Below are positions 1-64,000 of a DNA stretch of 64,000 nucleotides, piece by piece (position 1 is the first letter of the stretch; each line of letters starts with the position of its first letter). Position numbers and translations under genes: made by a program. The notes under the pieces are model-generated. The model saw nothing but the letters and a program-made list of their open reading frames with translations. It was not told where the DNA came from and searched no databases. Source of the DNA: Erwinia aphidicola. GTDB taxonomy: Bacteria; Pseudomonadota; Gammaproteobacteria; Enterobacterales; Enterobacteriaceae. The DNA lies in the NCBI RefSeq assembly GCF_024169515.1, contig NZ_JAMKCQ010000001.1:3534001-3598000 (forward strand), given 5' to 3'.

Positions 1-99
1 CCTCCCTCCTGCCACCCAAAGCCTCAGCGTCGCGGTTTAGAACCCACAGCGAGCACGATGATAGTGGGGGATGAGCCTGGCCTGAGGTAAGCCGGACGT

Positions 100-121
100 C
101 ACGCGGCAGGGATGCCGCGTG
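100..121. repeat. GC-rich perfect hairpin downstream of pyrC
   Basis: The sequence CACGCGGCA, a four-base loop GGGA and TGCCGCGTG form a perfect 9-bp stem. No convincing gene lies in the first 250 bases. The stretch downstream of pyrC holds this hairpin and a second one at 216-239. No T-run follows on either strand, so it is not an obvious intrinsic terminator; it could be part of a dispersed intergenic repeat. Confidence 0.4.
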
Positions 122-213
122 CCGAGGCCCGCAGGGAGCGTCTTTTGCCGTTCCGGCGTGCTCAGGTTGAGCTCAGACCGGTTAGCGATAGCAGTCATTT
201 CAGGGGATCCCCA

Positions 214-241
214 GAGGACGACTGCTTTTCTGGTCGTCCCG
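214..241. repeat. Degenerate copy of the GGTCG-type palindromic repeat
   Basis: GGACGAC (216-222) pairs with GTCGTCC (233-239) around a loop containing CTTTTC. The layout, a short stem ending near GAC/GTC around a central T-run, matches the clearer repeat units at 5262-5330, 46559-46684 and 59211-59283, but the flanking GTAGGGG is missing. It sits just downstream of the pyrC stop codon and might also act as a weak terminator. Confidence 0.4.
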
Positions 242-250
242 CTGGACAGG

Positions 251-1303
251 TTAACTCTCGACGCGCCAGTTCAGCGTCTCGCCGGCCAGGAACGGCACCA
301 GCGTATGGCCATCGTTACCGACCTGCACGCTTTCCGGCACGGTCCACGGCTGGCGCACCAGCTTGAGGGTGCCTTCATTCAGCGGCAGCCCGTAGAAGTT
401 AGGGCCATTTTCGGAGCAGAAGGCGGCAAAATGCGCCAGCGCGTCGATCTCTTCAAACACCGTGGCATAAGCGCTCAGCATAGACGGGGCGTTGAACACG
501 CCGGCACAGCCACAGCTGGTCTCTTTACGGTCGCGGGTATGAGGTGCGGTATCCGTACCGAGGAAAAAGCGTGAGTGCCCGCTGGCAACCGCATCGCGCA
601 GCGCCTGCTGATGGATGTTGCGCTTAAGGATTGGCAGGCAGTAAAGATGCGGGCGAATGCCGCCAACCAGCATGTGGTTGCGGTTAAACATCAGGTGCTG
701 AGGGGTAATAGTGGCCGCAAGAAAACGATTGCCTTCCAGCACATAAGCAGCGGCTTCTTTGGTGGTGATGTGCTCGCACACCACCTTCAGCTCCGGAAAC
801 TGCTGGCGTAGCGGGTCAAGCACGCTTTCAATGAAACGCGCCTCACGGTCAAAGATATCGATATGGGCATCGGTCACCTCGCCGTGGATCAGCAGCGGCA
901 TACCGATCTTCTGCATGCGTTCCAGCACCGGAGCAATCGCCGCGATGCTGGTAACGCCATGCGCGGAGTTGGTAGTGGCATGCGCCGGGTAGAGTTTCGC
1001 CGCGGTAAACACCCCTTCATGAAAGCCCGTTTCGATTTCGTTCGGATCCAGGCCGTCGGTCAGGTAGCAGGTCATCAGCGGCGTAAAGGCGTGCGCGGCC
1101 GGAACGGCAGCCATGATGCGCTCGCGGTAGGCGCGGGCAGTGGCCACGCTGGTCACCGGCGGAACGAGGTTAGGCATCACAATGGCGCGGCCACAGACCT
1201 CACTGGTAAACGGCACCACGGCCTCCAGCATCTCACCATCGCGCAGATGGATATGCCAGTCATCAGGGCGGCGAATAATCAATTCTTGAGGTTGTGCGGT
1301 CAT
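251..1303 (-). CDS. pyrC: Dihydroorotase PyrC
   Basis: Cytosolic zinc enzyme that cyclises N-carbamoyl-aspartate to dihydroorotate, the third step of pyrimidine synthesis. The 350-residue protein has the type II dihydroorotase hallmarks: the metal-binding motif [10 protein letters not shown] with His17 and His19, the expected carbamylated lysine in KLYPAHATT (Lys103), a metal His in LIHGEV, and the catalytic Asp in FLGTDTAPH. Length equals the enterobacterial family norm within a few residues. The ATG start gives the family N-terminus. It is followed in the leftward direction by a gene-poor stretch; E. coli has dinI there, which is not visible in this window. In E. coli pyrC is controlled by PurR and by start-site switching in the leader; I could not confirm either signal here. 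Confidence 0.98.
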
Positions 1304-1402
1304 GCGATCTGCTCCGGCAAAGGGGTGGAATAGCTGTTTTTAGCCGGGTATAAAGATTAATGATAAAGCGCGGTGAATGCACCTGCTTTATACGCAGCGG
1401 GG

Positions 1403-1432
1403 AAAAAAACGCTGCGCGCAAGCCGCAGCGTT
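1403..1432 (-). terminator. Intrinsic terminator after yceB
   Basis: On the minus strand AACGCTGCG and CGCAGCGTT form a perfect 9-bp stem around a 7-base loop, followed directly by a run of seven T (1403-1409). It lies 10 bases past the yceB stop and separates yceB from pyrC. Confidence 0.88.
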
Positions 1433-1441
1433 ATCAGACGA

Positions 1442-2005
1442 TCAGTCAGTAAATGGGATAATCAGCTCGCCCGGCTTCACTTCCAGCCCTTTGGCGAACC
1501 GTTTGGCCAGCGACTCGGCCTTACTGCGGTCGGTACTCAGCACGTAAGCGGGTTTCTGGTTGAAGTAACTTTTCAGCGACTCATTAAGATACGGCGTCAG
1601 GGTTTTCAGCACGCCCTGCATTTTTTCCGGCTGCACTTGCACATCCACCAGCTCCATATCTTTCAGATAGATAGCCCCTTCCTGCTGGTTAAACACCGGC
1701 TGTGCTTTCATTGTCAGCTTCATATCCGCTTTTTGCGGGCCAAACAGGGAAGTGATATTCACTTTGGCATTGCCGATCAGCGTGACTTTATTCGGCTCCT
1801 CGCGGCCAATCTGGCTGCTGAGGTCCGTCAGGGTGATATGGGCATCGGCCAGCCCGGCCACGCCAATCTGCTTCTCATAATTGTTGTGTTTCGCCAGCGC
1901 CTGATTAATTTCCTGCTCGCTGATGGTGTATTGGGCAATCTGATTACAGCCGGTGACTAAGCCTGCTAACAGCAGCGCACCAAGACCAAAAAGTGTCTTC
2001 TTCAT
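1442..2005 (-). CDS. yceB: Lipoprotein YceB (DUF1439)
   Basis: Predicted lipoprotein of 187 residues. The N-terminus is a typical lipoprotein signal: two lysines, a hydrophobic stretch, then the lipobox LVTGC with lipidated Cys20. The residue after the cysteine is Asn rather than Asp, so outer-membrane sorting is expected. The mature part is the DUF1439 beta-rich domain. The position between pyrC and grxB is the same as in E. coli. The biochemical role is not established; family members have been proposed to have lipid- or ligand-binding folds. It appears to be its own transcription unit, closed by the terminator at 1403-1432. Confidence 0.95.
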   Translation of the reverse strand: MKKTLFGLGALLLAGLVTGCNQIAQYTISEQEINQALAKHNNYEKQIGVAGLADAHITLTDLSSQIGREEPNKVTLIGNAKVNITSLFGPQKADMKLTMKAQPVFNQQEGAIYLKDMELVDVQVQPEKMQGVLKTLTPYLNESLKSYFNQKPAYVLSTDRSKAESLAKRFAKGLEVKPGELIIPFTD

Positions 2006-2126
2006 GTTATTCCTCTGTTTTATTCACCGGTCGACCCTACCGGGCAGCGAATAGCATGCACCACCGGGCGGCATTCGTCACCAGGACAACGCTTAACCGG
2101 CAGGGGGAAAGCACAACGGAATGTGT

Positions 2127-2148
2127 CGGGCCAGCAAAAACTGGCCCG
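2127..2148 (-). terminator. Possible hairpin terminator after grxB
   Basis: CGGGCCAG and CTGGCCCG form a perfect 8-bp stem around CAAAAA, just past the grxB stop. No U-tract follows on the minus strand, so intrinsic termination is uncertain; it may only protect the transcript 3' end. Confidence 0.35.
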
Positions 2149-2154
2149 GCAATA

Positions 2155-2802
2155 TCAGGAAGCGACAGAGGATAACAGGTTGATTTGCGTCTGTTTAGCC
2201 ATGTTATCGCGGTAATCCGCCACGCGGGAAGGGTACTCAATACCGGCTACCAGCGACAGCGAACGCAGCAGTGGGAACAGATGGATGTCGTCCAGCGACA
2301 GCTCGCCGCTGACGGCATTCGGCTTAACGATCAGCTTATCCAGCTTGCGCAGGTCATCATTGACGTTTTTAATCCAGCCCGCCGAGTGTTCGCGCAGCTC
2401 GGAAAAATCACCATAAGTGCCCTGCTTTTTGTTTTTGAAGTAGTCGCGCGCTTCCGGCGTGGCGAACTCGGCAAACGGCGCTTCCGCCACGCGCGGGATC
2501 AGCAGCTTGTTAACATAGCTGTTGATATGGCGCAGCCAGTCGGTGATGGCCGGATTGGTTTTTCCGGTCAGCAGCGGCTCGCGATCGATACGATCGATAT
2601 AGTGCACGATATCCAGACTTTCCGGCATGCAGCTGCCGTCTTCCTTCATCAGAATCGGCGCCATTTTCTGACCAATCAGGCGGGTGGGCGTCGCTTCGTC
2701 ATCGTTCAACATCACCACCAGCTCAACCGGAAGGTTTTTCAGGCCGAAGATCATGCGGGCTTTTACACAGAACGGGCAGTGTTCATAGATATAGAGTTTC
2801 AC
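2155..2802 (-). CDS. grxB: Glutaredoxin 2
   Basis: GST-fold glutaredoxin that reduces protein disulfides with glutathione in the cytosol. The N-terminal thioredoxin-like domain carries the active site CPFC (Cys9, Cys12; E. coli has CPYC) in KLYIYEHCPFCVKAR, and the rest is the helical Grx2 C-terminal domain ending in the conserved SRVADYRDNMAKQTQINLL. I chose a GTG start at 2802 because it gives the E. coli-like N-terminus MKLYIY and a 215-residue product, and AAGGA lies 7-8 bases upstream; an in-frame TTG at 2808 is only two bases from that ribosome site. In E. coli mdtH comes next; here grxB is divergent from rimJ with no gene between. Confidence 0.96.
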   Translation of the reverse strand: MKLYIYEHCPFCVKARMIFGLKNLPVELVVMLNDDEATPTRLIGQKMAPILMKEDGSCMPESLDIVHYIDRIDREPLLTGKTNPAITDWLRHINSYVNKLLIPRVAEAPFAEFATPEARDYFKNKKQGTYGDFSELREHSAGWIKNVNDDLRKLDKLIVKPNAVSGELSLDDIHLFPLLRSLSLVAGIEYPSRVADYRDNMAKQTQINLLSSVAS

Positions 2803-2963
2803 TATCAATTCCTTCTTTTGCGATATCGATGAATTAACATCAATTATCTGAATGTATTATGAAAGTATGGAAGAGAACCCGCAGAAGGGCAACCGCAGGG
2901 GCGGGTATGGCGAGGTTTTAAGCTTAATTTCGTGGATTATGCCATTTTTTATGCGGCAGCGTA

Positions 2964-2992
2964 TTACCGGCAAACGGGATGGCGGTTATAGT
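2964..2992 (+). promoter_or_regulatory. Candidate sigma-70 promoter for rimJ
   Basis: TTACCG (2964-2969), a 17-base spacer and TATAGT (2987-2992) form a plausible promoter about 85 bases before the rimJ start. Confidence 0.5.
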
Positions 2993-3076
2993 GAAACGAG
3001 TAGAGTGACGCGCCGTGGTGCGCGGTCTCACTCCCCAACTCACAATGCTTTCCAGACACGTGTTTCAGGAGAAATG

Positions 3077-3670
3077 ATGTTTGGCTATCGTACTGCTGCA
3101 CCTAAAGTGCGCCTGACTACCGATCGTTTGGTGATTCGTCTGGTCAACGAACGTGATGCCTGGCGGCTGGCTGATTACTATGCTGAAAACCGTGCTTTTC
3201 TTAAACCGTGGGAACCGGTGCGCGATGAGAGCCACTGCTATCCCTCCGGCTGGCAGGCGCGGCTGGGGCTGATTGCTGAGATGCAGAAGCAGGGCAGTGC
3301 CTTCTACTTTGCGGTGATGGACTCGGACGAGAATGAAGTGCGCGGCGTAGCGAACTTTAGCAACGTGCTGCGCGGTTCGTTTCACGCCTGCTACCTCGGC
3401 TATTCGCTGGGGGAGAAGTGGCAGGGGCAGGGGATGATGTTCGAAGCGCTGCAAAGCGCAATTCGCTATATGCAGCGGCAGCAGCGCATGCACCGCATTA
3501 TGGCTAACTATATGCCGCATAATCAGCGCAGCGGCAATTTACTGGCGCGCCTCGGTTTCGAAAAAGAGGGTTATGCCAAAGAGTACCTGCTGATCGATGG
3601 ACGCTGGCAGGATCATGTCCTGACGGCACTGACCTCCCACGAATGGACGCCGGACCGGCGCGGAGTGTAA
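3077..3670 (+). CDS. rimJ: Ribosomal protein S5 alanine N-acetyltransferase RimJ
   Basis: GNAT-family enzyme that acetylates the N-terminal alanine of ribosomal protein S5. The 197-residue protein begins [18 protein letters not shown], as in E. coli RimJ, and has the acetyl-CoA loop region around [14 protein letters not shown] and the conserved [22 protein letters not shown] block. The frame is open much further upstream (to 2852), but the upstream part has no family similarity. AGGAG at 3067-3071 fits a start at the second of two adjacent ATGs (3077). yceH follows after 6 bases, so the two are probably co-transcribed with mviM. Confidence 0.96.
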
Positions 3671-3676
3671 TTTCAC

Positions 3677-4327
3677 ATGATCAAATCCCCTTTTACCGCC
3701 GTTGAAGCGCGGGTGATCGGCTGCCTGCTGGAAAAGCAGGTCACCACCCCGGACCAGTATCCCATGTCGCTGAACGGCGTAGTGACCGCCTGTAACCAGA
3801 AGTCTAACCGCGAGCCGGTAATGTCGCTGAGCGACAGCGAGGTGCAAAACACACTCGACCTGCTGGTAAAAAAACATCAGCTCACCGCGCTAAACGGCTT
3901 TGGTAGCCGGGTGGTGAAATATGAGCAGCGTTTCTGCAACTCGGAGTTTGGTCAGCTGAAGTTCACTCCTGCAGAGGTGGCGGTGATCGCCACGCTGCTG
4001 CTGCGCGGCGCCCAGACGCCGGGCGAGCTGCGCACGCGCAGTTCGCGCATGCATGACTTTGCCGATATGAACGAAGTGGAGCAGACGCTGGAGCGACTGA
4101 CGCAGCGCGAAGACGGTGCGCTGGTCGTGCGGCTGGCGCGCGAGCCGGGCAAGCGTGAAAGCCGCTATATGCACCTGTTCAGCGGAGAGGTGGATGAGAG
4201 CCTGGCCGCCAGCCCGCAGCCGGAAACGGACAGCGGGCTGGAAGCGCGGGTACAGCTGCTGGAGCAGCAGGTCGCCACGCTGCAACAGCAGCTATCCGCG
4301 CTGCTGGCAGAGGGGGAGGGCACATGA
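3677..4327 (+). CDS. yceH: YceH family protein (DUF480/UPF0502)
   Basis: Conserved enterobacterial protein of 216 residues. It contains two winged-helix-like repeats typical of UPF0502, for example [16 protein letters not shown] and [16 protein letters not shown], each followed by a segment on paired elements. The C-terminus from about residue 190 ([23 protein letters not shown], seen in part) is a heptad coiled coil, suggesting oligomerisation. The molecular role is unknown; a DNA- or RNA-binding function is only inferred from the fold. The stop overlaps the mviM start as ATGA (4324-4327), pointing to translational coupling. Confidence 0.93.
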
Positions 4328-5247
4328 GCGGCTTGAAAGTGGGCATCGTCGGGCTGGGCGGCATTGCGCAGAAAGCCTGGCTGCCGGTGGTGACCCGCAC
4401 CGACGGCTGGCAGATTGCCGGGGCATTTTCGCCCAATCAGCAAAAAGCGCGCCCGGTCTGCGACAGCTACCGCATTCCGCTGCACGCATCGCTGGACGAT
4501 CTCGCCGCCGCCAGCGATGCGGTGTTTGTCCACAGCAGCACCGCCAGCCACTATGAGATCGTTAATCGCCTGCTGCGCGCGGGCATCGATGTCTGCGTTG
4601 ATAAGCCGCTCGCCGCTACGCTAAGCGAGGCCGAGCGGCTGGTGGCGCTGGCGGAAAAGCGCGGGCGCAAGCTGATGGTGGCGTTTAACCGCCGCTTTGC
4701 CCCGCGTTATCTGCAGCTGCAGGCGGCACTGCAACAGCCTGCGTCACTGCGCATGGATAAACATCGCAGCGACAGCGTCGGGCCCAACGATCTGCTGTTT
4801 ACCCTGCTGGATGATTATCTGCACGTGGTGGATAGCGCGCTGTGGCTGTGCGGCGGGGAGGGTAAGCTGCAAAGCGGCACGATCCAGACTAACGACAGCG
4901 GGCAGATGCTCTACGCCGAACACCATTTTAGCGTGGGGGGGACGCAGGTGACCACCTGTATGCATCGCCGCGCCGGAAGCCAGATGGAGCGAGTGATGGC
5001 GGTCGATGATGGCGCAGTCTACCAGCTGAGCGAGATGCGTGACTGGCAGCAGGAGCAGGCGGGCGTCGTGACCATCGACCCGATCCCCGGCTGGCAAACC
5101 ACGCTGGAGCAGCGCGGATTTGTCGGCGCGGCGCACCATTTCATCCGCTGCGCAGAAAATCAGACAATGCCGCAAACCAGCGGCGAGCAGGCGCTGATGG
5201 CGCAGCGGCTGGTGGAGAAATTATGGCGTGAAGCCGAGCGGGAATAG
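4324..5247 (+). CDS. mviM: Gfo/Idh/MocA-family oxidoreductase MviM
   Basis: Predicted NAD(P)-dependent oxidoreductase of 307 residues. The N-terminus has a Rossmann nucleotide-binding stretch ([14 protein letters not shown], residues about 5-18), and the family signature [16 protein letters not shown] holds the conserved Lys-Pro pair. The C-terminal half fits the Gfo/Idh/MocA alpha/beta domain. The substrate is unknown; despite the mvi (virulence) name, no direct role is shown by sequence. It overlaps yceH by four bases and is separated from murJ by a 200-base gap that carries palindromic repeats, so murJ probably has its own promoter. Confidence 0.93.
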
Positions 5248-5261
5248 GGTACAGGGGCGGA

Positions 5262-5330
5262 GGGCGGACCGAAAAAGAGGGTCCGCCCCTACAACATCCT
5301 GTAGGGGGCGACCGCTTTTTGGGTCGCCCC
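5262..5330. repeat. Pair of GGTCCG/GGTCG palindromic repeats
   Basis: Two units lie head to head. Unit 1 (5262-5292) has GGGCGGACC pairing with GGTCCGCCC around GAAAAAGAG and ends in CCCCTAC. Unit 2 (5301-5330) begins GTAGGGG and has GGGGCGACC pairing with GGTCGCCCC around GCTTTTTG. The same architecture recurs at 46559-46684 and 59211-59283. The units lie between mviM and murJ and are probably non-coding REP-like elements. Confidence 0.85.
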
Positions 5331-5451
5331 GCGTTCATCGGGGATATACCCGGTAACAAACCGCTATGGTTATTTCCTTTTACTTCAGTAGACTATCCGC
5401 ATCAAAAAACGATCGGGGTTCCCCGGTCCGTTATCCAGAACCAGGAAAGAC

Positions 5452-6990
5452 ATGAACCTGTTGAAATCACTGGCAGCGGTCAGCTCAATGACCCTGTTTT
5501 CACGCGTGCTGGGATTTGCCCGCGACGCGATTGTCGCGCGCGTATTTGGCGCCGGGATGGCAACCGATGCCTTTTTCGTCGCGTTTAAGCTGCCTAACCT
5601 GCTGCGACGCATCTTTGCCGAAGGGGCGTTCTCCCAGGCGTTTGTTCCTATTCTCGCCGAATACAAAAGTAAACAGGGTGAAGAAGCCACGCGCGTCTTT
5701 GTGGCTTATGTTTCCGGCTTGCTGACGCTGGCGCTGGCGATTGTCACGATTTTGGGGATGTTTGCTGCCCCGTGGGTGATCCTCGTCACTGCCCCCGGCT
5801 TTGCAGATACCGCCGATAAGTTCGCACTGACCTCATCGCTGCTGCGCGTGACCTTCCCGTATATCATGCTGATTTCACTGGCTTCGCTGGCCGGGGCGAT
5901 CCTCAACACGTGGAACCGTTTTTCGGTCCCGGCGTTTGCCCCGACGCTGCTCAACGTCAGCATGATTGGTTTTGCGCTGTTTGCCGCACCGCACTTCCAC
6001 CCGCCGGTGATGGCGCTGGCCTGGGCGGTCGTCGCCGGCGGCGTATTACAGCTTGGCTATCAGCTGCCGCATCTGAAAAAAATCGGCATGCTGGTGCTGC
6101 CGCGCCTTAACCTGAAGGATGCGGGCGTGTGGCGCGTGATGCGCCAGATGGGGCCGGCGATCCTTGGCGTGTCGGTCAGCCAGATCTCGCTGATCATTAA
6201 TACCATTTTCGCCTCGTTCCTTGTTTCCGGCTCGGTGTCGTGGATGTACTACGCTGACCGCCTGATGGAGTTTCCCTCCGGGGTGCTGGGCGTGGCGCTG
6301 GGCACTATTTTGCTGCCGTCGCTGGCGAAGAGTTTTGCCAGCGGCGACCAGGCAGAGTATTCGCGCCTGATGGACTGGGGCCTGCGCCTCTGTTTCCTGC
6401 TGGCGCTGCCGAGCGCCGTGGCGTTAGGGATTCTGGCAAAACCGCTGACCGTTGCGCTATTTCAGTACGGCAAATTTACCGCCTTTGATGCCGCAATGAC
6501 CCAGCGTGCGCTGGTGGCCTATTCGGTCGGTTTGATGGGGCTGATCGTGGTGAAGGTTCTGGCTCCGGGCTTCTACTCGCGGCAGAACATCAAGACGCCG
6601 GTGAAGATTGCTCTCTTCACGCTGCTGGCAACCCAGGCGATGAATCTGGCATTTATTGGTCCACTGAAGCATGCCGGTCTGTCGCTGTCGATCGGTCTGG
6701 CGGCCTGCCTGAATGCCGCGCTGCTTTACTGGCAGCTGCGCAAGCAGGATATTTTCCAGCCGCAGCCGGGCTGGGCGAGTTTCCTGGTGCGTCTGTTCTT
6801 CGCCGTTGTGGCGATGGCGGCGGCGCTGGTCGGCGTGCTCTATCTGATGCCCGACTGGGCTACCGGCAACATGCTGTGGCGGTTAATCCGTCTGGCAGCG
6901 GTCTGTGCGGTGGGTGGCGGCGTCTACTTTGCCGTGCTGGGCCTGTTAGGTTTCCGCCCGCGTGATTTTGCCCGCCGCACCGTGGCATAA
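5452..6990 (+). CDS. murJ: Lipid II flippase MurJ (MviN)
   Basis: Inner-membrane flippase that moves the peptidoglycan precursor lipid II across the membrane; essential in E. coli. The 512-residue protein is strongly hydrophobic, with the family's 14 predicted membrane segments (MOP/MVF superfamily). It starts with the signature [21 protein letters not shown] and has [22 protein letters not shown], whose charged residues line the transport cavity in known structures. Start at ATG 5452 with AGGAAAG upstream. It is the last rightward gene before the leftward flgN and converges on a terminator at 6994-7023. Confidence 0.98.
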
Positions 6991-6993
6991 ACA

Positions 6994-7023
6994 GAAAAAC
7001 CCCGCAGCGCAGGCGCGGCGGGG
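6994..7023 (-). terminator. Terminator of the flgAMN operon, shared with murJ
   Basis: CCCCGC(C)GCG and CGC(T)GCGGGG pair around a short loop on the minus strand, followed by TTTTT. It lies between the convergent murJ and flgN genes. The T-run is on the flgN side; on the murJ side only the stem is present. Confidence 0.85.
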
Positions 7024-7039
7024 TAAAGTCTGACAATAA

Positions 7040-7471
7040 TTACGCTTTACGGCTGACGGGCGCGCTGTGGATCGCCTGGCCGTCGGGGCCATAAAATTTT
7101 TGTGACTGATAAGGCTTCAGTACCTGCAACGCATGCTCGTTATGACTGATTTGATGATTGAGCAGCATACCGTTGTGTAGATTGGTATCGCGTAATTTTA
7201 CCGTGTGATCCTGAATCGATGACCAGCGTCTCGCCAGTTCCGCGTAGCGGCTGTAGGGCACGTGCAGCCCGGCCGCTTTTTCTTCATCGCGGCGCATTTT
7301 TTCCAGGAAGTCCAGGGTCGCAAGCAGCGAGCTTTTATCCTCGGTAATTCGCTGCAATAAGCTGCTGTTGACCTGACCCGCCGAGAGCTGTTCTTGCTCC
7401 GCATTCATCACATCGGCCAGCGACGAAAGAACTTCCAGCATTTTATCAAGCGTGTTGAGCAGCTTATCCAT
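7040..7471 (-). CDS. flgN: Flagellar export chaperone FlgN
   Basis: Cytosolic chaperone for the hook-filament junction proteins FlgK and FlgL during flagellar type III export. The 143-residue protein is almost wholly helical and begins MDKLLNTLDKMLEVL. The middle block SLLATLDFLEKMRR followed by a long helix is typical of FlgN. The last 25 residues, which in homologues bind the junction proteins, are Pro/Ser rich and less conserved. It follows flgM with only 4 bases between the genes and ends the flgAMN unit. The junction-protein genes it serves (flgK, flgL) are in this same cluster. Confidence 0.94.
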   Translation of the reverse strand: MDKLLNTLDKMLEVLSSLADVMNAEQEQLSAGQVNSSLLQRITEDKSSLLATLDFLEKMRRDEEKAAGLHVPYSRYAELARRWSSIQDHTVKLRDTNLHNGMLLNHQISHNEHALQVLKPYQSQKFYGPDGQAIHSAPVSRKA

Positions 7472-7475
7472 TGAG

Positions 7476-7775
7476 TTAATTACCTTGCAGTGAGTCTTTA
7501 GCTTCCTGAATCAGTGCGTCGGCGATTTTGCCGCTGTCCATCTTCAGTTCGCCGTTACGAATAGCGGTTTTCAGCTCTTCCACGCGGGCAGTATTAATGT
7601 CCTGTGAGCTGGCCTTGGTCAGCTGTGACTGTGCGCCACTCAGTACCACCTGGGTGCCGGCGGTTTCAGTGGTTTTGCTTTCCGCTGCGCGAGCCTTCGG
7701 CTGGGCAACATCATTAGTATCGCGTTGTTGAACGGTGCTGGCCGGGTTCAGTGGCTGGGTTCTGTCGATGCTCAT
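7476..7775 (-). CDS. flgM: Anti-sigma-28 factor FlgM
   Basis: Small protein (99 residues) that binds sigma-28 (FliA) and blocks late flagellar gene expression until it is exported through the finished hook-basal body. The N-terminal half is polar and probably disordered, as needed for export. The C-terminal half, with DINTARVEELKTAIRNGEL and IADALIQEAKDSL, is the sigma-binding helical region. It has its own FliA-type promoter at 7851-7877 in addition to read-through from flgA, matching the known dual control in E. coli and Salmonella. Confidence 0.96.
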   Translation of the reverse strand: MSIDRTQPLNPASTVQQRDTNDVAQPKARAAESKTTETAGTQVVLSGAQSQLTKASSQDINTARVEELKTAIRNGELKMDSGKIADALIQEAKDSLQGN

Positions 7776-7850
7776 ATCTGGCTCCTGTTAACTCAGGTGT
7801 GACTACGCCTGATGCTCAATATTCTAATAGTACTACGGCTGTTATTAACA

Positions 7851-7877
7851 CTATCGGCAGAACTGATGCCTTCTTTA
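7851..7877 (-). promoter_or_regulatory. Sigma-28 (FliA) promoter for flgM
   Basis: On the minus strand TAAAGAAG (7877-7870), an 11-base spacer and GCCGATAG (7858-7851) match the FliA consensus TAAAGTTT-N11-GCCGATAA in 12 of 16 positions, including the whole GCCGATA core. It lies between flgA and flgM. Confidence 0.88.
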
Positions 7878-7882
7878 GTGGT

Positions 7883-8551
7883 TTATAGCGATATCAGAAT
7901 ATTCCCATCCGAGTCGACTTTGCCCATCACAATCTGGCCGGAGCTCATGCGTACCCTGACCGACTGCAGGGCCGTTGCGTTGTTCATTGCTTTGCCTTCG
8001 CTGCTGATATTGAAGCCGTCGCCGCTGGCGGTCACGGTGACCATCTGCCCGGCTTTTACGCGCCACGGCTGGCGCATCATCATCTGGGTTACCGGCTGGC
8101 CGGGATTGATATCGCGCAGGGTGATGGCACCTACCGCATCTTCAGCTTTCATCAGCGTGCGGGCGGGCAGAGTATCTAAGCGGCCCTGCTGCATACGCAG
8201 ATCGCCAGCGGCGATAGCGGTTCCGCGCGGCACCTGGCGGGTGGCCACCAGATAACTGCCGCTGACCTGCACCTGCACCTGAATATAGCGGCGGTTCTGA
8301 TCGCAGTTGGCCGCGACGCTGATATTGCCCCACATGCGGCTGTTGCCCGGCAGGGAGAACTGCGGCGCATCACAGGCAGGCCACATATTCTGCGGTGTCT
8401 TCACCACCACGCTCAGGTTATCGGCACCCTGGCCGTTTTCCCCATAGCGGTTTTTAAAAAACTGGTTGAGCTGTGCGTTGAGATCGCCAGCAGTGGCGGT
8501 GACGCTCGCCAGGCTCAGCAGCGCGCTTAACAGCAGTGTGGCTCCACGCAT
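7883..8551 (-). CDS. flgA: Flagellar P-ring assembly chaperone FlgA
   Basis: Periplasmic chaperone needed for assembly of the FlgI P ring. The 222-residue precursor starts with a clear Sec signal peptide (MRGATLLLSALLSLASVTATA, cleavage expected near residue 21). The C-terminal SAF domain shows the family blocks LVATRQVPRGTAIAAGDL and GQPVTQMMMRQPW, and it ends VMGKVDSDGNILIS as in other FlgA proteins. It is divergent from flgB and is the first gene of the leftward flgAMN unit. Confidence 0.95.
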   Translation of the reverse strand: MRGATLLLSALLSLASVTATAGDLNAQLNQFFKNRYGENGQGADNLSVVVKTPQNMWPACDAPQFSLPGNSRMWGNISVAANCDQNRRYIQVQVQVSGSYLVATRQVPRGTAIAAGDLRMQQGRLDTLPARTLMKAEDAVGAITLRDINPGQPVTQMMMRQPWRVKAGQMVTVTASGDGFNISSEGKAMNNATALQSVRVRMSSGQIVMGKVDSDGNILISL

Positions 8552-8708
8552 GGCGCCCCCTCTTTTTTATCAACATGGCAGCGATTCTACCCTCGCGGGT
8601 GCGATGTCAAGGCGCAAATTAGCGACCATTTTTAGCGCTATTCAAACGATAGGCCTTCCCACCCCGAGATTATGCTGTCAGCTCTAAATTCTCACTTGCG
8701 GAGGACGC
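8552..8708. promoter_or_regulatory. Divergent flgA/flgB control region with a possible FlhDC site
   Basis: This 157-base gap must hold the class 2 promoters for both flagellar units. Around 8612-8630, CGCAAATTAGCGACCATT resembles one inverted half of the FlhD4C2 box (consensus AATGGC...AAATAGCG), and AGCGCTATT follows directly. Only partial matches are seen, so the exact operator is uncertain. Confidence 0.35.
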
Positions 8709-9122
8709 ATGCTCGACAAACTGGACGCAGCACTACGGTTTAACACCGAAGCTCTGAACCTGCGCGCACAGCGGCAGGAGATCCTGGCATCCAACATCGC
8801 GAACGCAGACACGCCAGGCTATCAGGCGCGCGATATCGATTTCGCCAGCCAGATGAACAAGGTGATGGAACAGGGGCGGGCGCAGGGTTCCGGGCTACAG
8901 CTTGCGGTCACGTCGGCACGCCATATTCCTGCAGAAACGCTTCAACCCCCATCCATGGATTTGATGTACCGCATTCCTGACCAGCCTGCACTGGACGGAA
9001 ACACGGTTGACATGGACCGGGAGCGTACCGAGTTTGCAGATAACAGCCTGAAATATCAGACCGATCTCACCATGATCAGCAGTCAGATCAAAGGCATGAT
9101 GTCCGTGCTACAGGGGCAATAA
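8709..9122 (+). CDS. flgB: Flagellar proximal rod protein FlgB
   Basis: Rod subunit of the flagellar basal body, exported by the flagellar type III system, so no Sec signal. The 137-residue protein has the rod/hook N-terminal motif (residues 22-40: [20 protein letters not shown]) and a C-terminal amphipathic helix ending [18 protein letters not shown]. Start at ATG 8709 after GGAGG. It is the first gene of the flgBCDEFGHIJ unit; flgC begins 4 bases after its end. Confidence 0.97.
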
Positions 9123-9125
9123 GTT

Positions 9126-9530
9126 ATGGCACTTTTGAACATTTTTGATATTGCCGGTTCGGCAATGGCTGCACAGTCACAGCGTCTGAACGTCAGCGCC
9201 AGTAACCTGGCCAACGCCGACAGCGTCACCGGGCCGGATGGTCAGCCCTACGTCGCGAAGCAGGTGGTTTTCCAGACTAACGCGATGCCGGGTTCACCGA
9301 CCGGTGGCGTGAAGGTCGCTCAGGTGATCGACGACCCGGCGCCCGCGCGCCTGGTGTACGAGCCGGGTAACCCGATGGCGGATGCCAAAGGCTACGTGAA
9401 GATGCCGAACGTGGATGTCGTAGGGGAAACGGTGAACACCATGTCAGCTTCGCGCAGCTACCAGGCCAACGTTGAGGTTTTAAACACCGTTAAACAGATG
9501 ATGATGAAAACCTTAACGCTGGGCCAATAA
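9126..9530 (+). CDS. flgC: Flagellar proximal rod protein FlgC
   Basis: Second rod subunit, 134 residues. The N-terminal motif [20 protein letters not shown] and the C-terminal [23 protein letters not shown] are the coiled-coil-forming ends shared by flagellar axial proteins. The central region is the FlgC-specific insert. Spacing of 3-11 bases to flgB and flgD indicates one transcript. Confidence 0.97.
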
Positions 9531-9541
9531 GGAGCTTCCCA

Positions 9542-10213
9542 ATGAGTATTGCTGTAGGCGTAAACGAAAAACAGGCGACCACCACGCTAACGAACTCTTC
9601 ATCCAGCTCTGATACCTCAGCAGCGGATCTCCAGAGTAACTTCCTGACGCTGCTGGTCACCCAGCTGCAGAACCAGGATCCGACCAATCCAATGGATAAC
9701 AGTCAGCTGACCTCTCAGCTGGCGCAGATCAATACCCTGAGCGGGATTGAGAAGCTGAACACCACGCTGGGTTCCATTTCCGGGCAGATCACCAGCGGCC
9801 AGTCGCTGCAGGCATCGACCCTGATTGGCCACGGTGTGATGGTAGACGGTTCGCAGATCCTGGTCGGCAGCAGCACCACCACGCCGTTTGGGGTGGAACT
9901 GACTCAGGCCTCAACCAGCACCACCGCCACCATTAAAGATGCCAGCGGCGCAGTGGTTCAGACCATTGACCTTGGCGCACAGACTGCAGGGGTTCATACC
10001 TTCCAGTGGGATGGCAAAGCGGCAGATGGCACCACCGCGGCAGACGGCAAATATACCGTGTCTATCGCTGCCAGCAACGCCACCGGCCAGCTGGTCGCAC
10101 AGCCGTTGAACTACGCCTACGTCAGCGGTGTAACCACAAATTCTACCGGTGCGGTGCTCGACCTCGGCACCATGGGCACGACAACCCTGGCTAACGTTCG
10201 TCAGATCGTTTAA
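9542..10213 (+). CDS. flgD: Flagellar hook-capping protein FlgD
   Basis: Scaffold that caps the growing hook and is replaced by FlgK. The 223-residue protein has the N-terminal Ser/Thr-rich export region, the conserved block NFLTLLVTQLQNQDPTNPMDN, and the C-terminal FlgD Ig-like/tudor domains (FQWDGKAADGTTAADGKY). It sits between flgC and flgE in the standard order, with RBS AGGAG just upstream of the ATG. Confidence 0.97.
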   Translation: MSIAVGVNEKQATTTLTNSSSSSDTSAADLQSNFLTLLVTQLQNQDPTNPMDNSQLTSQLAQINTLSGIEKLNTTLGSISGQITSGQSLQASTLIGHGVMVDGSQILVGSSTTTPFGVELTQASTSTTATIKDASGAVVQTIDLGAQTAGVHTFQWDGKAADGTTAADGKYTVSIAASNATGQLVAQPLNYAYVSGVTTNSTGAVLDLGTMGTTTLANVRQIV

Positions 10214-10242
10214 TCCACTAATTTTGCTTCAGGAGTGACAAC

Positions 10243-11457
10243 ATGGGCTTTTCACAGGCGGTCAGTGGCTTAAACGCTGCGTCCAGCAACCTCGACGTTA
10301 TTGGTAACAATATCTCCAACTCCGCCACCGCGGGCTTTAAATCCAGCACTATCGCGTTTGCCGATATGTTTGCCGGTTCTAAAGTCGGCCTCGGCACCAA
10401 AGTGGCTGCTGTGGTGCAGGACTTTGGTGACGGTACCACCACCACCACCAGCCGCGGTCTTGACGTGGCGATCAGCTCTGCAGGCTTCTTCCGTATGGCC
10501 GACACCAGCGGCGCGGTCTATTACAGCCGTAACGGCCAGTTCACGCTGGACGCGGATCGCAACATCGTGAACATGCAGGGCCTGAAGCTGACCGGCTACC
10601 CGGCATCCGGCAACCCGGCCACCGTGCAGACCGGTGCTAACCCGGTGGCGCTGACCATTCCTGAAGCGTCCATGCCGGCCAAGATGACCAGCACCGCGTC
10701 ACTGACTGCCACGCTGAACTCTTCCTCTGCCGCGACCACCGGTGCGTTTAACGCCTCCGACACGTCGACCTATGACAAAAAAACCTCGCTGACCGCGTAT
10801 GACTCGCAGGGCAACGAGCACACCATCAACATGTACTTCGTCAAAACTGCGGACAACAGCTGGACCGTTCACGCGCAGGATGCCTCTGCTACTGACCCGT
10901 CCACCACCGACACCACCACTAACCTGGTGTTCGATACCAGCGGCGCCCTGACCACCGCCAGCGCCAAAGCGATTAGCGTGACCATGGACAACAAAGGTGG
11001 CAGCGTCACCGCCAGCCCGTTCAGTGTGGATATCACCGGCAGCCTGCAGCAGAACAACGGTGGGTCCACTTTTGGTAACCCAACGCAGAATGGTTATGCC
11101 CCGGGTGACCTGACCAGCTACCAGATCAATGACGACGGTACGCTGGTCGGTAACTACTCGAACGAAAAAACCCAGGTACTGGGTCAGATCGTGCTGGCGA
11201 ACTTTGCTAACCCGGAAGGGCTGAAGTCGGAAGGCGACAACGTCTGGTCTGCCAGTGCTTCCTCTGGCCAGGCGCTGACCGGTATCGCCGGTACCGGTAA
11301 CCTCGGTACGCTGACGGCGGGTGCGCTGGAGTCCTCCAACGTCGACCTGAGTAAAGAGCTGGTGAACATGATCGTGGCGCAGCGTAACTACCAGTCGAAC
11401 GCGCAGACCATCAAAACTCAGGACCAGATCCTCAACACGCTGGTCAACCTGCGTTAA
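10243..11457 (+). CDS. flgE: Flagellar hook protein FlgE
   Basis: Main subunit of the hook, the universal joint of the flagellum. The 404-residue protein starts MGFSQAVSGLNAASSNLDVIG and has the typical NNISNSATAGFKSS motif. It ends with the hook-type C-terminus ELVNMIVAQRNYQSNAQTIK. The middle 250 residues are Thr/Ser/Ala rich, matching the surface-exposed variable D1-D2 domains. Length is close to the E. coli protein (402). Confidence 0.98.
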   Translation: MGFSQAVSGLNAASSNLDVIGNNISNSATAGFKSSTIAFADMFAGSKVGLGTKVAAVVQDFGDGTTTTTSRGLDVAISSAGFFRMADTSGAVYYSRNGQFTLDADRNIVNMQGLKLTGYPASGNPATVQTGANPVALTIPEASMPAKMTSTASLTATLNSSSAATTGAFNASDTSTYDKKTSLTAYDSQGNEHTINMYFVKTADNSWTVHAQDASATDPSTTDTTTNLVFDTSGALTTASAKAISVTMDNKGGSVTASPFSVDITGSLQQNNGGSTFGNPTQNGYAPGDLTSYQINDDGTLVGNYSNEKTQVLGQIVLANFANPEGLKSEGDNVWSASASSGQALTGIAGTGNLGTLTAGALESSNVDLSKELVNMIVAQRNYQSNAQTIKTQDQILNTLVNLR

Positions 11458-11478
11458 TACGGTTAACAGGGGAGTTCA

Positions 11479-12234
11479 ATGGATCACGCGATATATACCG
11501 CAATGGGGGCTGCCAGTCAGACCCTCGATCAGCAGGCAGTGACGGCGGCCAACCTCGCCAACGCCTCTACGCCGGGCTTTCGCGCACAGCTAAATGCCGC
11601 GCGCGCGGTGCCGGTGGAAGGCTTATCTCTGCCTACCCGTACGCTGGTCACGGCTTCAACGCCGGGATCGGATATGAGCCAGGGCGCGCTGGATTATACC
11701 GAGCGCCCGCTGGATGTGGCGATGCAGGGTGACGGCTGGCTGGCGGTGCAGACCGCTGACGGCACTGAAGCCTACACCCGCAACGGCAATATGGAAGTCA
11801 GCCCGGCCGGGCAGCTTACCGTGCAGGGCAACGTGGTGATGGGCGACGGCGGGCCGATTGCGGTGCCGCAGGGTTCGGAAATCACCATCGCGGCTGACGG
11901 TACCATTACCGCGTTGAATCCGGGCGATGCACCAAATGCCACGGTACAGCTGGGCAAGTTGAAGCTGGTGAAAGCCAGCGGTAGCGAACTTCAGCGCGGT
12001 GATGACGGCATGTTCCGTCTCACTGCCGCTGCCCAGACTACCCGCGGCGCAACGCTGCCGCTGGACGCGACGATGAAAGTGATGCCTGGCGTGCTGGAAG
12101 GTAGCAACGTCAGCACCACCCAGACCATGGTCGATATGATCGCCAACGCCCGTCGCTTTGAGATGCAGATGAAAGTGATCTCAAGCGTTGACGAGAACGA
12201 ACAAAAAGCCAACCAGCTGCTGTCAATGGGCTGA
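11479..12234 (+). CDS. flgF: Flagellar proximal rod protein FlgF
   Basis: Rod subunit related to FlgG, 251 residues. N-terminus [20 protein letters not shown] with the axial motif [15 protein letters not shown]. The middle carries the flagellar basal-body '[20 protein letters not shown]' block, and the C-terminus [17 protein letters not shown] is the axial helix. The gene is 16 bases upstream of the flgG start, in a single operon. Confidence 0.97.
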
Positions 12235-12250
12235 TCAGAGGAATAAACAG

Positions 12251-13033
12251 ATGATCCGTTCTTTATGGATTGCCAAGACCGGCCTTGACGCTCAGCAGAC
12301 CAATATGGACGTTATCGCCAACAACCTGGCCAACGTCAGTACCAACGGTTTCAAACGTCAGCGTGCGGTCTTTGAAGACCTGATGTACCAGACCATGCGT
12401 CAGCCGGGTGCGCAGTCATCCGATCAGACCACGCTGCCTTCCGGCTTGCAGATTGGTACCGGTACGCGTCCGGTTGCCACCGAGCGCCTGCACAATCAGG
12501 GCAACCTGTCGCAGACCGACTCGTCTAAAGACGTGGCGATTAACGGTCAGGGCTTCTTCTCGGTCCTGATGCCGGACGGCACCACGGCGTATACCCGCGA
12601 TGGCTCTTTCCAGACTGACCAGAATGGCCAGCTGGTGACCAACGCCGGATTCCCGGTGCAGCCAGCCATCACCATCCCGGCTAACTCGCTGAGCATGACC
12701 GTCAGCCGTGACGGCGTAGTGAGCGTCACGCAGCAGGGCCAGACGAACCCGGTGCAGGTCGGTCAGCTGACCCTGAGCACCTTTGTCAACGATGCCGGCC
12801 TGGAAAGTATGGGTGAGAACCTGTACCAGGAAACTCAGGCCTCCGGTGCGCCAACCGAAAGTAACCCGGGCAACAACGGGGCCGGTACGCTGTATCAGGG
12901 CTACGTTGAAACCTCAAACGTTAACGTCGCAGAAGAGCTGGTAAGCATGATCCAGACCCAGCGCGCCTACGAAATTAACAGTAAGGCCGTCAGTACTTCC
13001 GACCAGATGCTGGCGAAGCTGACCCAGCTGTAA
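12251..13033 (+). CDS. flgG: Flagellar distal rod protein FlgG
   Basis: Major distal rod subunit, 260 residues as in E. coli. It begins [20 protein letters not shown] and has [20 protein letters not shown], the FlgG-specific stretch that makes the rod stiff, and the C-terminal [19 protein letters not shown]. The frame stays open upstream to 12188 inside flgF, but the family start is ATG 12251, preceded by GAGGAAT. A hairpin (13062-13081) lies in the 87-base gap before flgH. Confidence 0.97.
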
Positions 13034-13061
13034 TACGACGGAGAGCTTGACCGTCGCAGGT

Positions 13062-13081
13062 GCCGGGCTTTACTGCCCGGC
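13062..13081 (+). other. Intergenic hairpin between flgG and flgH
   Basis: GCCGGGC and GCCCGGC form a perfect 7-bp stem around TTTACT. No U-tract follows, so it probably does not end transcription completely; it could act as an RNA-stability or attenuation element inside the operon. Confidence 0.4.
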
Positions 13082-13120
13082 CCGTTAATAAAATATTCAC
13101 GTAATGAAAGGTTCATTTCC

Positions 13121-13822
13121 ATGGCGCAGCAGATCTCATTGCCTGGACGTTTGTTAGTAGCCGCGATGCTGCTGACGCTTAACGGTTGTGCGTTAGTTCC
13201 CCGTAAGCCTCTGGTAGAAGGTTCGACAACGGCTCAGCCGCTGCCTGCTTCTCCGCCGGTGGTCAACGGCTCTATTTTTCAGGGTGTGATGCCAATGAAC
13301 TACGGCTACCAGCCGCTGTTTGAGGATCGACGCCCGCGTAATATTGGCGACACATTAACCATCACGCTGCAGGAAAACGTCAGCGCGAGTAAGAGTTCTT
13401 CTGCCAATGCCGGACGTGACGGCAGCAGCAGCTTCGGGCTGACTGCCACGCCGAACGCGCTGGCTGGCCTGCTGGGCGGTGACAAAACCACCTTCGCCGG
13501 GGCCGGTAAAAATGATTTCGCCGGTAAGGGGGGCGCAACGGCCAATAACACCTTTACCGGTACGATTACCGTTACCGTCAATCAGGTACTGCCAAACGGC
13601 AACCTGAGCGTGGTCGGTGAGAAACAGATTGAGATTAATCAGGGAACTGAATTTATCCGCTTCTCCGGGGTGGTTAACCCACGCACGATTAGCGCCAGCA
13701 ACAGCGTAGTATCAACCCAGGTGGCGGATGCGCGCATTGAGTACGTCGGTAACGGCTACATCAATGAAGCACAAACCATGGGCTGGCTGCAGCGGTTCTT
13801 CCTGAACATATCACCGATGTAA
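13121..13822 (+). CDS. flgH: Flagellar L-ring lipoprotein FlgH
   Basis: Outer-membrane L-ring subunit of 233 residues. The N-terminus is a lipoprotein signal with lipobox TLNGC (Cys23). The family core is clear: [53 protein letters not shown] and the C-terminus [14 protein letters not shown]. The region from about residue 105 to 140 is Gly/Ala rich and differs from E. coli. flgI starts 9 bases after the stop. Confidence 0.97.
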
Positions 13823-13831
13823 GAGGTTTTC

Positions 13832-14938
13832 ATGCGTAATGTACTGATTCGATTTGCTTTGCTGCTGACGGTGGGGATCAGCGCCCTGGCGCAGGCCGAT
13901 CGTATTCGCGATCTCACTACCGTTGGCGGAGTGCGCGATAACTCCCTGATCGGCTACGGCCTGGTGGTGGGGCTGGACGGCACCGGTGACCAGACTACCC
14001 AGACTCCGTTTACCACTCAGAGCCTGAGCAACATGCTGTCGCAGTTGGGGATCACCGTCCCCGCCGGCACCAATATGCAGCTGAAAAACGTCGCGGCGGT
14101 GATGGTTACCGCCAAGCTGCCGGCCTTTGGTCGCCAGGGGCAGGTGGTGGACGTGGTGGTTTCCTCTATGGGTAACGCCAAAAGCCTGCGCGGCGGTACG
14201 CTGCTGATGACTCCGCTGAAAGGCGTGGATAACCAGGTGTATGCGCTGGCGCAGGGTAACGTGCTGATCGGCGGAGCCAGTGCCGCCGCCGGTGGCAGCA
14301 GCGTGCAGGTCAACCAGGTGAACGGCGGGCGCATTACCGGTGGCGCCACCATTGAACGTGAGCTGCCAAACAACTTCGGCAGCACCAACGTGATTAACCT
14401 GTTCCTTAATCAGGAAGATTTCAGCATGGCGCAGCGCATCAGCGACGCCATCAACAGCCGCGGCGGCTATGGCATGGCGCAGGCGCTGGATGGCCGCACC
14501 ATTCAGATCCGCAGCAGCGCTAACAGCACCTCGCAGGTGCGCCAGCTGGCCGATATCCAGAATATCGACGTCTCCGTGCCGATTCAGGATGCCAAAGTGA
14601 TCATCAACTCGCGCACCGGCTCGGTGGTGATGAACCGCGAAGTGATGCTGAGCCAGTGTGCAGTGGCGCAGGGCAACCTGTCGGTGACGGTGAATCAGAC
14701 TCAGAACGTCAGCCAGCCGAACACGCCGTTTGGCGGCGGTCAGACGGTGGTGACGCCACAGACGCAGATCGATCTGCGCCAGAGCGGCGGAGCGTTGCAG
14801 AGCGTGAATGCCAGCGCCAATCTCAACAGCGTGGTGCGCGCCCTGAATGCGCTGGGTGCAACGCCAATCGATCTTATGTCCATTCTACAGTCGATGCAGA
14901 GCGCCGGTTGCCTGCACGCCAAACTGGAAATTATCTGA
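13832..14938 (+). CDS. flgI: Flagellar P-ring protein FlgI
   Basis: Periplasmic P-ring subunit, 368 residues. A Sec signal peptide occupies about residues 1-21 ([15 protein letters not shown]). The mature start [21 protein letters not shown] and the block [19 protein letters not shown] are highly conserved in FlgI. Two cysteines near the C-terminus (SQCAVAQG and [12 protein letters not shown]) are in place to form the disulfide known from E. coli FlgI. The TGA stop overlaps the flgJ ATG by one base. Confidence 0.97.
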
Positions 14939-15888
14939 TGAGTGACAACAGCCAGTCGATGATGGGCGCGGCGTATGACAGCCGCTCGCTCAACAACCTG
15001 AAGCGCCTTGCCAGCAGCGATCCGAAAGCGCATGCGCTGCAGGTTGCTAAGCAGGTGGAAGGGATGTTCGTGCAGATGATGCTGAAAAGCATGCGTCAGG
15101 CGCTGCCGCAGGACGGCATGCTGAGCACCGAACAGACGCGGCTGTACACCTCAATGTATGACCAGCAGATCGGCCAGCAGATCGCCTCGAAGGGGTTAGG
15201 GCTGGCCGATATGATCGTCAAGCAGATGGAAACGCAGAAAGCCCCGGACGAAAAAGCCGGAACGGTGCCTATGCCGTTGGATAAAGCCTTTATCAACACG
15301 CTGCCGCCGCTGGCGATGGAACAGATGGTGCGTAAAGCGGTTCCGCGCTTCAACGCCAGCGAAATGCCGCTTTCCGGCGATAACAGCGACTTTATCGCCC
15401 AGCTGTCGCAGCCGGCAAAAGCCGCCAGCGAGCAGAGCGGAATTCCGCATCACCTGATCCTCGCCCAGGCGGCGCTGGAATCCGGCTGGGGGCAGCGCCA
15501 GATCCTGACGCGTGACGGTAAGCCGAGCTATAACGTCTTTGGCATCAAAGCTACGGGCAGCTGGCAGGGCAAAACCACCGACGTAATGACCACCGAATAT
15601 GAGAACGGCGAAGCGAAGAAGGTGAAGCAGAAGTTCCGCGTTTATGACTCCTACTTCGACGCGCTGACCGACTACGTCAAGCTGCTGAGCAACAACCCGC
15701 GCTACGCCGCCGTCACCACGGCAGCGTCACCGGAGCAGGGCGCCCAGGCCTTGCAGGCGGCGGGTTACGCGACCGATCCGAAATATGCACAGAAGCTGGT
15801 GGGGATGATCCAGCAGTTCAAAAACATGGGTGAAAAAGTGGTGAAAGCCTATGGTCAGGATATAAAAGATATCTCCACGTTATTCTGA
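14938..15888 (+). CDS. flgJ: Rod cap and peptidoglycan hydrolase FlgJ
   Basis: Bifunctional protein of 316 residues: the N-terminal part (about 1-150) is the rod-assembly scaffold with KQVEGMFVQMMLKSMRQALP, and the C-terminal part is a beta-N-acetylglucosaminidase that opens the cell wall for the rod. The catalytic glutamate is expected in HLILAQAALESGWGQR, followed by YNVFGIKATGSWQG and VYDSYFDALTDYVKLL. The frame is open upstream inside flgI, but the family start is ATG 14938, coupled to the flgI stop. It ends the flgB operon. Confidence 0.96.
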   Translation: MSDNSQSMMGAAYDSRSLNNLKRLASSDPKAHALQVAKQVEGMFVQMMLKSMRQALPQDGMLSTEQTRLYTSMYDQQIGQQIASKGLGLADMIVKQMETQKAPDEKAGTVPMPLDKAFINTLPPLAMEQMVRKAVPRFNASEMPLSGDNSDFIAQLSQPAKAASEQSGIPHHLILAQAALESGWGQRQILTRDGKPSYNVFGIKATGSWQGKTTDVMTTEYENGEAKKVKQKFRVYDSYFDALTDYVKLLSNNPRYAAVTTAASPEQGAQALQAAGYATDPKYAQKLVGMIQQFKNMGEKVVKAYGQDIKDISTLF

Positions 15889-15906
15889 TTTTTTTGGCTT
15901 TTGGTC

Positions 15907-15933
15907 TCAAGTTTACCCCGGTTGTACCGATAA
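15907..15933 (+). promoter_or_regulatory. Sigma-28 (FliA) promoter for flgKL
   Basis: TCAAGTTT (15907-15914), an 11-base spacer and ACCGATAA (15926-15933) match TAAAGTTT-N11-GCCGATAA at 14 of 16 positions. It lies about 90 bases before flgK in the gap after flgJ, as expected for the class 3 flgKL unit. Confidence 0.9.
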
Positions 15934-16023
15934 CCTTTTCAGGCCGGATTTGAGTTAACCCAACTTACCGGCAAACGATTCGTCAATGCTGGCTCTGCAG
16001 TTGCCGGTTAACAAGGACCCGAA

Positions 16024-17667
16024 ATGGCAAACTTAATTAATACCGCGATGAGCGGATTGAGCGCCGCCTCCGCCGCGCTGAATACCACCAGTAATAACAT
16101 CACTAACTATGCCGTTAGCGGTTATTCACGCCAGACCACGGTCCTTGCCCAGACCGCCAGCACCCTGAGCGGCAACAACTACTACGGCAACGGGGCCAGC
16201 GTCTCGGCGGTGTATCGCGAATATGACCAGTTCATCACCAATCAGCTGCGTGCCGCCAGCACTCAGGCCAGCAGCATCAGCACGCAGTACAGCCAGATGT
16301 CGAATATCGACGATATGCTGTCCAGCACCACCAATACCCTGTCGAGCAACATCCAGGACTTCTTCAGCTCGCTGCAGAGTCTGGTCAGCAATGCCAGCGA
16401 CTCCTCGTCGCGTACTGCCGTGCTGGGTAAAGCGGAAGGGCTGGTAAACCAGTTCAAGGTCACCGATACCTATCTGTCCAATCTGGACAGCAGCGTCAAT
16501 ACCTCTGTCACCTCGACCGTTGATCAGATCAATAACTACGCTAAGCAGATCGCGAACGTTAACCAGCAGATCGGCAAGCTGAAGGGTGCAGGAGCGGGCA
16601 GCGAACCGAATGACCTGCTGGATCAGCGCGATCAGCTGGTGAGCGAGTTGAATAAGCTGGTGGGTGTTACCGTCAATCAGCAGGATGGCGGCAGTTACAA
16701 CATCTCCATCGGCAGCGGCGTCTCGCTGGTGCAGGGCAGCAGCTACAGCCAGCTGGCGGCCGTGCCGTCCAGCGCCGATCCGTCGCGTACCACTATCGCT
16801 ACCGTGGATGCCACCACCGGCGCAAAAAGCGAACTGCCTGAATCACAGGTGACCAGCGGTTCACTCGGGGGCCTGCTGGCGTTCCGTAAAGAGCTCGACG
16901 GTGTGCGTAACCAGATTGGCCAGCTGGCAATGGCGCTCGGCACCAGCCTGAACACCCAGCACCAGGAAGGTGTGGATGCCAACGGCGATGCGGGCGGCGC
17001 GCTGTTCAGCCTCGGCAGCCCGGCGGTGGTCTCGAACACCAAAAACAGCGGTGGGGCATCGTTAAGCGCCACCTGGGCGGACACCACGAAGGTACAGGCC
17101 TCCAACTACACCGTCAGCTATGACGGCACTAACTGGACGGCAACACGCCTTTCCGACAACAGCAAAGCCGCTATCACCGTTGACAGCACCGCGCAGACGC
17201 TCTCTTTTGATGGTCTGACGCTCAGCTACGATAAGCTGCCTGCTGCCAAAGACAGCTTCACGGTCAAGCCGGTTGCCGACACCATTACCGGAATGAGCGT
17301 GCTGATCTCCGATGAAGGCAAACTGGCTGCCGCCAGTGCTGTCGGTGGCGCAAGTAACAACGAGAATGCGCAGAAGCTGCTGAATATCCAGACCGCCGGT
17401 GTGATTAACGGCAAAAGTACCCTGACTCAGGCCTATGCCAGCCTGGTGGCGGATGTGGGAAACAAAACCAGCACGCTGAAAACCACCAGTACCACGCAGA
17501 CCGCTGTGGTGACGCAGCTGACCAATCAGCAGCAGTCGGTTTCCGGCGTCAACCTTGATGAAGAGTATGCCAATCTGACGCGTTACCAGCAGTACTACAT
17601 GGCGAATGCCCAGGTACTGCAGACCGCTTCCACCATTTTCCAGTCGCTGATGTCCGCAGTCAGCTGA
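16024..17667 (+). CDS. flgK: Hook-filament junction protein FlgK (HAP1)
   Basis: Junction protein between hook and filament, 547 residues, exported by the flagellar system with FlgN as chaperone. N-terminus NLINTAMSGLSAASAALNT with NNITNYAVSGYSRQTT. The DLLDQRDQLVSELNKLVGV block and the C-terminal NLDEEYANLTRYQQYYMANAQVL-type helix (seen in part) are FlgK hallmarks. The middle domain is Thr/Ser/Ala rich and variable. It is transcribed from the FliA-type promoter upstream and is followed by flgL after 20 bases. Confidence 0.97.
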   Translation: MANLINTAMSGLSAASAALNTTSNNITNYAVSGYSRQTTVLAQTASTLSGNNYYGNGASVSAVYREYDQFITNQLRAASTQASSISTQYSQMSNIDDMLSSTTNTLSSNIQDFFSSLQSLVSNASDSSSRTAVLGKAEGLVNQFKVTDTYLSNLDSSVNTSVTSTVDQINNYAKQIANVNQQIGKLKGAGAGSEPNDLLDQRDQLVSELNKLVGVTVNQQDGGSYNISIGSGVSLVQGSSYSQLAAVPSSADPSRTTIATVDATTGAKSELPESQVTSGSLGGLLAFRKELDGVRNQIGQLAMALGTSLNTQHQEGVDANGDAGGALFSLGSPAVVSNTKNSGGASLSATWADTTKVQASNYTVSYDGTNWTATRLSDNSKAAITVDSTAQTLSFDGLTLSYDKLPAAKDSFTVKPVADTITGMSVLISDEGKLAAASAVGGASNNENAQKLLNIQTAGVINGKSTLTQAYASLVADVGNKTSTLKTTSTTQTAVVTQLTNQQQSVSGVNLDEEYANLTRYQQYYMANAQVLQTASTIFQSLMSAVS

Positions 17668-17687
17668 TTTTGCAGAGGAATTAAACC

Positions 17688-18656
17688 ATGCGTCTCAGTA
17701 CCAGCATGATCTATGACCAGCAGGCCCGCGGCATTGCCAACTCGCAGCAGAGCTGGTTGAAAGTCGGTGAGCAGCTGTCCAGCGGTAAACGCGTCGTCAA
17801 TCCGTCGGATGACCCGGTAGCAGCCGCGCAGGCGGTAGTGGTTTCCCAGGCTCAGGCCCAGACTGCGCAATTTTCCACGGCGCGCGTGTTTGCCACGCAA
17901 AACCAGTCAACCGAAGACACCACGCTGAAGCAGGTTGCCGATGTGGTGATCAGTGCCCAGACTACTCTGGTGGCGGCATCGACCGGCACGCTGTCTGATG
18001 ATGACCGCGCCTCTTACGCTACTCAGCTGGAGGGCCTTCGTGCACAGCTGCTGAACCTGGCTAACAGCACTGACGGTAATGGCCGCTATGTGTTTGCCGG
18101 CTACAAAAGCGATACTGCCCCGTTTGTCACGGACGCCACTACGGGTGAAACGACTTATGCAGGTGGCACCACGCCTATTACTCAAAAGGTAGATGCCAGC
18201 CGTACGCTGACGACCAACCACACCGGTGCACAGATTTTCGACTCCTTGACCAGTAACGCCACGAAAGAGCCGGATGGTTCGACCGGTGAAAGCAACATTT
18301 TCACGACGCTGGACACCGCGATTAAAGCGCTGAAAACGCCGCTGGCTGACGCCGATCAGACCACCGTCGATTCCGCCTCCGCCGATATGGAAAAATCGAT
18401 CCGCGGCCTTAAGAACTCGCTGAATAATGTCTCTACCGTGCGCGCCGAGGTGGGGACCAACCTGCAGGAGCTGACAAACCTCGACTCCAAAGGGGATGAC
18501 ACTACTCTTAACCTGAAAACTCAGCTGAGCGGGCTGGTAGATGCCGATACTACCGAAACTATCTCCAGCTACACCATGCAGCAGGCCGCTTTGCAGGCTT
18601 CCTATACCGTGTTCCAGCAGATGTCCAAGCTGTCGCTGTTCAAGCTGAATTCCTGA
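17688..18656 (+). CDS. flgL: Hook-filament junction protein FlgL (HAP3)
   Basis: Second junction protein, 322 residues. The flagellin-like N-terminus (MRLSTSMIYDQQARGIANSQ, then SSGKRVVNPSDDPVAA) and the C-terminal helix (MQQAALQASYTVFQQMSKLSLF) are typical for FlgL. In its coding sequence flgL shows the same codon and base composition as flgK. It ends the rightward flagellar cluster and is closed by a strong terminator at 18705-18745. Confidence 0.97.
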   Translation: MRLSTSMIYDQQARGIANSQQSWLKVGEQLSSGKRVVNPSDDPVAAAQAVVVSQAQAQTAQFSTARVFATQNQSTEDTTLKQVADVVISAQTTLVAASTGTLSDDDRASYATQLEGLRAQLLNLANSTDGNGRYVFAGYKSDTAPFVTDATTGETTYAGGTTPITQKVDASRTLTTNHTGAQIFDSLTSNATKEPDGSTGESNIFTTLDTAIKALKTPLADADQTTVDSASADMEKSIRGLKNSLNNVSTVRAEVGTNLQELTNLDSKGDDTTLNLKTQLSGLVDADTTETISSYTMQQAALQASYTVFQQMSKLSLFKLNS

Positions 18657-18704
18657 TCCCATATTAAATTTTGAGCATGCTTAAACCGGGTGTGCTCAGT
18701 TTCC

Positions 18705-18745
18705 CCCGCTGTCGGTATTTACCTGCCGACAGCGGGATTTTTTTT
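18705..18745 (+). terminator. Intrinsic terminator after flgL
   Basis: CCCGCTGTCGG and CCGACAGCGGG form a perfect 11-bp stem around a 10-base loop, followed by A and nine T. It lies about 50 bases past flgL. Confidence 0.95.
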
Positions 18746-18903
18746 GCCTGCCATTTACGCCCGGTGGCGACCTCCCCGAGTGTACCTTGCGCGCGCACCG
18801 GGGCAGGTTTTGTCGCCTGGGTTGAGCGGGCGGTTGCCGCCGGTGTGCGAGCAGGCAATAGACGACATTGTGCGGGTGTGGGATTCACTGGCCGTTCAGG
18901 CAT

Positions 18904-18937
18904 AAAAAAAGCCCCGGTCATCAGACCGGGGCTTTTT
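18904..18937 (-). terminator. Terminator of rne (bidirectional)
   Basis: AGCCCCGGTC and GACCGGGGCT form a perfect 10-bp stem around ATCA, with T-runs on both strands (seven T on the minus side). It lies 15 bases past the rne stop. The roughly 160 bases between this and the flgL terminator hold nothing I recognise. Confidence 0.93.
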
Positions 18938-18951
18938 ACTCAGCGGGACAG

Positions 18952-21900
18952 TTACGGACGCGTTGCCGGTGCCGTCGCCTGATGAGTGGCAGCATGACCG
19001 CCTGCGGAGCCTTTACCTTCAAAGTTGAAGTCAGGGCGCACCCAGTCGCTTTGGCGAGCAGGTTCTGGCTGGTAAGCCGGAGCCGGCGCTTTAGTCATTG
19101 GCGCGGTAGCATGGTGCTTGAAGCTGCTCTGCGCTGGCGCAGCAACGGCGGCAACGGCCGGCTCGTCACGTGCCGGAACCGGTGCGTGCGGCTCGCTGAT
19201 GGCAGCTGGCTGCTCAGCGGCAGCTTCTGGTGCGTGCAGCACTTCGGCAACCTGCTGTTCAACTTCCGGGCTAACGTCAGCGACAGTTTCATGCGCCAGT
19301 TCGCTGGCCGCTTCAGTAACCTGAGGCTGTTCAGCGTGCTGGGCTTCTTCCACCATTTCTGCCACGGCATCAACCGCTTCGAAAGCTGGCGCAGGCTGCG
19401 CCGGGACCGCTTCGGCTGCCGTTTCCTGTGCAACAACTTCGTCAGCGCTGGAGATCACCGCCGGCTCTTCGTTCACCGCAGCATCGATAGCTGAAGTGTC
19501 CGCCGCTTCCACCGGAGCAATCTCCGGCTGCATTTCCGGCTGTGGTTCTGCGATATGCACAGGTTCAGCTTCTGATATCGGCGCCGCTGGCGTTTCCGCA
19601 ACCGGGGCTTCTGCCACGGCTGCCGGTGCAGTCACTTCCGCCGGAGCCGATACTTCAGCGGGGGCCTCAACCGCAGCAGGGGCCTCAACCGCAGCAGGGG
19701 CCTCAACCGCAGCAGGGGCTTCGATAGCCGCAACGGTTTCAACAGCGGCAACGGCGGCAGCGGTTTCCACGGCGGCAGGTTCTGCCACATCGGCGTGACC
19801 GTAAGCGGGAACCACAGACTGATGCTCAGCATGAGTTTCGTGATCGTTAGCCTGCGCAACCGGATAGGAGACCCACACTTTCCCGGATGCCATCTCTGGC
19901 GATGCAGCAGCGTTAGCCAGCGGCATTGGGGATTGTGTTGGGTAACGCTCATCACGGTAACGACGACGACGCTGACCGCTGACGCGCAGGTGGCGCGGCG
20001 AACGGCGTGAACGGCGCGGCATGTTGTTGCTTTCGCGATCTTCGCTGTCATCGGCTTCAGCTGCAGCTGGCTCATTCACCGCAGCTGCTGGTGCAGCGGC
20101 TTGCGGTTCGAATGAACGCGCGGCAGTCTGCTCGGCGGTTTCGATACGCACTTTCTGATTCAGCTGGCGCGGTTTACGGCGCGGCATCACCTGTACGTTC
20201 TCTTCCTGCGCATCCTGATTTTCATCTACCGCGGCGACGATCGGTTCAACAATTGCCTCTTCCTGCACAACCGGGCGTTTTTCTTCCTGGTTCTGAGCCG
20301 GGCGACGACGCTGACGTTCCTGACGCGGCTGCGGCTGTGAAGGCTCGCTGCGCTCGAATTCGTCCGGCACCATGCGCTCGCTGCGTGAGTCGTTCTGCTG
20401 CGAGTTGCGCTTGTTATTGTTGCGACGGTTGTTATCACGGCCTTCACGCGCTTCATTGTTACGCTCGCGCGGGGCACGATCGTTACGTTCAGTACGCTCG
20501 CCATTGCGATCCGCATTACGATCGTTACGCTCTGCGTTACGGTCGTTATTACGCTCACCACCGCGCTCGTTGCGCTCACCGCTACGTTCGTTGCGGTCAC
20601 CGTAACGCTCATTGCGCTCGCCGTTGCGGTCACCATTACGGTCGCGACGGTTATTCTGGCGGCGATTGTTGCGGCGTTCACCACGCGGTGCAGCGGCTTC
20701 TGGCGCTTTCTCTTCTACTACCGGCTGTACTGGCTGCGCTGGCTGTTTCTCTTCAGCGGCAAACATTTTCTTCAGCCCGCTGAAGAAGCGGCTCATCAGG
20801 CCCGGCTGAGCGGGGGCCGCAGGGGCTTTCGCTTCCGGTTTTGCAGGGGCGGCAGGGGCAACAGCTGCGGTAACTTCTTCTACCGGCGCCGGTGGTGCAT
20901 CTGGCATCACGAAGGCGGCCAGAGCGGGCTGTTCAGGGCGCTTACGCTCGGAATGCTCTTCTTCAGACGGCAGGGCCATTTCGGCTTCGTGCAGCTTCGG
21001 CAGATGGTAGCTCAGGGTCTGAGTCTCTTCGCCGTTACGCACGCGCAGCACGGAGTAGTGCGGAGTCTGCATCTGATCGTTTGGCACGATGATAGCTTTG
21101 ACGCCACCCTGACGCTTCTCGATGGCGCTGACCGCTTCGCGCTTCTCGTTCAGCAGGTATGACGCTACCTGGACTGGAACAATGGCGTGAACTTCTTTGG
21201 TGTTCTCTTTCAGCGCTTCTTCTTCAATCAGACGCAGGATAGAGAGCGCCAGCGATTCGTTATCACGGATGGTGCCGGTACCGCTACAGCGTGGGCACAC
21301 GTGATGGCTGGATTCACCCAGTGACGGGCTGAGACGCTGACGCGACATTTCCAGCAGGCCGAAGCGTGAAATATGGCTAATCTGAATACGCGCACGATCC
21401 TGGCGAACCGCTTCACGCAGGCGGTTTTCAACCGCACGCTGGTGACGTACCGGGGTCATATCGATAAAGTCGATAACGATCAGGCCGCCGAGGTCGCGCA
21501 GGCGCAGCTGGCGGGCGATTTCGTCAGCCGCTTCCAGGTTGGTGTTGAAGGCGGTCTCTTCGATGTCGCCGCCGCGGGTTGCGCGCGCGGAGTTGATATC
21601 GATAGCGGTCAGGGCTTCAGTGGTGTCGATAACAATCGAGCCGCCGGAAGGCAGACGCACTTCACGCTGGAAAGCGGACTCGATCTGCGACTCAATCTGA
21701 TAGTGGCTGAACAGCGGGATTTCACCGGTGTACAGTTTAATTTTGCTGCTGAAATCCGGGCGGCCCAGTGCGGCGATATGCTGGCGCGCCAGTTCGAGCA
21801 CTTTCGGGTTGTCGATCAGGATTTCGCCGATGTCCTGGCGCAGATAGTCACGGAAAGCACGCACAATCACGTTGCTCTCCTGGTGGATCAGGAACGGGGC

Positions 21901-22506
21901 AGGGCGACTGTCAGCGGCTTTCTTAATGGCGTCCCAGTGCTTCAGGCGGAAACTGAGATCCCACTGTAGCGCATCGGCCTGCTTGCCAACGCCCGCGGTG
22001 CGTACGATCAGGCCCATGCCGTCTGGCAACTCAAGTGCCGAAAGGGCTTCTTTCAGTTCGGTGCGGTCGTCACCCTCGATGCGGCGTGAAATTCCGCCTG
22101 CACGTGGGTTATTCGGCATCAGAACCAGATAGCTGCCTGCCAGGCTGATAAAGGTGGTCAGGGCAGCACCCTTGTTACCACGTTCTTCTTTATCAATCTG
22201 TACGATCACTTCCTGGCCTTCACGCAGTACGTCCTTAATATTCGGGCGGCCGTGTGCGTTGTAGTTAGCAGGGAAGTATTCGCGGGAGATTTCTTTCAGA
22301 GGTAGGAAACCGTGTCTTTCAGCGCCGTAGTCAACAAATGCGGCTTCCAGACTGGGTTCAATGCGGGTGATCTTGCCTTTATAGATGTTGGCTTTTTTCT
22401 GTTCGTGTCCAGGGCTTTCAATATCCAGATCGTACAGACGTTGTCCGTCCACGAGGGCAACACGCAACTCTTCCTGCTGAGTTGCGTTTATCAGCATTCT
22501 TTTCAT
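18952..22506 (-). CDS. rne: Ribonuclease E
   Basis: Essential endoribonuclease and scaffold of the RNA degradosome, attached to the inner membrane. The 1184-residue protein has the catalytic N-terminal half (about 1-530): S1 domain ([20 protein letters not shown]), 5' sensor, DNase-I-like domain with the catalytic aspartates in [11 protein letters not shown] and VIDFIDM, and the zinc-link [12 protein letters not shown]. The C-terminal half is disordered. It holds an Arg-rich RNA-binding region with repeated RNER/GDRNER units (about 620-700), the GKVWVSYP element, an EAPAAV repeat block and the PNPase-binding tail [13 protein letters not shown] to the C-terminus. It is about 120 residues longer than E. 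coli RNase E (1061), mostly because of the repeat-rich scaffold. Confidence 0.98.
19663..19716 (-). repeat. 18-bp tandem repeat inside rne (EAPAAV units)
   Basis: Three perfect direct copies of an 18-bp unit (GGCCTCAACCGCAGCAGG on the plus strand) lie at 19663-19680, 19681-19698 and 19699-19716, with partial copies on both sides. They encode EAPAAV repeats in the disordered RNase E tail. Perfect identity at DNA level suggests recent slippage expansion. Confidence 0.92.
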
Positions 22507-22800
22507 CGTAACTTACTCATTATTCTTACATTAGTGACAAAGCTGCGGGCAAAGTAACGCTGGACGTGAAAGACCGATGACCCCGTGTCTCATCGCAAAG
22601 CCGTCAACCTCACGGATGTCGGCTGCTCTTGGGGCGCAAATACTCGGTAGCCTGTTTTACATATGGAAAAACAGCGCTTTGATAGGGAGAACCGCCAGTA
22701 TAATACCAGGTGAACCAATCCCGTTTTCGTCCAGGCTGCAACCCGCAGCCCGCTAAATGCCTGATTGCACAATACGTCTTACGCCATTGCTGCGTGTATG
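22507..22800 (-). ncRNA. RNase E leader, autoregulatory 5' UTR (rne5-type)
   Basis: The stretch before rne on the minus strand is non-coding and rich in stem-loops, in the place of the E. coli rne 5' UTR through which RNase E controls its own mRNA. Visible stems include CTGTTTT/AAAACAG (22674-22652), GCCGACATCC.../GACGGC near 22620-22600, GATGA/TCATC near 22593-22575 and GGCTGC/GCAGCC near 22755-22735. Assignment to the rne5 family rests on position, length and remembered similarity. A covariance-model search would settle it. Confidence 0.65.
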
Positions 22801-23121
22801 GGCTATCCGGCAAAATTTCGTATTACACCCTTATCTTTCAACTGCCATATAAAGGAAGGCTGAAAGCTATCGGGTAAACGCTTTTTTCTCGCATTCACAA
22901 GTCTTAGCGTCAAAACGGAAACATTATTCCATTGCTAAGCGGGTGATCGCAAGATGACTTTCTCCGCGTTGAGAAGTTTCTCTCAGCTTTTAGAGCGAAT
23001 TGCAGTGCTTTTCAGCAGATCGTCTAAAAACCGATCATAACCTTCTGCGAAACCGTCCAACTCAGTTAAGCACAGAAAAAGAGGTGGCGCTATCACAGCG
23101 CACTATTTAGAATCGCCAACC
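22801..23121. other. Gene-free gap between the rne leader and rluC
   Basis: This AT-richer stretch must hold the promoters for rne (leftward) and rluC (rightward). I see no ORF with recognisable product and no clear promoter pair that I would assign with confidence. Confidence 0.5.
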
Positions 23122-24084
23122 ATGAAAACCAATACTCCAGCCGTACATTTTATTGCTATTTCTGCCGATGAGGCAGGACAGCGCATCGATAACTTTTTGC
23201 GCACCCAACTAAAAGGGGTGCCGAAGAGCATGATTTATCGCATTTTGCGTAAGGGCGAAGTGCGGGTGAACAAAAAACGCATCAAGCCTGAATACAAGCT
23301 TGAGGCCGGGGATGAGGTGCGTATTCCGCCGGTGCGCGTGGCTGAACGTGAAGAAGAGAACGTGTCGCCGAAGCTGACCAAGGTGGCTGCGCTGGAAGGC
23401 GCGATTGTTTATGAAGATGACCATATTCTGGTGATGAACAAGCCTTCCGGTACCGCGGTTCACGGCGGCAGCGGTCTGAGCTTTGGCGTGATTGAAGGCC
23501 TGCGCGCGCTGCGCCCGCAGGCCCGCTTCCTTGAATTGGTGCACCGCCTGGACCGCGATACGTCCGGCATTCTGCTGGTGGCGAAGAAGCGCTCGGCGCT
23601 GCGCTCGCTGCACGAGCAGCTGCGGGAAAAGGGCATGCAGAAAGATTATCTGGCGCTGGTACGCGGGCAGTGGCCTTCGCACGTGAAGGCGGTGCGTGCG
23701 CCATTGATGAAAAATATTCTGCAAAGCGGCGAGCGCATCGTCAAAGTGAACAGCGAAGGTAAGCCGTCCGAGACGCTGTTTAAAGTGGAAGAGCGCTACG
23801 CAATAGCCACGCTGGTGAAAGCCAGCCCGGTTACCGGGCGTACTCATCAGATCCGTGTGCATACGCTCCATGCCGGGCATCCGATTGCGTTTGACGATCG
23901 CTATGGTGAGGCCGAGTTTGACATGCAGCTGAGCGGCACCGGGCTTAAACGCCTGTTTCTGCATGCTGCAGCGCTGCGCTTCACCCATCCAGCAAGCGGC
24001 GAAGTGATGCGCGTGGAAGCACCACTGGACGACCAGCTCAAGCGCTGCCTGGATATCCTGCGGAAGCAGTACCCGGCAACGTAA
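23122..24084 (+). CDS. rluC: 23S rRNA pseudouridine synthase RluC
   Basis: Converts U955, U2504 and U2580 of 23S rRNA to pseudouridine in E. coli. The 320-residue protein has an N-terminal S4 RNA-binding domain (about 20-85; QRIDNFLRTQL, MIYRILRKGEVRVN) and the RluA-family catalytic domain with the signature LVHRLDRDTSGILLVAKK, whose first Asp is catalytic, and VTGRTHQIRVH. Divergent from rne as in E. coli. Convergent with maf, with a perfect palindrome between the two stops. Confidence 0.97.
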   Translation: MKTNTPAVHFIAISADEAGQRIDNFLRTQLKGVPKSMIYRILRKGEVRVNKKRIKPEYKLEAGDEVRIPPVRVAEREEENVSPKLTKVAALEGAIVYEDDHILVMNKPSGTAVHGGSGLSFGVIEGLRALRPQARFLELVHRLDRDTSGILLVAKKRSALRSLHEQLREKGMQKDYLALVRGQWPSHVKAVRAPLMKNILQSGERIVKVNSEGKPSETLFKVEERYAIATLVKASPVTGRTHQIRVHTLHAGHPIAFDDRYGEAEFDMQLSGTGLKRLFLHAAALRFTHPASGEVMRVEAPLDDQLKRCLDILRKQYPAT

Positions 24085-24098
24085 CCTGTTATTTAACG

Positions 24099-24118
24099 GG
24101 GTCAGGCATGCCTGACCC
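24099..24118. terminator. Palindromic hairpin between convergent rluC and maf
   Basis: GGGTCAGGCATGCCTGACCC is a perfect 20-bp palindrome just after rluC. It lacks a T-run on either side, so it may be a weak bidirectional terminator or a protein-binding site. Confidence 0.45.
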
Positions 24119-24135
24119 GCATCACCGTCGCGCTA

Positions 24136-24717
24136 TCATCCTAGCGGATCCACCCCTGCCTTTCTTAACATCTCACACAGCGCTATCAGCGGCAGCCCGA
24201 CCAGCGTATTGGGGTCGCGCCCCGATAAACGGTCAAATAGCGTGATGCCCAGCCCCTCACTTTTAAAACTGCCTGCGCAGTTTAGCGGCTGTTCTTTGCC
24301 AACATATGCCGCAATTTCACTGTCGCTTAATTCACGGAAATCAACGCTGAATGGCTCACAGATAAGTTGCGTTGTTCCTTCGCGGCTGTCGTGCAGTGCC
24401 AGGCCGGTGTAAAACACCACGCTGTGCCCGCTGGCGGCACGCAGCTGGGCGCGGGCATTCTCCTCGGTATGCGGTTTGCCGCAAATTTTGCCCGCGACCA
24501 CGCAGACCTGATCTGAGCCGATAATCAGGTGATCGGGGTATGCAGCCGCCAGTGCCAGAGCTTTCGCTGCCGCAAGGCGGGCCACCAAATCTGTCGCGGA
24601 TTCCCCGGCGAGCGGGGTTTCATCAACCTGCGGTGCCGCAGTGATAAACGGCAGCTGAAGCTTGGTGAGCAGCGCCTTTCGGTAGGTGGACGTAGAGGCT
24701 AAAACCAGTTGGCGCAT
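24136..24717 (-). CDS. yceF: 7-methyl-GTP pyrophosphatase YceF (Maf family)
   Basis: House-cleaning nucleotide pyrophosphatase; the E. coli YceF subfamily prefers m7GTP. The 193-residue protein starts [17 protein letters not shown], has the Maf motifs [15 protein letters not shown] and FYTGLAL, and contains [15 protein letters not shown] with the catalytic residues. The frame extends 13 codons further upstream to 24756, but the family start is ATG 24717. It is divergent from yceD, with about 140 bases between. Confidence 0.95.
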
Positions 24718-24859
24718 AATTTTTTCCAGAATATATAGCGAATCGGTGGCAGGCATTTTAAACTATGCGCCGCACAGGATGCGAATCATGGCTGAAAGAT
24801 GCCGTTTTACGGCCTTTTTCTTTGACTCTATGTCGTTACAAAGTTAATATGCGCGCCCT

Positions 24860-25381
24860 ATGCAAAAGGTAAAATTACCCCTGACTCTCGATGCGGTCCG
24901 AACCGCTCAAAAACGCCTGGACTACCAGGGTGTTTACACCCCTGAACAGGTTGAGCGTATCGCCGACTCGGTGGTTAGCGTGGACAGTGATGTTGAATGT
25001 GTGATGTCGTTTGCGATTGACGAACAGCGCCTGGCGGTACTGAAAGGTACGGCTGAAGTTTCTGTGACGCTGTGCTGCCAACGCTGCAATCAGACATTCC
25101 CGCATCATGTCCACGTATCGTACTGTTTCAGCCCGGTCGTCACTGACGAACAGGCCGAAGCATTGCCGGAAGCGTACGAGCCGATCAACGTCAACGAGTT
25201 TGGCGAAACCGATCTGCTGGCATTGGTTGAGGATGAAATCATTCTCGCCCTGCCTGTCGTTCCGGTGCATGATTCTGAACACTGTGAAGTGTCCGAGGCG
25301 GACATGGTCTTTGGCAAGTTGCCTGCAGAGGCAGAAAAACCAAACCCATTTGCCGTATTAGCCAGTTTAAAGCGTAAGTAA
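24860..25381 (+). CDS. yceD: YceD, 23S rRNA accumulation protein (DUF177)
   Basis: Conserved 173-residue protein linked in homologues to 23S rRNA processing or accumulation. Conserved features are the opening [20 protein letters not shown], two Cys-x-x-Cys-like positions in [10 protein letters not shown], and the acidic [26 protein letters not shown]. It precedes rpmF by 14 bases, the usual yceD-rpmF pair, and starts the rpmF-fab cluster. Confidence 0.95.
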
Positions 25382-25395
25382 TAGGAGTAAGGTCC

Positions 25396-25566
25396 ATGGC
25401 CGTACAACAGAATAAACCAACCCGTTCCAAGCGTGGCATGCGTCGTTCACACGATGCCCTGACCACTGCAGCTCTTTCCGTAGACAAAGTTTCTGGCGAA
25501 ACTCATCTGCGTCACCACATCACTGCGGATGGTTACTACCGCGGTCGCAAGGTCATCGTTAAGTAA
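25396..25566 (+). CDS. rpmF: 50S ribosomal protein L32
   Basis: Ribosomal protein of 56 residues, starting [21 protein letters not shown] and ending [12 protein letters not shown]. It is rich in Lys/Arg and His, as expected. AGGAG and AAGG precede the ATG. E. coli L32 is 57 residues; a single deletion near residue 25 (TTAALSVDK) explains the difference. It is co-transcribed with yceD and plsX. Confidence 0.98.
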
Positions 25567-25588
25567 TTCCGCGGCTAGCGGAGCTATT

Positions 25589-26623
25589 TTGACACGATTG
25601 ACCCTGGCGATAGATGCCATGGGCGGGGACTTCGGTCCCTGCGTGACAGTGCCTGCATCACTGCAGGCACTGGCATCTAACCCACATCTGCATCTTCTAT
25701 TAGTCGGCGATCCCGACAAAATCACGTCATTACTTACCACAGCTGATTCTGCCCTCAGGGCGCGTCTGCAGATTATTGCTGCCGAATCGGTTATTGCCAG
25801 TGATGACAGCCCTTCAAAGGCGATTCGCGCCAGCCGCGGGTCATCCATGCGAATGGCGCTGGAGCAGGTGAAAGAAGGGCAGGCTCAGGCCTGCATCAGC
25901 GCGGGCAATACCGGGGCGCTGATGGGGCTGGCCAAACTATTATTAAAACCGCTGGACGGCATTGACCGCCCGGCGTTAGTGACCGTGTTACCGCATCAGC
26001 AGCACGGCAAGACCGTGGTTCTGGATTTAGGCGCTAACGTCGATTCTGACAGTGCTATGCTGGTGCAGTTTGCTGTTATGGGTGCGGTAATGGCGGAAGA
26101 AGTGTTAGCCATTACGCGCCCAAGAGTGGCACTACTTAATATTGGTCAGGAAGAGACCAAAGGGTTGATTTCGATTCGCGATGCGTCAGCCAGGCTGCGT
26201 GAAACGCCAGAAATTAACTATATTGGATACCTCGAAGGCAACGATCTTCTTACCGGTAAGACAGACGTGCTTGTCTGCGACGGTTTCGTGGGCAATGTCA
26301 CGCTGAAAACGATGGAAGGCGTGGTAAGAATGTTCCTTTCGCTGTTGAAATCACAGGGCGAAGGTAAAAAGACGGTCTGGTGGTTGCGAGTGCTGGGGCG
26401 CGTTCTACAAAAGCGCCTGGCGAAGAAATTCGGCCATCTCAACCCCGACCAGTACAATGGCGCCTGTCTGTTAGGATTACGCGGCACCGTGATTAAGAGT
26501 CACGGTGCCGCGAATGAACGCGCATTTGCGGTGGCTATCCAACAGGCAGAGCAGGCGGTGCGGCGGCAAGTACCCGAGCGGATTGCTGCCCGCCTTCAAG
26601 CTGTATTACCTAAGAGTGACTGA
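25589..26623 (+). CDS. plsX: Phosphate acyltransferase PlsX
   Basis: Makes acyl-phosphate from acyl-ACP for phospholipid synthesis; a peripheral membrane enzyme. The 344-residue product begins with [14 protein letters not shown], the PlsX signature, and has [10 protein letters not shown] and [22 protein letters not shown]. The family start is a TTG at 25589 (as MTRLTLAID), preceded by AGCGGAG; reading further upstream would overlap rpmF. fabH follows after 6 bases. Confidence 0.96.
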
Positions 26624-26629
26624 GCGTAC

Positions 26630-27583
26630 ATGCATACGAAAATTATCGGTACGGGCAGCTATTTGCCCGAACAGGTGCGGACTAACGCCGATCTGGAAAA
26701 AATGGTGGATACGTCAGACGAGTGGATTGTCACTCGTACCGGTATCCGTGAACGTCGTATCGCCAGCCCGGATGAAACCGTGGCAACCATGGGTTTCCAC
26801 GCCGCAGAACGTGCGCTGTCCATGGCCGGAATTGATAAGAACGACATTGGCCTGATCGTGGTTGCGACCACCTCCTCAAGTCACGCATTCCCAAGTTCCG
26901 CCTGCATGATCCAGCAAATGCTGGAGATTGATGATGCGGCATCTTTCGATCTGGCTGCCGCCTGCGCGGGTTTCACCTATGCGCTTAGCGTGGCCGACCA
27001 GTACATCAAAAACGGCGCAGTAAAACATGCCCTGGTGATCGGCGCTGACGTGCTGGCGCGCATGCTTGACCCTGAGGATCGCAGCACGATCATTCTGTTT
27101 GGTGATGGCGCAGGCGCAGTGGTACTGGGTGCCAGCGAAGAGCCGGGTATTATCTCGACTCACCTGCATGCCGATGGCCGCTATGGCCAGCTGCTGACCC
27201 TGTCAAATCAGGATCGTGAGCATCAGGATCAACCGTCCTATGTGACCATGGCGGGTAACGAAGTCTTTAAAGTCGCCGTGACTGAGCTGGCACATATCGT
27301 TGACGAAACCCTTCAGGCCAATAATCTTGACCGCAGCGCCATCGACTGGCTGGTGCCGCATCAGGCTAACCTGCGTATCATCAGCGCCACCGCCCGCAAG
27401 CTGGGTATGGATATGGATAAAGTGGTGGTGACGCTCGATCGTCATGGCAACACCTCGGCGGCCTCGGTGCCGACGGCGCTGGATGAAGCGGTGCGCGATG
27501 GTCGTATTCAACGCGGCCAGTTAATCCTGCTGGAAGCCTTTGGCGGCGGGTTCACCTGGGGTTCGGCGCTGGTGCGCTTCTGA
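26630..27583 (+). CDS. fabH: 3-oxoacyl-ACP synthase III FabH
   Basis: Condenses acetyl-CoA with malonyl-ACP to start fatty acid synthesis. The 317-residue protein matches the E. coli length exactly and has the Cys-His-Asn triad: Cys112 in [11 protein letters not shown], His244 in VPHQANLRI and Asn274 in [11 protein letters not shown]-terminus [13 protein letters not shown]. It is part of the plsX-fabH-fabD-fabG run. Confidence 0.98.
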
Positions 27584-27644
27584 TTATCTTTTTTGATTAA
27601 TAAGAATTTTATTAATAAGTCATCGCGACTAACAGGAAATCACA

Positions 27645-28574
27645 ATGACGCAATTTGCAATGGTTTTCCCTGGACAGGGATCTCAGGCGCTGGGCATGCT
27701 GGCCGATTTGGCGAGCGAAAACAAGCTTGTGGAAGAAACCTTTAGTGAAGCCTCTGCTGTGCTCGGTTATGACCTCTGGCAGCTGGTTCAACAAGGACCT
27801 GCTGAAGAGTTGAACAAAACCTGGCAAACTCAGCCCGCTTTACTGGCCGCATCTGTTGCCATTTTCCGCGTTTGGCAGGAAAAAGGCGGAAAAGCGCCGT
27901 CAATGCTTGCAGGCCACAGCCTGGGTGAGTACAGTGCGCTGGTTTGTGCAGGTGTCATTGCTTTTGCCGATGCGATCAAGCTGGTTGAGCTGCGTGGCAG
28001 ACTGATGCAGGAAGCCGTTCCTGAAGGAACGGGCGCGATGCAGGCCATTATTGGTCTGGACGATGCGTCTATCGCCAAAGCCTGTGAAGACGCTGCGCAG
28101 GGGCAGGTTGTTTCTCCGGTAAACTTTAACTCCCCTGGCCAGGTCGTGATTGCCGGCAACAAAGAAGCCGTTGAGCGTGCGGGTGCTGCCTGTAAGGCCG
28201 CCGGCGCTAAACGCGCGTTGCCACTGCCAGTGAGCGTTCCGTCGCACTGCGCGCTGATGAAGCCCGCTGCGGATAAGCTGGCGGTAGCGCTGGAGCAACT
28301 TACCTTCAACGCCCCCGCCTTCCCGGTGGTGAATAACGTTGATGTGAAGTGCGAAACATCAGGCGAAGCGATTCGCAGTGCGCTGGTTCGCCAGCTGTAC
28401 AGTCCGGTACGCTGGACAGAATGTGTAGAATTTATGGCTCAGCAGGGCGTCACTTCGCTGCTGGAAGTGGGCCCGGGTAAGGTTTTGACCGGGCTGACTA
28501 AACGTATTGTTGACACTCTGACGGCGGCGGCGGTAAACGACCAGGCCAGCCTGTCAGCGGCGCTTGAACAATAA
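27645..28574 (+). CDS. fabD: Malonyl-CoA:ACP transacylase FabD
   Basis: Transfers malonyl from CoA to acyl carrier protein. The 309-residue protein has the N-terminal FPGQGSQ, the nucleophile Ser92 in AGHSLGEYSAL and His201 in SVPSHCALM. Length equals E. coli. It lies 61 bases after fabH, with an AT-rich gap, and 12 bases before fabG. Confidence 0.98.
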   Translation: MTQFAMVFPGQGSQALGMLADLASENKLVEETFSEASAVLGYDLWQLVQQGPAEELNKTWQTQPALLAASVAIFRVWQEKGGKAPSMLAGHSLGEYSALVCAGVIAFADAIKLVELRGRLMQEAVPEGTGAMQAIIGLDDASIAKACEDAAQGQVVSPVNFNSPGQVVIAGNKEAVERAGAACKAAGAKRALPLPVSVPSHCALMKPAADKLAVALEQLTFNAPAFPVVNNVDVKCETSGEAIRSALVRQLYSPVRWTECVEFMAQQGVTSLLEVGPGKVLTGLTKRIVDTLTAAAVNDQASLSAALEQ

Positions 28575-28586
28575 ACGAGGATGAAC

Positions 28587-29321
28587 ATGAACTTCGAAGG
28601 TAAAATCGCGCTGGTCACCGGTGCAAGCCGTGGAATTGGCCGTGCTATTGCAGAAACTCTGGTAGCTCGCGGTGCCAAAGTTGTGGGTACTGCAACCAGC
28701 CAAAGCGGTGCCGATGCTATCAGCGCCTATCTGGGTGATAACGGTAAAGGCCTGCTCCTGAACGTTACCGACTCAGCCTCGATTGAGAGCGTGTTGGAAA
28801 ATATTCGTGCCGAATTTGGCGAAGTTGACATTTTAGTCAATAATGCAGGCATCACGCGTGATAATCTTCTGATGCGCATGAAGGACGATGAGTGGCAGGA
28901 TATTCTGGACACCAATCTGACTTCCGTATTCCGCCTGTCGAAAGCGGTAATGCGTGCCATGATGAAAAAACGCGCGGGCCGAATTATTACCATTGGCTCC
29001 GTAGTTGGAACAATGGGTAATGCGGGCCAGGCAAACTACGCGGCAGCAAAAGCGGGTTTGATTGGCTTTAGCAAGTCACTGGCGCGTGAAATCGCGTCAC
29101 GTGGCATTACCGTTAACGTCGTGGCACCCGGTTTCATTGAAACCGACATGACGCGTGCGCTGAGCGAAGATCAGCGTGCGGGCATTCTGGCGGAAGTGCC
29201 TGCAGGTCGCCTCGGCGGCGCGCAGGAAATCGCCAATGCCGTTGCATTTTTAGCCTCTGACGAGGCTGCGTACATCACTGGTGAAACGCTGCACGTCAAC
29301 GGCGGAATGTATATGGTCTGA
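28587..29321 (+). CDS. fabG: 3-oxoacyl-ACP reductase FabG
   Basis: NADPH-dependent reductase of the fatty acid elongation cycle. The 244-residue short-chain dehydrogenase has the cofactor loop TGASRGIG, NNAG, and the Ser-Tyr-Lys catalytic set in GSVVGTMG...NYAAAKAG (Ser138, Tyr151, Lys155). Of two nearby ATGs (28581, 28587) I chose the second, which gives the family N-terminus MNFEGKIALVTG and places CGAGG 6 bases upstream. Confidence 0.98.
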   Translation: MNFEGKIALVTGASRGIGRAIAETLVARGAKVVGTATSQSGADAISAYLGDNGKGLLLNVTDSASIESVLENIRAEFGEVDILVNNAGITRDNLLMRMKDDEWQDILDTNLTSVFRLSKAVMRAMMKKRAGRIITIGSVVGTMGNAGQANYAAAKAGLIGFSKSLAREIASRGITVNVVAPGFIETDMTRALSEDQRAGILAEVPAGRLGGAQEIANAVAFLASDEAAYITGETLHVNGGMYMV

Positions 29322-29400
29322 TCATCACGAAAGTATTTGCGTTATTTGGGGTAAAAGCCGCAAAATAGCGTAAATCGTGGTCATACCAGCCGGGATTTAG

Positions 29401-29428
29401 TTGCATCTTTTTCAACATTTTATACACT
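29401..29428 (+). promoter_or_regulatory. Promoter of acpP
   Basis: TTGCAT (29401-29406), a 16-base spacer and TACACT (29423-29428) lie about 45 bases before acpP. The transcript leader would contain a TCGC-GAAA-GCGA tetraloop hairpin. The arrangement is what I remember for E. coli acpP, which is expressed at very high level. Confidence 0.7.
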
Positions 29429-29473
29429 ACGAAAACCATCGCGAAAGCGAGTTTTGATAGGAAATTTAATAGT

Positions 29474-29710
29474 ATGAGCACTATCGAAGAACGCGTTAAG
29501 AAAATCATTGGCGAGCAGCTGGGCGTTAAACAGGAAGAAGTTGTTAATACTGCCTCTTTTGTAGATGATCTGGGTGCTGATTCTCTTGATACCGTTGAGC
29601 TGGTAATGGCTCTGGAAGAAGAGTTCGATACCGAGATTCCGGACGAAGAAGCTGAGAAAATCACTACCGTTCAGGCTGCCATTGATTATATCAATTCAGC
29701 TCAGGCATAA
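29474..29710 (+). CDS. acpP: Acyl carrier protein
   Basis: Carries growing acyl chains on a 4'-phosphopantetheine arm. The 78-residue acidic protein is nearly identical to E. coli ACP, with the attachment Ser37 in [17 protein letters not shown]. It has its own promoter at 29401-29428 and a hairpin terminator after it, so it can be expressed apart from the fab operon. Confidence 0.99.
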
Positions 29711-29721
29711 GTGAACATCTC

Positions 29722-29751
29722 CAGGCGGTCATTCGACCGCCTGAGTTTTAT
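29722..29751 (+). terminator. Hairpin terminator after acpP
   Basis: CAGGCGGTC and GACCGCCTG form a perfect 9-bp stem around ATTC, followed by AGTTTTATCT. The T-run is short, so partial read-through into fabF is likely. Confidence 0.75.
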
Positions 29752-29798
29752 CTGAACTTCCCACACAGTGTCAACTTTTCCCTCCCTGGAGGACGAAC

Positions 29799-31040
29799 GT
29801 GTCTAAGCGTCGTGTAGTTGTGACTGGTCTTGGCATGTTATCTCCTGTCGGCAATACCGTAGAGTCCACCTGGAATGCTCTTGTTGCCGGTCAGAGTGGC
29901 ATCAGCCTTATCGACCATTTTGATACTAGTGCCTACGCAACGCGTTTTGCTGGCTTAGTAAAAGATTTCAATTGTGATGAATTTATCTCGCGCAAAGATC
30001 AGCGCAAGATGGATGCTTTCATCCAATATGGCGTCGTCGCTGGCATTCAGGCCATGCACGATTCCGGCCTGGAGATCACCGAAGAGAACGCCGACCGTAT
30101 TGGTGCCGCTATTGGTTCCGGTATCGGCGGGTTAGGTCTGATTGAAGAAAACCATGCCTCTCTGGTGAATGGTGGCCCGCGTAAAATCAGCCCGTTCTTT
30201 GTGCCTTCGACCATTGTGAACATGATTGCGGGTCATCTGACCATCATGTTTGGTATGAAAGGTCCTAGCATCTCTATCGCTACCGCCTGTACTTCCGGTG
30301 TGCATAACATCGGTCACGCTGCCCGTATCATCGCGTATAACGACGCGGATGTGATGCTGGCAGGCGGTGCTGAGAAAGCCAGTACCCCGCTCGGCGTCGG
30401 TGGATTCGGGGCGGCACGTGCGCTCTCAACCCGCAACGAAAACCCGCAGGCGGCAAGCCGCCCGTGGGATAAAGACCGTGACGGTTTCGTCCTCGGCGAC
30501 GGAGCAGGGTTAGTGGTGCTGGAAGAGTATGAGCACGCGAAAAAACGCGGCGCGAAAATCTATGCAGAAGTCGTTGGTTTCGGCATGAGCAGCGATGCTT
30601 ATCATATGACTTCGCCACCTGAAAATGGTGCAGGTGCCGCCCTGGCGATGGTTAATGCGTTGAAAGATGCACAGCTGTCTGCGGAGCAGATTGGTTATAT
30701 CAACGCGCACGGTACTTCGACGCCGGCCGGTGATAAAGCCGAAGCTCAGGCGGTGAAATCCGTGTTTGGTGCTTCAGCGCACAGCGTTATGGTCAGCTCG
30801 ACCAAATCCATGACCGGGCATCTGCTCGGCGCGGCGGGGGCGGTGGAGTCTATCTTCACTATCCTTGCGCTGCGCGATCAGGTTATCCCACCCACCATCA
30901 ATCTGGATAATCCGGATGAGGGTTGTGACCTGGATTTTGTCCCGCATACCGCACGTCAGGTGAAAGGTATGGAGTACAGCCTGTGTAACTCCTTCGGCTT
31001 TGGCGGAACTAACGGCTCGCTGATCTTCCGTAAAATCTGA
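29799..31040 (+). CDS. fabF: 3-oxoacyl-ACP synthase II FabF
   Basis: Elongating condensing enzyme of fatty acid synthesis, also responsible for temperature control of lipid composition in E. coli. The 413-residue protein has the catalytic Cys164 in TACTSGVHN and the two histidines in [11 protein letters not shown] and [11 protein letters not shown]. The start is GTG at 29799 ([11 protein letters not shown] follows) with GGAGG 7 bases upstream. A strong terminator follows at 31060. Confidence 0.98.
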
Positions 31041-31059
31041 TCCTGCACGTACTTATCTA

Positions 31060-31087
31060 AGGCCCGCACCCAGCGGGCCTTTTTTAT
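31060..31087 (+). terminator. Intrinsic terminator after fabF
   Basis: AGGCCCGC and GCGGGCCT form a perfect 8-bp stem around ACCCA, followed by a run of T. It separates the fab genes from pabC. Confidence 0.92.
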
Positions 31088-31192
31088 TTGTGGCCGTTGC
31101 GGGCCGGTTCTATACGCTTCATTACCTGGAATCAGATGATTCTGGCGCGCCGGACAGGTAATCTGTTCGGGTGAAAATTACGGAGAGCAAGC

Positions 31193-31993
31193 ATGATGTG
31201 GGTGAATGGCCTGGCGCAGGAGAGCATTGACGCACGCGACCGTGCCGTGCAGTTTGGGGACGGCTGCTTTACGACCGCCCGTGTTCTGCACGGCAGTATG
31301 CTACGACCGCAAGCCCACCTCCAGCGGTTGCAACAGGCCTGCGAGCGCCTGAGGATCGCCGGGGTTGACTGGCAGCTCCTTGCGCAGGAAATCACGGCTA
31401 TCGCCAGCACGATAGATGATGGCGTGCTGAAAGTGATTATTACGCGCGGTAGCGGCGGGCGTGGCTACAGCGCCAGCGGCTGCCAGCAGCCTGCTCGAAT
31501 TATTTCACTCTCCGCCTGGCCCGCGCACTACCTCAGGTTGCGCCAGACCGGGGTGCGTCTGGCGCTCAGCACGGTCCGGTTGGGGAAAAATCCGCTACTG
31601 GCCGGGATAAAACACCTCAACCGCCTTGAGCAGGTGATGATCCGCACAGAGCTTGAGCAGACCGCCGCGGATGAGGCGCTGGTGCTTGACAGTGACGGCA
31701 TGCTGGTGGAATGCTGTGCGGCAAATTTATTCTGGCGCGTGGGAAAACAGGTATTTACCCCCGATCTCAGCGCCTCCGGGGTGAATGGCATCCAGCGCCA
31801 GCAGGTGATGCAACAGGTCATCGCACTTGGTTATACCCTGAGCGAAGTGCGCCAGGGCTATGAGGTGTTGGCCGATGCGGAAGAAGTGCTGATTACCAAC
31901 GCGCTGATGCCGATATTGCCGGTCAGCCAGATTGAGGCGTGGCGCTATACGTCACGCGACCTGTTCAGCCAGCTCAACCCTGATAATGAATGA
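31193..31993 (+). CDS. pabC: Aminodeoxychorismate lyase PabC
   Basis: PLP enzyme that makes 4-aminobenzoate and pyruvate for folate synthesis. The 266-residue fold-type IV protein starts MMWVNGLAQESIDARDRAVQ with FGDGCFTTARV and has the PLP lysine in LAGIKHLNRLEQV. Two adjacent ATGs exist (31193, 31196); GGAG at 31182 fits the first a little better. It is followed by mltG after 12 bases, as in E. coli. Confidence 0.95.
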   Translation: MMWVNGLAQESIDARDRAVQFGDGCFTTARVLHGSMLRPQAHLQRLQQACERLRIAGVDWQLLAQEITAIASTIDDGVLKVIITRGSGGRGYSASGCQQPARIISLSAWPAHYLRLRQTGVRLALSTVRLGKNPLLAGIKHLNRLEQVMIRTELEQTAADEALVLDSDGMLVECCAANLFWRVGKQVFTPDLSASGVNGIQRQQVMQQVIALGYTLSEVRQGYEVLADAEEVLITNALMPILPVSQIEAWRYTSRDLFSQLNPDNE

Positions 31994-32005
31994 TGTGGAA
32001 ACTTC

Positions 32006-33031
32006 ATGACTAAAATCCGAAAGATACTCGTCGCGCTGCTGGCTATCGCCGTGCTGGCTGCCGCATTCAGCTACTGGAAAACGCGTCAGTTTGCCGATTC
32101 CGCCCTGACTATTGACAGTGAAACTCTCTTTACGCTGCCGGCCGGTTCCGGGCGAGTGGTACTGGAAGCGCAGCTGGAATCAAAACACATTATCAGCAGC
32201 ACGCCGTGGTTTGGGATGTTGTTGAAGCTGGAACCGGAGCTGTCGAAATTCAAAGCCGGGACCTACCGCTTTACGCCAGAAATGACCGTGCGTGAGATGC
32301 TGCAACTGCTGGCCAGCGGTAAAGAAGCGCAGTTCCCGCTGCGTTTTGTTGAAGGTACGCGCATGCAGGAGTGGCTGAGCCAGCTACGCAGCGCGCCCTA
32401 CATCAAGCACACGCTGAGCGACGATAAGCTGGCGACGGTGGCCGCTGCGCTCAAGTTAGAGGGCGAGCAGCAGGGCGTGGAAGGCTGGTTCTATCCGGAT
32501 ACTTACCTGTATACCGCAAACACCACCGATGTGGCGCTGCTGAACCGCGCCCATGAGCGCATGGAAAAACTGGTGGATAGCGTCTGGCAGGGCAAAATGG
32601 ATGATCTGCCGTATAAAAGCAAAAATGATATGCTGACCATGGCCTCAATTGTTGAGAAAGAGACGGCGGTGAGTGAAGAACGCAGTAAAGTGGCCTCGGT
32701 GTTTATTAACCGCCTGCGCCTTGGTATGCGTCTGCAAACCGACCCAACCGTGATCTACGGGATGGGCGACAGCTATAAAGGCACTCTGACGCGTAAAGAT
32801 CTGGAAACGCCGACCGCCTATAATACTTACACCATCAGCGGCCTGCCGCCAGGCCCGATTGCGATGCCGGGTAAGGCCTCCCTGGAAGCAGCAGCCCACC
32901 CAGAAAAGACCAACTTCCTCTATTTTGTCGCCGATGGGAAAGGGGGGCACACCTTTACTACCAACCTGGCGAGCCATAACAAAGCCGTGCAGGTGTATCG
33001 CCTCGCGCTGAAGGAAAAAAATGAACAGTAA
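32006..33031 (+). CDS. mltG: Endolytic murein transglycosylase MltG
   Basis: Inner-membrane lytic transglycosylase that cuts nascent glycan strands and sets their length. The 341-residue protein has an N-terminal membrane anchor (about 7-25), a LysM-like domain, and the YceG domain with the catalytic Glu in [19 protein letters not shown] and the conserved [12 protein letters not shown] and [16 protein letters not shown]. The last 11 bases overlap tmk. Confidence 0.96.
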
Positions 33032-33653
33032 ATTTATCGTTATCGAAGGGCTGGAAGGCGCAGGAAAAACCACGGCACGCGATGCGATAGTCAGTGAACT
33101 GCAGCGCCACGGCATTAACGATATTGTTTTCACCCGCGAACCGGGCGGCACGCCGCTGGCCGAGAAACTGCGCGATTTAATCAAACAGGGCATTGAGGGG
33201 GAGCAGGTTACTGACCAGGCCGAGCTGCTGATGCTCTACGCCGCACGCGTGCAGCTGGTGGAAAACGTGATTAAACCTGCGCTGGCACGCGGTGCATGGG
33301 TGGTGGGCGATCGTCACGATCTCTCTTCTCAAGCCTACCAGGGGGGCGGACGCGGTATGGACAGCAACCTGATGAGCAGCCTGAAGCAGGCCGTGCTGGG
33401 CGATTTCGCACCGGATTTGACCCTGTACCTTGACGTGACCCCGGAGATTGGCCTGCAGCGCGCGCGCGCGCGCGGTGAGCTCGACCGTATCGAACAGGAG
33501 TCGCTGAACTTCTTTACCCGCACGCGTGAGCGCTATCTTGCTCTGGCCGCCGCCGATAGCCGTATCCGCAGCGTGGATGCCACCCAGCCGCTGGAACAGG
33601 TCAGCGCCGCGCTGAAGGCCACGCTCAACCAGTGGCTACAGGAACAGCAATGA
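33021..33653 (+). CDS. tmk: Thymidylate kinase
   Basis: Phosphorylates dTMP to dTDP. The 210-residue protein has the P-loop [10 protein letters not shown] near the N-terminus, the DR(H/Y) motif [19 protein letters not shown], and the LID region with [11 protein letters not shown]. It overlaps mltG by 11 bases and holB by 4 (ATGA), indicating translational coupling. Confidence 0.97.
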
Positions 33654-34648
33654 ACTGGTATCCGTGGCTGAACCACAGCTATCGCCAGATCCTCAGCCAG
33701 CACCAGGCACAGCGCGGGCATCATGCCCTGCTGATTCAGGCGCTGCCCGGTATGGGGGATGATGCGCTGGCCTGGGGCATCAGCCGCTGGCTGATGTGCA
33801 AACAGCCGGACGGACTGAAAAGCTGCGGCGAGTGCCACCCCTGCCAGCTAATGCAGGCGGGGACGCATCCGGACTGGTATCGGCTGGAAGCGGAGAAGGG
33901 CAAAAGTTCGCTCGGCATTGATGCGGTACGTAACGTGACCGAGAAGCTCTGGCACCACGCGCAGCAGGGCGGGGCAAAAGTCGTCTGGCTACCGGATGCC
34001 GGGCAGCTGACCGAAGCGGCGGCCAATGCTTTACTGAAAACGCTGGAGGAGCCGCCGAAGAATACCTGGTTTCTTCTCAGCAGCCGTGAACCGTCGCGCC
34101 TGCTGCCAACGCTGCGCAGCCGCTGCCTGTTGTGGCACCTCGCGCCGCCGGATGAAGCACAAAGCCTGCAGTGGCTGCATAAGCAGTGTGCCGCCGGGCT
34201 GAATGAGCGCACCGCTGCGCTGCGCCTTGCCTCCGGGGCACCGGCGGCCGCGCTTGAACTGCTGCAAGAAAAAACCTGGCAGCAGCGCCAGCAGGTTTGT
34301 CAGGCGTTGCCTGCCGCCCTGCAGGGCGATACGCTGGGCCTGCTGCCTGCACTCAACCATGATGACGCTGCACGGCGCATCGGCTGGCTCTGTTCGCTGC
34401 TGGTGGATGCCGTCAAGTGGCAACAGGGCGGCGGGCAATATATCAGCAATGTTGACCGCCAGGCTGAAGTGATTCACCTTGCCAGCCTGCTGCCCTCGGC
34501 GGCGATCGATGCCAGCCTGCGCCAGTGGATGCAGTGCCGCGATCGTCTGCTCAATGTGGTCGCGGTTAACCGCGAGCTGCTGCTAACCGAACAGCTGCTG
34601 AGCTGGGAAGCTATTGTTAAACCGGCTGCGGCCGCTTCACCGAATTAG
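33650..34648 (+). CDS. holB: DNA polymerase III subunit delta prime HolB
   Basis: Clamp-loader subunit of the replisome. The 332-residue protein starts [13 protein letters not shown] and has the zinc module with cysteines in [18 protein letters not shown], the degenerate P-loop region [11 protein letters not shown] that cannot hydrolyse ATP, and the SRC-type motif [13 protein letters not shown]. The start is ATG 33650 overlapping the tmk stop; the frame is open a few codons upstream but without family similarity. Confidence 0.95.
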
Positions 34649-34659
34649 AGAGTAATGCG

Positions 34660-35451
34660 ATGTTTTTAGTCGATTCCCACTGCCATCTTGATGGCCTGAA
34701 TTATGAAACCCTGCATCAGGACGTGTCCGACGTGCTGGCCAAGGCCGCCGCGCGCGATGTGAAATTTATGCTGGCAGTGGCGACCACGCTGCCAGGGTAC
34801 AAGGCCATGGTTGACCTGATTGGCGAGCGGCCAAACGTGGCCTACTCCTGCGGTGTGCATCCGCTGAATCAGGAAGAGGAGTACGACTTCGCCGAGCTGC
34901 GCGCCCTGGCAGCCCATCCGCGCGTGGTGGCGATGGGGGAAACCGGGCTGGACTACTTTTACCAGAAAGAGACCAAAGCGCGTCAGCAGGCCTCCTTCCG
35001 CGAGCATATCCGCGTAGGGCGCGATCTGAACAAACCGGTGATCGTCCACACCCGCGATGCGCGTGAAGACACGCTGGCGATCCTGCAGGAAGAGAAGGCC
35101 GACGAGTGCGGTGGCGTGCTGCACTGCTTTACCGAAGATCGTGAGACGGCCGAAAAGCTGTTGGATATGGGCTTTTACATCTCGTTCTCCGGCATTGCCA
35201 CTTTCCGTAACGCGGAGCAGATCCGTGACGCGGCGCGCTACGTTCCGCTCGACCGCATGCTGGTCGAAACCGACTCGCCTTATCTGGCCCCGGTGCCGCA
35301 TCGTGGTAAAGAAAACCAGCCGGCTTACACGCGCGATGTGGCGGAATATATGGCGGTGGTCAAAGGGGTGAGTATTGAAGAGATGGCCCAGGCCACTACG
35401 GAAAACTTCTCACGCCTGTTCCACGTCCCGATGTCGCGCCTCGCCGATTAA
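34660..35451 (+). CDS. ycfH: TatD-family metal-dependent hydrolase YcfH
   Basis: Predicted Mg-dependent deoxyribonuclease of the TatD family, 263 residues as in E. coli. The metal ligands are in DSHCHLDG at the N-terminus, GETGLDYFY, VIVHTRDA, LHCFTEDRE and VETDSPYLAPVP. Last gene of the pabC-mltG-tmk-holB-ycfH unit; a terminator follows at 35503. Confidence 0.95.
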   Translation: MFLVDSHCHLDGLNYETLHQDVSDVLAKAAARDVKFMLAVATTLPGYKAMVDLIGERPNVAYSCGVHPLNQEEEYDFAELRALAAHPRVVAMGETGLDYFYQKETKARQQASFREHIRVGRDLNKPVIVHTRDAREDTLAILQEEKADECGGVLHCFTEDRETAEKLLDMGFYISFSGIATFRNAEQIRDAARYVPLDRMLVETDSPYLAPVPHRGKENQPAYTRDVAEYMAVVKGVSIEEMAQATTENFSRLFHVPMSRLAD

Positions 35452-35502
35452 TGATTGAGCAGCTATTTCTTTTATAGCTCGTAATTAATAGGCAGAAGTC
35501 GT

Positions 35503-35539
35503 AAAGTGCAGCGCCATTAAAGGCTGCTGCACTTTTTTT
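35503..35539 (+). terminator. Intrinsic terminator after ycfH
   Basis: AAAGTGCAGC and GCTGCACTTT form a perfect 10-bp stem around a 13-base loop, followed by a T-run. The 313-base gap before ptsG holds this terminator followed by the ptsG control region. Confidence 0.93.
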
Positions 35540-35601
35540 GTGCCGGAAAACGGCCCTTTTTTGCCGGAATCTTCTAAAGAAATGGCCCACGTTCAACGAA
35601 A

Positions 35602-35617
35602 CGTGATAGCCATCAAA
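35602..35617 (+). promoter_or_regulatory. CRP-cAMP site upstream of ptsG
   Basis: CGTGA, six bases and TCAAA match the CRP consensus TGTGA-N6-TCACA in both half-site cores. It lies 30 bases before the Mlc-like operator, as in E. coli ptsG. Confidence 0.65.
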
Positions 35618-35631
35618 CAAATTTTAACGGA

Positions 35632-35655
35632 TTTATTTTACTCTTCGTAATAAAT
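35632..35655 (+). promoter_or_regulatory. Mlc operator in the ptsG promoter
   Basis: TTATTTTACTC, two bases and GTAATAAAT form an imperfect inverted repeat matching the remembered E. coli ptsG Mlc operator (TTATTTTACTCTGTGTAATA). It should overlap the core promoter and allow glucose induction. Confidence 0.75.
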
Positions 35656-35743
35656 ACCGAGAGCGCAAAGCGCTCCACCCGCAGCGGGTCCTCCCCCCTC
35701 TGCAACGCAGGCCGATCTCTCAGCCTGCGATAAAAAAAGCACT

Positions 35744-35755
35744 CATACTCAGGAG
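35744..35755 (+). promoter_or_regulatory. SgrS-type pairing site and ribosome site of ptsG
   Basis: CATACTCAGGAG directly before ptsG is the same block that SgrS small RNA pairs with in E. coli ptsG mRNA, and it contains the ribosome site. Its conservation suggests that glucose-phosphate stress control is kept. sgrS itself is not in this window. Confidence 0.55.
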
Positions 35756-35764
35756 CTTTACACT

Positions 35765-37198
35765 ATGTTCAAAAATGCATTTGCGAACCTGCAAAAGGTC
35801 GGTAAATCGCTGATGTTGCCCGTATCGGTTCTGCCGATCGCGGGTATTCTGCTGGGCGTTGGTTCTGCCAACTTCAGCTGGCTGCCTCTGGTAGTTTCAC
35901 ACGTTATGGCGGAAGCCGGTGGTTCGGTGTTCGCCAACATGCCGCTGATTTTTGCTATTGGTGTGGCGCTGGGCTTCACCAATAACGACGGCGTTTCAGC
36001 ACTGGCGGCCGTAGTGGCCTACGGTATTATGGTGAAAACCATGGCCGTGGTCGCCCCGCTGGTATTACATCTGCCAGCCGAAGAAATTGCGGCGAAACAC
36101 CTGGCGGACACCGGGGTACTGGGCGGTATTATTGCCGGTTCCATCGCCGCGTATATGTTTAACCGCTTCTACCGCATCAAGCTGCCTGAGTATCTGGGCT
36201 TCTTCGCCGGTAAACGCTTTGTGCCGATTATCTCCGGTTTCACCGCCATCTTCCTCGGCGTGATCCTCTCCTTTATCTGGCCACCGGTCGGTACCGCCAT
36301 CCAGACGTTCTCACAGTGGGCGGCTTATCAGAACCCCGTTGTGGCCTTTGGTATCTATGGGGTGGTTGAGCGCTCGCTGGTGCCGTTTGGTCTGCATCAT
36401 ATCTGGAACGTACCTTTCCAGATGCAGATCGGTGAATACACCAACGCCGCGGGCCAGGTGTTCCATGGCGATATCCCTCGCTACATGGCGGGTGACCCGA
36501 CTGCGGGCATGCTGTCCGGCGGCTTCCTGTTCAAAATGTATGGTCTGCCAGCGGCGGCTATCGCCATCTGGCACTCAGCGAAGCCTGAGAACCGCGCAAA
36601 AGTGGGCGGCATCATGATCTCCGCTGCGCTGACCTCGTTCCTGACCGGGATTACCGAACCGATCGAGTTCTCGTTCATGTTCGTTGCGCCAATCCTGTAT
36701 GCCATCCACGCTATCCTGGCGGGCCTGGCCTTCCCAATCGCTATCCTGTTAGGCATGCGTGACGGCACCAGCTTCTCACACGGTCTGATCGACTTTATCG
36801 TGCTGAGCGGCAACAGCAGCCGCATCTGGCTGTTCCCTATTGTCGGGGTGGTTTACGCGCTGGTTTACTACACCGTGTTCCGCGTGCTGATTGTCAAACT
36901 GAACCTGAAAACCCCTGGCCGTGAAGATACCGCCAGCGAGCAGAGCACCAGTTCAGCCAGCGAAATGGCCGGTAACCTGGTGGCGGCATTTGGTGGCAAA
37001 GAGAACATCACCAACCTCGATGCCTGCATCACCCGTCTGCGCGTGAGCGTTGCCGACGTGGCAAAAGTTGACCAGGCTGGCCTGAAGAAACTGGGCGCTG
37101 CAGGGGTGGTTGTGGCAGGCTCCGGCGTTCAGGCAATTTTCGGCACAAAGTCCGATAACCTGAAAACCGAAATGGATGACTACATCCGTAACATGTAA
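35765..37198 (+). CDS. ptsG: Glucose PTS permease EIICB-Glc
   Basis: Inner-membrane glucose transporter that phosphorylates glucose during uptake. The 477-residue protein has the EIIC domain (about 1-385, ten membrane segments; [32 protein letters not shown]) and the cytosolic EIIB domain with the phosphorylated Cys421 in [13 protein letters not shown]. Length equals E. coli PtsG. Control signals upstream (CRP, Mlc, SgrS-type) match known regulation. A strong terminator follows. Confidence 0.98.
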
Positions 37199-37214
37199 TT
37201 CATGACGTGAGTCG

Positions 37215-37243
37215 GGGACGGGCAATGCCCGTCCCTTTTTTTT
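37215..37243 (+). terminator. Intrinsic terminator after ptsG
   Basis: GGGACGGGC and GCCCGTCCC form a perfect 9-bp stem around AAT, followed by eight T. Confidence 0.95.
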
Positions 37244-37264
37244 ATCTACAGCTCGATGAAGCGA

Positions 37265-38404
37265 CTACAAATAGACCCGCAGATACTCCGTCAGGCACAG
37301 CAGCGCCATCGCCTGGCCGTAAGGCATCGAGGTCAGCGGTACCTGGCGATAGTAGTCGAGGTCATTGCCCATCGCGGTGCCGAATGAGACCTGCGTCAGC
37401 TCGCCTGCATCATTAATGCGCTCAATCACTCCCTGTAACGCCCGTTCCGCCACCGGCGTATAGTCGCGGCTGATATAGCGTTTGCGTATCGCTTTCAGTA
37501 TCCCGTAGGCAAACCCGGCGGTAGCGGAGGCTTCCAGATACGAGTCGCTGTCGTCGAGCAGCGTATGCCACAGCCCGCTTTCATGCTGGCACTGCGCCAG
37601 CGCCCTGACCTGAGTCTCCAGCACCTGCAACAGATAGCGGCGCGTGGCGTGCTGTTCCGGCCAGTTCATCAGCTCGATAAAATCGGGGATGGCAATCGTC
37701 AGCCAGCTATTGCCACGCGCCCAGCGCGCTTCGGCAAAATTGTGCTGGCCGTCGAAGGTCCAGCCGTGGAACCACAGGCCGCTCTTACGATCCATCAGAT
37801 ACTGGGTGTGCAGCAGGAACTGATAGGTGGCTTCCTCGACGAATTCGGGGCGGTTCAGCAGCTGGCCGATCTTTGCCAGCGGCATCACGCTCATCATCAG
37901 CGTGTCATCCCACATCTGCTGGTGGTTCTCATTGTTATAAACCAGGTGCTGAATACCGTGATGTTCGGTGCGCGGCATCTCATACATCACCCACTCCGCC
38001 CAGCGCTCCAGCACCGGCAGCAGCGTCGGGTCGCGCGTCTCCTCATAGCGGCAGGCCAGCGTCAGAAACGGGCAGGCGGTGTTGACGTTTTTGGTCGGCG
38101 TGCCTTCTGCCAGCCGGGCGCGGAACCAGTCGTCAATACGTTGCAGCGTCAGCGGGTCCCCGGTCTGCTGGTAATAGTGATACATGCCGTACAGCCCGAT
38201 GCCATGCGTCCACTCCCAGCCCGCCCAGCCTTTGGTGTCAATCACCCGGCCATCGTCAAGGCGCAGCAGAAACTCGCCGCTTTCGTCGGTAATGCTCACC
38301 AGATTGTCGCTGACGCGGGCAATCAGTTTGCTCAGTTCGGGCTTAGGCAGCAGGAATTCGGGCTGGCGCAGCAGCGCGCTGTACTTAACCGGGTAGACTG
38401 TCAT
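37265..38404 (-). CDS. rhiN: Unsaturated rhamnogalacturonyl hydrolase (GH105, RhiN-like)
   Basis: Predicted cytosolic GH105 enzyme that removes the unsaturated galacturonyl residue from rhamnogalacturonan disaccharides. The roughly 380-residue protein starts MTVYPVKYSALLRQPEF and has the (alpha/alpha)6-barrel blocks DTKGWAGWEWTHGIGLYGMY, NHQQMWDDTLMMSVMPLAKIG, FAEARWARGNSWLT and GLWHTLLDDSDSYLEASATAGF; the catalytic Asp is expected in the MWDDTLM block. It closely resembles RhiN of Dickeya from memory. The frame is open upstream to 38518 inside rhiT, but two ATGs at 38407/38404 lie just after AGGAG. It overlaps the end of rhiT by about 20 bases. It occupies the place of E. coli fhuE. Confidence 0.9.
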   Translation of the reverse strand: MTVYPVKYSALLRQPEFLLPKPELSKLIARVSDNLVSITDESGEFLLRLDDGRVIDTKGWAGWEWTHGIGLYGMYHYYQQTGDPLTLQRIDDWFRARLAEGTPTKNVNTACPFLTLACRYEETRDPTLLPVLERWAEWVMYEMPRTEHHGIQHLVYNNENHQQMWDDTLMMSVMPLAKIGQLLNRPEFVEEATYQFLLHTQYLMDRKSGLWFHGWTFDGQHNFAEARWARGNSWLTIAIPDFIELMNWPEQHATRRYLLQVLETQVRALAQCQHESGLWHTLLDDSDSYLEASATAGFAYGILKAIRKRYISRDYTPVAERALQGVIERINDAGELTQVSFGTAMGNDLDYYRQVPLTSMPYGQAMALLCLTEYLRVYL

Positions 38405-39992
38405 CATGGTGCTCCTGAGGTCGGATAGCAGGGAAGGTGGGCGCCTGCGGCAGCATAGCTGCCGCAGGTTTATTACGGTTGAGGTAGCCAATATTGTTAT
38501 TACCCCACAGATTTTCATAGGCCATGCCGGTCAGCGTCTCGACGGTGGCGCGTGCCTGCGCGCTTAACTGCTGAGGTACCGGCCCATCAGCCGCGCGCAT
38601 CTTCAGCGTCTCTTCGCGCAGCGTGCGGTGCGTGTGCAGGTTGAGCTTAAAGCGCAGTGAGATAACAAAGCCGCAGGTCAGTATTGCCAGCGTGCCGACG
38701 CTGAGGATAAAGATAATCGTATGGCTGACCTGCGGCAGCTGCTCTGACCTGCCGGAGACAAAGCCGGAAAGCTGCAGCACGATGCCCACCACCATCACGG
38801 CACCTGCCTGCGAGGCTTTGCGCGTCAGCGTCATGATGCCGGCAAAAATCCCCTCGCGGCGCTGGCCGGTAATCGCCTCATCGACATCGGCAATGTAGGT
38901 GTAAATGTTCCACGGGATGTAATTAATGCCGCCGCGACCCAGCCCGGCCACTGCAGAGATCAGCACCAGCAGCGCCAGGCTGTTGCTCATCCCGGCATAC
39001 CACAGCAGCGCATAGGAGAGGGAGCTGGCGGCGAATAGCGCCACCACCAGGCGGTAAGCCGGGGCCGGGCCGATACGAATGCACAGCGGGATCATGCCGA
39101 TCACCGCAATAAACTGCAGAACCGCCATGGTGCCCATCAGATTGGCAGCCAGCTGCGCACCCTGCATCAGCACAAACACCACGTACCAGGTAAACACCGC
39201 GTTAAACACGTCCTGCGCAATATAGCCGCCGAGATACATCCCCAGATGCTGGCGGAAGATACGAATGCGCAGCGTGGAAGCCAGCTCCACATACAGCCGT
39301 TGCAGGCTCTGACGCAGGTTAAGCTGCTGTTTCTCCGCCATGGCGCGCTGCGACTCGGCCGACAGGGCATCTGCCGGGCGCTCCCAGGTGAACGCCCACA
39401 CCAGCATCAGCACGATGGCGCACAGGGTGGAGAACACCAGGCTGGCATAGAAAAATGACACCGCATTGTCCTTGCCAAAAATCCCCAGCAGAATGCCGGG
39501 CAGAAACGCGGCGAGGATGGTTGAGAGCTGGGCCAGTGCGATGCGCGCGCCGGAAAAGCGGGTTTTCTGCTTAAAATCGTCGGTCATTTCCGGTACCAGG
39601 GTTTCATACGGCACCAGCACCATGGTGTAGACGATATCAAACGCCAGGTAGGTCAGCAGATACCACAGATAGCTCATCTCTCCGACCCACATCAGGCTGT
39701 AGCTGAATACGCCGGGAATACCGAGCAGGATGAAGAATTTACGGCGGCCAAAGCGTTTTCCCAGCCGGGTGGTACCGAAGTTGTCGGTGAGAAACCCCAT
39801 TAACGGACTGATCGCCGCATCCAGCACGCGGGCAAGGGCAAAGATAAAAGTCGCTTCAATCGGCGTCATGCCGCAGAAGGTGGTATAGAAATAGAGCAGC
39901 CAGGCGGCAGTCAGCGCCGTGGTCCCGGCACCGAGGAAATCCCCGGAGCCGTAGGCAAGGTAATTCACCAGTCCGATCTTGCGAGTGTGCAT
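38385..39992 (-). CDS. rhiT: GPH-family sugar transporter (RhiT-like)
   Basis: Inner-membrane cation symporter, likely for rhamnogalacturonan-derived oligosaccharides. The 535-residue protein has about 12 membrane segments and the GPH signatures YGSGDFLGAG and ARVLDAAISPLMGFLTDNFGTTRLGKRFGRRKFFIL. The C-terminus has a 75-residue cytosolic tail that is longer than in many family members and ends at the rhiN overlap. The start ATG 39992 (MHTRKIGLVNYL) follows AAAGGAG; an upstream extension to 40025 has no ribosome site. Substrate is inferred from the neighbour rhiN and the KdgR-like box upstream. Confidence 0.88.
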   Translation of the reverse strand: MHTRKIGLVNYLAYGSGDFLGAGTTALTAAWLLYFYTTFCGMTPIEATFIFALARVLDAAISPLMGFLTDNFGTTRLGKRFGRRKFFILLGIPGVFSYSLMWVGEMSYLWYLLTYLAFDIVYTMVLVPYETLVPEMTDDFKQKTRFSGARIALAQLSTILAAFLPGILLGIFGKDNAVSFFYASLVFSTLCAIVLMLVWAFTWERPADALSAESQRAMAEKQQLNLRQSLQRLYVELASTLRIRIFRQHLGMYLGGYIAQDVFNAVFTWYVVFVLMQGAQLAANLMGTMAVLQFIAVIGMIPLCIRIGPAPAYRLVVALFAASSLSYALLWYAGMSNSLALLVLISAVAGLGRGGINYIPWNIYTYIADVDEAITGQRREGIFAGIMTLTRKASQAGAVMVVGIVLQLSGFVSGRSEQLPQVSHTIIFILSVGTLAILTCGFVISLRFKLNLHTHRTLREETLKMRAADGPVPQQLSAQARATVETLTGMAYENLWGNNNIGYLNRNKPAAAMLPQAPTFPAIRPQEHHDDSLPG

Positions 39993-40156
39993 CAGGAAAG
40001 CTCCTTTGCTGTAGGGTGGCTTCAACCACGTATTCCGGACAACTCAGACGGATGGTGGAAAAGTAGAGTGTTCCCAACCATTCAACCTTGTCGTTTTTGC
40101 CAGCAAATTGAGCAGAGTGACAAAATCACCGTGATTACCTTGCGGGATCTCTAAAT

Positions 40157-40176
40157 TTATAAAACAGTGTTTCGTT
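40157..40176 (-). promoter_or_regulatory. KdgR-like operator upstream of rhiTN
   Basis: On the minus strand AACGAAACACTGTTTTATAA fits the KdgR consensus AATRAAAYRYTGTTTYATTT at 17 of 20 positions. It overlaps a likely -10 box (TATAAA, 40161-40156) for leftward transcription to rhiT, leaving a leader of about 155 bases. The 366-base gap between rhiT and hinT also holds an inverted repeat GTGA-N5-TCAC (40117-40129), one base too short for a normal CRP site. Confidence 0.7.
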
Positions 40177-40294
40177 TTTATCGAAAATAGCAGTTCATTC
40201 TGCGAAGCGTCACGCAAAAATAATTTTTTGACGGGCGGGCGGGGGAATAACGTCGTAAAGCCGTGCGATTAGCGAAAGAAAAGTCAGTTGCAGG

Positions 40295-40324
40295 TTGAAA
40301 GAAAAGGATTCTCTCGCTCATACT
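40295..40324 (+). promoter_or_regulatory. Candidate promoter for hinT
   Basis: TTGAAA (40295-40300), an 18-base spacer and CATACT (40319-40324) lie 35 bases before hinT. Confidence 0.4.
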
Positions 40325-40358
40325 GCGGTAACTTATATTACGCTCAAGGACATGCAGC

Positions 40359-40709
40359 ATGGCTGAAGAAACCATTTTCAGTAAAATCATCCGCCGTGAG
40401 ATCCCGGCCGACATCATTTTTCAGGATGAGCTGATTACCGCATTTCGCGATATCTCCCCGCAGGCACCGACGCATATTCTGATTGTGCCGAATATCTTAA
40501 TCCCTACCGCCAATGATGTTGGCGCCGCGCATGAAGCTGCGCTGGGGCGCATGATGACGGTTGCGGCGAAAATCGCTAAAGATCAGGGCATCGCCGATGA
40601 TGGCTATCGCCTGATCATGAACTGCAATAAGCACGGGGGTCAGGAGGTGTATCACATCCACCTGCACCTGCTCGGCGGCCGTCCTTTAGGCCCAATGCTG
40701 GCGTCCTGA
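40359..40709 (+). CDS. hinT: Purine nucleoside phosphoramidase HinT
   Basis: HIT-family hydrolase of adenosine 5'-phosphoramidates and aminoacyl-adenylates. The 116-residue protein starts [20 protein letters not shown] and has the histidine triad [16 protein letters not shown]. It is a few residues shorter than E. coli HinT (119) at the C-terminus, which ends PMLAS. It opens the hinT-ycfL-lpoB-thiK-nagZ-ycfP run. Confidence 0.97.
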
Positions 40710-40735
40710 ACGCCAACGACTACGGACACAAATCT

Positions 40736-41104
40736 ATGCGGGCAAGCGTAACGGCACTCACGTTACTGGTAGCGTTAGCCGGATGCAGCAGCGAGCGCAC
40801 CACCATCAATACCTCACAGTCGTTAGTGATGGAGTCGGCCGTGCTGTCGGCGGGCATTACCACCGATGAACCGAATATTGGCGAAAGGGAAGGGCAGCAG
40901 CGCGCCACCACCGTGCTGTTTAATCAGCAGGAAAAGCCGGTTCAGGTCACTTATCGCTTCTACTGGTATGATGATAAAGGGTTAGAGATCTTACCTTTTG
41001 AGCGCCCGCGCACGGTGACAGTCCCCGCGCATGGTAAAGCCGACATCTCATCCCAAACCGGTAATTTGACGGCGAGCAAAGTTCGTCTCTACCTGTATCT
41101 GTAA
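40736..41104 (+). CDS. ycfL: Lipoprotein YcfL (DUF1425)
   Basis: Predicted lipoprotein, 122 residues, with lipobox LAGC (Cys17) followed by Ser-Ser, consistent with outer-membrane location. The mature domain has YRFYWYDDKGLEILPFERPRT, typical for DUF1425. Its function is not defined. It sits 10 bases before lpoB and may be co-translated with it. Confidence 0.93.
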   Translation: MRASVTALTLLVALAGCSSERTTINTSQSLVMESAVLSAGITTDEPNIGEREGQQRATTVLFNQQEKPVQVTYRFYWYDDKGLEILPFERPRTVTVPAHGKADISSQTGNLTASKVRLYLYL

Positions 41105-41114
41105 GGAGTTAAGC

Positions 41115-41717
41115 GTGAACAGGAATATCTTTAAGCTCTCAGGCGTGCTGCTACTGGCGCTGATTCTGAGCGGCTGTATCAATAATCAACAGCAGCAGCA
41201 GCCTGAGCAACCCGCCAAGGTTGAGCCCGTGCAGCCGCCGGTAACCGTGCCGGAGCAGCCAAAACCGGAACCGGGCCAGAACGTACCGCAGCCGCCAAAA
41301 ATGCAGACCATCAACTGGCCTGCCAGCGTATCACCGCTGGTGGCGCAGATGCTGAAAGCAGACGGCGTCACGGCGGGCAGCGTACTGCTGGTGGATAACG
41401 TGAAGAACAGCACTAACGGCAGCCTGCAGAGCGCGAAAGCGACCGCGGCGCTGCAAAGCTCGCTGGCGAACAACGCGCAGTTTACCCTCGTCACCTCGCA
41501 GCAGCTGGCAGTAGCGAAACAGACGCTGGGGCTCTCCGCAGAGGACAGTCTGGTGTCGCGCAGCAAAGCGATTGGCCTGGCGCGCTATGTCGGCGCCCAG
41601 TACGTGCTGTACAGCAATGCCGAAGGTGACGTGAAGTCACCGACGCTGCAGATGCAGCTGATGCTGGTGCAGACCGGCGAAATCATCTGGTCAGGCAGCG
41701 GTGCCGTCCAGCACTGA
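41115..41717 (+). CDS. lpoB: Outer-membrane activator of PBP1b, LpoB
   Basis: Lipoprotein that reaches from the outer membrane to activate the peptidoglycan synthase PBP1b. The 200-residue protein has lipobox ILSGC (Cys21), a disordered Gln/Pro-rich linker (about 25-65) and a globular TolB-like domain with ALQSSLANNAQFTLV and QMQLMLVQTGEIIWSGSG. The linker is shorter than in E. coli (213 residues total). The end overlaps thiK by 17 bases. Confidence 0.94.
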   Translation: MNRNIFKLSGVLLLALILSGCINNQQQQQPEQPAKVEPVQPPVTVPEQPKPEPGQNVPQPPKMQTINWPASVSPLVAQMLKADGVTAGSVLLVDNVKNSTNGSLQSAKATAALQSSLANNAQFTLVTSQQLAVAKQTLGLSAEDSLVSRSKAIGLARYVGAQYVLYSNAEGDVKSPTLQMQLMLVQTGEIIWSGSGAVQH

Positions 41718-42549
41718 TCCCGCGCTCGACAGGCTGATCGGGCAACAGTTTCCGGCGGCGAGTGCCGCCGGTTCCTTTTCTGCGCTCAGCGGATTGAGCG
41801 GCTACAGCGTGCAGGTCTCGCTGGGCGATCGCAAATTTCTGGCACGGCGGGCAGCCAGCGGGCAGACCATGCCGGGGGTTGACCGCCAGCGCGAATATCG
41901 TCTGCTGCGTAAACTGGCCGCCAGTGGCCTGACGCCTGGCGTACACGGCAGGAATAGCGACTGGCTGCTGCTGGGGTGGCAGCCAGGCGACGTACTGAGC
42001 GCCGGGCAGCTGGACAGCTGGCTGGAGGGGCTGGTGGATGAGGTTGTCAGCTTACATCACCAGCCGCTGAGCGGTTATCGCCTGCAGCTGATGCCGCTGC
42101 TGATGGATTACTGGCAGCGCAGCCAGCCGCAGCGCCGCACCGTTCAGTGGCTGCGCGCGCTGCGGCAGCTGCAGCGTCAGGGTCAACCGCATCCGCTGCG
42201 GCTGGCGGTGCTGCATATGGATCTCCACTGCGGAAATCTGGTCGCCGAAGGCAGCCGGCTGCGCTTTATTGACTGGGAGTACGCAGCGGATGGCGATGTG
42301 GCGCTGGAGCTGGCCGCCATCATCAGCGCCAATGGGCTGGACGGCGCGCAGCAACAGCGGCTTATTACCCGTTATGCCAAGCGTCAGCAGCTGAACATTG
42401 ACGCGCTGAGCGGCCAGATCCAGCGCTGGCAGCCGTGGCTGTCTCTGCTGGCGACCAGCTGGTACGAGCTGCGGGCGCAGCAGAGCGGTGAACAACATTT
42501 TTATACGCTGGCAGCAGAAGGCTGGCAGCAACGACAGAACAAGAGGTGA
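41701..42549 (+). CDS. thiK: Thiamine kinase ThiK
   Basis: Phosphorylates salvaged thiamine to thiamine phosphate. The 282-residue APH/choline-kinase-type protein has the catalytic loop VLHMDLHCGNLV (Asp and Asn) and the metal motif FIDWEYAADGDVALELA. The start is GTG 41701 inside the end of lpoB; no better in-frame start with similarity exists downstream. E. coli ThiK is 274 residues. The N-terminal lobe is more diverged than the C-terminal lobe. Confidence 0.92.
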   Translation: MPSSTDPALDRLIGQQFPAASAAGSFSALSGLSGYSVQVSLGDRKFLARRAASGQTMPGVDRQREYRLLRKLAASGLTPGVHGRNSDWLLLGWQPGDVLSAGQLDSWLEGLVDEVVSLHHQPLSGYRLQLMPLLMDYWQRSQPQRRTVQWLRALRQLQRQGQPHPLRLAVLHMDLHCGNLVAEGSRLRFIDWEYAADGDVALELAAIISANGLDGAQQQRLITRYAKRQQLNIDALSGQIQRWQPWLSLLATSWYELRAQQSGEQHFYTLAAEGWQQRQNKR

Positions 42550-42552
42550 AGT

Positions 42553-43584
42553 GTGGGACCGGTAATGTTAGATGTGCTCGGCTGCGAGCTGGATGCGGAA
42601 GAGCGTGAGATTTTACAGCATCCGCTGGTAGGGGGGCTGATCCTGTTTAGCCGCAACTATCATGACCCGGCGCAGCTGCGTGAGCTGGTACGGCAGATCC
42701 GCAGCGCTTCGCGCAACCGGCTGGTGGTGGCAGTGGACCAGGAAGGCGGCCGCGTGCAGCGTTTCCGCGACGGCTTTACCCGTCTGCCGGCGATGCAGGC
42801 GTTTGCTGCGCTGAATGATGCGGCCAGCGCGGAACAGCTGGCGCAGCAGGCAGGCTGGCTGATGGCCTCGGAGATGATCGCCATGGACATCGACATCAGT
42901 TTTGCCCCGGTGCTGGATATCGGCCACGGTAGCGCGGCGATTGGCGAGCGCTCTTTCCACGAAGACCCGGCAATTGCCCTGCAAATGGCGCGCTGTTTTA
43001 TTCGCGGCATGCATGATGCCGGCATGAAGACCACCGGAAAACATTTTCCCGGACATGGTGCCGTCAGTGCGGACTCGCATAAAGAGACACCGCGAGATAC
43101 GCGCAGCGAGGCGGAGATCCGCCATCATGATATGCCGATCTTTCAGCAGCTGATCGCCGAGCAGGCGCTGGACGCTATTATGCCTGCCCATGTTATCTAT
43201 ACTGAAGTCGATCCGCGCCCGGCCAGCGGCTCATCACACTGGCTGAAAACGGTACTGCGTAAGGAGCTGGGCTTTAACGGGGTGATCTTCTCTGACGATT
43301 TGTCGATGGAAGGCGCGGCGATTATGGGCAGCTACGCAGAGCGTGGCCAGGCGGCGCTGGATGCCGGTTGCGATATGATCCTGGTGTGTAATAACCGCGC
43401 AGGCGCGGTCAGCGTGCTGGATAACCTGTCGCCGATCAATGCAGAAAGGGTCGCTCAGCTCTACCATCGGGGAACCTTTACCCGTCAGCAACTGCAGGAA
43501 TCGTCGCGCTGGAAGGAGACGAGCAACGCGTTAAATACGCTGCAGGAGCGCTGGCTGGCCCATAAAGCGGCTGCGGGCATCTGA
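42553..43584 (+). CDS. nagZ: Beta-N-acetylhexosaminidase NagZ
   Basis: Cytosolic GH3 enzyme of peptidoglycan recycling that removes GlcNAc from anhydro-muropeptides. The 343-residue protein has [20 protein letters not shown], the mobile-loop catalytic His/Asp in [18 protein letters not shown] and the nucleophile Asp in [12 protein letters not shown]. The start is GTG 42553, giving MGPVMLDV as in E. coli; thiK ends 3 bases before it. Confidence 0.97.
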
Positions 43585-43622
43585 CAACAGGCTGCCCGTG
43601 GCGAATCACAATGAGGATGACG

Positions 43623-44165
43623 ATGATTATCTATCTGCATGGTTTTGATTCAAACAGCCCGGGCAATCACGAAAAAGTGTTGCAGCTTCAGTTCATCGAC
43701 CCGGACGTGCGCCTGCTCAGCTACAGCACCCGCCATCCTAAACATGATATGCAGCATCTGCTCAAAGAAACCGACAAGATGCTGCGTCAGAGCGATGACG
43801 ATCGCCCGCTGATTTGCGGCGTGGGGCTGGGCGGTTATTGGGCCGAGCGTATTGGCTTTCTCTGCAATGTGCGCCAGGTGATGTTTAACCCCAATCTGTG
43901 GCCGAATGAAGTGATGGACGGCAAGATTGATCGTCCGGAAGAGTACCTGGATATTGACACCAAGTGCGTCAACCACTTTCGCGAACAGAATCGTCAGCGC
44001 GGGCTGGTGTTTCTCTCCCGCCATGACGATGCGCTCGACAGCACCCGCAGCGCGCAGGCCTTACACCACTATTACGAAGTGGTGTGGGATGAAGTTGAGG
44101 GCCACAAGTTCCGTAACATCTCCCACCATCTGCCGCGCATTAACGCCTTCAAAACACTCGGTTAA
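43623..44165 (+). CDS. ycfP: YcfP, predicted alpha/beta hydrolase (UPF0227)
   Basis: Conserved 180-residue protein of the alpha/beta hydrolase fold. It begins [19 protein letters not shown] and has the possible nucleophile-elbow position [15 protein letters not shown], where the usual Ser is not present (Gly-Val-Gly-Leu-Gly-Gly), so a catalytic role is doubtful. The start ATG 43623 is preferred over 43611 because it matches the family. It follows nagZ after 38 bases and is closed by a hairpin at 44199. Confidence 0.93.
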
Positions 44166-44198
44166 ACCGCCGCACCCGGCGTCACATCCAGCCGCTGA

Positions 44199-44226
44199 AG
44201 CCCGCTAAAGTGCGGGCTGATTTTGT
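44199..44226 (+). terminator. Hairpin terminator after ycfP
   Basis: AGCCCGC and GCGGGCT form a perfect 7-bp stem around TAAAGT, followed by GATTTTG. Confidence 0.7.
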
Positions 44227-44264
44227 GGTCTTTATTCGTACTATTCTTAGTTTTGCTAATAACA

Positions 44265-44278
44265 TTGACCAGGATCAA
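44265..44278 (+). promoter_or_regulatory. FNR box upstream of ndh
   Basis: TTGACCAGGATCAA matches the FNR consensus TTGAT-N4-ATCAA with one change. In E. coli FNR represses ndh without oxygen, so the site fits the gene. Confidence 0.8.
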
Positions 44279-44411
44279 TTTTCTTATAGCAGATGATTTC
44301 CTCCGTGTTATTCTGACCCCAGCTCGCGAATTAATATCGCCAACCCTATGTTAATTAAGGTTATTTATTTAACTTTTAATTAACGATTGGTTCACTTTTA
44401 CAGGGGGTCGT

Positions 44412-45716
44412 TTGACAACACCTATGAAGAAAATTGTGATTATCGGCGGAGGTGCCGGGGGACTTGAACTGGCTACTCAGCTCGGCCATAAGCTGGGCCG
44501 CAAGAAGAAAGCCCAGATTACCCTGGTCGACCGCAACCATAGCCATTTATGGAAGCCGTTGCTGCATGAAGTCGCCACCGGATCGCTGGATGAAGGCATC
44601 GACGGTCTGAGCTATCTGGCTCATGCCCACAAGCATGGCTTCAGCTTCCAGCTTGGCACCTTGACCAACCTCGACCGCGAAAATAGCCGCCTGCAGCTGG
44701 CGGAAATCCGCGATGCGCAGGGTGAAGTGCTGGTACCGGAACGCGAGCTGGCCTACGACACGCTGGTGATGGCGCTGGGCAGTACCTCCAACGACTTCGG
44801 TACGCCGGGCGTGAAGGATAACTGTATCTTCCTCGATAACCCGCACCAGGCGCGCCGTTTCCACAACGAAATGCTGAACCTGTTCCTGAAGTTCTCTGCC
44901 AGCGAAGGCACGCAGGAGAAGGTCAATATCGCTATCGTTGGCGGCGGTGCCACCGGCGTAGAGCTGTCAGCCGAGCTGCACAACGCGGTTAAGCAGCTGC
45001 ACAGCTATGGCTATAAAGGTCTGGATAACCAGGCGCTGAACGTCACGCTGGTGGAAGCCGGTGAGCGCATTCTGCCTGCGCTGCCGCCGCGTATCTCCAG
45101 CGCCGCCCACCAGGAGCTGAGCAAAATCGGCGTGCGCGTTCTGACGCAAACCATGGTGACCAGCGCAGACAAGAAAGGCCTGAACACCAAGTCCGGCGAA
45201 TTTATCGAAGCTGATCTGATGGTCTGGGCTGCAGGCATCAAAGCACCGGACTTTATGAAAGATCTGGGCGGTCTGGAAACCAACCGCATCAACCAGCTGG
45301 TGGTTGAGCCAACGCTGCAAACCACGCGCGACCCGAATATCTACGCGATTGGCGACTGCGCTTCCTGCGCGCTGCCGTCCGGGGGTTTTGTACCGCCGCG
45401 TGCGCAGTCCGCGCACCAGATGGCTTCCCGCGTGCTGGCCAACATTCTGGCAGAGATGAAAGGGCAGCCGCAGAAGCCCTACGTCTATAAAGATCATGGC
45501 TCGCTGGTCTCCCTGTCCCGTTTCAGCACCGTGGGCAGCCTGATGGGTAACCTGATGCGCGGTTCAATGATGGTCGAAGGGCGCATTGCGCGTTTCGTTT
45601 ACATCTCACTGTATCGTATGCACCAGGTGGCGCTGCACGGCTACTTTAAAACCGGTCTGATGATGCTGGTGGGCAGTATTAACCGTGTGATCCGTCCACG
45701 AATGAAGCTGCATTAA
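44412..45716 (+). CDS. ndh: NADH:quinone oxidoreductase type II (NDH-2)
   Basis: Non-proton-pumping respiratory NADH dehydrogenase bound to the inner face of the membrane. The 434-residue flavoprotein has two Rossmann motifs ([19 protein letters not shown] and [20 protein letters not shown]) and the FAD motif [11 protein letters not shown]. The C-terminus [25 protein letters not shown] has the membrane-binding region. The start is TTG at 44412, the same unusual start as in E. coli, after GGGGGTC. Upstream is an FNR box. Confidence 0.97.
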
Positions 45717-45738
45717 TCCCGCCGCTTTCTGTAAAATA

Positions 45739-45771
45739 AACGGCTTATAGTGCCACTAGCTATAAGCCGTT
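45739..45771 (+). terminator. Hairpin after ndh
   Basis: AACGGCTTATAG and CTATAAGCCGTT form a perfect 12-bp stem around a 9-base loop, 22 bases past the ndh stop. The T-run after it is weak (TGTTCTG). Confidence 0.7.
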
Positions 45772-45996
45772 GTTCTGATAGCGCCGTCTGAACCCCCCGT
45801 TAAGAACTCTCTTAAAAGCTTTCTCTTATCATGCGCTGGCCCTTTTTCTTCCAGTATTCTTATTGTCACATTCGCTCACACAACGCAAACTCAAGACTCA
45901 TTACCACGGCGCGTCGCGCACGCCGGGAATGCCGTAGCTGTTACAGGACGTCTCAGCAGGCAATCATGCGCGGTAACAATTTCAGGAGGTTTTCCT

Positions 45997-46536
45997 GTGA
46001 ATAAATCAATGTTAGCGGGTATTGGCATCGGTGTAGCAGCCGCCCTGGGTGTGGCCGCTGTGGCAAGTATGAACGTGTTCGATCGCGGACCGCAGTACGC
46101 GCAGGTGCTCTCTGCAACGCCAATCAAAGAGACTCTGAAGAACCCTCGTCAGGAGTGCCGCAACGTTACGCTGACGCATCGTCGCGCCGTGCAGGATGAA
46201 AATCGCATTGCCGGTTCAGTGCTGGGCGCGGTAGCGGGCGGGGTACTGGGTCACCAGTTTGGTGGCGGTCGTGGTCGCGATGTGGCAACGGTAGCGGGTG
46301 CGCTGGCCGGCGGCTACGGTGGTAATCAGGTGCAGGGCGCCCTGCAGGATCGCGATACTTACACCACTTCCGAGCAGCGTTGCAAAACCGTTTACGACAA
46401 GCAGGAAAAGATGCTGGGCTATGACGTCACCTATAAAATTGGTGACCAGCAGGGTAAAATCCGCATGGAAAACGACCCAGGCACGCGCATCCCGCTCGAT
46501 AATAACGGTCAGCTGGTGCTGAGCGACAAAGCGTAA
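45997..46536 (+). CDS. ycfJ: YcfJ, glycine-zipper envelope protein
   Basis: Envelope protein of 179 residues, equal to E. coli YcfJ. It has an N-terminal membrane/signal segment (MLAGIGIGVAAALGVAAVA), the glycine-zipper stretch GSVLGAVAGGVLGHQFGGG and GALAGGYGGNQVQG, and a C-terminal domain KTVYDKQEKMLGYDVTYKIGD. The role is unclear; in E. coli it is linked to biofilm/envelope stress. GTG start 45997 follows AGGAGGT. Confidence 0.95.
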   Translation: MNKSMLAGIGIGVAAALGVAAVASMNVFDRGPQYAQVLSATPIKETLKNPRQECRNVTLTHRRAVQDENRIAGSVLGAVAGGVLGHQFGGGRGRDVATVAGALAGGYGGNQVQGALQDRDTYTTSEQRCKTVYDKQEKMLGYDVTYKIGDQQGKIRMENDPGTRIPLDNNGQLVLSDKA

Positions 46537-46558
46537 TAGCATCCTGGCGCGATGTTTT

Positions 46559-46684
46559 GTAGGGGCGGACCTTCTTTTACGGTCCGCCCCTAATATTTGG
46601 GCCGACCCGAAAAGCGGTCGGCCCCTACAATATTCAGGTTATCGGCATCACCTGTAGGGGCGGACCCTTTTTTTCGGTCCGCCC
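46559..46684. repeat. Cluster of three palindromic repeats (GTAGGGGCGGACC type)
   Basis: Unit 1 (46559-46592): GGGGCGGACC pairs with GGTCCGCCCC around TTCTTTTAC. Unit 2 (46599-46627): GGGCCGACC pairs with GGTCGGCCC around CGAAAAGC, in opposite orientation, ending CCCCTAC. Unit 3 (46654-46684): GTAGGGG, then GGGCGGACC pairs with GGTCCGCCC around CTTTTTTTC. They fill the gap between convergent ycfJ and mfd, where E. coli has bhsA and ldtC, and may serve as terminators for both genes. Confidence 0.88.
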
Positions 46685-46703
46685 TTGTTGTTTGCGTTAT
46701 GAG

Positions 46704-49700
46704 TTACGCTGCCGCGTTCTCCAGCATCTTATCCATGAACTCCCGCACCCAGCCCATACGCACTTTGCGCTCGCCGAGGTCGCGCATAAACTTAATGCGC
46801 GTCGGGCCGTCCAGCCGCCACTGCTGCGGATCTTTCTGCAACAGGCCAATCAGCCAGGCCGGGTCGACCTTATTTTTCTCGGCGAACTCAACGAAGCCGC
46901 CTTTCTCGCTGGCTTCCACCTTACGCACGCCCAGCTTCTTCGCCACCAGACGCAGCCCGGCGATATCCAGCAGGTTACGCGCTGCATCCGGCAGCAGGCC
47001 AAAGCGGTCGATCAGCTCAACCTTGAGGTCATCCAGCTCGCCGGACTCCTGCGCGCTGGCAATCCGCTTATAGAAGGAGAGGCGGGTATTAACATCCGGG
47101 ATAAAGTCATCCGGCAGCAGCGCAGGCATGCGCAGCTCGATCTCCGTCTGGCTGTTGGTGAGATCCTCCAGCGAGGGTTCACGGCCCTCCTTCAGCGCAT
47201 CCACGGCATTTTCCAGCAGCTCCATATACAGCGAGAAGCCGATCGTCTCCATCTGGCCGCTCTGACCTTCTCCCAGCAGCTCACCGGCACCACGGATTTC
47301 CAGATCGTGCGTTGCCAGCGCGAAGCCCGCGCCCAAATCTTCCAGCGAAGCCAGAGCCTCCAGGCGTTTGTGCGCGTCGGTGGTCATCGCTTTCGGGTGT
47401 GGCGTCAACAGCCAGGCGTAGGCCTGGTGGTGAGAACGGCCCACGCGGCCACGCAGCTGGTGAAGCTGCGCCAGACCAAAGTGATCGGCACGTTCGATAA
47501 TAATGGTATTCGCGGTCGGGATATCGATGCCGGTTTCGATGATGGTGGTACACACCAGCACGTTAAACCGCTGGTGGTGGAAATCGTTCATCACCCGTTC
47601 CAGCTCGCGCTCGCGCATCTGACCATGGCCGATAGCGACACGCGCTTCAGGCACCAGTTCGGAGAGACGCTGTGCGGCCTTCTCGATATTTTCGACGTCG
47701 TTGTAGAGGTAATAAACCTGGCCGCCGCGCAGCACTTCACGCAGGATCGCCTCGCGCACCACCAGCTCATCGTACTGGCGCACAAAGGTTTTTACCGCCA
47801 GGCGGCGGGCCGGTGGCGTGGCAATAATCGACAGATCGCGCATCCCACTCATCGCCATATTCAGCGTGCGTGGGATCGGCGTGGCGGTCAGCGTCAGAAT
47901 ATCCACATCGGCACGCATCGCTTTGATGCGCTCTTTATGCCGTACGCCGAAGCGGTGCTCTTCATCGACGATCAGCAGGCCGAGATCGCGCCATTTGATC
48001 TCACTCTGCAACAGCTTGTGTGTGCCGATCAGAATATCAACCTTGCCTTCCTGCGCCTCGCTCAGCACCTGCACCTGCTCTTTGGCGGTACGGAAGCGGG
48101 ACAGCATCTCAATGCGCACCGGCCAGTTGGCGAAGCGGTCGCGGAAGTTATCGTAATGCTGCTGGGCCAGCAGGGTGGTCGGCACCAGCACCGCCACCTG
48201 CTTGTGGTTTTCCACCGCGAGGAAGGCGGCACGCATTGCCACTTCGGTTTTACCAAAGCCCACGTCGCCACACACCAGGCGGTCCATCGCCAGCGGCTGG
48301 CACATATCGCTCAGCACGGCATTAATAGCAGCGGACTGGTCAGGGGTGGTTTCGAACGGGAAGCTCTCGCAAAACAGCTGATACTGTTCCCGGTCATGCT
48401 TAAAGGCAAAGCCGGTTTTGGCGGCACGCTGGGCATAGATATCCAGCAGTTCGGCGGCCACATCGCGCACTTTTTCTGCCGCTTTCTGGCGCGCGCGCGA
48501 CCAGGCATCGCTGCCCAGCTTGTGCAGCGGCGCGTTCTCTTCGGCACCGCCCGCGTAGCGGCTGATCAGATGCAGAGACGACACCGGTACATACAGCTTG
48601 GCATCGCCGGCATACGCCAGCATCAGATACTCCGCCTGGATACCGCCGGTTTCCAGCGTGGTCAGGCCGATATAGCGCCCGACGCCGTGCTCCAGATGCA
48701 CCACCGGCTGGCCCGGATGCAGTTCCGCGAGGTTGCGGATCAGCACGTCCGGGTTGATGGTGCGGCGGCTGTCCTGGCGACGACGGCTAACGCGCTCGCC
48801 CAGCAGATCGCTTTCGCAGATCAGCGCGCGGTTACGCAGGCCGTCGATAAAACCGTGTTCGCTGGCGCCGATCAGCAGATAGTGGCCTGGCGCCTGCGCA
48901 TCCGGCAGCGAGTGGATCGCCGTCGGCTTCAGCTTGATGCGCGCCAGCAGCTCCTGCAATGCTTCGCGGCGGCCTTCGCTCTCTACCGAGAACACCACCG
49001 GGCCGCTGAAACTCTCCAGAAAACGGCGCAGGGCATCAAGCGGTGCTTTGGCCTGGGCCTGCACCGCCAGATCCGGCAGCGTTTCATAATGCAGATTGGT
49101 ATTGGCGGCTTTATCGGCCAACAGTTCGGTTTTCAGCTGCACGCGCGGCCACTGCTTCAGTTCGCCAAACAGCTCATCACTGCGCAGCCACAGGGTTGGC
49201 GGCGGCAGCAGTGGACGCATCGGGTCGACGCGGCGGTTCTCATAGCGGGCGTTAACATCCTGCCAGAAACGTTCGGCGCTGGCTTCCAGGTCGCCGGAAA
49301 TGATCAGCAGCGTATTGGCCGGCAGATAGCTGAATAACGGCTGCAGCGGCTGCTCGAAGAACAGCGGCTGCCAGTATTCGATCCCGGCGGGCAGGGTGCC
49401 TTTGCTCACCTGCTGATAGATATGCTCGGCTTCACGACGCACGTCAAAATGTTCGCGCCACTGGGTGCGGAACAGCTCAATCGCGGCTTTATCGGTCGGG
49501 AACTCATGCGCGGGCAGCAGATTAATCGCCGCGACCTCTTCCTGAGTGCGCTGGCTGTCGACGTCAAACAGCCGCAGGCTGTCGATGTCATCATCGAAAA
49601 AGTCAATGCGGTAGGGGCGGTCGCTGCCCATCGGGTAAAGGTCAAGCAGTGCGCCACGGGTGGCAAACTCACCGTGTTCCATCACCTGATCCACGCTGCG

Positions 49701-50150
49701 ATAGCCCGCCTGTTCCAGCTGGGCGCGCAGCTTGTCGCGCGACAGCTTTTGCCCTTTTTGCATCACCAGCGCATGGCCGTGCAGGAAGCTGTGCGGGCAG
49801 ACACGCTGCATCAGCGTGTTAACCGGCAGGATCAGCACGCCGCGCTCAAGCGTCGGCAGTTGATACAGGGTGGAGAGTCGCGAGGAGATAATTTCCTGAT
49901 GCGGCGAAAAACTGTCAAAAGGCAGCGTTTCCCAGTCCGCCAGCGCCATCACCGGCTGATCGGTAAACTGTTTAATTTCATCCTGCAGGCGCAGTGCATT
50001 CTGCATATCCGGTGCAATCAATACCACCGGGCCTTGATGACGTTCAACCATTTCGGCACATTCAACGGCACAGGCTGCACCGGTTAATTGCCCCAGCTGG
50101 CGCTGGTCGCCTGCTCTGGTCGGCAGGTCGTAGCGGTAGAGTTCTGGCAT
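46704..50150 (-). CDS. mfd: Transcription-repair coupling factor Mfd
   Basis: DNA translocase that removes stalled RNA polymerase and recruits UvrA. The 1148-residue protein matches E. coli length exactly. Domain order: UvrB-like region (about 1-340), RNA-polymerase interaction domain (about 475-545), RecG-like motor with Walker A GDVGFGKTEVA near residue 630 and DEEHRFGVRHKE, the TRG motif region, and the C-terminal TRCF autoinhibitory domain. It starts MPELYRYDLPTRAGDQRQ. A long open frame on the opposite strand (46692-49337) is a shadow. Confidence 0.98.
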   Translation of the reverse strand: MPELYRYDLPTRAGDQRQLGQLTGAACAVECAEMVERHQGPVVLIAPDMQNALRLQDEIKQFTDQPVMALADWETLPFDSFSPHQEIISSRLSTLYQLPTLERGVLILPVNTLMQRVCPHSFLHGHALVMQKGQKLSRDKLRAQLEQAGYRSVDQVMEHGEFATRGALLDLYPMGSDRPYRIDFFDDDIDSLRLFDVDSQRTQEEVAAINLLPAHEFPTDKAAIELFRTQWREHFDVRREAEHIYQQVSKGTLPAGIEYWQPLFFEQPLQPLFSYLPANTLLIISGDLEASAERFWQDVNARYENRRVDPMRPLLPPPTLWLRSDELFGELKQWPRVQLKTELLADKAANTNLHYETLPDLAVQAQAKAPLDALRRFLESFSGPVVFSVESEGRREALQELLARIKLKPTAIHSLPDAQAPGHYLLIGASEHGFIDGLRNRALICESDLLGERVSRRRQDSRRTINPDVLIRNLAELHPGQPVVHLEHGVGRYIGLTTLETGGIQAEYLMLAYAGDAKLYVPVSSLHLISRYAGGAEENAPLHKLGSDAWSRARQKAAEKVRDVAAELLDIYAQRAAKTGFAFKHDREQYQLFCESFPFETTPDQSAAINAVLSDMCQPLAMDRLVCGDVGFGKTEVAMRAAFLAVENHKQVAVLVPTTLLAQQHYDNFRDRFANWPVRIEMLSRFRTAKEQVQVLSEAQEGKVDILIGTHKLLQSEIKWRDLGLLIVDEEHRFGVRHKERIKAMRADVDILTLTATPIPRTLNMAMSGMRDLSIIATPPARRLAVKTFVRQYDELVVREAILREVLRGGQVYYLYNDVENIEKAAQRLSELVPEARVAIGHGQMRERELERVMNDFHHQRFNVLVCTTIIETGIDIPTANTIIIERADHFGLAQLHQLRGRVGRSHHQAYAWLLTPHPKAMTTDAHKRLEALASLEDLGAGFALATHDLEIRGAGELLGEGQSGQMETIGFSLYMELLENAVDALKEGREPSLEDLTNSQTEIELRMPALLPDDFIPDVNTRLSFYKRIASAQESGELDDLKVELIDRFGLLPDAARNLLDIAGLRLVAKKLGVRKVEASEKGGFVEFAEKNKVDPAWLIGLLQKDPQQWRLDGPTRIKFMRDLGERKVRMGWVREFMDKMLENAAA

Positions 50151-50267
50151 AATCAGTTAGACGGTCTCTTGGCAAAGGGGAGATCGGAAAACCGCTGTGG
50201 TGCCGGGCGGTCCCGATTCAGCTACGCGGAGTATACCTTGATTTTAGCGGCAGTTGGGCATCCCGGC

Positions 50268-50477
50268 CTATTTTGGTGATTGCTGCGTATAGTGCATGCG
50301 CGGGCGGTCAATATTCGCCCAGATCAGCTCATTCTCACCATGATAGCTATGGTTGCCATCGTCCCACTTGACGTAGTAACCGGCGGGCTGGTCACCCTGT
50401 TCGAAAACATTCAGCACCACGCCTTTAATCTGTCCGGTTTTATGGCGCACGATACTGCCTTGTGGATATCTGGACAT
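50268..50477 (-). CDS. Small hypothetical protein, 69 residues
   Basis: I do not recognise a named family. It starts MSRYPQGSIVRHKTGQIKGV, with GSIVRHK...GVVLNVF, WDDG and YHGENEL elements that suggest a small beta-barrel (SH3/KOW-like) fold, often met in short nucleic-acid- or protein-binding domains. A purine-rich ribosome site (GCGGGGG) precedes the start. It lies alone between mfd and gpgS on the same strand, about 115 bases from each. The coding call rests on its ribosome site and plausible composition. Confidence 0.65.
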   Translation of the reverse strand: MSRYPQGSIVRHKTGQIKGVVLNVFEQGDQPAGYYVKWDDGNHSYHGENELIWANIDRPRMHYTQQSPK

Positions 50478-50587
50478 CGTTAACCCCCGCAGATACCGCC
50501 AGTAATGGATGCCATCATAGTCGCAGGGTTAACCGTCGATCATTGTCATTGAGATCAAAAAACCGACAATTAACCCCTTAATTTTGT

Positions 50588-51808
50588 TCAGACGTCACCG
50601 GTATTATCATCCTCAACGGCCTGATAGATACGCTGCAGGATATCCGGGAAGGCTGACTGCACGCGGCTCCAGCTGGGGATAAAGGGTTTCTCATTCGGGC
50701 GTTCAATAAACGACTGCCCGGCGTCGAGAATGGCCTGAGTAAACATCTCCACGGCGGCTTCCTCCGCATGCTGGTCGAACTTCAGGCCATTCATCGTCGC
50801 TTCATGGTTATAGATCTCCATCATATCCAGCGCGTTACGATAGTAGGTGGCTTTCAGCACGCGGAAGGAGTCGCTGGTGATATTAACGCCCATGGTGGCC
50901 ATTTTACGCAGCAGCGACTGCACAATGTCGTTACTCATGCGCTTCAGTCCCCCGGTGCCATCCTCTTCGGCCAGCGGCTGATGCTTATGGTCGTAGTTAT
51001 CGGCAATCTCCACCTGGCAACTCTGCCGCGTGGTGTAGTTGCGATAGATCTCGGACAGCACGCCAATCTCCAACCCCCAGTCGCCGGGAATTTTAATGCC
51101 GTTCAGTACATGGGTGCGCATGGCGAACTCGCCGGAGAGCGGGTAGCGGAAGCTGGAGAGATAGTCGAGATACTCCGAATGGCCGTACACCTTTTGCAGC
51201 GAGCGCAGCAGTGGGCCAACCAGCAGGCGGCCAACGCGGCCATTCAGCTTGCCATCCGCGACGCGGGCATAGAACCCTTTGCAGAACTCATACTGGAAGC
51301 TGGGGTTCGCCAGCGGGTAGAGCAGGCGGGCCAGCATGCCGCGCTCATAGGTGACGATATCGCAATCGTGCAGCGCCACGCAGGCGGTTTTATCGGAAGC
51401 AAGGGTGTAGCCGGTGCAGAACCAGACGTTACGCCCTTTACCCGGCTGCGCAGGGGAAAGCCCCTCTTTATCCAGTTCGGCATCCAGCGCTTTCAGGCGC
51501 GGGCCGTCGTTCCACAAAATACGATGGCGCTGAGGCAGGCGCGAAAAGAACTCGCGGGCATGCAGGAACTGATCGCGGTCGGCGCGATCCAGCCCAATCA
51601 CGATCTCGGCCAGGTAAGGGACTTTCGCCAGCTCATCGACGATATGGCTGAGGGCCGGACCTTCCAGTTCCGAATAAAGGGAAGGGAGGATCAGCCCCAT
51701 TTTGCGCTTGCGTGAGAAGCGCGTAAGCTCTTTTTCCAGCTCCTCCACGCTGCGCCCCGTCAGGTTATGAAAGTTAGTAATGACGCCGTTCTGGTAAAAA
51801 TCGCTCAT
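50588..51808 (-). CDS. gpgS: Glucosyl-3-phosphoglycerate synthase (GT81)
   Basis: Predicted retaining glycosyltransferase that moves glucose from an NDP-sugar to 3-phosphoglycerate, giving the precursor of the compatible solute glucosylglycerate. The 406-residue GT-A protein has the sugar-nucleotide domain with GLILPSLYSELEG, the DxD-like metal motif VALHDCDIVTYE, and GDWGLEIGVLSEIYRNY with the acceptor-site region. It follows the phosphatase gene gpgP after 27 bases on the same strand, which supports the two-step pathway. A mannosyl donor is also possible; sequence alone does not settle donor specificity. Confidence 0.82.
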   Translation of the reverse strand: MSDFYQNGVITNFHNLTGRSVEELEKELTRFSRKRKMGLILPSLYSELEGPALSHIVDELAKVPYLAEIVIGLDRADRDQFLHAREFFSRLPQRHRILWNDGPRLKALDAELDKEGLSPAQPGKGRNVWFCTGYTLASDKTACVALHDCDIVTYERGMLARLLYPLANPSFQYEFCKGFYARVADGKLNGRVGRLLVGPLLRSLQKVYGHSEYLDYLSSFRYPLSGEFAMRTHVLNGIKIPGDWGLEIGVLSEIYRNYTTRQSCQVEIADNYDHKHQPLAEEDGTGGLKRMSNDIVQSLLRKMATMGVNITSDSFRVLKATYYRNALDMMEIYNHEATMNGLKFDQHAEEAAVEMFTQAILDAGQSFIERPNEKPFIPSWSRVQSAFPDILQRIYQAVEDDNTGDV

Positions 51809-51835
51809 CGCTTACCTCGTAAAGGTGACCTCAGC

Positions 51836-52639
51836 TTACTGAGTGATAAAATGCTCAAGCCCTTCGCACCAGCCTTGCGGGCCAAAATGTTCGGTGTGAT
51901 AGATATGGTGCTTATCCTGACGCTGCAAAATGACCGGATTTTTACTGTAGCCGTTAATCACTACCGCATAATCAACGGCGTCCAGCATCTCCGCATCGTT
52001 AGGGCCGTCCCCCAGGCCAATGGTGAGCGGTGGCCCCGCCGGGTGAGGGTAGTGCTGGAGCAACCAGCGCAGCGCCGCGCCTTTACCACATCCACTGCGC
52101 ACCACGGACCAGAAGCGCCCGCCCTGGATCAGGGTGAGATCCTGCTGCGCCAGATGCTGGCGGAACTCGGTGAAACGCTCCTCGCTGTCGCGCCAGATAA
52201 GGCTTTCCGAGGCCTCGCGCTGGCGTGCTAAAGCCGCCTGATGCGGGGCCAGCCCGGTCCAGTCGGAGACCTCCTTTTCACTGACTTCGGCAAAGCCGAT
52301 GAACCTGAAGCCGTGCTGCTGTTTCAGGCGCTGCAGCGTGCGGCACAGCGTGGCGTAATCGGTGCCGCCCGACTCCCTGAAAGGGCCAGCGCCGCTGCCG
52401 TCATCCCACTGCACCAGCGCGCCATTTTCAGCTATAAACGGCGCACCGGCGATCCCCAGCTGATCTTGCAGCGGGACGATCTCTGCTGCAGTCTTACTGG
52501 AGCAGATAACCAGCGGGATGTGCTGCGCATGCAGGCGTGCCAGCCAGGGTTCGGCGGGTTGCCAGCTATAGGTATGATGGTCCAGTAGCGAACCGTCGAG
52601 ATCGGTGATAATCATCACCGGGTCCTGCAACGTCGGCAT
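51836..52639 (-). CDS. gpgP: Glucosyl/mannosyl-3-phosphoglycerate phosphatase (YedP family)
   Basis: HAD-superfamily phosphatase, predicted to remove the phosphate from glucosyl-3-phosphoglycerate. The 267-residue protein has the HAD nucleophile motif MIITDLDGSLLDHHTYSW, motif II ICSSKT, the cap with WRDSEERF, and motif IV GLGDGPNDAEMLDAVDYAVV. It resembles E. coli YedP. I chose ATG 52639 because TGAGG lies 8 bases upstream; an ATG at 52669 lacks a ribosome site. It is divergent from a DsrA-like RNA gene, as yedP is from dsrA in E. coli. Confidence 0.85.
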   Translation of the reverse strand: MPTLQDPVMIITDLDGSLLDHHTYSWQPAEPWLARLHAQHIPLVICSSKTAAEIVPLQDQLGIAGAPFIAENGALVQWDDGSGAGPFRESGGTDYATLCRTLQRLKQQHGFRFIGFAEVSEKEVSDWTGLAPHQAALARQREASESLIWRDSEERFTEFRQHLAQQDLTLIQGGRFWSVVRSGCGKGAALRWLLQHYPHPAGPPLTIGLGDGPNDAEMLDAVDYAVVINGYSKNPVILQRQDKHHIYHTEHFGPQGWCEGLEHFITQ

Positions 52640-52878
52640 TGGCAATACCTCATAAGTGACGGTGAGCATTGAGTATAGTCCAGAGTTTCACAGGCGCAGG
52701 GAGGGCGTAAAGCGCTCGATAGCGGTTCGACAACTCCAGGAATTATCTTAAAAGCGAGTAAGAAAAGTGACGCGAGTGACAGTCGCGGGCGGTGCGAAAG
52801 ATCAGCAGTGGCGCAGGCTGTAGCCGAGAAGCTTGTACAGGCTGTGGATTTTTGTACAAATTAAACGGAAGTTAGGAG

Positions 52879-52906
52879 TTGTCTTAGTCAGACAATGCGT
52901 TACTCT
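52879..52906 (+). promoter_or_regulatory. Promoter of the DsrA-like small RNA
   Basis: TTGTCT (52879-52884), a 16-base spacer and TACTCT (52901-52906). The start of transcription is expected near 52912. Confidence 0.6.
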
Positions 52907-52911
52907 GATGA

Positions 52912-52992
52912 CGTCAATGAATTACCCAAGTAACGAATTCATTTCCTGTGAGAATACTTTATCCCGGCCAGTCACTGGCTGGGATTTTTTTT
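52912..52992 (+). ncRNA. dsrA: DsrA-like small RNA
   Basis: Predicted RNA of about 80 bases. It contains GUAACGAAUU (52930-52939), the core by which E. coli DsrA opens the rpoS leader, then UUUCCUG, and ends in ATCCCGGCCAG/CTGGCTGGGAT with eight T, close to the DsrA terminator (AUCCCGACC...GGUCGGGAU). A 5' stem-loop AATGAATT/AATTCATT (52916-52923 and 52936-52943) differs from E. coli, and buries part of the pairing core. Context agrees: a YedP-family gene diverges on one side and dsrB lies downstream on the same strand, as in E. coli. Alternative: an RprA-like rpoS activator. Confidence 0.72.
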
Positions 52993-53013
52993 GCTCAGGC
53001 AGAAATCGCAGGC

Positions 53014-53039
53014 AAAAAAAAAGCCCGCGCTGCGCGGGC
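53014..53039 (-). terminator. Orphan minus-strand terminator
   Basis: GCCCGCG/CGCGGGC, a 7-bp stem with a 3-base loop and nine T on the minus strand. The nearest minus-strand protein gene upstream starts beyond 59000, so it most likely ends the candidate small RNA. Confidence 0.88.
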
Positions 53040-53130
53040 AAAATCCTTGTTACTTTTGGTAGGCGGTCTCCACTCACGCTAACATCCAGGGGTGGAGACA
53101 GCCTTTCTGCGCCTTTGGGGTTGGTGCAGT
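53014..53130 (-). ncRNA. Candidate small RNA opposite and downstream of the DsrA-like gene
   Basis: On the minus strand a strong terminator (stem GCCCGCG/CGCGGGC, nine T at 53022-53014) has no protein gene before it. Upstream are an A-rich single-stranded stretch (CCAAAAGTAACAAGGATTTT), a 12-bp stem with one mismatch (GGC-GTCTCCAC/GTGGAGAC-GCC, 53103-53062), and a -10 box TAGAAT (53142-53137). No clear -35 is seen and no ORF fits. The layout is typical of an Hfq-type small RNA. I do not recognise the family. Confidence 0.55.
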
Positions 53131-53256
53131 GAGCAGATTCTAAGATTAACCCCTGTCAGGAGTCTCACCGCGAAACGTAAAGAAAGCGAAAAAGTGAGAC
53201 AACAGAAGACTTTACGCAGCTTTACGCGCTAACGACGCGATGATTTTTTTGGCTAG

Positions 53257-53263
53257 CTATACT
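53257..53263 (+). promoter_or_regulatory. Sigma-S-type -10 element before the yqaE-like gene
   Basis: CTATACT has the C at -13 that favours sigma-S and matches CTAYACT. It lies 45 bases before the start codon. No good -35 is seen, which also fits sigma-S. Confidence 0.5.
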
Positions 53264-53307
53264 GATCAACGGGTTAACCCCTGACAAAAACAGAAAACGG
53301 AGAGTGT

Positions 53308-53466
53308 ATGGACTTTTTACGCATTGTGATTGCGATTCTTTTACCCCCACTGGGCGTGTTTATGCAGGTTGGTTTTGGCGGAGCATTCTGGCTGAATATC
53401 CTGCTGACGCTGTGCGGCTACATCCCCGGTATCATCCACGCGGTGTGGGTGATTGCACGTCGCTAA
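53308..53466 (+). CDS. YqaE/Pmp3-family membrane peptide
   Basis: Hydrophobic 52-residue protein with two membrane segments: residues 3-20 (FLRIVIAILLPPLGVFMQ) and 27-48. It holds the family signature LPPLGV...GYIPGIIHAVWV (UPF0057/Pmp3), related to E. coli YqaE. Plant and yeast members affect membrane potential and salt tolerance; bacterial members are stress-induced but of unclear function. CGGAGAG precedes the ATG. A sigma-S-type -10 box lies upstream. It takes the place of yodD in the E. coli order. Confidence 0.93.
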   Translation: MDFLRIVIAILLPPLGVFMQVGFGGAFWLNILLTLCGYIPGIIHAVWVIARR

Positions 53467-53533
53467 CTGACCAGACTGCTGCGCGCCATAAAATACTCGG
53501 TTAAACTGAAGCAAATCAGGCTTGGGAGAGACC

Positions 53534-53722
53534 ATGAAAGTTAATGAGCGCGTAACGGTAAAAACTGACGGCGGACCACGCCGTCCGGGGACGGTTCTGG
53601 CAGTGGAAGAGTTTAGCGAAGGCACCATGTTCCTGGTGGCGCTGGAGGATTATCCACTGGGGATCTGGTTCTTTAATGAATCTGGCCACGAAGACGGCAT
53701 TTTCGTCGAACCGCACCCGTAA
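53534..53722 (+). CDS. dsrB: DsrB protein
   Basis: Conserved 62-residue protein, starting [20 protein letters not shown] with [15 protein letters not shown] and [11 protein letters not shown], nearly identical to remembered E. coli DsrB. It is small, beta-rich and of unknown function; in E. coli it lies between rcsA and dsrA and is part of the sigma-S regulon. GGGAGAG precedes the ATG. Here the DsrA-like RNA gene is on the same strand upstream, as in E. coli. rcsA is not downstream. A hairpin GGCGAGG/CCTCGCC follows at 53756-53773 without a T-run. Confidence 0.92.
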
Positions 53723-53926
53723 CCAAAGAGGGGACAGTCATCGCTGTCACGTCGTGGCGAGGCACGCCTCGCCCGCTTCAGGCCAGCCCTGAATGCGCCG
53801 GCACAAAATTTCCTCGCCCGCCCGCAATTCCCCACAAAACGCCGTACCGACCCTTATCAACCCAAAAACTCTCGCCAGCATTGGCCTTACACTGTTTTTA
53901 ACCGCCGAAAACAGTCAGGGATCCCT

Positions 53927-54397
53927 ATGCTAATGCCGCTTGTGCCTGCCGTTGCCGAATGGCAGCGCGATGACTACCTGTTAAGCAGCGACCCGCAAAA
54001 AATCGATATCGCCTGGGTCCACCACCACATCTCCGAACACAGCTACTGGGCGCAGGGGCAAACGCTGGAAATGACCGAGCGCTCCCTCGCGGCCTCAATG
54101 CCCTTCGGCATCTATTACCAGCAGCAGCAGGTAGGTTTTGGCCGCCTGATCACCGACTACAGCCGCTTTGCCTATCTCAGCGACGTGATGATCGACGAAG
54201 CGCACCGTGGTAAAGGCTTAGGGCGCTGGTTTGCCGCCGCTATTGTCCATCACCCTGAACTGAAAACCATCAAACGCTGGATGCTGGCGACCGATGACGC
54301 GCACGACGTATACCGTCGGGCGGGCTGGAAGCCGGTGGCACAGCCGCAACGCTTGATGGAATTTATTCCTACCCCACCAGAGGATCGCACTCCATGA
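53927..54397 (+). CDS. GNAT-family N-acetyltransferase
   Basis: Predicted small-molecule acetyltransferase, 156 residues. The acetyl-CoA-binding motif A is DVMIDEAHRGKGLGRWFAAAIV (R/Q-x-x-G-x-G/A type), followed by the motif B region MLATDDAHDVYRRAGWKPV. The substrate is unknown. The stop overlaps hyuA as ATGA, so it is probably translated together with the hyuAB genes; a role in handling the same amino-acid-like substrate is an inference. Confidence 0.88.
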   Translation: MLMPLVPAVAEWQRDDYLLSSDPQKIDIAWVHHHISEHSYWAQGQTLEMTERSLAASMPFGIYYQQQQVGFGRLITDYSRFAYLSDVMIDEAHRGKGLGRWFAAAIVHHPELKTIKRWMLATDDAHDVYRRAGWKPVAQPQRLMEFIPTPPEDRTP

Positions 54398-56454
54398 CCT
54401 ACCGCGTTGGCGTCGATATCGGCGGCTCGTTTACTGACTTTGCGCTGCTTGACGAGCGTGATAACAGCATCCGTACCCTGAAAGTCTTGTCGCGGCCCGA
54501 CAGCCCCGGCAGTGAAATTACCACCGGGCTGGCGGCGTTTCAGCAGCGCGATGGCATCAATCCGGCTGATATCCACTACTTCACCCACGGCACCACCGTT
54601 GGCGTGAATGCGGTGATCCAGCGCAAAGGCGTCAAGCTGGCGCTGTTCGCCACCGAGGGGTTCTGCGACGTGCTGGAGCTGGCCCGCCTGAAAATCCCTC
54701 ATATCCACGACCTGTTCTCACGCCGCCCGGCCCCGCTGATCGCCCGCGACCGCGTCTTCGCCATCAAAGAGCGCAGCGACCGCGACGGCAACGTGCTGCA
54801 GCCGGTCGAGCGCCAGAGCGTGGTAGACGCGGTAGACAGGGCGCGCGCTGCGGGGTGCCAGGGGATAGTCGTCTCGCTGCTGCATAGCTATCGCAACGGC
54901 AGTAACGAAGCGCAGGTGCGCGCGATCGTCGCCGAAATTGCACCCGATCTGCTGACCTCCTGCTCGGCCGAGATCTGGCCGATTATCCGTGAATACGAAC
55001 GCACCATCACTGCGGTGATCAACGCCTATGTACAGCCAAAAGTGATCCACTACCTTGACGCGTTCGAACGCGCCCTGAAAGAGATGGGCGTGCCGGTGCC
55101 GCCGCGCATCACCAAATCCAACGGCGGAGTGATGGCGCTGGCGCAGGCCAAAGCCGAGTGCGTACAGATGGTGCTATCCGGCACCGCTTCCGGCGTGATG
55201 GGTGCCAGCTATATTGCCGAAAGCTGCGGCTTTGACCGCCTGCTCAGCCTCGATATCGGCGGCACCAGCGCCGATGTGGCGGTGATTATCGATGGCCGCC
55301 CGGAGTACGGCAGTGGCGAAATTATCGGGGATTTCCCCATCTACATTCCGTCAGTGTCGGTCACCTCGGTGGGTCAGGGCGGCGGGTCGATCGCCTGGAT
55401 CGACAGTCTCGGCGTCCTGCAGGTCGGGCCGGACAGCGCCGGTTCGCTGCCGGGGCCAGTCTGCTTCCGGCGCGGCGGCAGCGAAGCCACCGCCACCGAT
55501 GCCTTTGCCGCCTGCGGGCTCATTGGTCACGGCGACCTCGGCTATAACGCGGTGCAGGTCGACGTGGCCGGGGCGCGCGCGGCGGTGGCAAAACTGGCGG
55601 CACCGCTCGGTATCACTATTGAGGAGACGGCGGAAAATATTATCGCGCTGGCGATCTCCAGCATGTACAGCGACACCAGTGGGCTGATTTCACGCTTCGG
55701 CCTCGATCCCCGTGAGTTCTACTTCCTCGCCTTCGGCGGCGCCGGGCCGATGATGGGCTGCTTCCTGGCGCGTAAGCTGAAGCTGAAAGGCGTCGTGGTT
55801 CCCCCTACGCCTGGGGTGCTGTCGGCGCTTGGCGGGCTGGTGGCCGACATAAAAAATGACTTTATCCGCACGCTGTACTGCGAGCTGACGCTGGCGGTTA
55901 CGGACGACTTGCAGGTCAACGCGAGCGAACTCCGTCGCGACGCTGAAGGCTGGCTGACGCGGGAATACGGTGCCGATCTGCCGTATCAGCTGAGCTTCTC
56001 CGCCGATATGCGCTACCGCGGGCAGTCGTTTGAAATTGACGTGGCGCTGCAGGAAGCCTGGCTACTGGCGGGCGATCTCGCCGCCGTGCGTGCGGCATTT
56101 GATGCCCACCACACGCGCCTGTTCGGTCACCACGACCAGCACGCGGCGGTACAGCTGATCAACCTGCGGCTGGTGCTCTCCTCACCGACGCCGAAACCTC
56201 GCCTTAGTACGCTGGCGCAGGCCACTGACCCGGTGGCCGTAGTGCGTGAAGTGGAGGCGTGGATCGACGGCCAGTGGTGGCAGGTTGGCGTGGTCGCCCG
56301 CAGCGCGCTATTGGCCGGGCACCAGCTGGATGGCCCGGTGATTATCACCCAGGACGACTGTACCACCTGTGTTCCACCGCAGATGCAGGTCGACGTCGAC
56401 CGCTTTGGCAACCTGATTATTACCCCGCAAACCGGAGCGCATCATGGCAATTGA
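54394..56454 (+). CDS. hyuA: Hydantoinase/5-oxoprolinase A-type subunit
   Basis: ATP-dependent ring-opening amidase subunit of the HyuA (N-methylhydantoinase A/oxoprolinase) family, 686 residues. It has the N-terminal actin-like ATPase loop VGVDIGGSFTDFALLDE, a second phosphate loop LSLDIGGTSADVAVI near residue 290, and the third motif LAFGGAGPMMGCFLARKL. The C-terminal domain fits the hydantoinase A fold. The physiological substrate (5-oxoproline, hydantoin or another lactam) cannot be fixed from sequence. It overlaps the GNAT gene by 4 and hyuB by 11 bases. Confidence 0.9.
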   Translation: MTYRVGVDIGGSFTDFALLDERDNSIRTLKVLSRPDSPGSEITTGLAAFQQRDGINPADIHYFTHGTTVGVNAVIQRKGVKLALFATEGFCDVLELARLKIPHIHDLFSRRPAPLIARDRVFAIKERSDRDGNVLQPVERQSVVDAVDRARAAGCQGIVVSLLHSYRNGSNEAQVRAIVAEIAPDLLTSCSAEIWPIIREYERTITAVINAYVQPKVIHYLDAFERALKEMGVPVPPRITKSNGGVMALAQAKAECVQMVLSGTASGVMGASYIAESCGFDRLLSLDIGGTSADVAVIIDGRPEYGSGEIIGDFPIYIPSVSVTSVGQGGGSIAWIDSLGVLQVGPDSAGSLPGPVCFRRGGSEATATDAFAACGLIGHGDLGYNAVQVDVAGARAAVAKLAAPLGITIEETAENIIALAISSMYSDTSGLISRFGLDPREFYFLAFGGAGPMMGCFLARKLKLKGVVVPPTPGVLSALGGLVADIKNDFIRTLYCELTLAVTDDLQVNASELRRDAEGWLTREYGADLPYQLSFSADMRYRGQSFEIDVALQEAWLLAGDLAAVRAAFDAHHTRLFGHHDQHAAVQLINLRLVLSSPTPKPRLSTLAQATDPVAVVREVEAWIDGQWWQVGVVARSALLAGHQLDGPVIITQDDCTTCVPPQMQVDVDRFGNLIITPQTGAHHGN

Positions 56455-58432
56455 TGGTCGTAACCTGCAAATCCTCGCTAACTACTGCGCGGCCGCCGCC
56501 GATGCGATGGCGTTTACCCTGATGCGCACCGCCCACTCGACCTTTGTTAAAGAGACGGAGGACTTCTCCTGCCAGATCGTCAGCCGCAGCGGAATGGCGT
56601 TTGCCTCACCGCGCAGCTTCGGCGCGCCGTGGTACAGCGGTATCGACTACGGCCCGGTACTGGAACTGATCGACGGCTACCGGGAAGGGGACATCTGCAT
56701 CACTAACGACGCCTACGCGGGCAATGTGGCCACCCATTCGCCGGATATCCATATCTGGAAGCCGGTGTTTTATCAAGGTGAGGTCGCGTGCTTTGTGGTC
56801 GGGCATATCCACAATACCGACGTCGGCGGCGCTGTTCCGGCCTCGCTGTCGCGCTCGCTGAGTGAAATTGTGCAGGAGGGGATCCGCATTCCGCCGCTAA
56901 AAATCATCAGCGCTGGGGTGCTGAACGAAGAGGTGGCGCGCATAATGCGCCTCAACGTCCGTGCGCCGGATCAGAACTGGGGCGACTTCAACGCGCAGAT
57001 CGCCTCGGTCAACATCGGCGAACGCAAGGTGCAGGAGATTATCGCCCGCTTCGGCATTGACGATTTCCTCAGCGGTATTGAGGGGATTCTCGACTATGCC
57101 GAGCAGCAGGCACGCAGCATAATCAGCACCATTCCCGACGGCGACTATTTTTACGCCGACTATGCCGATGAAGACGGTGAGGGCGGCTATCCGTGCCGCA
57201 TCGCCGTCACGCTGCGGGTAACGGGCGAGCGGCTGGAGCTGGATTATACCGGCAGCGATCCGCAGCTGATGTCGTCGCTGAATATGCCCACCGGCGGGCG
57301 CGAGCGTCATCCGCTGGCGCTGGTCGGCGTCACCTATGTGCTCTCTACCCTTGACCGTTCGCTGCTGCTCAATGCCGGAACGCTGCGCCCGACGCGGGCT
57401 ATTCTGCCGCCTGGCACCATTATGAACTGCGAAGCGCCAGCGGCGGTGGGAATGCGCTCACTGACCTGCGCGATGTCGCAGATCGCCACCGTGGGGGCTT
57501 TCTCGCTGGCGATGCCGGAGCGCCTGCCGGCCAATTCGCCGGGCGGCAATTCCATTATTAATATTCGCACCGTTGACGGGCAGAACCGCAGCGTGGTGGC
57601 CTCGCTCGGCCCGGTAGGCGGCGGCGCGGGTGGCACGCCCAGGCACGATGGCCCGGACGGTTCGGGCGGCCTCTCGGCGTTCCTGAAAAATACTCCCATC
57701 GAGATTAACGAAGCGGAGGTGCCGGTACGCTTTCATCGCTACGGTTTGGCCGCCGACAGCGCCGGGGCCGGGGAGTTTCGCGGCGGGCTGGCAACGGAGA
57801 TGGCGTTTGAGGTGTTCGCACCCAATACCACCATTACGGCGCGAAACCGTAACCGCTCGGTGTTCTCTTCGGCGGGCGCCGCCGGTGGCCGGGCGGGCAG
57901 CACTTCGTGGTTCCGCACCGAACACGCCGACGGGCGCGTCACTGAACACGGCAATACCGATGTGATCCACTGCGGGCCGGGGGATGTGGTGGCGATCAAA
58001 GGGCCGGGCGCGGGCGGCTACGGGCTGGCGAAGAACCGCAGCCCGCAGGCGGTATTGCAGGATGTGCAGTGCGGTTTTGTCAGCGAACAGGCGGCGCGCG
58101 AGCAGTACGGCGTGGCGCTGCAGAACGGAGAGATTGACGAGGTCGGCAGCGCCCGTCTGCGCAGCGCGATGGCGGATGCCAGCGGGGAACACTTTGACGT
58201 GGGCAGCGCCCGACGCGAGTTTGAAAGCCTGTGGACGCCGCAGCGCTATCAGCTGCTCACCAACTTCCTCGCGCAGCGCCCGGTCGTGTGGCGTCACTTC
58301 CTCAAGCACCAGGTGTTTGCGGCGGTGCAGGCAGGTGAAGGCCGTGAATTAGCGCTCGATCAGCAGATGTCTCAGCTATTTGCGCGCTTATTGCAACGCT
58401 TCCCGGCGCTGAACGTCCCGCAATCAATGTAA
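56444..58432 (+). CDS. hyuB: Hydantoinase B/oxoprolinase-type subunit
   Basis: Partner subunit of HyuA, 662 residues (hydantoinase B/oxoprolinase domain over nearly the full length). Conserved blocks are RTAHSTFVKETEDFSCQIV, ITNDAYAGNVATHSPDIHIW, FVVGHIHNTDVGG and the glycine-rich GPVGGGAGGTPRHDGPDGSGG and GPGAGGYG. About 100 residues at the C-terminus extend beyond the core. It ends 20 bases before the convergent methyltransferase gene, with no clear terminator. Confidence 0.9.
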   Translation: MAIDGRNLQILANYCAAAADAMAFTLMRTAHSTFVKETEDFSCQIVSRSGMAFASPRSFGAPWYSGIDYGPVLELIDGYREGDICITNDAYAGNVATHSPDIHIWKPVFYQGEVACFVVGHIHNTDVGGAVPASLSRSLSEIVQEGIRIPPLKIISAGVLNEEVARIMRLNVRAPDQNWGDFNAQIASVNIGERKVQEIIARFGIDDFLSGIEGILDYAEQQARSIISTIPDGDYFYADYADEDGEGGYPCRIAVTLRVTGERLELDYTGSDPQLMSSLNMPTGGRERHPLALVGVTYVLSTLDRSLLLNAGTLRPTRAILPPGTIMNCEAPAAVGMRSLTCAMSQIATVGAFSLAMPERLPANSPGGNSIINIRTVDGQNRSVVASLGPVGGGAGGTPRHDGPDGSGGLSAFLKNTPIEINEAEVPVRFHRYGLAADSAGAGEFRGGLATEMAFEVFAPNTTITARNRNRSVFSSAGAAGGRAGSTSWFRTEHADGRVTEHGNTDVIHCGPGDVVAIKGPGAGGYGLAKNRSPQAVLQDVQCGFVSEQAAREQYGVALQNGEIDEVGSARLRSAMADASGEHFDVGSARREFESLWTPQRYQLLTNFLAQRPVVWRHFLKHQVFAAVQAGEGRELALDQQMSQLFARLLQRFPALNVPQSM

Positions 58433-58452
58433 CGCTGATGTAGGGCCCTGCT

Positions 58453-59112
58453 TTATTTGACCAGCGCCAGCGAAAAGCCATCCCAGCCTTTGGCGCCCAC
58501 GGTTTGAATCGCGGTGGCGTCAAGGCGCGGATGGCTGCCCATCATCGACAAAAAATCACGCACGCCCTGCAGGTTCCAGTCGCTGGTGTCGCCGTCGGCC
58601 ACGCGCCCGTTGCGGATCACGTTATCGCCAATAATTAACGTTCCGGAACGGGAATAGGTAATCGCCCATTCAAGGTAAGCCGGGTTATTACGCTTGTCGG
58701 CATCGATGAAAATCATATCGAACGGCGCGGACCCGGCGAGAGTGGGCAGGGTATCCAGCGCTGCGCCGACGCGGATAGTTACCTTACTCTCCAGCCCGGC
58801 ATGACGAATGTTTTTCGCCGCAATTTCGGCATGATGCGCTTCATATTCCAGGGTGATCACTTTGCCATCCTCCGGCAGCGCACGAGCCAGCCAGATGGTG
58901 CTGTAGCCGCCCAGCGTGCCAATCTCCAGAATGCGTTTTGCCCCGACCATTCTGGCGAACAGCTGCAGCAGCTTGCCCTGGTTGGGGGCGACATCAATTG
59001 CCGGTAAACCCGCCGCCTGGTTCGCCTCCAGCGCCGCAAGCAGTGCCTCATCCTGCACCACCAGCTGCTCCACCAGATAGTCGTCGACCTGCGCCCAGCG
59101 TTGTTGATTCAT
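58453..59112 (-). CDS. Class I SAM-dependent O-methyltransferase
   Basis: Predicted cation-dependent O-methyltransferase of the catechol/caffeoyl-CoA type (COG4122), 219 residues. It has the SAM motif ILEIGTLGGYSTIWLARAL, the acidic ribose-binding position VITLEYEAHH, and the metal/catalytic block MIFIDADKRNNPAYLEWA with GDNVIRNG. The substrate is unknown. It is convergent with hyuB and is followed upstream by a repeat cluster. Confidence 0.9.
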   Translation of the reverse strand: MNQQRWAQVDDYLVEQLVVQDEALLAALEANQAAGLPAIDVAPNQGKLLQLFARMVGAKRILEIGTLGGYSTIWLARALPEDGKVITLEYEAHHAEIAAKNIRHAGLESKVTIRVGAALDTLPTLAGSAPFDMIFIDADKRNNPAYLEWAITYSRSGTLIIGDNVIRNGRVADGDTSDWNLQGVRDFLSMMGSHPRLDATAIQTVGAKGWDGFSLALVK

Positions 59113-59210
59113 CGTTTGTCCCTGCTGAATGGTAAATCGCTAATTATAGATGGGTTGAGGCGGGCGAGATGCCACAGCAGGGGGATATTTTTGATGTATG
59201 CAGGTCTACT

Positions 59211-59325
59211 GTAGTGGCCGACCTTCTTTTCCGGTCGGCCTTCAGCAAAATAGTGCGGGTTGACCGAAAAAGAGGGTCAACCCCTACGCCGTCACCCTGG
59301 CAACAAATTGCGGGTCGGCCTTCAG
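59211..59325. repeat. Palindromic repeat cluster between methyltransferase and MFS genes
   Basis: Unit 1 (59211-59240) has GTAG, then GGCCGACC pairing with GGTCGGCC around TTCTTTTCC. Unit 2 (59257-59287) has GGGTTGACC pairing with GGTCAACCC around GAAAAAGAG and ends CCCCTAC. A partial GGGTCGGCCTTCAG lies at 59311-59325. The family is the same as at 5262 and 46559. Confidence 0.85.
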
Positions 59326-59334
59326 TTAGCGATA

Positions 59335-60510
59335 TCAGTTGCGGCAGGTTTCCTGCTGCGGCGATCGCGCATCGGGGATAAGGGTTAACAGCCCGCAGAA
59401 CGCCATGCCAACGCCAATCCACAGCGGGGCGCTCAGGCCAAAGCCGTACTCAATGCCCAGCCCGCCGAGCAGCGACCCCAGCATCAGGCCGAGGGTGATC
59501 ATCGAAGCGTGCAGCGTATTCACCAGCTGACGGTTGCCGGCCGCGCCCATCACCCGCGTCACCATCGCCGGGTTCATCGTTACCCCGGTCAAGCCGACGC
59601 CGACCACCGCCGCCACGGCAATCACCGGCTGCGCAATGTAAAGCGCAAACAGCGTCATAAACAGCATCAGGCACAGCAGGCCAAAGATAATCACCGGCAG
59701 CGCAAAGCGCTGTGCCAGCCTGCCGACCACCGCATTGCCCAGTACCGTAGCGGCGCCGTAAATCACCAGTAGCCAGGTAATGCTCCCGGCGCTAAAGCCA
59801 GTCTCGTTGCTCAGGATCGGCGTGAAGTAGCTGAAGCCAGCAAAGGTCGCGCCGATGATCATCATGCTGGTACTGTAGGTGCGCCACAGCAGCGGGTTTT
59901 TCAGCGCCCGCAGCTCGTCGCCCAGACTGATATCTTCCGCTTGCAACGATTTTGGCAACGTCAGCCGCGTCAGCCACAGCGCCAGCAGCGTAATCCCCAC
60001 CACCGACCAGAAACTGACGCGCCAGCCCGCGAGGTTACCAATAAAGCTCGCCAGCGGCAGACCGATAACGGTGCCGATCATCAGCCCACCCAGCACCACG
60101 GTGATCGCGCGTGAGATCAGCTCCGGCTTCACCAGCCTGACGCCAGTACTCACCGCGCAGCCAATGAATGCCCCGGCAACCGCCCCGGTCATAATGCGCG
60201 CCGCCATCAGCAGCGGGTAGTTGCTGGCAATGGCACCGAGCGCCTGGCTGGTAATAAACAGCCCGAGGAGAATAAACAGCCCGCGGCGCGGCGGCTGCTT
60301 CAGCAGCAGCAGGGTCAGCAGCGGGCCGCCGAGCGCCATCGCCAGCGCATACACGGTGATCAAATAGCCCGCCATCGGCAGGCTGATGTTCAGGTCGGCC
60401 GTCATGATATTCATCATCGCCGCCACCTGGAATTCGCTGGTTACCATGGCAAAAACGCCGAATCCCAGCGTATACACGGCCGCAGGCAGAGAAGTGGAAG
60501 TTGCAGACAT
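59335..60510 (-). CDS. MFS transporter, DHA1 family
   Basis: Predicted drug/metabolite:H+ antiporter, 391 residues, with about 12 membrane segments. It has the DHA1-type first segments TLGFGVFAMVTSEFQVAAMM and AGYLITVYALAMALGGPLLT, and the motif C-like stretch GAVAGAFIGCAVSTG. It resembles the AraJ/YdhP-type sugar or arabinose-efflux group; substrate unknown. ATG 60510 (MSATSTSLPAAV) follows TGGGAA; a longer frame to 60594 has no ribosome site. Divergent from phnF. Confidence 0.88.
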   Translation of the reverse strand: MSATSTSLPAAVYTLGFGVFAMVTSEFQVAAMMNIMTADLNISLPMAGYLITVYALAMALGGPLLTLLLLKQPPRRGLFILLGLFITSQALGAIASNYPLLMAARIMTGAVAGAFIGCAVSTGVRLVKPELISRAITVVLGGLMIGTVIGLPLASFIGNLAGWRVSFWSVVGITLLALWLTRLTLPKSLQAEDISLGDELRALKNPLLWRTYSTSMMIIGATFAGFSYFTPILSNETGFSAGSITWLLVIYGAATVLGNAVVGRLAQRFALPVIIFGLLCLMLFMTLFALYIAQPVIAVAAVVGVGLTGVTMNPAMVTRVMGAAGNRQLVNTLHASMITLGLMLGSLLGGLGIEYGFGLSAPLWIGVGMAFCGLLTLIPDARSPQQETCRN

Positions 60511-60635
60511 AACGTTTCCCAGAGAAGAAGAAGCAAAGAGGCAAAGTGTAGACGTTGTTCTGTGTTTGCTAGTTAGCGCACCATGCTCACCCACTCGCGG
60601 CGCTTTTTAAAAACCTTCATCACTCCTTAACCGCA

Positions 60636-60642
60636 CTGTCAC
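60636..60642 (+). promoter_or_regulatory. Possible half Pho box before phnF
   Basis: CTGTCAC matches one half of the Pho box (CTGTCAT repeats 11 bases apart). The second copy is not visible at the proper distance, so PhoB control is possible but weakly supported. The 224-base gap to the MFS gene should hold the phn promoter. Confidence 0.3.
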
Positions 60643-60734
60643 ACAACCCGGCCATCTTAGTGTGCAACCTGGTGGGGAGCGTTAAGGCAAATTGCTACCC
60701 CCGCTGAACGGACGGCTTCGCGGAGATTTTTTAC

Positions 60735-61454
60735 ATGCTCAACTTATCCAGACATCCGACCACTTTGTATCAGGCCATCGCCGCCCAGCTGGAGGAGGAG
60801 CTGCGCAACCGCTATCGCTGCGGGGAGTATCTGCCCTCCGAAAAACAGCTGGCCGCAAACTATGCCGTCAATCGCCACACCCTGCGCCGTGCGGTGGATG
60901 AGCTGGTGGATAAAGGGCTGGTTCAGCGCCGCCAGGGCGTGGGTATTCTGGTGCTGATGCGCCCGTATAACTACCCGCTGCATGCCCAGGCGCGCTTCAG
61001 CCAGAACCTGCTGGAGCAGGGTAGCCACCCGACCAGCGAGCGTCTGCTGGCGGTACTGCGCCCGTGCAATGCGGAAGTCGCCAGCGCTCTGGCGTGCAAA
61101 GAGGGCGACACGGTTGTCCACCTGCGCACGCTGCGCCGGGTCAACGGCGTGCCGGTCTGCGTGATTAATCACTACCTGCCCGATCTGAGCTGGTGGCCGC
61201 AGCTACAGCAGTTTAACAGCGGCTCACTGCACGATTTCATTCAGCAGCACCTCACCGCCGGGCTGACGCGCAAGCAGACGCGCATCACTGCCCGCCGCGC
61301 CCAGGCAAAAGAGAGTGGCCTGCTGGAAGTGGCCCTGCACGCGCCGCTGCTGTGCGTGCGCACCCTGAACACCTGTACCGACAGCGGCAGCATGGCGGAA
61401 TACTCCGTCAGCCTGACGCGTGCCGATATGATCGAACTGACGCTGGAGCACTAA
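60735..61454 (+). CDS. phnF: GntR/HutC-family regulator PhnF
   Basis: Predicted transcription regulator of the phosphonate genes, 239 residues. The N-terminal winged helix has CGEYLPSEKQLAANYAVNRHTLRRAVDELVDKGLVQRRQG-type sequence (about 28-66) and the C-terminal UTRA ligand-binding domain starts near residue 90. In contrast to E. coli, where phnF is the fourth gene, here it is first, with no phnCDE ahead. The stop is directly adjacent to the phnG start. Confidence 0.93.
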   Translation: MLNLSRHPTTLYQAIAAQLEEELRNRYRCGEYLPSEKQLAANYAVNRHTLRRAVDELVDKGLVQRRQGVGILVLMRPYNYPLHAQARFSQNLLEQGSHPTSERLLAVLRPCNAEVASALACKEGDTVVHLRTLRRVNGVPVCVINHYLPDLSWWPQLQQFNSGSLHDFIQQHLTAGLTRKQTRITARRAQAKESGLLEVALHAPLLCVRTLNTCTDSGSMAEYSVSLTRADMIELTLEH

Positions 61455-61895
61455 ATGGAAGCAAACAAGGCACGTCAGCACTGGCTCTCCGTGCTGGCTC
61501 ACAGCCAGCCTGCAGAGTTGCTGGCGCACTGGCCGCAGGATCTGAAGGCGGATTATCAGCTGCTGCGCCCGGCAGAAACCGGCCTGACTCGCCTGCAGGC
61601 GCGCATGGGTGGCACCGGTAAACGCTTTATTCTGGGCGATACCACCGTGACCCGTGCCGTGGTGCGGCTGGCAAACGGGCTGTGCGGATACAGCTACATT
61701 CTTGGCCGCGATAAAGATCATGCCGAACGCTGTGCGCTGCTGGATGCCCTGCTGCAAAGCGACGGTATGCAGCATCTGCATCAGCACATTATTGCGCCGC
61801 TGGCGGCCCTGCGTCAGGAGCAGCAGACGCTGCGCTCACGCGAAGTGGCCAGCAGCCGCGTTGACTTCTTTACCCTTGTCCGGGGAGATAACTGA
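61455..61895 (+). CDS. phnG: C-P lyase core subunit PhnG
   Basis: Subunit of the PhnGHIJ core complex that attaches phosphonates to ribose and splits the C-P bond. The 146-residue protein has RQHWLSVLAHS and VVRLANGLCGYSYILGRDKDHAE, typical for PhnG. It starts at the base after the phnF stop and its own TGA overlaps the phnH ATG by one base. Confidence 0.95.
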   Translation: MEANKARQHWLSVLAHSQPAELLAHWPQDLKADYQLLRPAETGLTRLQARMGGTGKRFILGDTTVTRAVVRLANGLCGYSYILGRDKDHAERCALLDALLQSDGMQHLHQHIIAPLAALRQEQQTLRSREVASSRVDFFTLVRGDN

Positions 61896-62470
61896 TGACC
61901 TTACTTGCCAGCTTTAGCCATCCTGTTGCTGATGCCCAGCGCGCCTTTCGCCGCATTCTGAAAGCGATGAGCGAGCCGGGCGTAATGGTGTCGTTGCCCG
62001 CGCTGCCGGCCTGGGGGCGTGCTTCTCCGGCCGCCACGGCGGTATTAATGACGCTGGTCGACCGCGAAACGCCGCTGTGGATCGACCAGGCGCTGAACGA
62101 TGATGCGCTGCTCAGCAACCTGCGTTTCCATACCGGGGCGCCGGTCACCGCGCGTACCGACGCCCCCTTTGCCCTGCTGCACGCCGCTGACGGCACGGAG
62201 ATAAGCCAGTTCTCTGCGGGGGATAACGTCGCGCCGGAGAAAAGCACCACGCTGATTATCGACGTGCCTGCCCTGAGCGGCGGACTGACGTTACGCCTGC
62301 GCGGGCCGGGCCTGATGGAGCGCCGCGCCATTGCGCCGCAGCTGCCGGAAAGCGTGCTCAGCTACCTGCGTAACCGCGCGCATCACTTCCCGCAGGGCAT
62401 CGACCTGATCTTTACCTGCGGTGAAAACATGATGGCGCTGCCGCGCAGCACCGTTGTGGAGGTGTGCTGA
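61895..62470 (+). CDS. phnH: C-P lyase core subunit PhnH
   Basis: Second core subunit, 191 residues, related in fold to PLP-transferases without the cofactor site. Conserved regions include FSHPVADAQRAFRRILKAMSEPG, TLRLRGPGLMERRAI and FPQGIDLIFTCGENMMALPRST. The stop overlaps the phnI start as TGATG. Confidence 0.95.
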   Translation: MTLLASFSHPVADAQRAFRRILKAMSEPGVMVSLPALPAWGRASPAATAVLMTLVDRETPLWIDQALNDDALLSNLRFHTGAPVTARTDAPFALLHAADGTEISQFSAGDNVAPEKSTTLIIDVPALSGGLTLRLRGPGLMERRAIAPQLPESVLSYLRNRAHHFPQGIDLIFTCGENMMALPRSTVVEVC

Positions 62471-63546
62471 TGTACGTTGCCGTTAAAGGGGGCGAGAAGG
62501 CGATAGCCGCCGCCCATCAGCTGCAGGAGAGCCTGCGCCGTGGCGATGCGAACCGGGCTGAAATCCGCTGTGAACAGATTGATCAGCAGCTGGGTCTGGC
62601 CGTGGATCGCGTGATGACCGAAGGCGGCATTCACGACCGCCAACTGGCGGCGCTGGCGATCAAACAGGCGAGCGGCGATCTGGTGGAAGCCATCTTCCTG
62701 CTGCGTGCCTACCGCACCACGCTGCCGCGCCTGGCGGACAGCCTGCCGCTCGACAGTGCGGCGATGCGCGTCGAGCGCCGCATCTCGGCGGTGTATAAGG
62801 ATCTGCCTGGGGGGCAGCTGCTCGGGCCGACCTACGACTACACCCATCGCCTGCTCGATTTCACCCTGCTGGCAGAGGGCAAAACGCCGCCCACGCCGCG
62901 TGCCGAACAGCCGCTACAGGCAGAGTGCCCGCATATGTTTGACCTGATGACGCGCGAAGGGCTGGCGCTGCGTGAGGAAGATGACGGCAGTGAACCTGTC
63001 GATATCACCCAGGATGCGCCATCCTACCCGATGCCGCGCTCGGCGCGCCTGCAGCAGCTGGTGCGCGGTGACGAAGGTTTCCTGCTGGCGCTCGGCTACT
63101 CCACCCAGCGCGGCTACGGGCGTACCCACCCGTTTGCCGGGGAGATCCGTACCGGCTATGTCACGGTGGAGATCTGCCCGGAAGAGCTGGGCTTCCCGCT
63201 GGAAATTGGCGAAGTGCTGCTGACCGAGTGCGAGATGGTCAACGGCTTTACCACCCCGGCAGATCGGGCGCCGCACTTCACCCGGGGTTACGGGCTGGTG
63301 TTTGGCCGCGCCGAGCGCAAGGCGATGGCGATGGCGCTGGTGGACCGTGCGCTACAAACCGATGAGCACGGCGAGCGCATTACCAGCCCGGCGCAGGACG
63401 AAGAGTTTGTGCTGTCGCACGCCGATAACGTCGAGGCAGCGGGTTTTGTCTCGCACCTGAAACTTCCCCACTACGTTGATTTCCAGGCCGAGCTTGAACT
63501 GCTCAAGCGCCTGCGTGCTGAATACCAGGAGAAACACCGTGACTGA
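62470..63546 (+). CDS. phnI: C-P lyase core subunit PhnI
   Basis: Nucleosidase-type subunit that replaces the adenine of ATP/GTP with the phosphonate, together with PhnGHL. The 358-residue protein begins MYVAVKGGEKAIAAAH and has GGQLLGPTYDYTHRLLDFTLLA and DEEFVLSHADNVEAAGFVSHLKLPHYVDFQ. ATG 62470 is preferred to a GTG two codons upstream, as it matches the family and is coupled to the phnH stop. It overlaps phnJ by 8 bases. Confidence 0.95.
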   Translation: MYVAVKGGEKAIAAAHQLQESLRRGDANRAEIRCEQIDQQLGLAVDRVMTEGGIHDRQLAALAIKQASGDLVEAIFLLRAYRTTLPRLADSLPLDSAAMRVERRISAVYKDLPGGQLLGPTYDYTHRLLDFTLLAEGKTPPTPRAEQPLQAECPHMFDLMTREGLALREEDDGSEPVDITQDAPSYPMPRSARLQQLVRGDEGFLLALGYSTQRGYGRTHPFAGEIRTGYVTVEICPEELGFPLEIGEVLLTECEMVNGFTTPADRAPHFTRGYGLVFGRAERKAMAMALVDRALQTDEHGERITSPAQDEEFVLSHADNVEAAGFVSHLKLPHYVDFQAELELLKRLRAEYQEKHRD

Positions 63547-64000
63547 ACTCAGCGGTTACAACCCCGGCTACCTTGATGAGCAGAGCAAGCGCACCATCCG
63601 GCGCGCCATCCTCAAGGCGGTGGCGATCCCCGGCTATCAGGTGCCGTTTGGCGGGCGTGAAATGCCGATGCCTTACGGCTGGGGCACCGGCGGGATCCAG
63701 CTGACCGCCAGCGTGATTGGCGAAAATGACGTGCTGAAGGTGATCGACCAGGGCGCGGACGACACCACCAACGCCGTGTCAATCCGCCGCTTCTTCCAGC
63801 GCGTCAGCGGGGCAGCCACCACGGAGCGCACCGTGGATGCCACGCTGATCCAGACGCGTCACCGCATCCCGGAAACGCCGCTGGTCGAGGATCAAATCCT
63901 GATTTATCAGGTGCCGATCCCGGAACCGCTGCGCTTTATTGAACCGCGTGAGACGGAAACCCGCACCATGCACGCGCTGGAGGAGTACGGCATCATGCAG
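63539..64000 (+). CDS. phnJ: C-P lyase catalytic subunit PhnJ (partial, cut by window edge)
   Basis: Radical-SAM enzyme that breaks the C-P bond of ribose-phosphonate. Only the first 154 codons are present; the cysteine motif that binds the Fe-S cluster lies in the missing part. The visible part is highly conserved: AILKAVAIPGYQVPFGGREM, PYGWGTGGIQLTASVIGE, QGADDTTNAVSIRRFF and IPEPLRFIEPRETETRTMH. The start is GTG 63539 (ELSGYNPGYLDEQ follows). Further phn genes are expected to the right. Confidence 0.96.
   Translation, partial: MTELSGYNPGYLDEQSKRTIRRAILKAVAIPGYQVPFGGREMPMPYGWGTGGIQLTASVIGENDVLKVIDQGADDTTNAVSIRRFFQRVSGAATTERTVDATLIQTRHRIPETPLVEDQILIYQVPIPEPLRFIEPRETETRTMHALEEYGIMQ

Follow-up and report, generated by a model that had tools for sequence, protein, structure and literature searches.

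Erwinia aphidicola, a plant- and aphid-associated bacterium, very probably carries an ortholog of DsrA, a small RNA through which E. coli turns on its general stress regulator. This ortholog has drifted beyond the Rfam model and would pair with the rpoS leader and raise RpoS. The gene lies within the window, the whole stretch of 64,000 nucleotides that was analysed; it encodes an RNA of about 80 nt between yedP and dsrB that holds GUAACGAAUU, a 5′ hairpin and a strong terminator. We found no report of DsrA in E. aphidicola in the open-licence literature. The result would add a plant-associated genus and its relatives to the range of DsrA; Rfam annotation sees nothing there (0/22 Erwinia-genus loci). 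It would also make E. aphidicola a case of DsrA with rpoS pairing and without hns pairing. The features of the locus are:

51836–52669, minus strand: yedP (HAD-type phosphatase, PF08282), divergent neighbour, 43% identity over 271 aa to E. coli YedP
52737–52750, no strand assigned: distal RcsAB-box-like palindrome CAGGAATTATCTTA, 11/14 to TAAGAATATTCCTA, 186 nt upstream of the core
52873–52886, no strand assigned: proximal RcsAB-box-like palindrome TAGGAGTTGTCTTA, 11/14, overlapping the −35
52879–52884, plus strand: putative −35-like TTGTCT, compared by eye with TTGTCA of E. coli dsrA
52901–52906, plus strand: putative −10-like TACTCT, position kept in relatives
52911–52992, plus strand: RNA gene of the DsrA ortholog, start probably at 52911–52913; match to model R1 (see below) at 52898–52991, 64.1 bits
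52916–52943, plus strand: predicted 5′ hairpin AATGAATT/AATTCATT, arms 52916–52923 and 52936–52943, GUAACG in the loop
52930–52939, plus strand: rpoS-pairing core GTAACGAATT, from its conservation and its exact complement in the own rpoS leader
52942–52948, plus strand: TTTCCTG, read in the sequence
52942–52952, plus strand: linker TTTCCTGTGAG, common to E. rhapontici and E. persicina in the alignment; the first T differs in strain CFBP8797
52961–52985, plus strand: intrinsic terminator, 11-bp stem, T run to 52992, like the E. coli DsrA terminator
53308–53466: Pmp3-family gene between the RNA gene and dsrB
53534–53722, plus strand: dsrB, downstream neighbour, 90% identity to E. coli DsrB, PF10781

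The RNA gene occupies the orthologous position. As the initial annotation had held, yedP diverges from it and dsrB follows on the same strand, a layout common to E. coli and E. aphidicola and confirmed by the identities of both neighbours; the true start of yedP is probably near 52639, as the alignment to E. coli YedP begins at residue 11. The core, TTTCCTG, both hairpin arms and the terminator named in that annotation were all found in place, and the terminator, with its 11-bp stem and T run, is of the DsrA type. The promoter-like pair fared less evenly: TTGTCT-16-TACTCT is in register with the promoters of relatives by eye, while a consensus scan for sigma-70 sites at the RNA gene found none (0.4 expected). 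The RNA would be transcribed toward dsrB, use Hfq and activate rpoS.

The search with the DsrA covariance model proposed at the outset failed with the Rfam model and succeeded with a model made from relatives. RF00014 scores 17.0 bits on the window site (E 1.5 in 661 bases), short of its cut-off of 60, and nothing across the whole E. aphidicola genome matches it at E ≤ 0.001. At low threshold, Rfam models gave 20 weak matches in the same 661 bases, mostly over a terminator and none near a cut-off, and these were set aside. Model R1 is a covariance model built from 22 aligned syntenic relatives, E. coli DsrA among them, with the aphidicola/rhapontici/persicina clade left out. It ranks the window site first in the 4.9-Mb genome, with 64.1 bits and an E-value of 3.5e-10 (R1 E-values are rough, by the tool's own warning); as the genome-wide top match of a held-out model, the site is therefore not a chance match. 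It is important to note that the columns of R1 extend over the −10 and the terminator, and that the relatives were chosen by place. The second genome match, at 36.5 bits, is a terminator, so that a terminator alone can reach this score; it lies between two genes that we take to be acetolactate-synthase-like and Cra-like, has no core and was rejected as a DsrA. Among the left-out relatives, R1 scores 67.2 bits in E. rhapontici, 66.2 in genome G168, 51.1 in E. persicina NBRC 102418 and 22.6 in E. persicina CFBP8797. All five scanned loci of the RF00014-type (the best 30 RF00014 matches with loci, 28 over the cut-off and two, L035 and L036, below it) match at 42–57 bits, and Mixta forms such as GAATTTCCTGGTGTAACGAATTTCATT bridge E. 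coli DsrA and the window form. Taken with synteny and the exact complement in the rpoS leader, the held-out model bears out the proposed DsrA-like identity, and descent of the window RNA from DsrA is well supported by these comparisons.

The RF00014 model is narrow. At its cut-off it finds E. coli DsrA but none of the 22 Erwinia-genus dsrA loci and none of the 10 Mixta, Izhakiella and Sodalis-group loci with an RNA at this place (Sodalis group meaning Sodalis, Acerihabitans, Biostraticola and like records), and it exceeds the cut-off in 28 of 149 genomes sampled from the family. For the Erwinia genus we read the interval upstream of yedP in 30 of 37 genomes, three being without a yedP match and four with yedP being left out. 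The RNA is present in 23 and absent from seven, at whose loci R1 gave nothing better than E 1. Since 7/30 examined loci are without it, the RNA is dispensable. The seven include E. piriflorinigrans (G163, identical in sequence to L053) and Pantoea sp. BAV 3049 (G173, identical to L080), and the RNA was not found at the E. endophytica locus (L064) either. These loci are in line with the published statement that a DsrA homolog is missing from E. amylovora (PMC6538786).

Several variants were observed. At the dsrA locus of E. persicina CFBP8797 (L088, 1124–1213) the terminator and TTCCTGTGAG are kept and the GTAACGAATT core is lost. In Sodalis-group and related loci (L066–L071, about 2500–2640) the DsrA-like RNAs, of which TGATTTCCTAGTGTAACGAACTTT is an example, have a different middle stem, and none reaches the Rfam cut-off. 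Two Sodalis-group loci have further R1 matches of 31–32 bits about 2 kb beyond yedP (L067 5895–5976, L069 5973–6047). Facing dsrA in the window is a second small-RNA-like gene (53014–53130, minus strand, start probably near 53130) with CACTGCACCAACCCCAAAGG...AAGTAACAAGGATTTT and a GCCCGCGCAGCGCGGGC terminator. It has a TAGAAT/TACACT −10-like hexamer and, 11 nt ahead of it, a conserved ACTTCTGACA-like stretch that is too close for an ordinary −35. This gene could be aligned in 29 distinct Erwinia/Mixta/Izhakiella sequences (G157 dropped), is present also where dsrA is missing (G170, G172, G173, L064) and matches no Rfam family at its cut-off; E. aphidicola has an extra hairpin stretch inside it. 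Since length differences shift the frames, it is probably non-coding. Elsewhere in the window lies the RNase E 5′ UTR element rne5 (22531–22854, minus strand, 214.9 bits).

Mean conservation of the core is 0.97 vs 0.71 in the flanks (22 relatives), and all 10 bases of the antisense core are complementary to the E. aphidicola rpoS leader, which holds TTTGAAATTCGTTACAAGGGGAAATCC, with GAAATTC beginning 108 nt before the start codon. An rpoS leader without a complement had been named as grounds for giving up the idea, and this does not apply. GAAATTCGTTAC is exact in E. coli and in 28/29 Erwinia-genus rpoS leaders in which the start was found (30 fetched; the start was not found in G159, and the core of G158 has one change). 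As part of the upstream gene, the leader stretch would encode FEIRYKGKSV; because of this coding stretch, the RNA had to fit a nearly fixed target. Mechanistically, GUAACGAAUU in the RNA would pair with AAUUCGUUAC of the nlpD-rpoS leader and thereby open the stem hiding the rpoS ribosome site, so that RpoS would be raised. Such leader opening is the known mechanism of E. coli DsrA.

Predicted duplex energies agree with this mechanism, although the E. aphidicola duplex is weaker than that of E. coli and most relatives: −23.3 kcal/mol (6/500 shuffles as good) vs −34.4 kcal/mol in E. coli (0/500), and down to −41.1 kcal/mol in other Erwinia. Beyond the core, the E. aphidicola pairing consists of CCC and scattered pairs only. 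Joint folding of leader and RNA narrows the gap, with gains of −10.1 kcal/mol in E. aphidicola and −12.0 in E. coli. In the 500-shuffle test the E. aphidicola leader (G000) stood in for own leaders that were unavailable. With a shorter rpoS target, 0/100 shuffles were as good for the window RNA, and all 62 RNAs had at most 5/100 (22/22 Erwinia-genus, 4/4 Mixta/Izhakiella, 6/6 Sodalis-group and 30/30 RF00014-type); here, the G000 leader and hns served for Erwinia-, Mixta- and Sodalis-type RNAs, and those of E. coli for the RF00014-type. On the strength of synteny, the held-out model, the leader complement and both shuffle tests, the initial annotation's idea of an rpoS activator gains support, and the window RNA most likely activates rpoS translation. 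Two rpoS genes themselves matched below the family cut-off: that of E. persicina NBRC 102418 (G160:C6:58717-59382) is shorter than the model and has stops inside, and that of G166 (C3:3094417-3095119) is split in two pieces; both defects may be strain-specific or sequence errors.

The altered 5′ stem-loop claimed for this RNA is real in the predicted fold, as the hairpin is built from other bases than in E. coli. In full-length folding its inner pairs have P about 0.9 (0.91) at 37 °C and 0.99–1.0 at 15 °C, the outermost pair 0.64–0.71 at 37 °C; if the RNA is begun at 52917, the hairpin is absent from the predicted fold. The stem takes in AAUU of the core. A weak consensus stem AGAATTT/GAATTTC lies at this place across the group, and the long hairpin of the window is absent from the predicted folds of E. 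rhapontici, G168 and E. persicina NBRC 102418. In E. rhapontici and G168, with a 5′ end 8 nt longer, another 5-bp stem covers part of the core. The further suggestion of a changed control of target access did not hold up as well: since the core is at least as exposed as that of E. coli DsrA (mean unpaired probability 0.51 vs 0.43), altered access through the hairpin would be a possibility only. We also considered a two-state switch between the 5′ hairpin and UUCAU/GUGAG, with minima of −22.4 and −22.1 at 37 °C, and rejected it, as the probabilities are 0.91 vs 0.07.

Pairing with hns is absent from the predictions for E. aphidicola. The window RNA reaches −8.4 kcal/mol (457/500 shuffles as good, one of two hns-like genes) vs −27.7 kcal/mol (0/500) in the E. 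coli control. The chromosomal hns of E. aphidicola has an intact copy of the site that E. coli DsrA targets, and the E. coli RNA could bind there (8/500 shuffles as good). An intact site facing an RNA that is not predicted to pair fits the view that, of the two partners, the hns mRNA site came first and its match in DsrA later (PMC4114697). A clean family-wide split in hns pairing was rejected, as 2/22 Erwinia-genus, 2/4 Mixta/Izhakiella and only 10/30 RF00014-type RNAs pass the 5-in-100 test.

Upstream of dsrA we found two Rcs-box-like palindromes, which are new here and which specialists would want to test. Both are candidate sites and match 11/14 positions of TAAGAATATTCCTA, a form of the RcsAB box used as scoring reference. 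The published box is a 7-7 inverted repeat, TAAGAAT-ATTCTTA (PMC7298118). The best conserved match in Erwinia-group promoters, T(A/C)(A/G)GA-N4-TC(T/C)TA by eye, lies over the −35. At least 10/14 within 2 nt of one offset is reached by 19/25 Erwinia/Mixta loci and by 3/1000 random places in these loci. E. coli dsrA has no proximal box (8/14), and a proximal box in RF00014-type promoters (57–60 nt upstream of the core) was set aside as a weak signal, with a mean of 8.4/14 vs 6.1 for all offsets; one proximal scoring took 27 of the 30 RF00014-type loci (three without a core match), and the offset, pairing and distal tests took all 30. The distal box is the best match of the 165–230 nt interval, at 178–191 nt upstream of the core, in 26/26 Erwinia/Mixta/Izhakiella loci, with scores of 9 to 13 of 14 and at least 10 in 23/26. 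In E. coli it lies at 188 nt (10/14), and among RF00014-type loci the 165–240 nt interval holds at least 10/14 in 23/30 and at most 7 in 4/30, with one locus (L016) reaching 14/14 at 186. In the background, 8% of 79-nt stretches reach ≥10/14, and in nine loci without dsrA the best palindrome match in 270 nt was 8–10.

Whether these are Rcs sites is a separate matter. There is about an even chance that some other regulator binds the palindromes, or that they act on yedP, and that Rcs does not control dsrA. The matches are partial (proximal 6–12, distal as above), and the distal box sits in the yedP upstream region too; nevertheless, its distance to the yedP start is more variable (about 95–134 nt in Erwinia-genus loci, 23 in E. 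coli) than that to the dsrA core, and the perfect distal box of L016 also speaks for Rcs. Control palindromes came from 150 shuffles, with repeats, of one 7-base half site. In the Erwinia group they average 7.63 (sd 0.36) with a best of 9.08, against 10.31 for the published palindrome and 10.65 for TAAGAATATTCCTA. In the RF00014-type the values are 9.37 and 9.80, the former barely above the best control (9.27). The case for the palindromes is accordingly a strong one for the Erwinia group, but elsewhere only modest. The positive control points the other way: E. coli rprA is a known Rcs target, but has only 8/14 at −42, which is not the best match of its own promoter. Because of this weak control we grade the Rcs reading lower, even though a box with partial matches to the published inverted repeat does stand at a conserved place. 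In E. aphidicola, RprA (RF00034) was found at 84.6 bits with a box, TAAGAGGATTCTTA, that matches at 11/14 and has its centre 42 nt ahead of the match start. RcsA is present (65% identity to E. coli RcsA, E 9.4e-86), and the best match upstream of rcsA is 8 of 14.

No report of an Rcs site at dsrA was found in the open-licence literature; two papers name Rcs as a regulator of rprA and low temperature as the inducer of dsrA (PMC11331407, PMC3634460). According to another, deletion of rcsB in E. coli K92 alters dsrA RNA, up 7.6-fold at 19 °C and down 1.4-fold at 37 °C (PMC3673037), which counts against a regulator other than Rcs and which Rcs control of DsrA could explain. An operator over the −35 would fit repression, but E. 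coli is without the proximal box. On the Rcs reading, which is less certain than the pairing mechanism, RcsB, with or without RcsA, would bind both palindromes, the one over the −35 and the one some 185 nt ahead of the core, and control dsrA transcription directly. That Rcs acts on dsrA directly is a hypothesis open to testing, suggested by the promoter sequences. If it is true, RprA and DsrA would both answer to Rcs envelope stress. The conserved palindromes give a concrete reason to ask whether envelope stress controls DsrA.

A broader proposal is somewhat doubtful: dsrA, regarded as the rpoS activator under temperature control, would be a direct target of the Rcs phosphorelay across the family, with the distal candidate box at a near-fixed distance from E. 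coli to Erwinia and a second one over the −35 in the Erwinia group, while in the aphidicola/rhapontici/persicina clade the rpoS seed would be eroding, a new linker kept and the small RNA changing its targets. On a rival reading, the window RNA would be a DsrA relic losing or changing its job, transcribed, with rpoS no longer its main target and the conserved linker UUUCCUGUGAG as a new seed. We consider this unlikely. The clade does pair weakly with rpoS (−20.1, −24.0, −24.0, −23.0 and −20.6 kcal/mol vs a median of −27.1 for the 22 Erwinia-genus RNAs), but equally weak values occur outside it (G177, −20.8; G162, −23.2). The core is mutated in E. persicina NBRC 102418 and gone from CFBP8797 while TTCCTGTGAG stays, yet all ten core bases are present in E. 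aphidicola and eight of them in E. rhapontici. In the 500-shuffle test, E. rhapontici reaches −25.6 kcal/mol (0/500) and NBRC 102418 −24.6 (8/500), with CFBP8797 near chance at −22.2 (63/500; 3/100 on the shorter target). No conserved target emerged for the linker. In the search for linker targets, CTCACAGGAAA as an exact match occurs three times in the genome, once opposite the RNA itself and once abutting the start of a gene that we take to be yecE; this match at the ribosome site of G000 is not kept in relatives, the E. rhapontici and E. persicina yecE leaders being without a full match, and yecE was rejected as a target. Finally, that an unrelated small RNA arose at the same place and resembles DsrA in terminator and core by chance is very improbable: the poor RF00014 E-value and the equal or better scores of other small RNA families on the terminator would suit it, but intermediate forms connect the window RNA to E. 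coli DsrA, the neighbours are the same and the held-out model finds it genome-wide.

A DsrA ortholog that would still act on rpoS is the preferred reading. Its RNA falls in the length class of E. coli DsrA. E. coli has yodD between dsrA and dsrB, whereas E. aphidicola has the Pmp3-family gene there instead. In E. coli DsrA the UUUCC arm extends the rpoS duplex; in the E. aphidicola RNA this arm is reduced to CCC and degraded at its 5′ place. Likewise, E. coli DsrA has an antisense arm to hns, for which the E. aphidicola RNA has no predicted counterpart. A weakened seed and the lack of predicted hns pairing mark the E. aphidicola DsrA, and Rcs-linked control is a possible further trait. RprA is, like DsrA, an rpoS-activating small RNA, but a different gene with a different sequence, and compared with its box the proximal box of dsrA lies about 10 nt closer to the presumed start and overlaps the −35.
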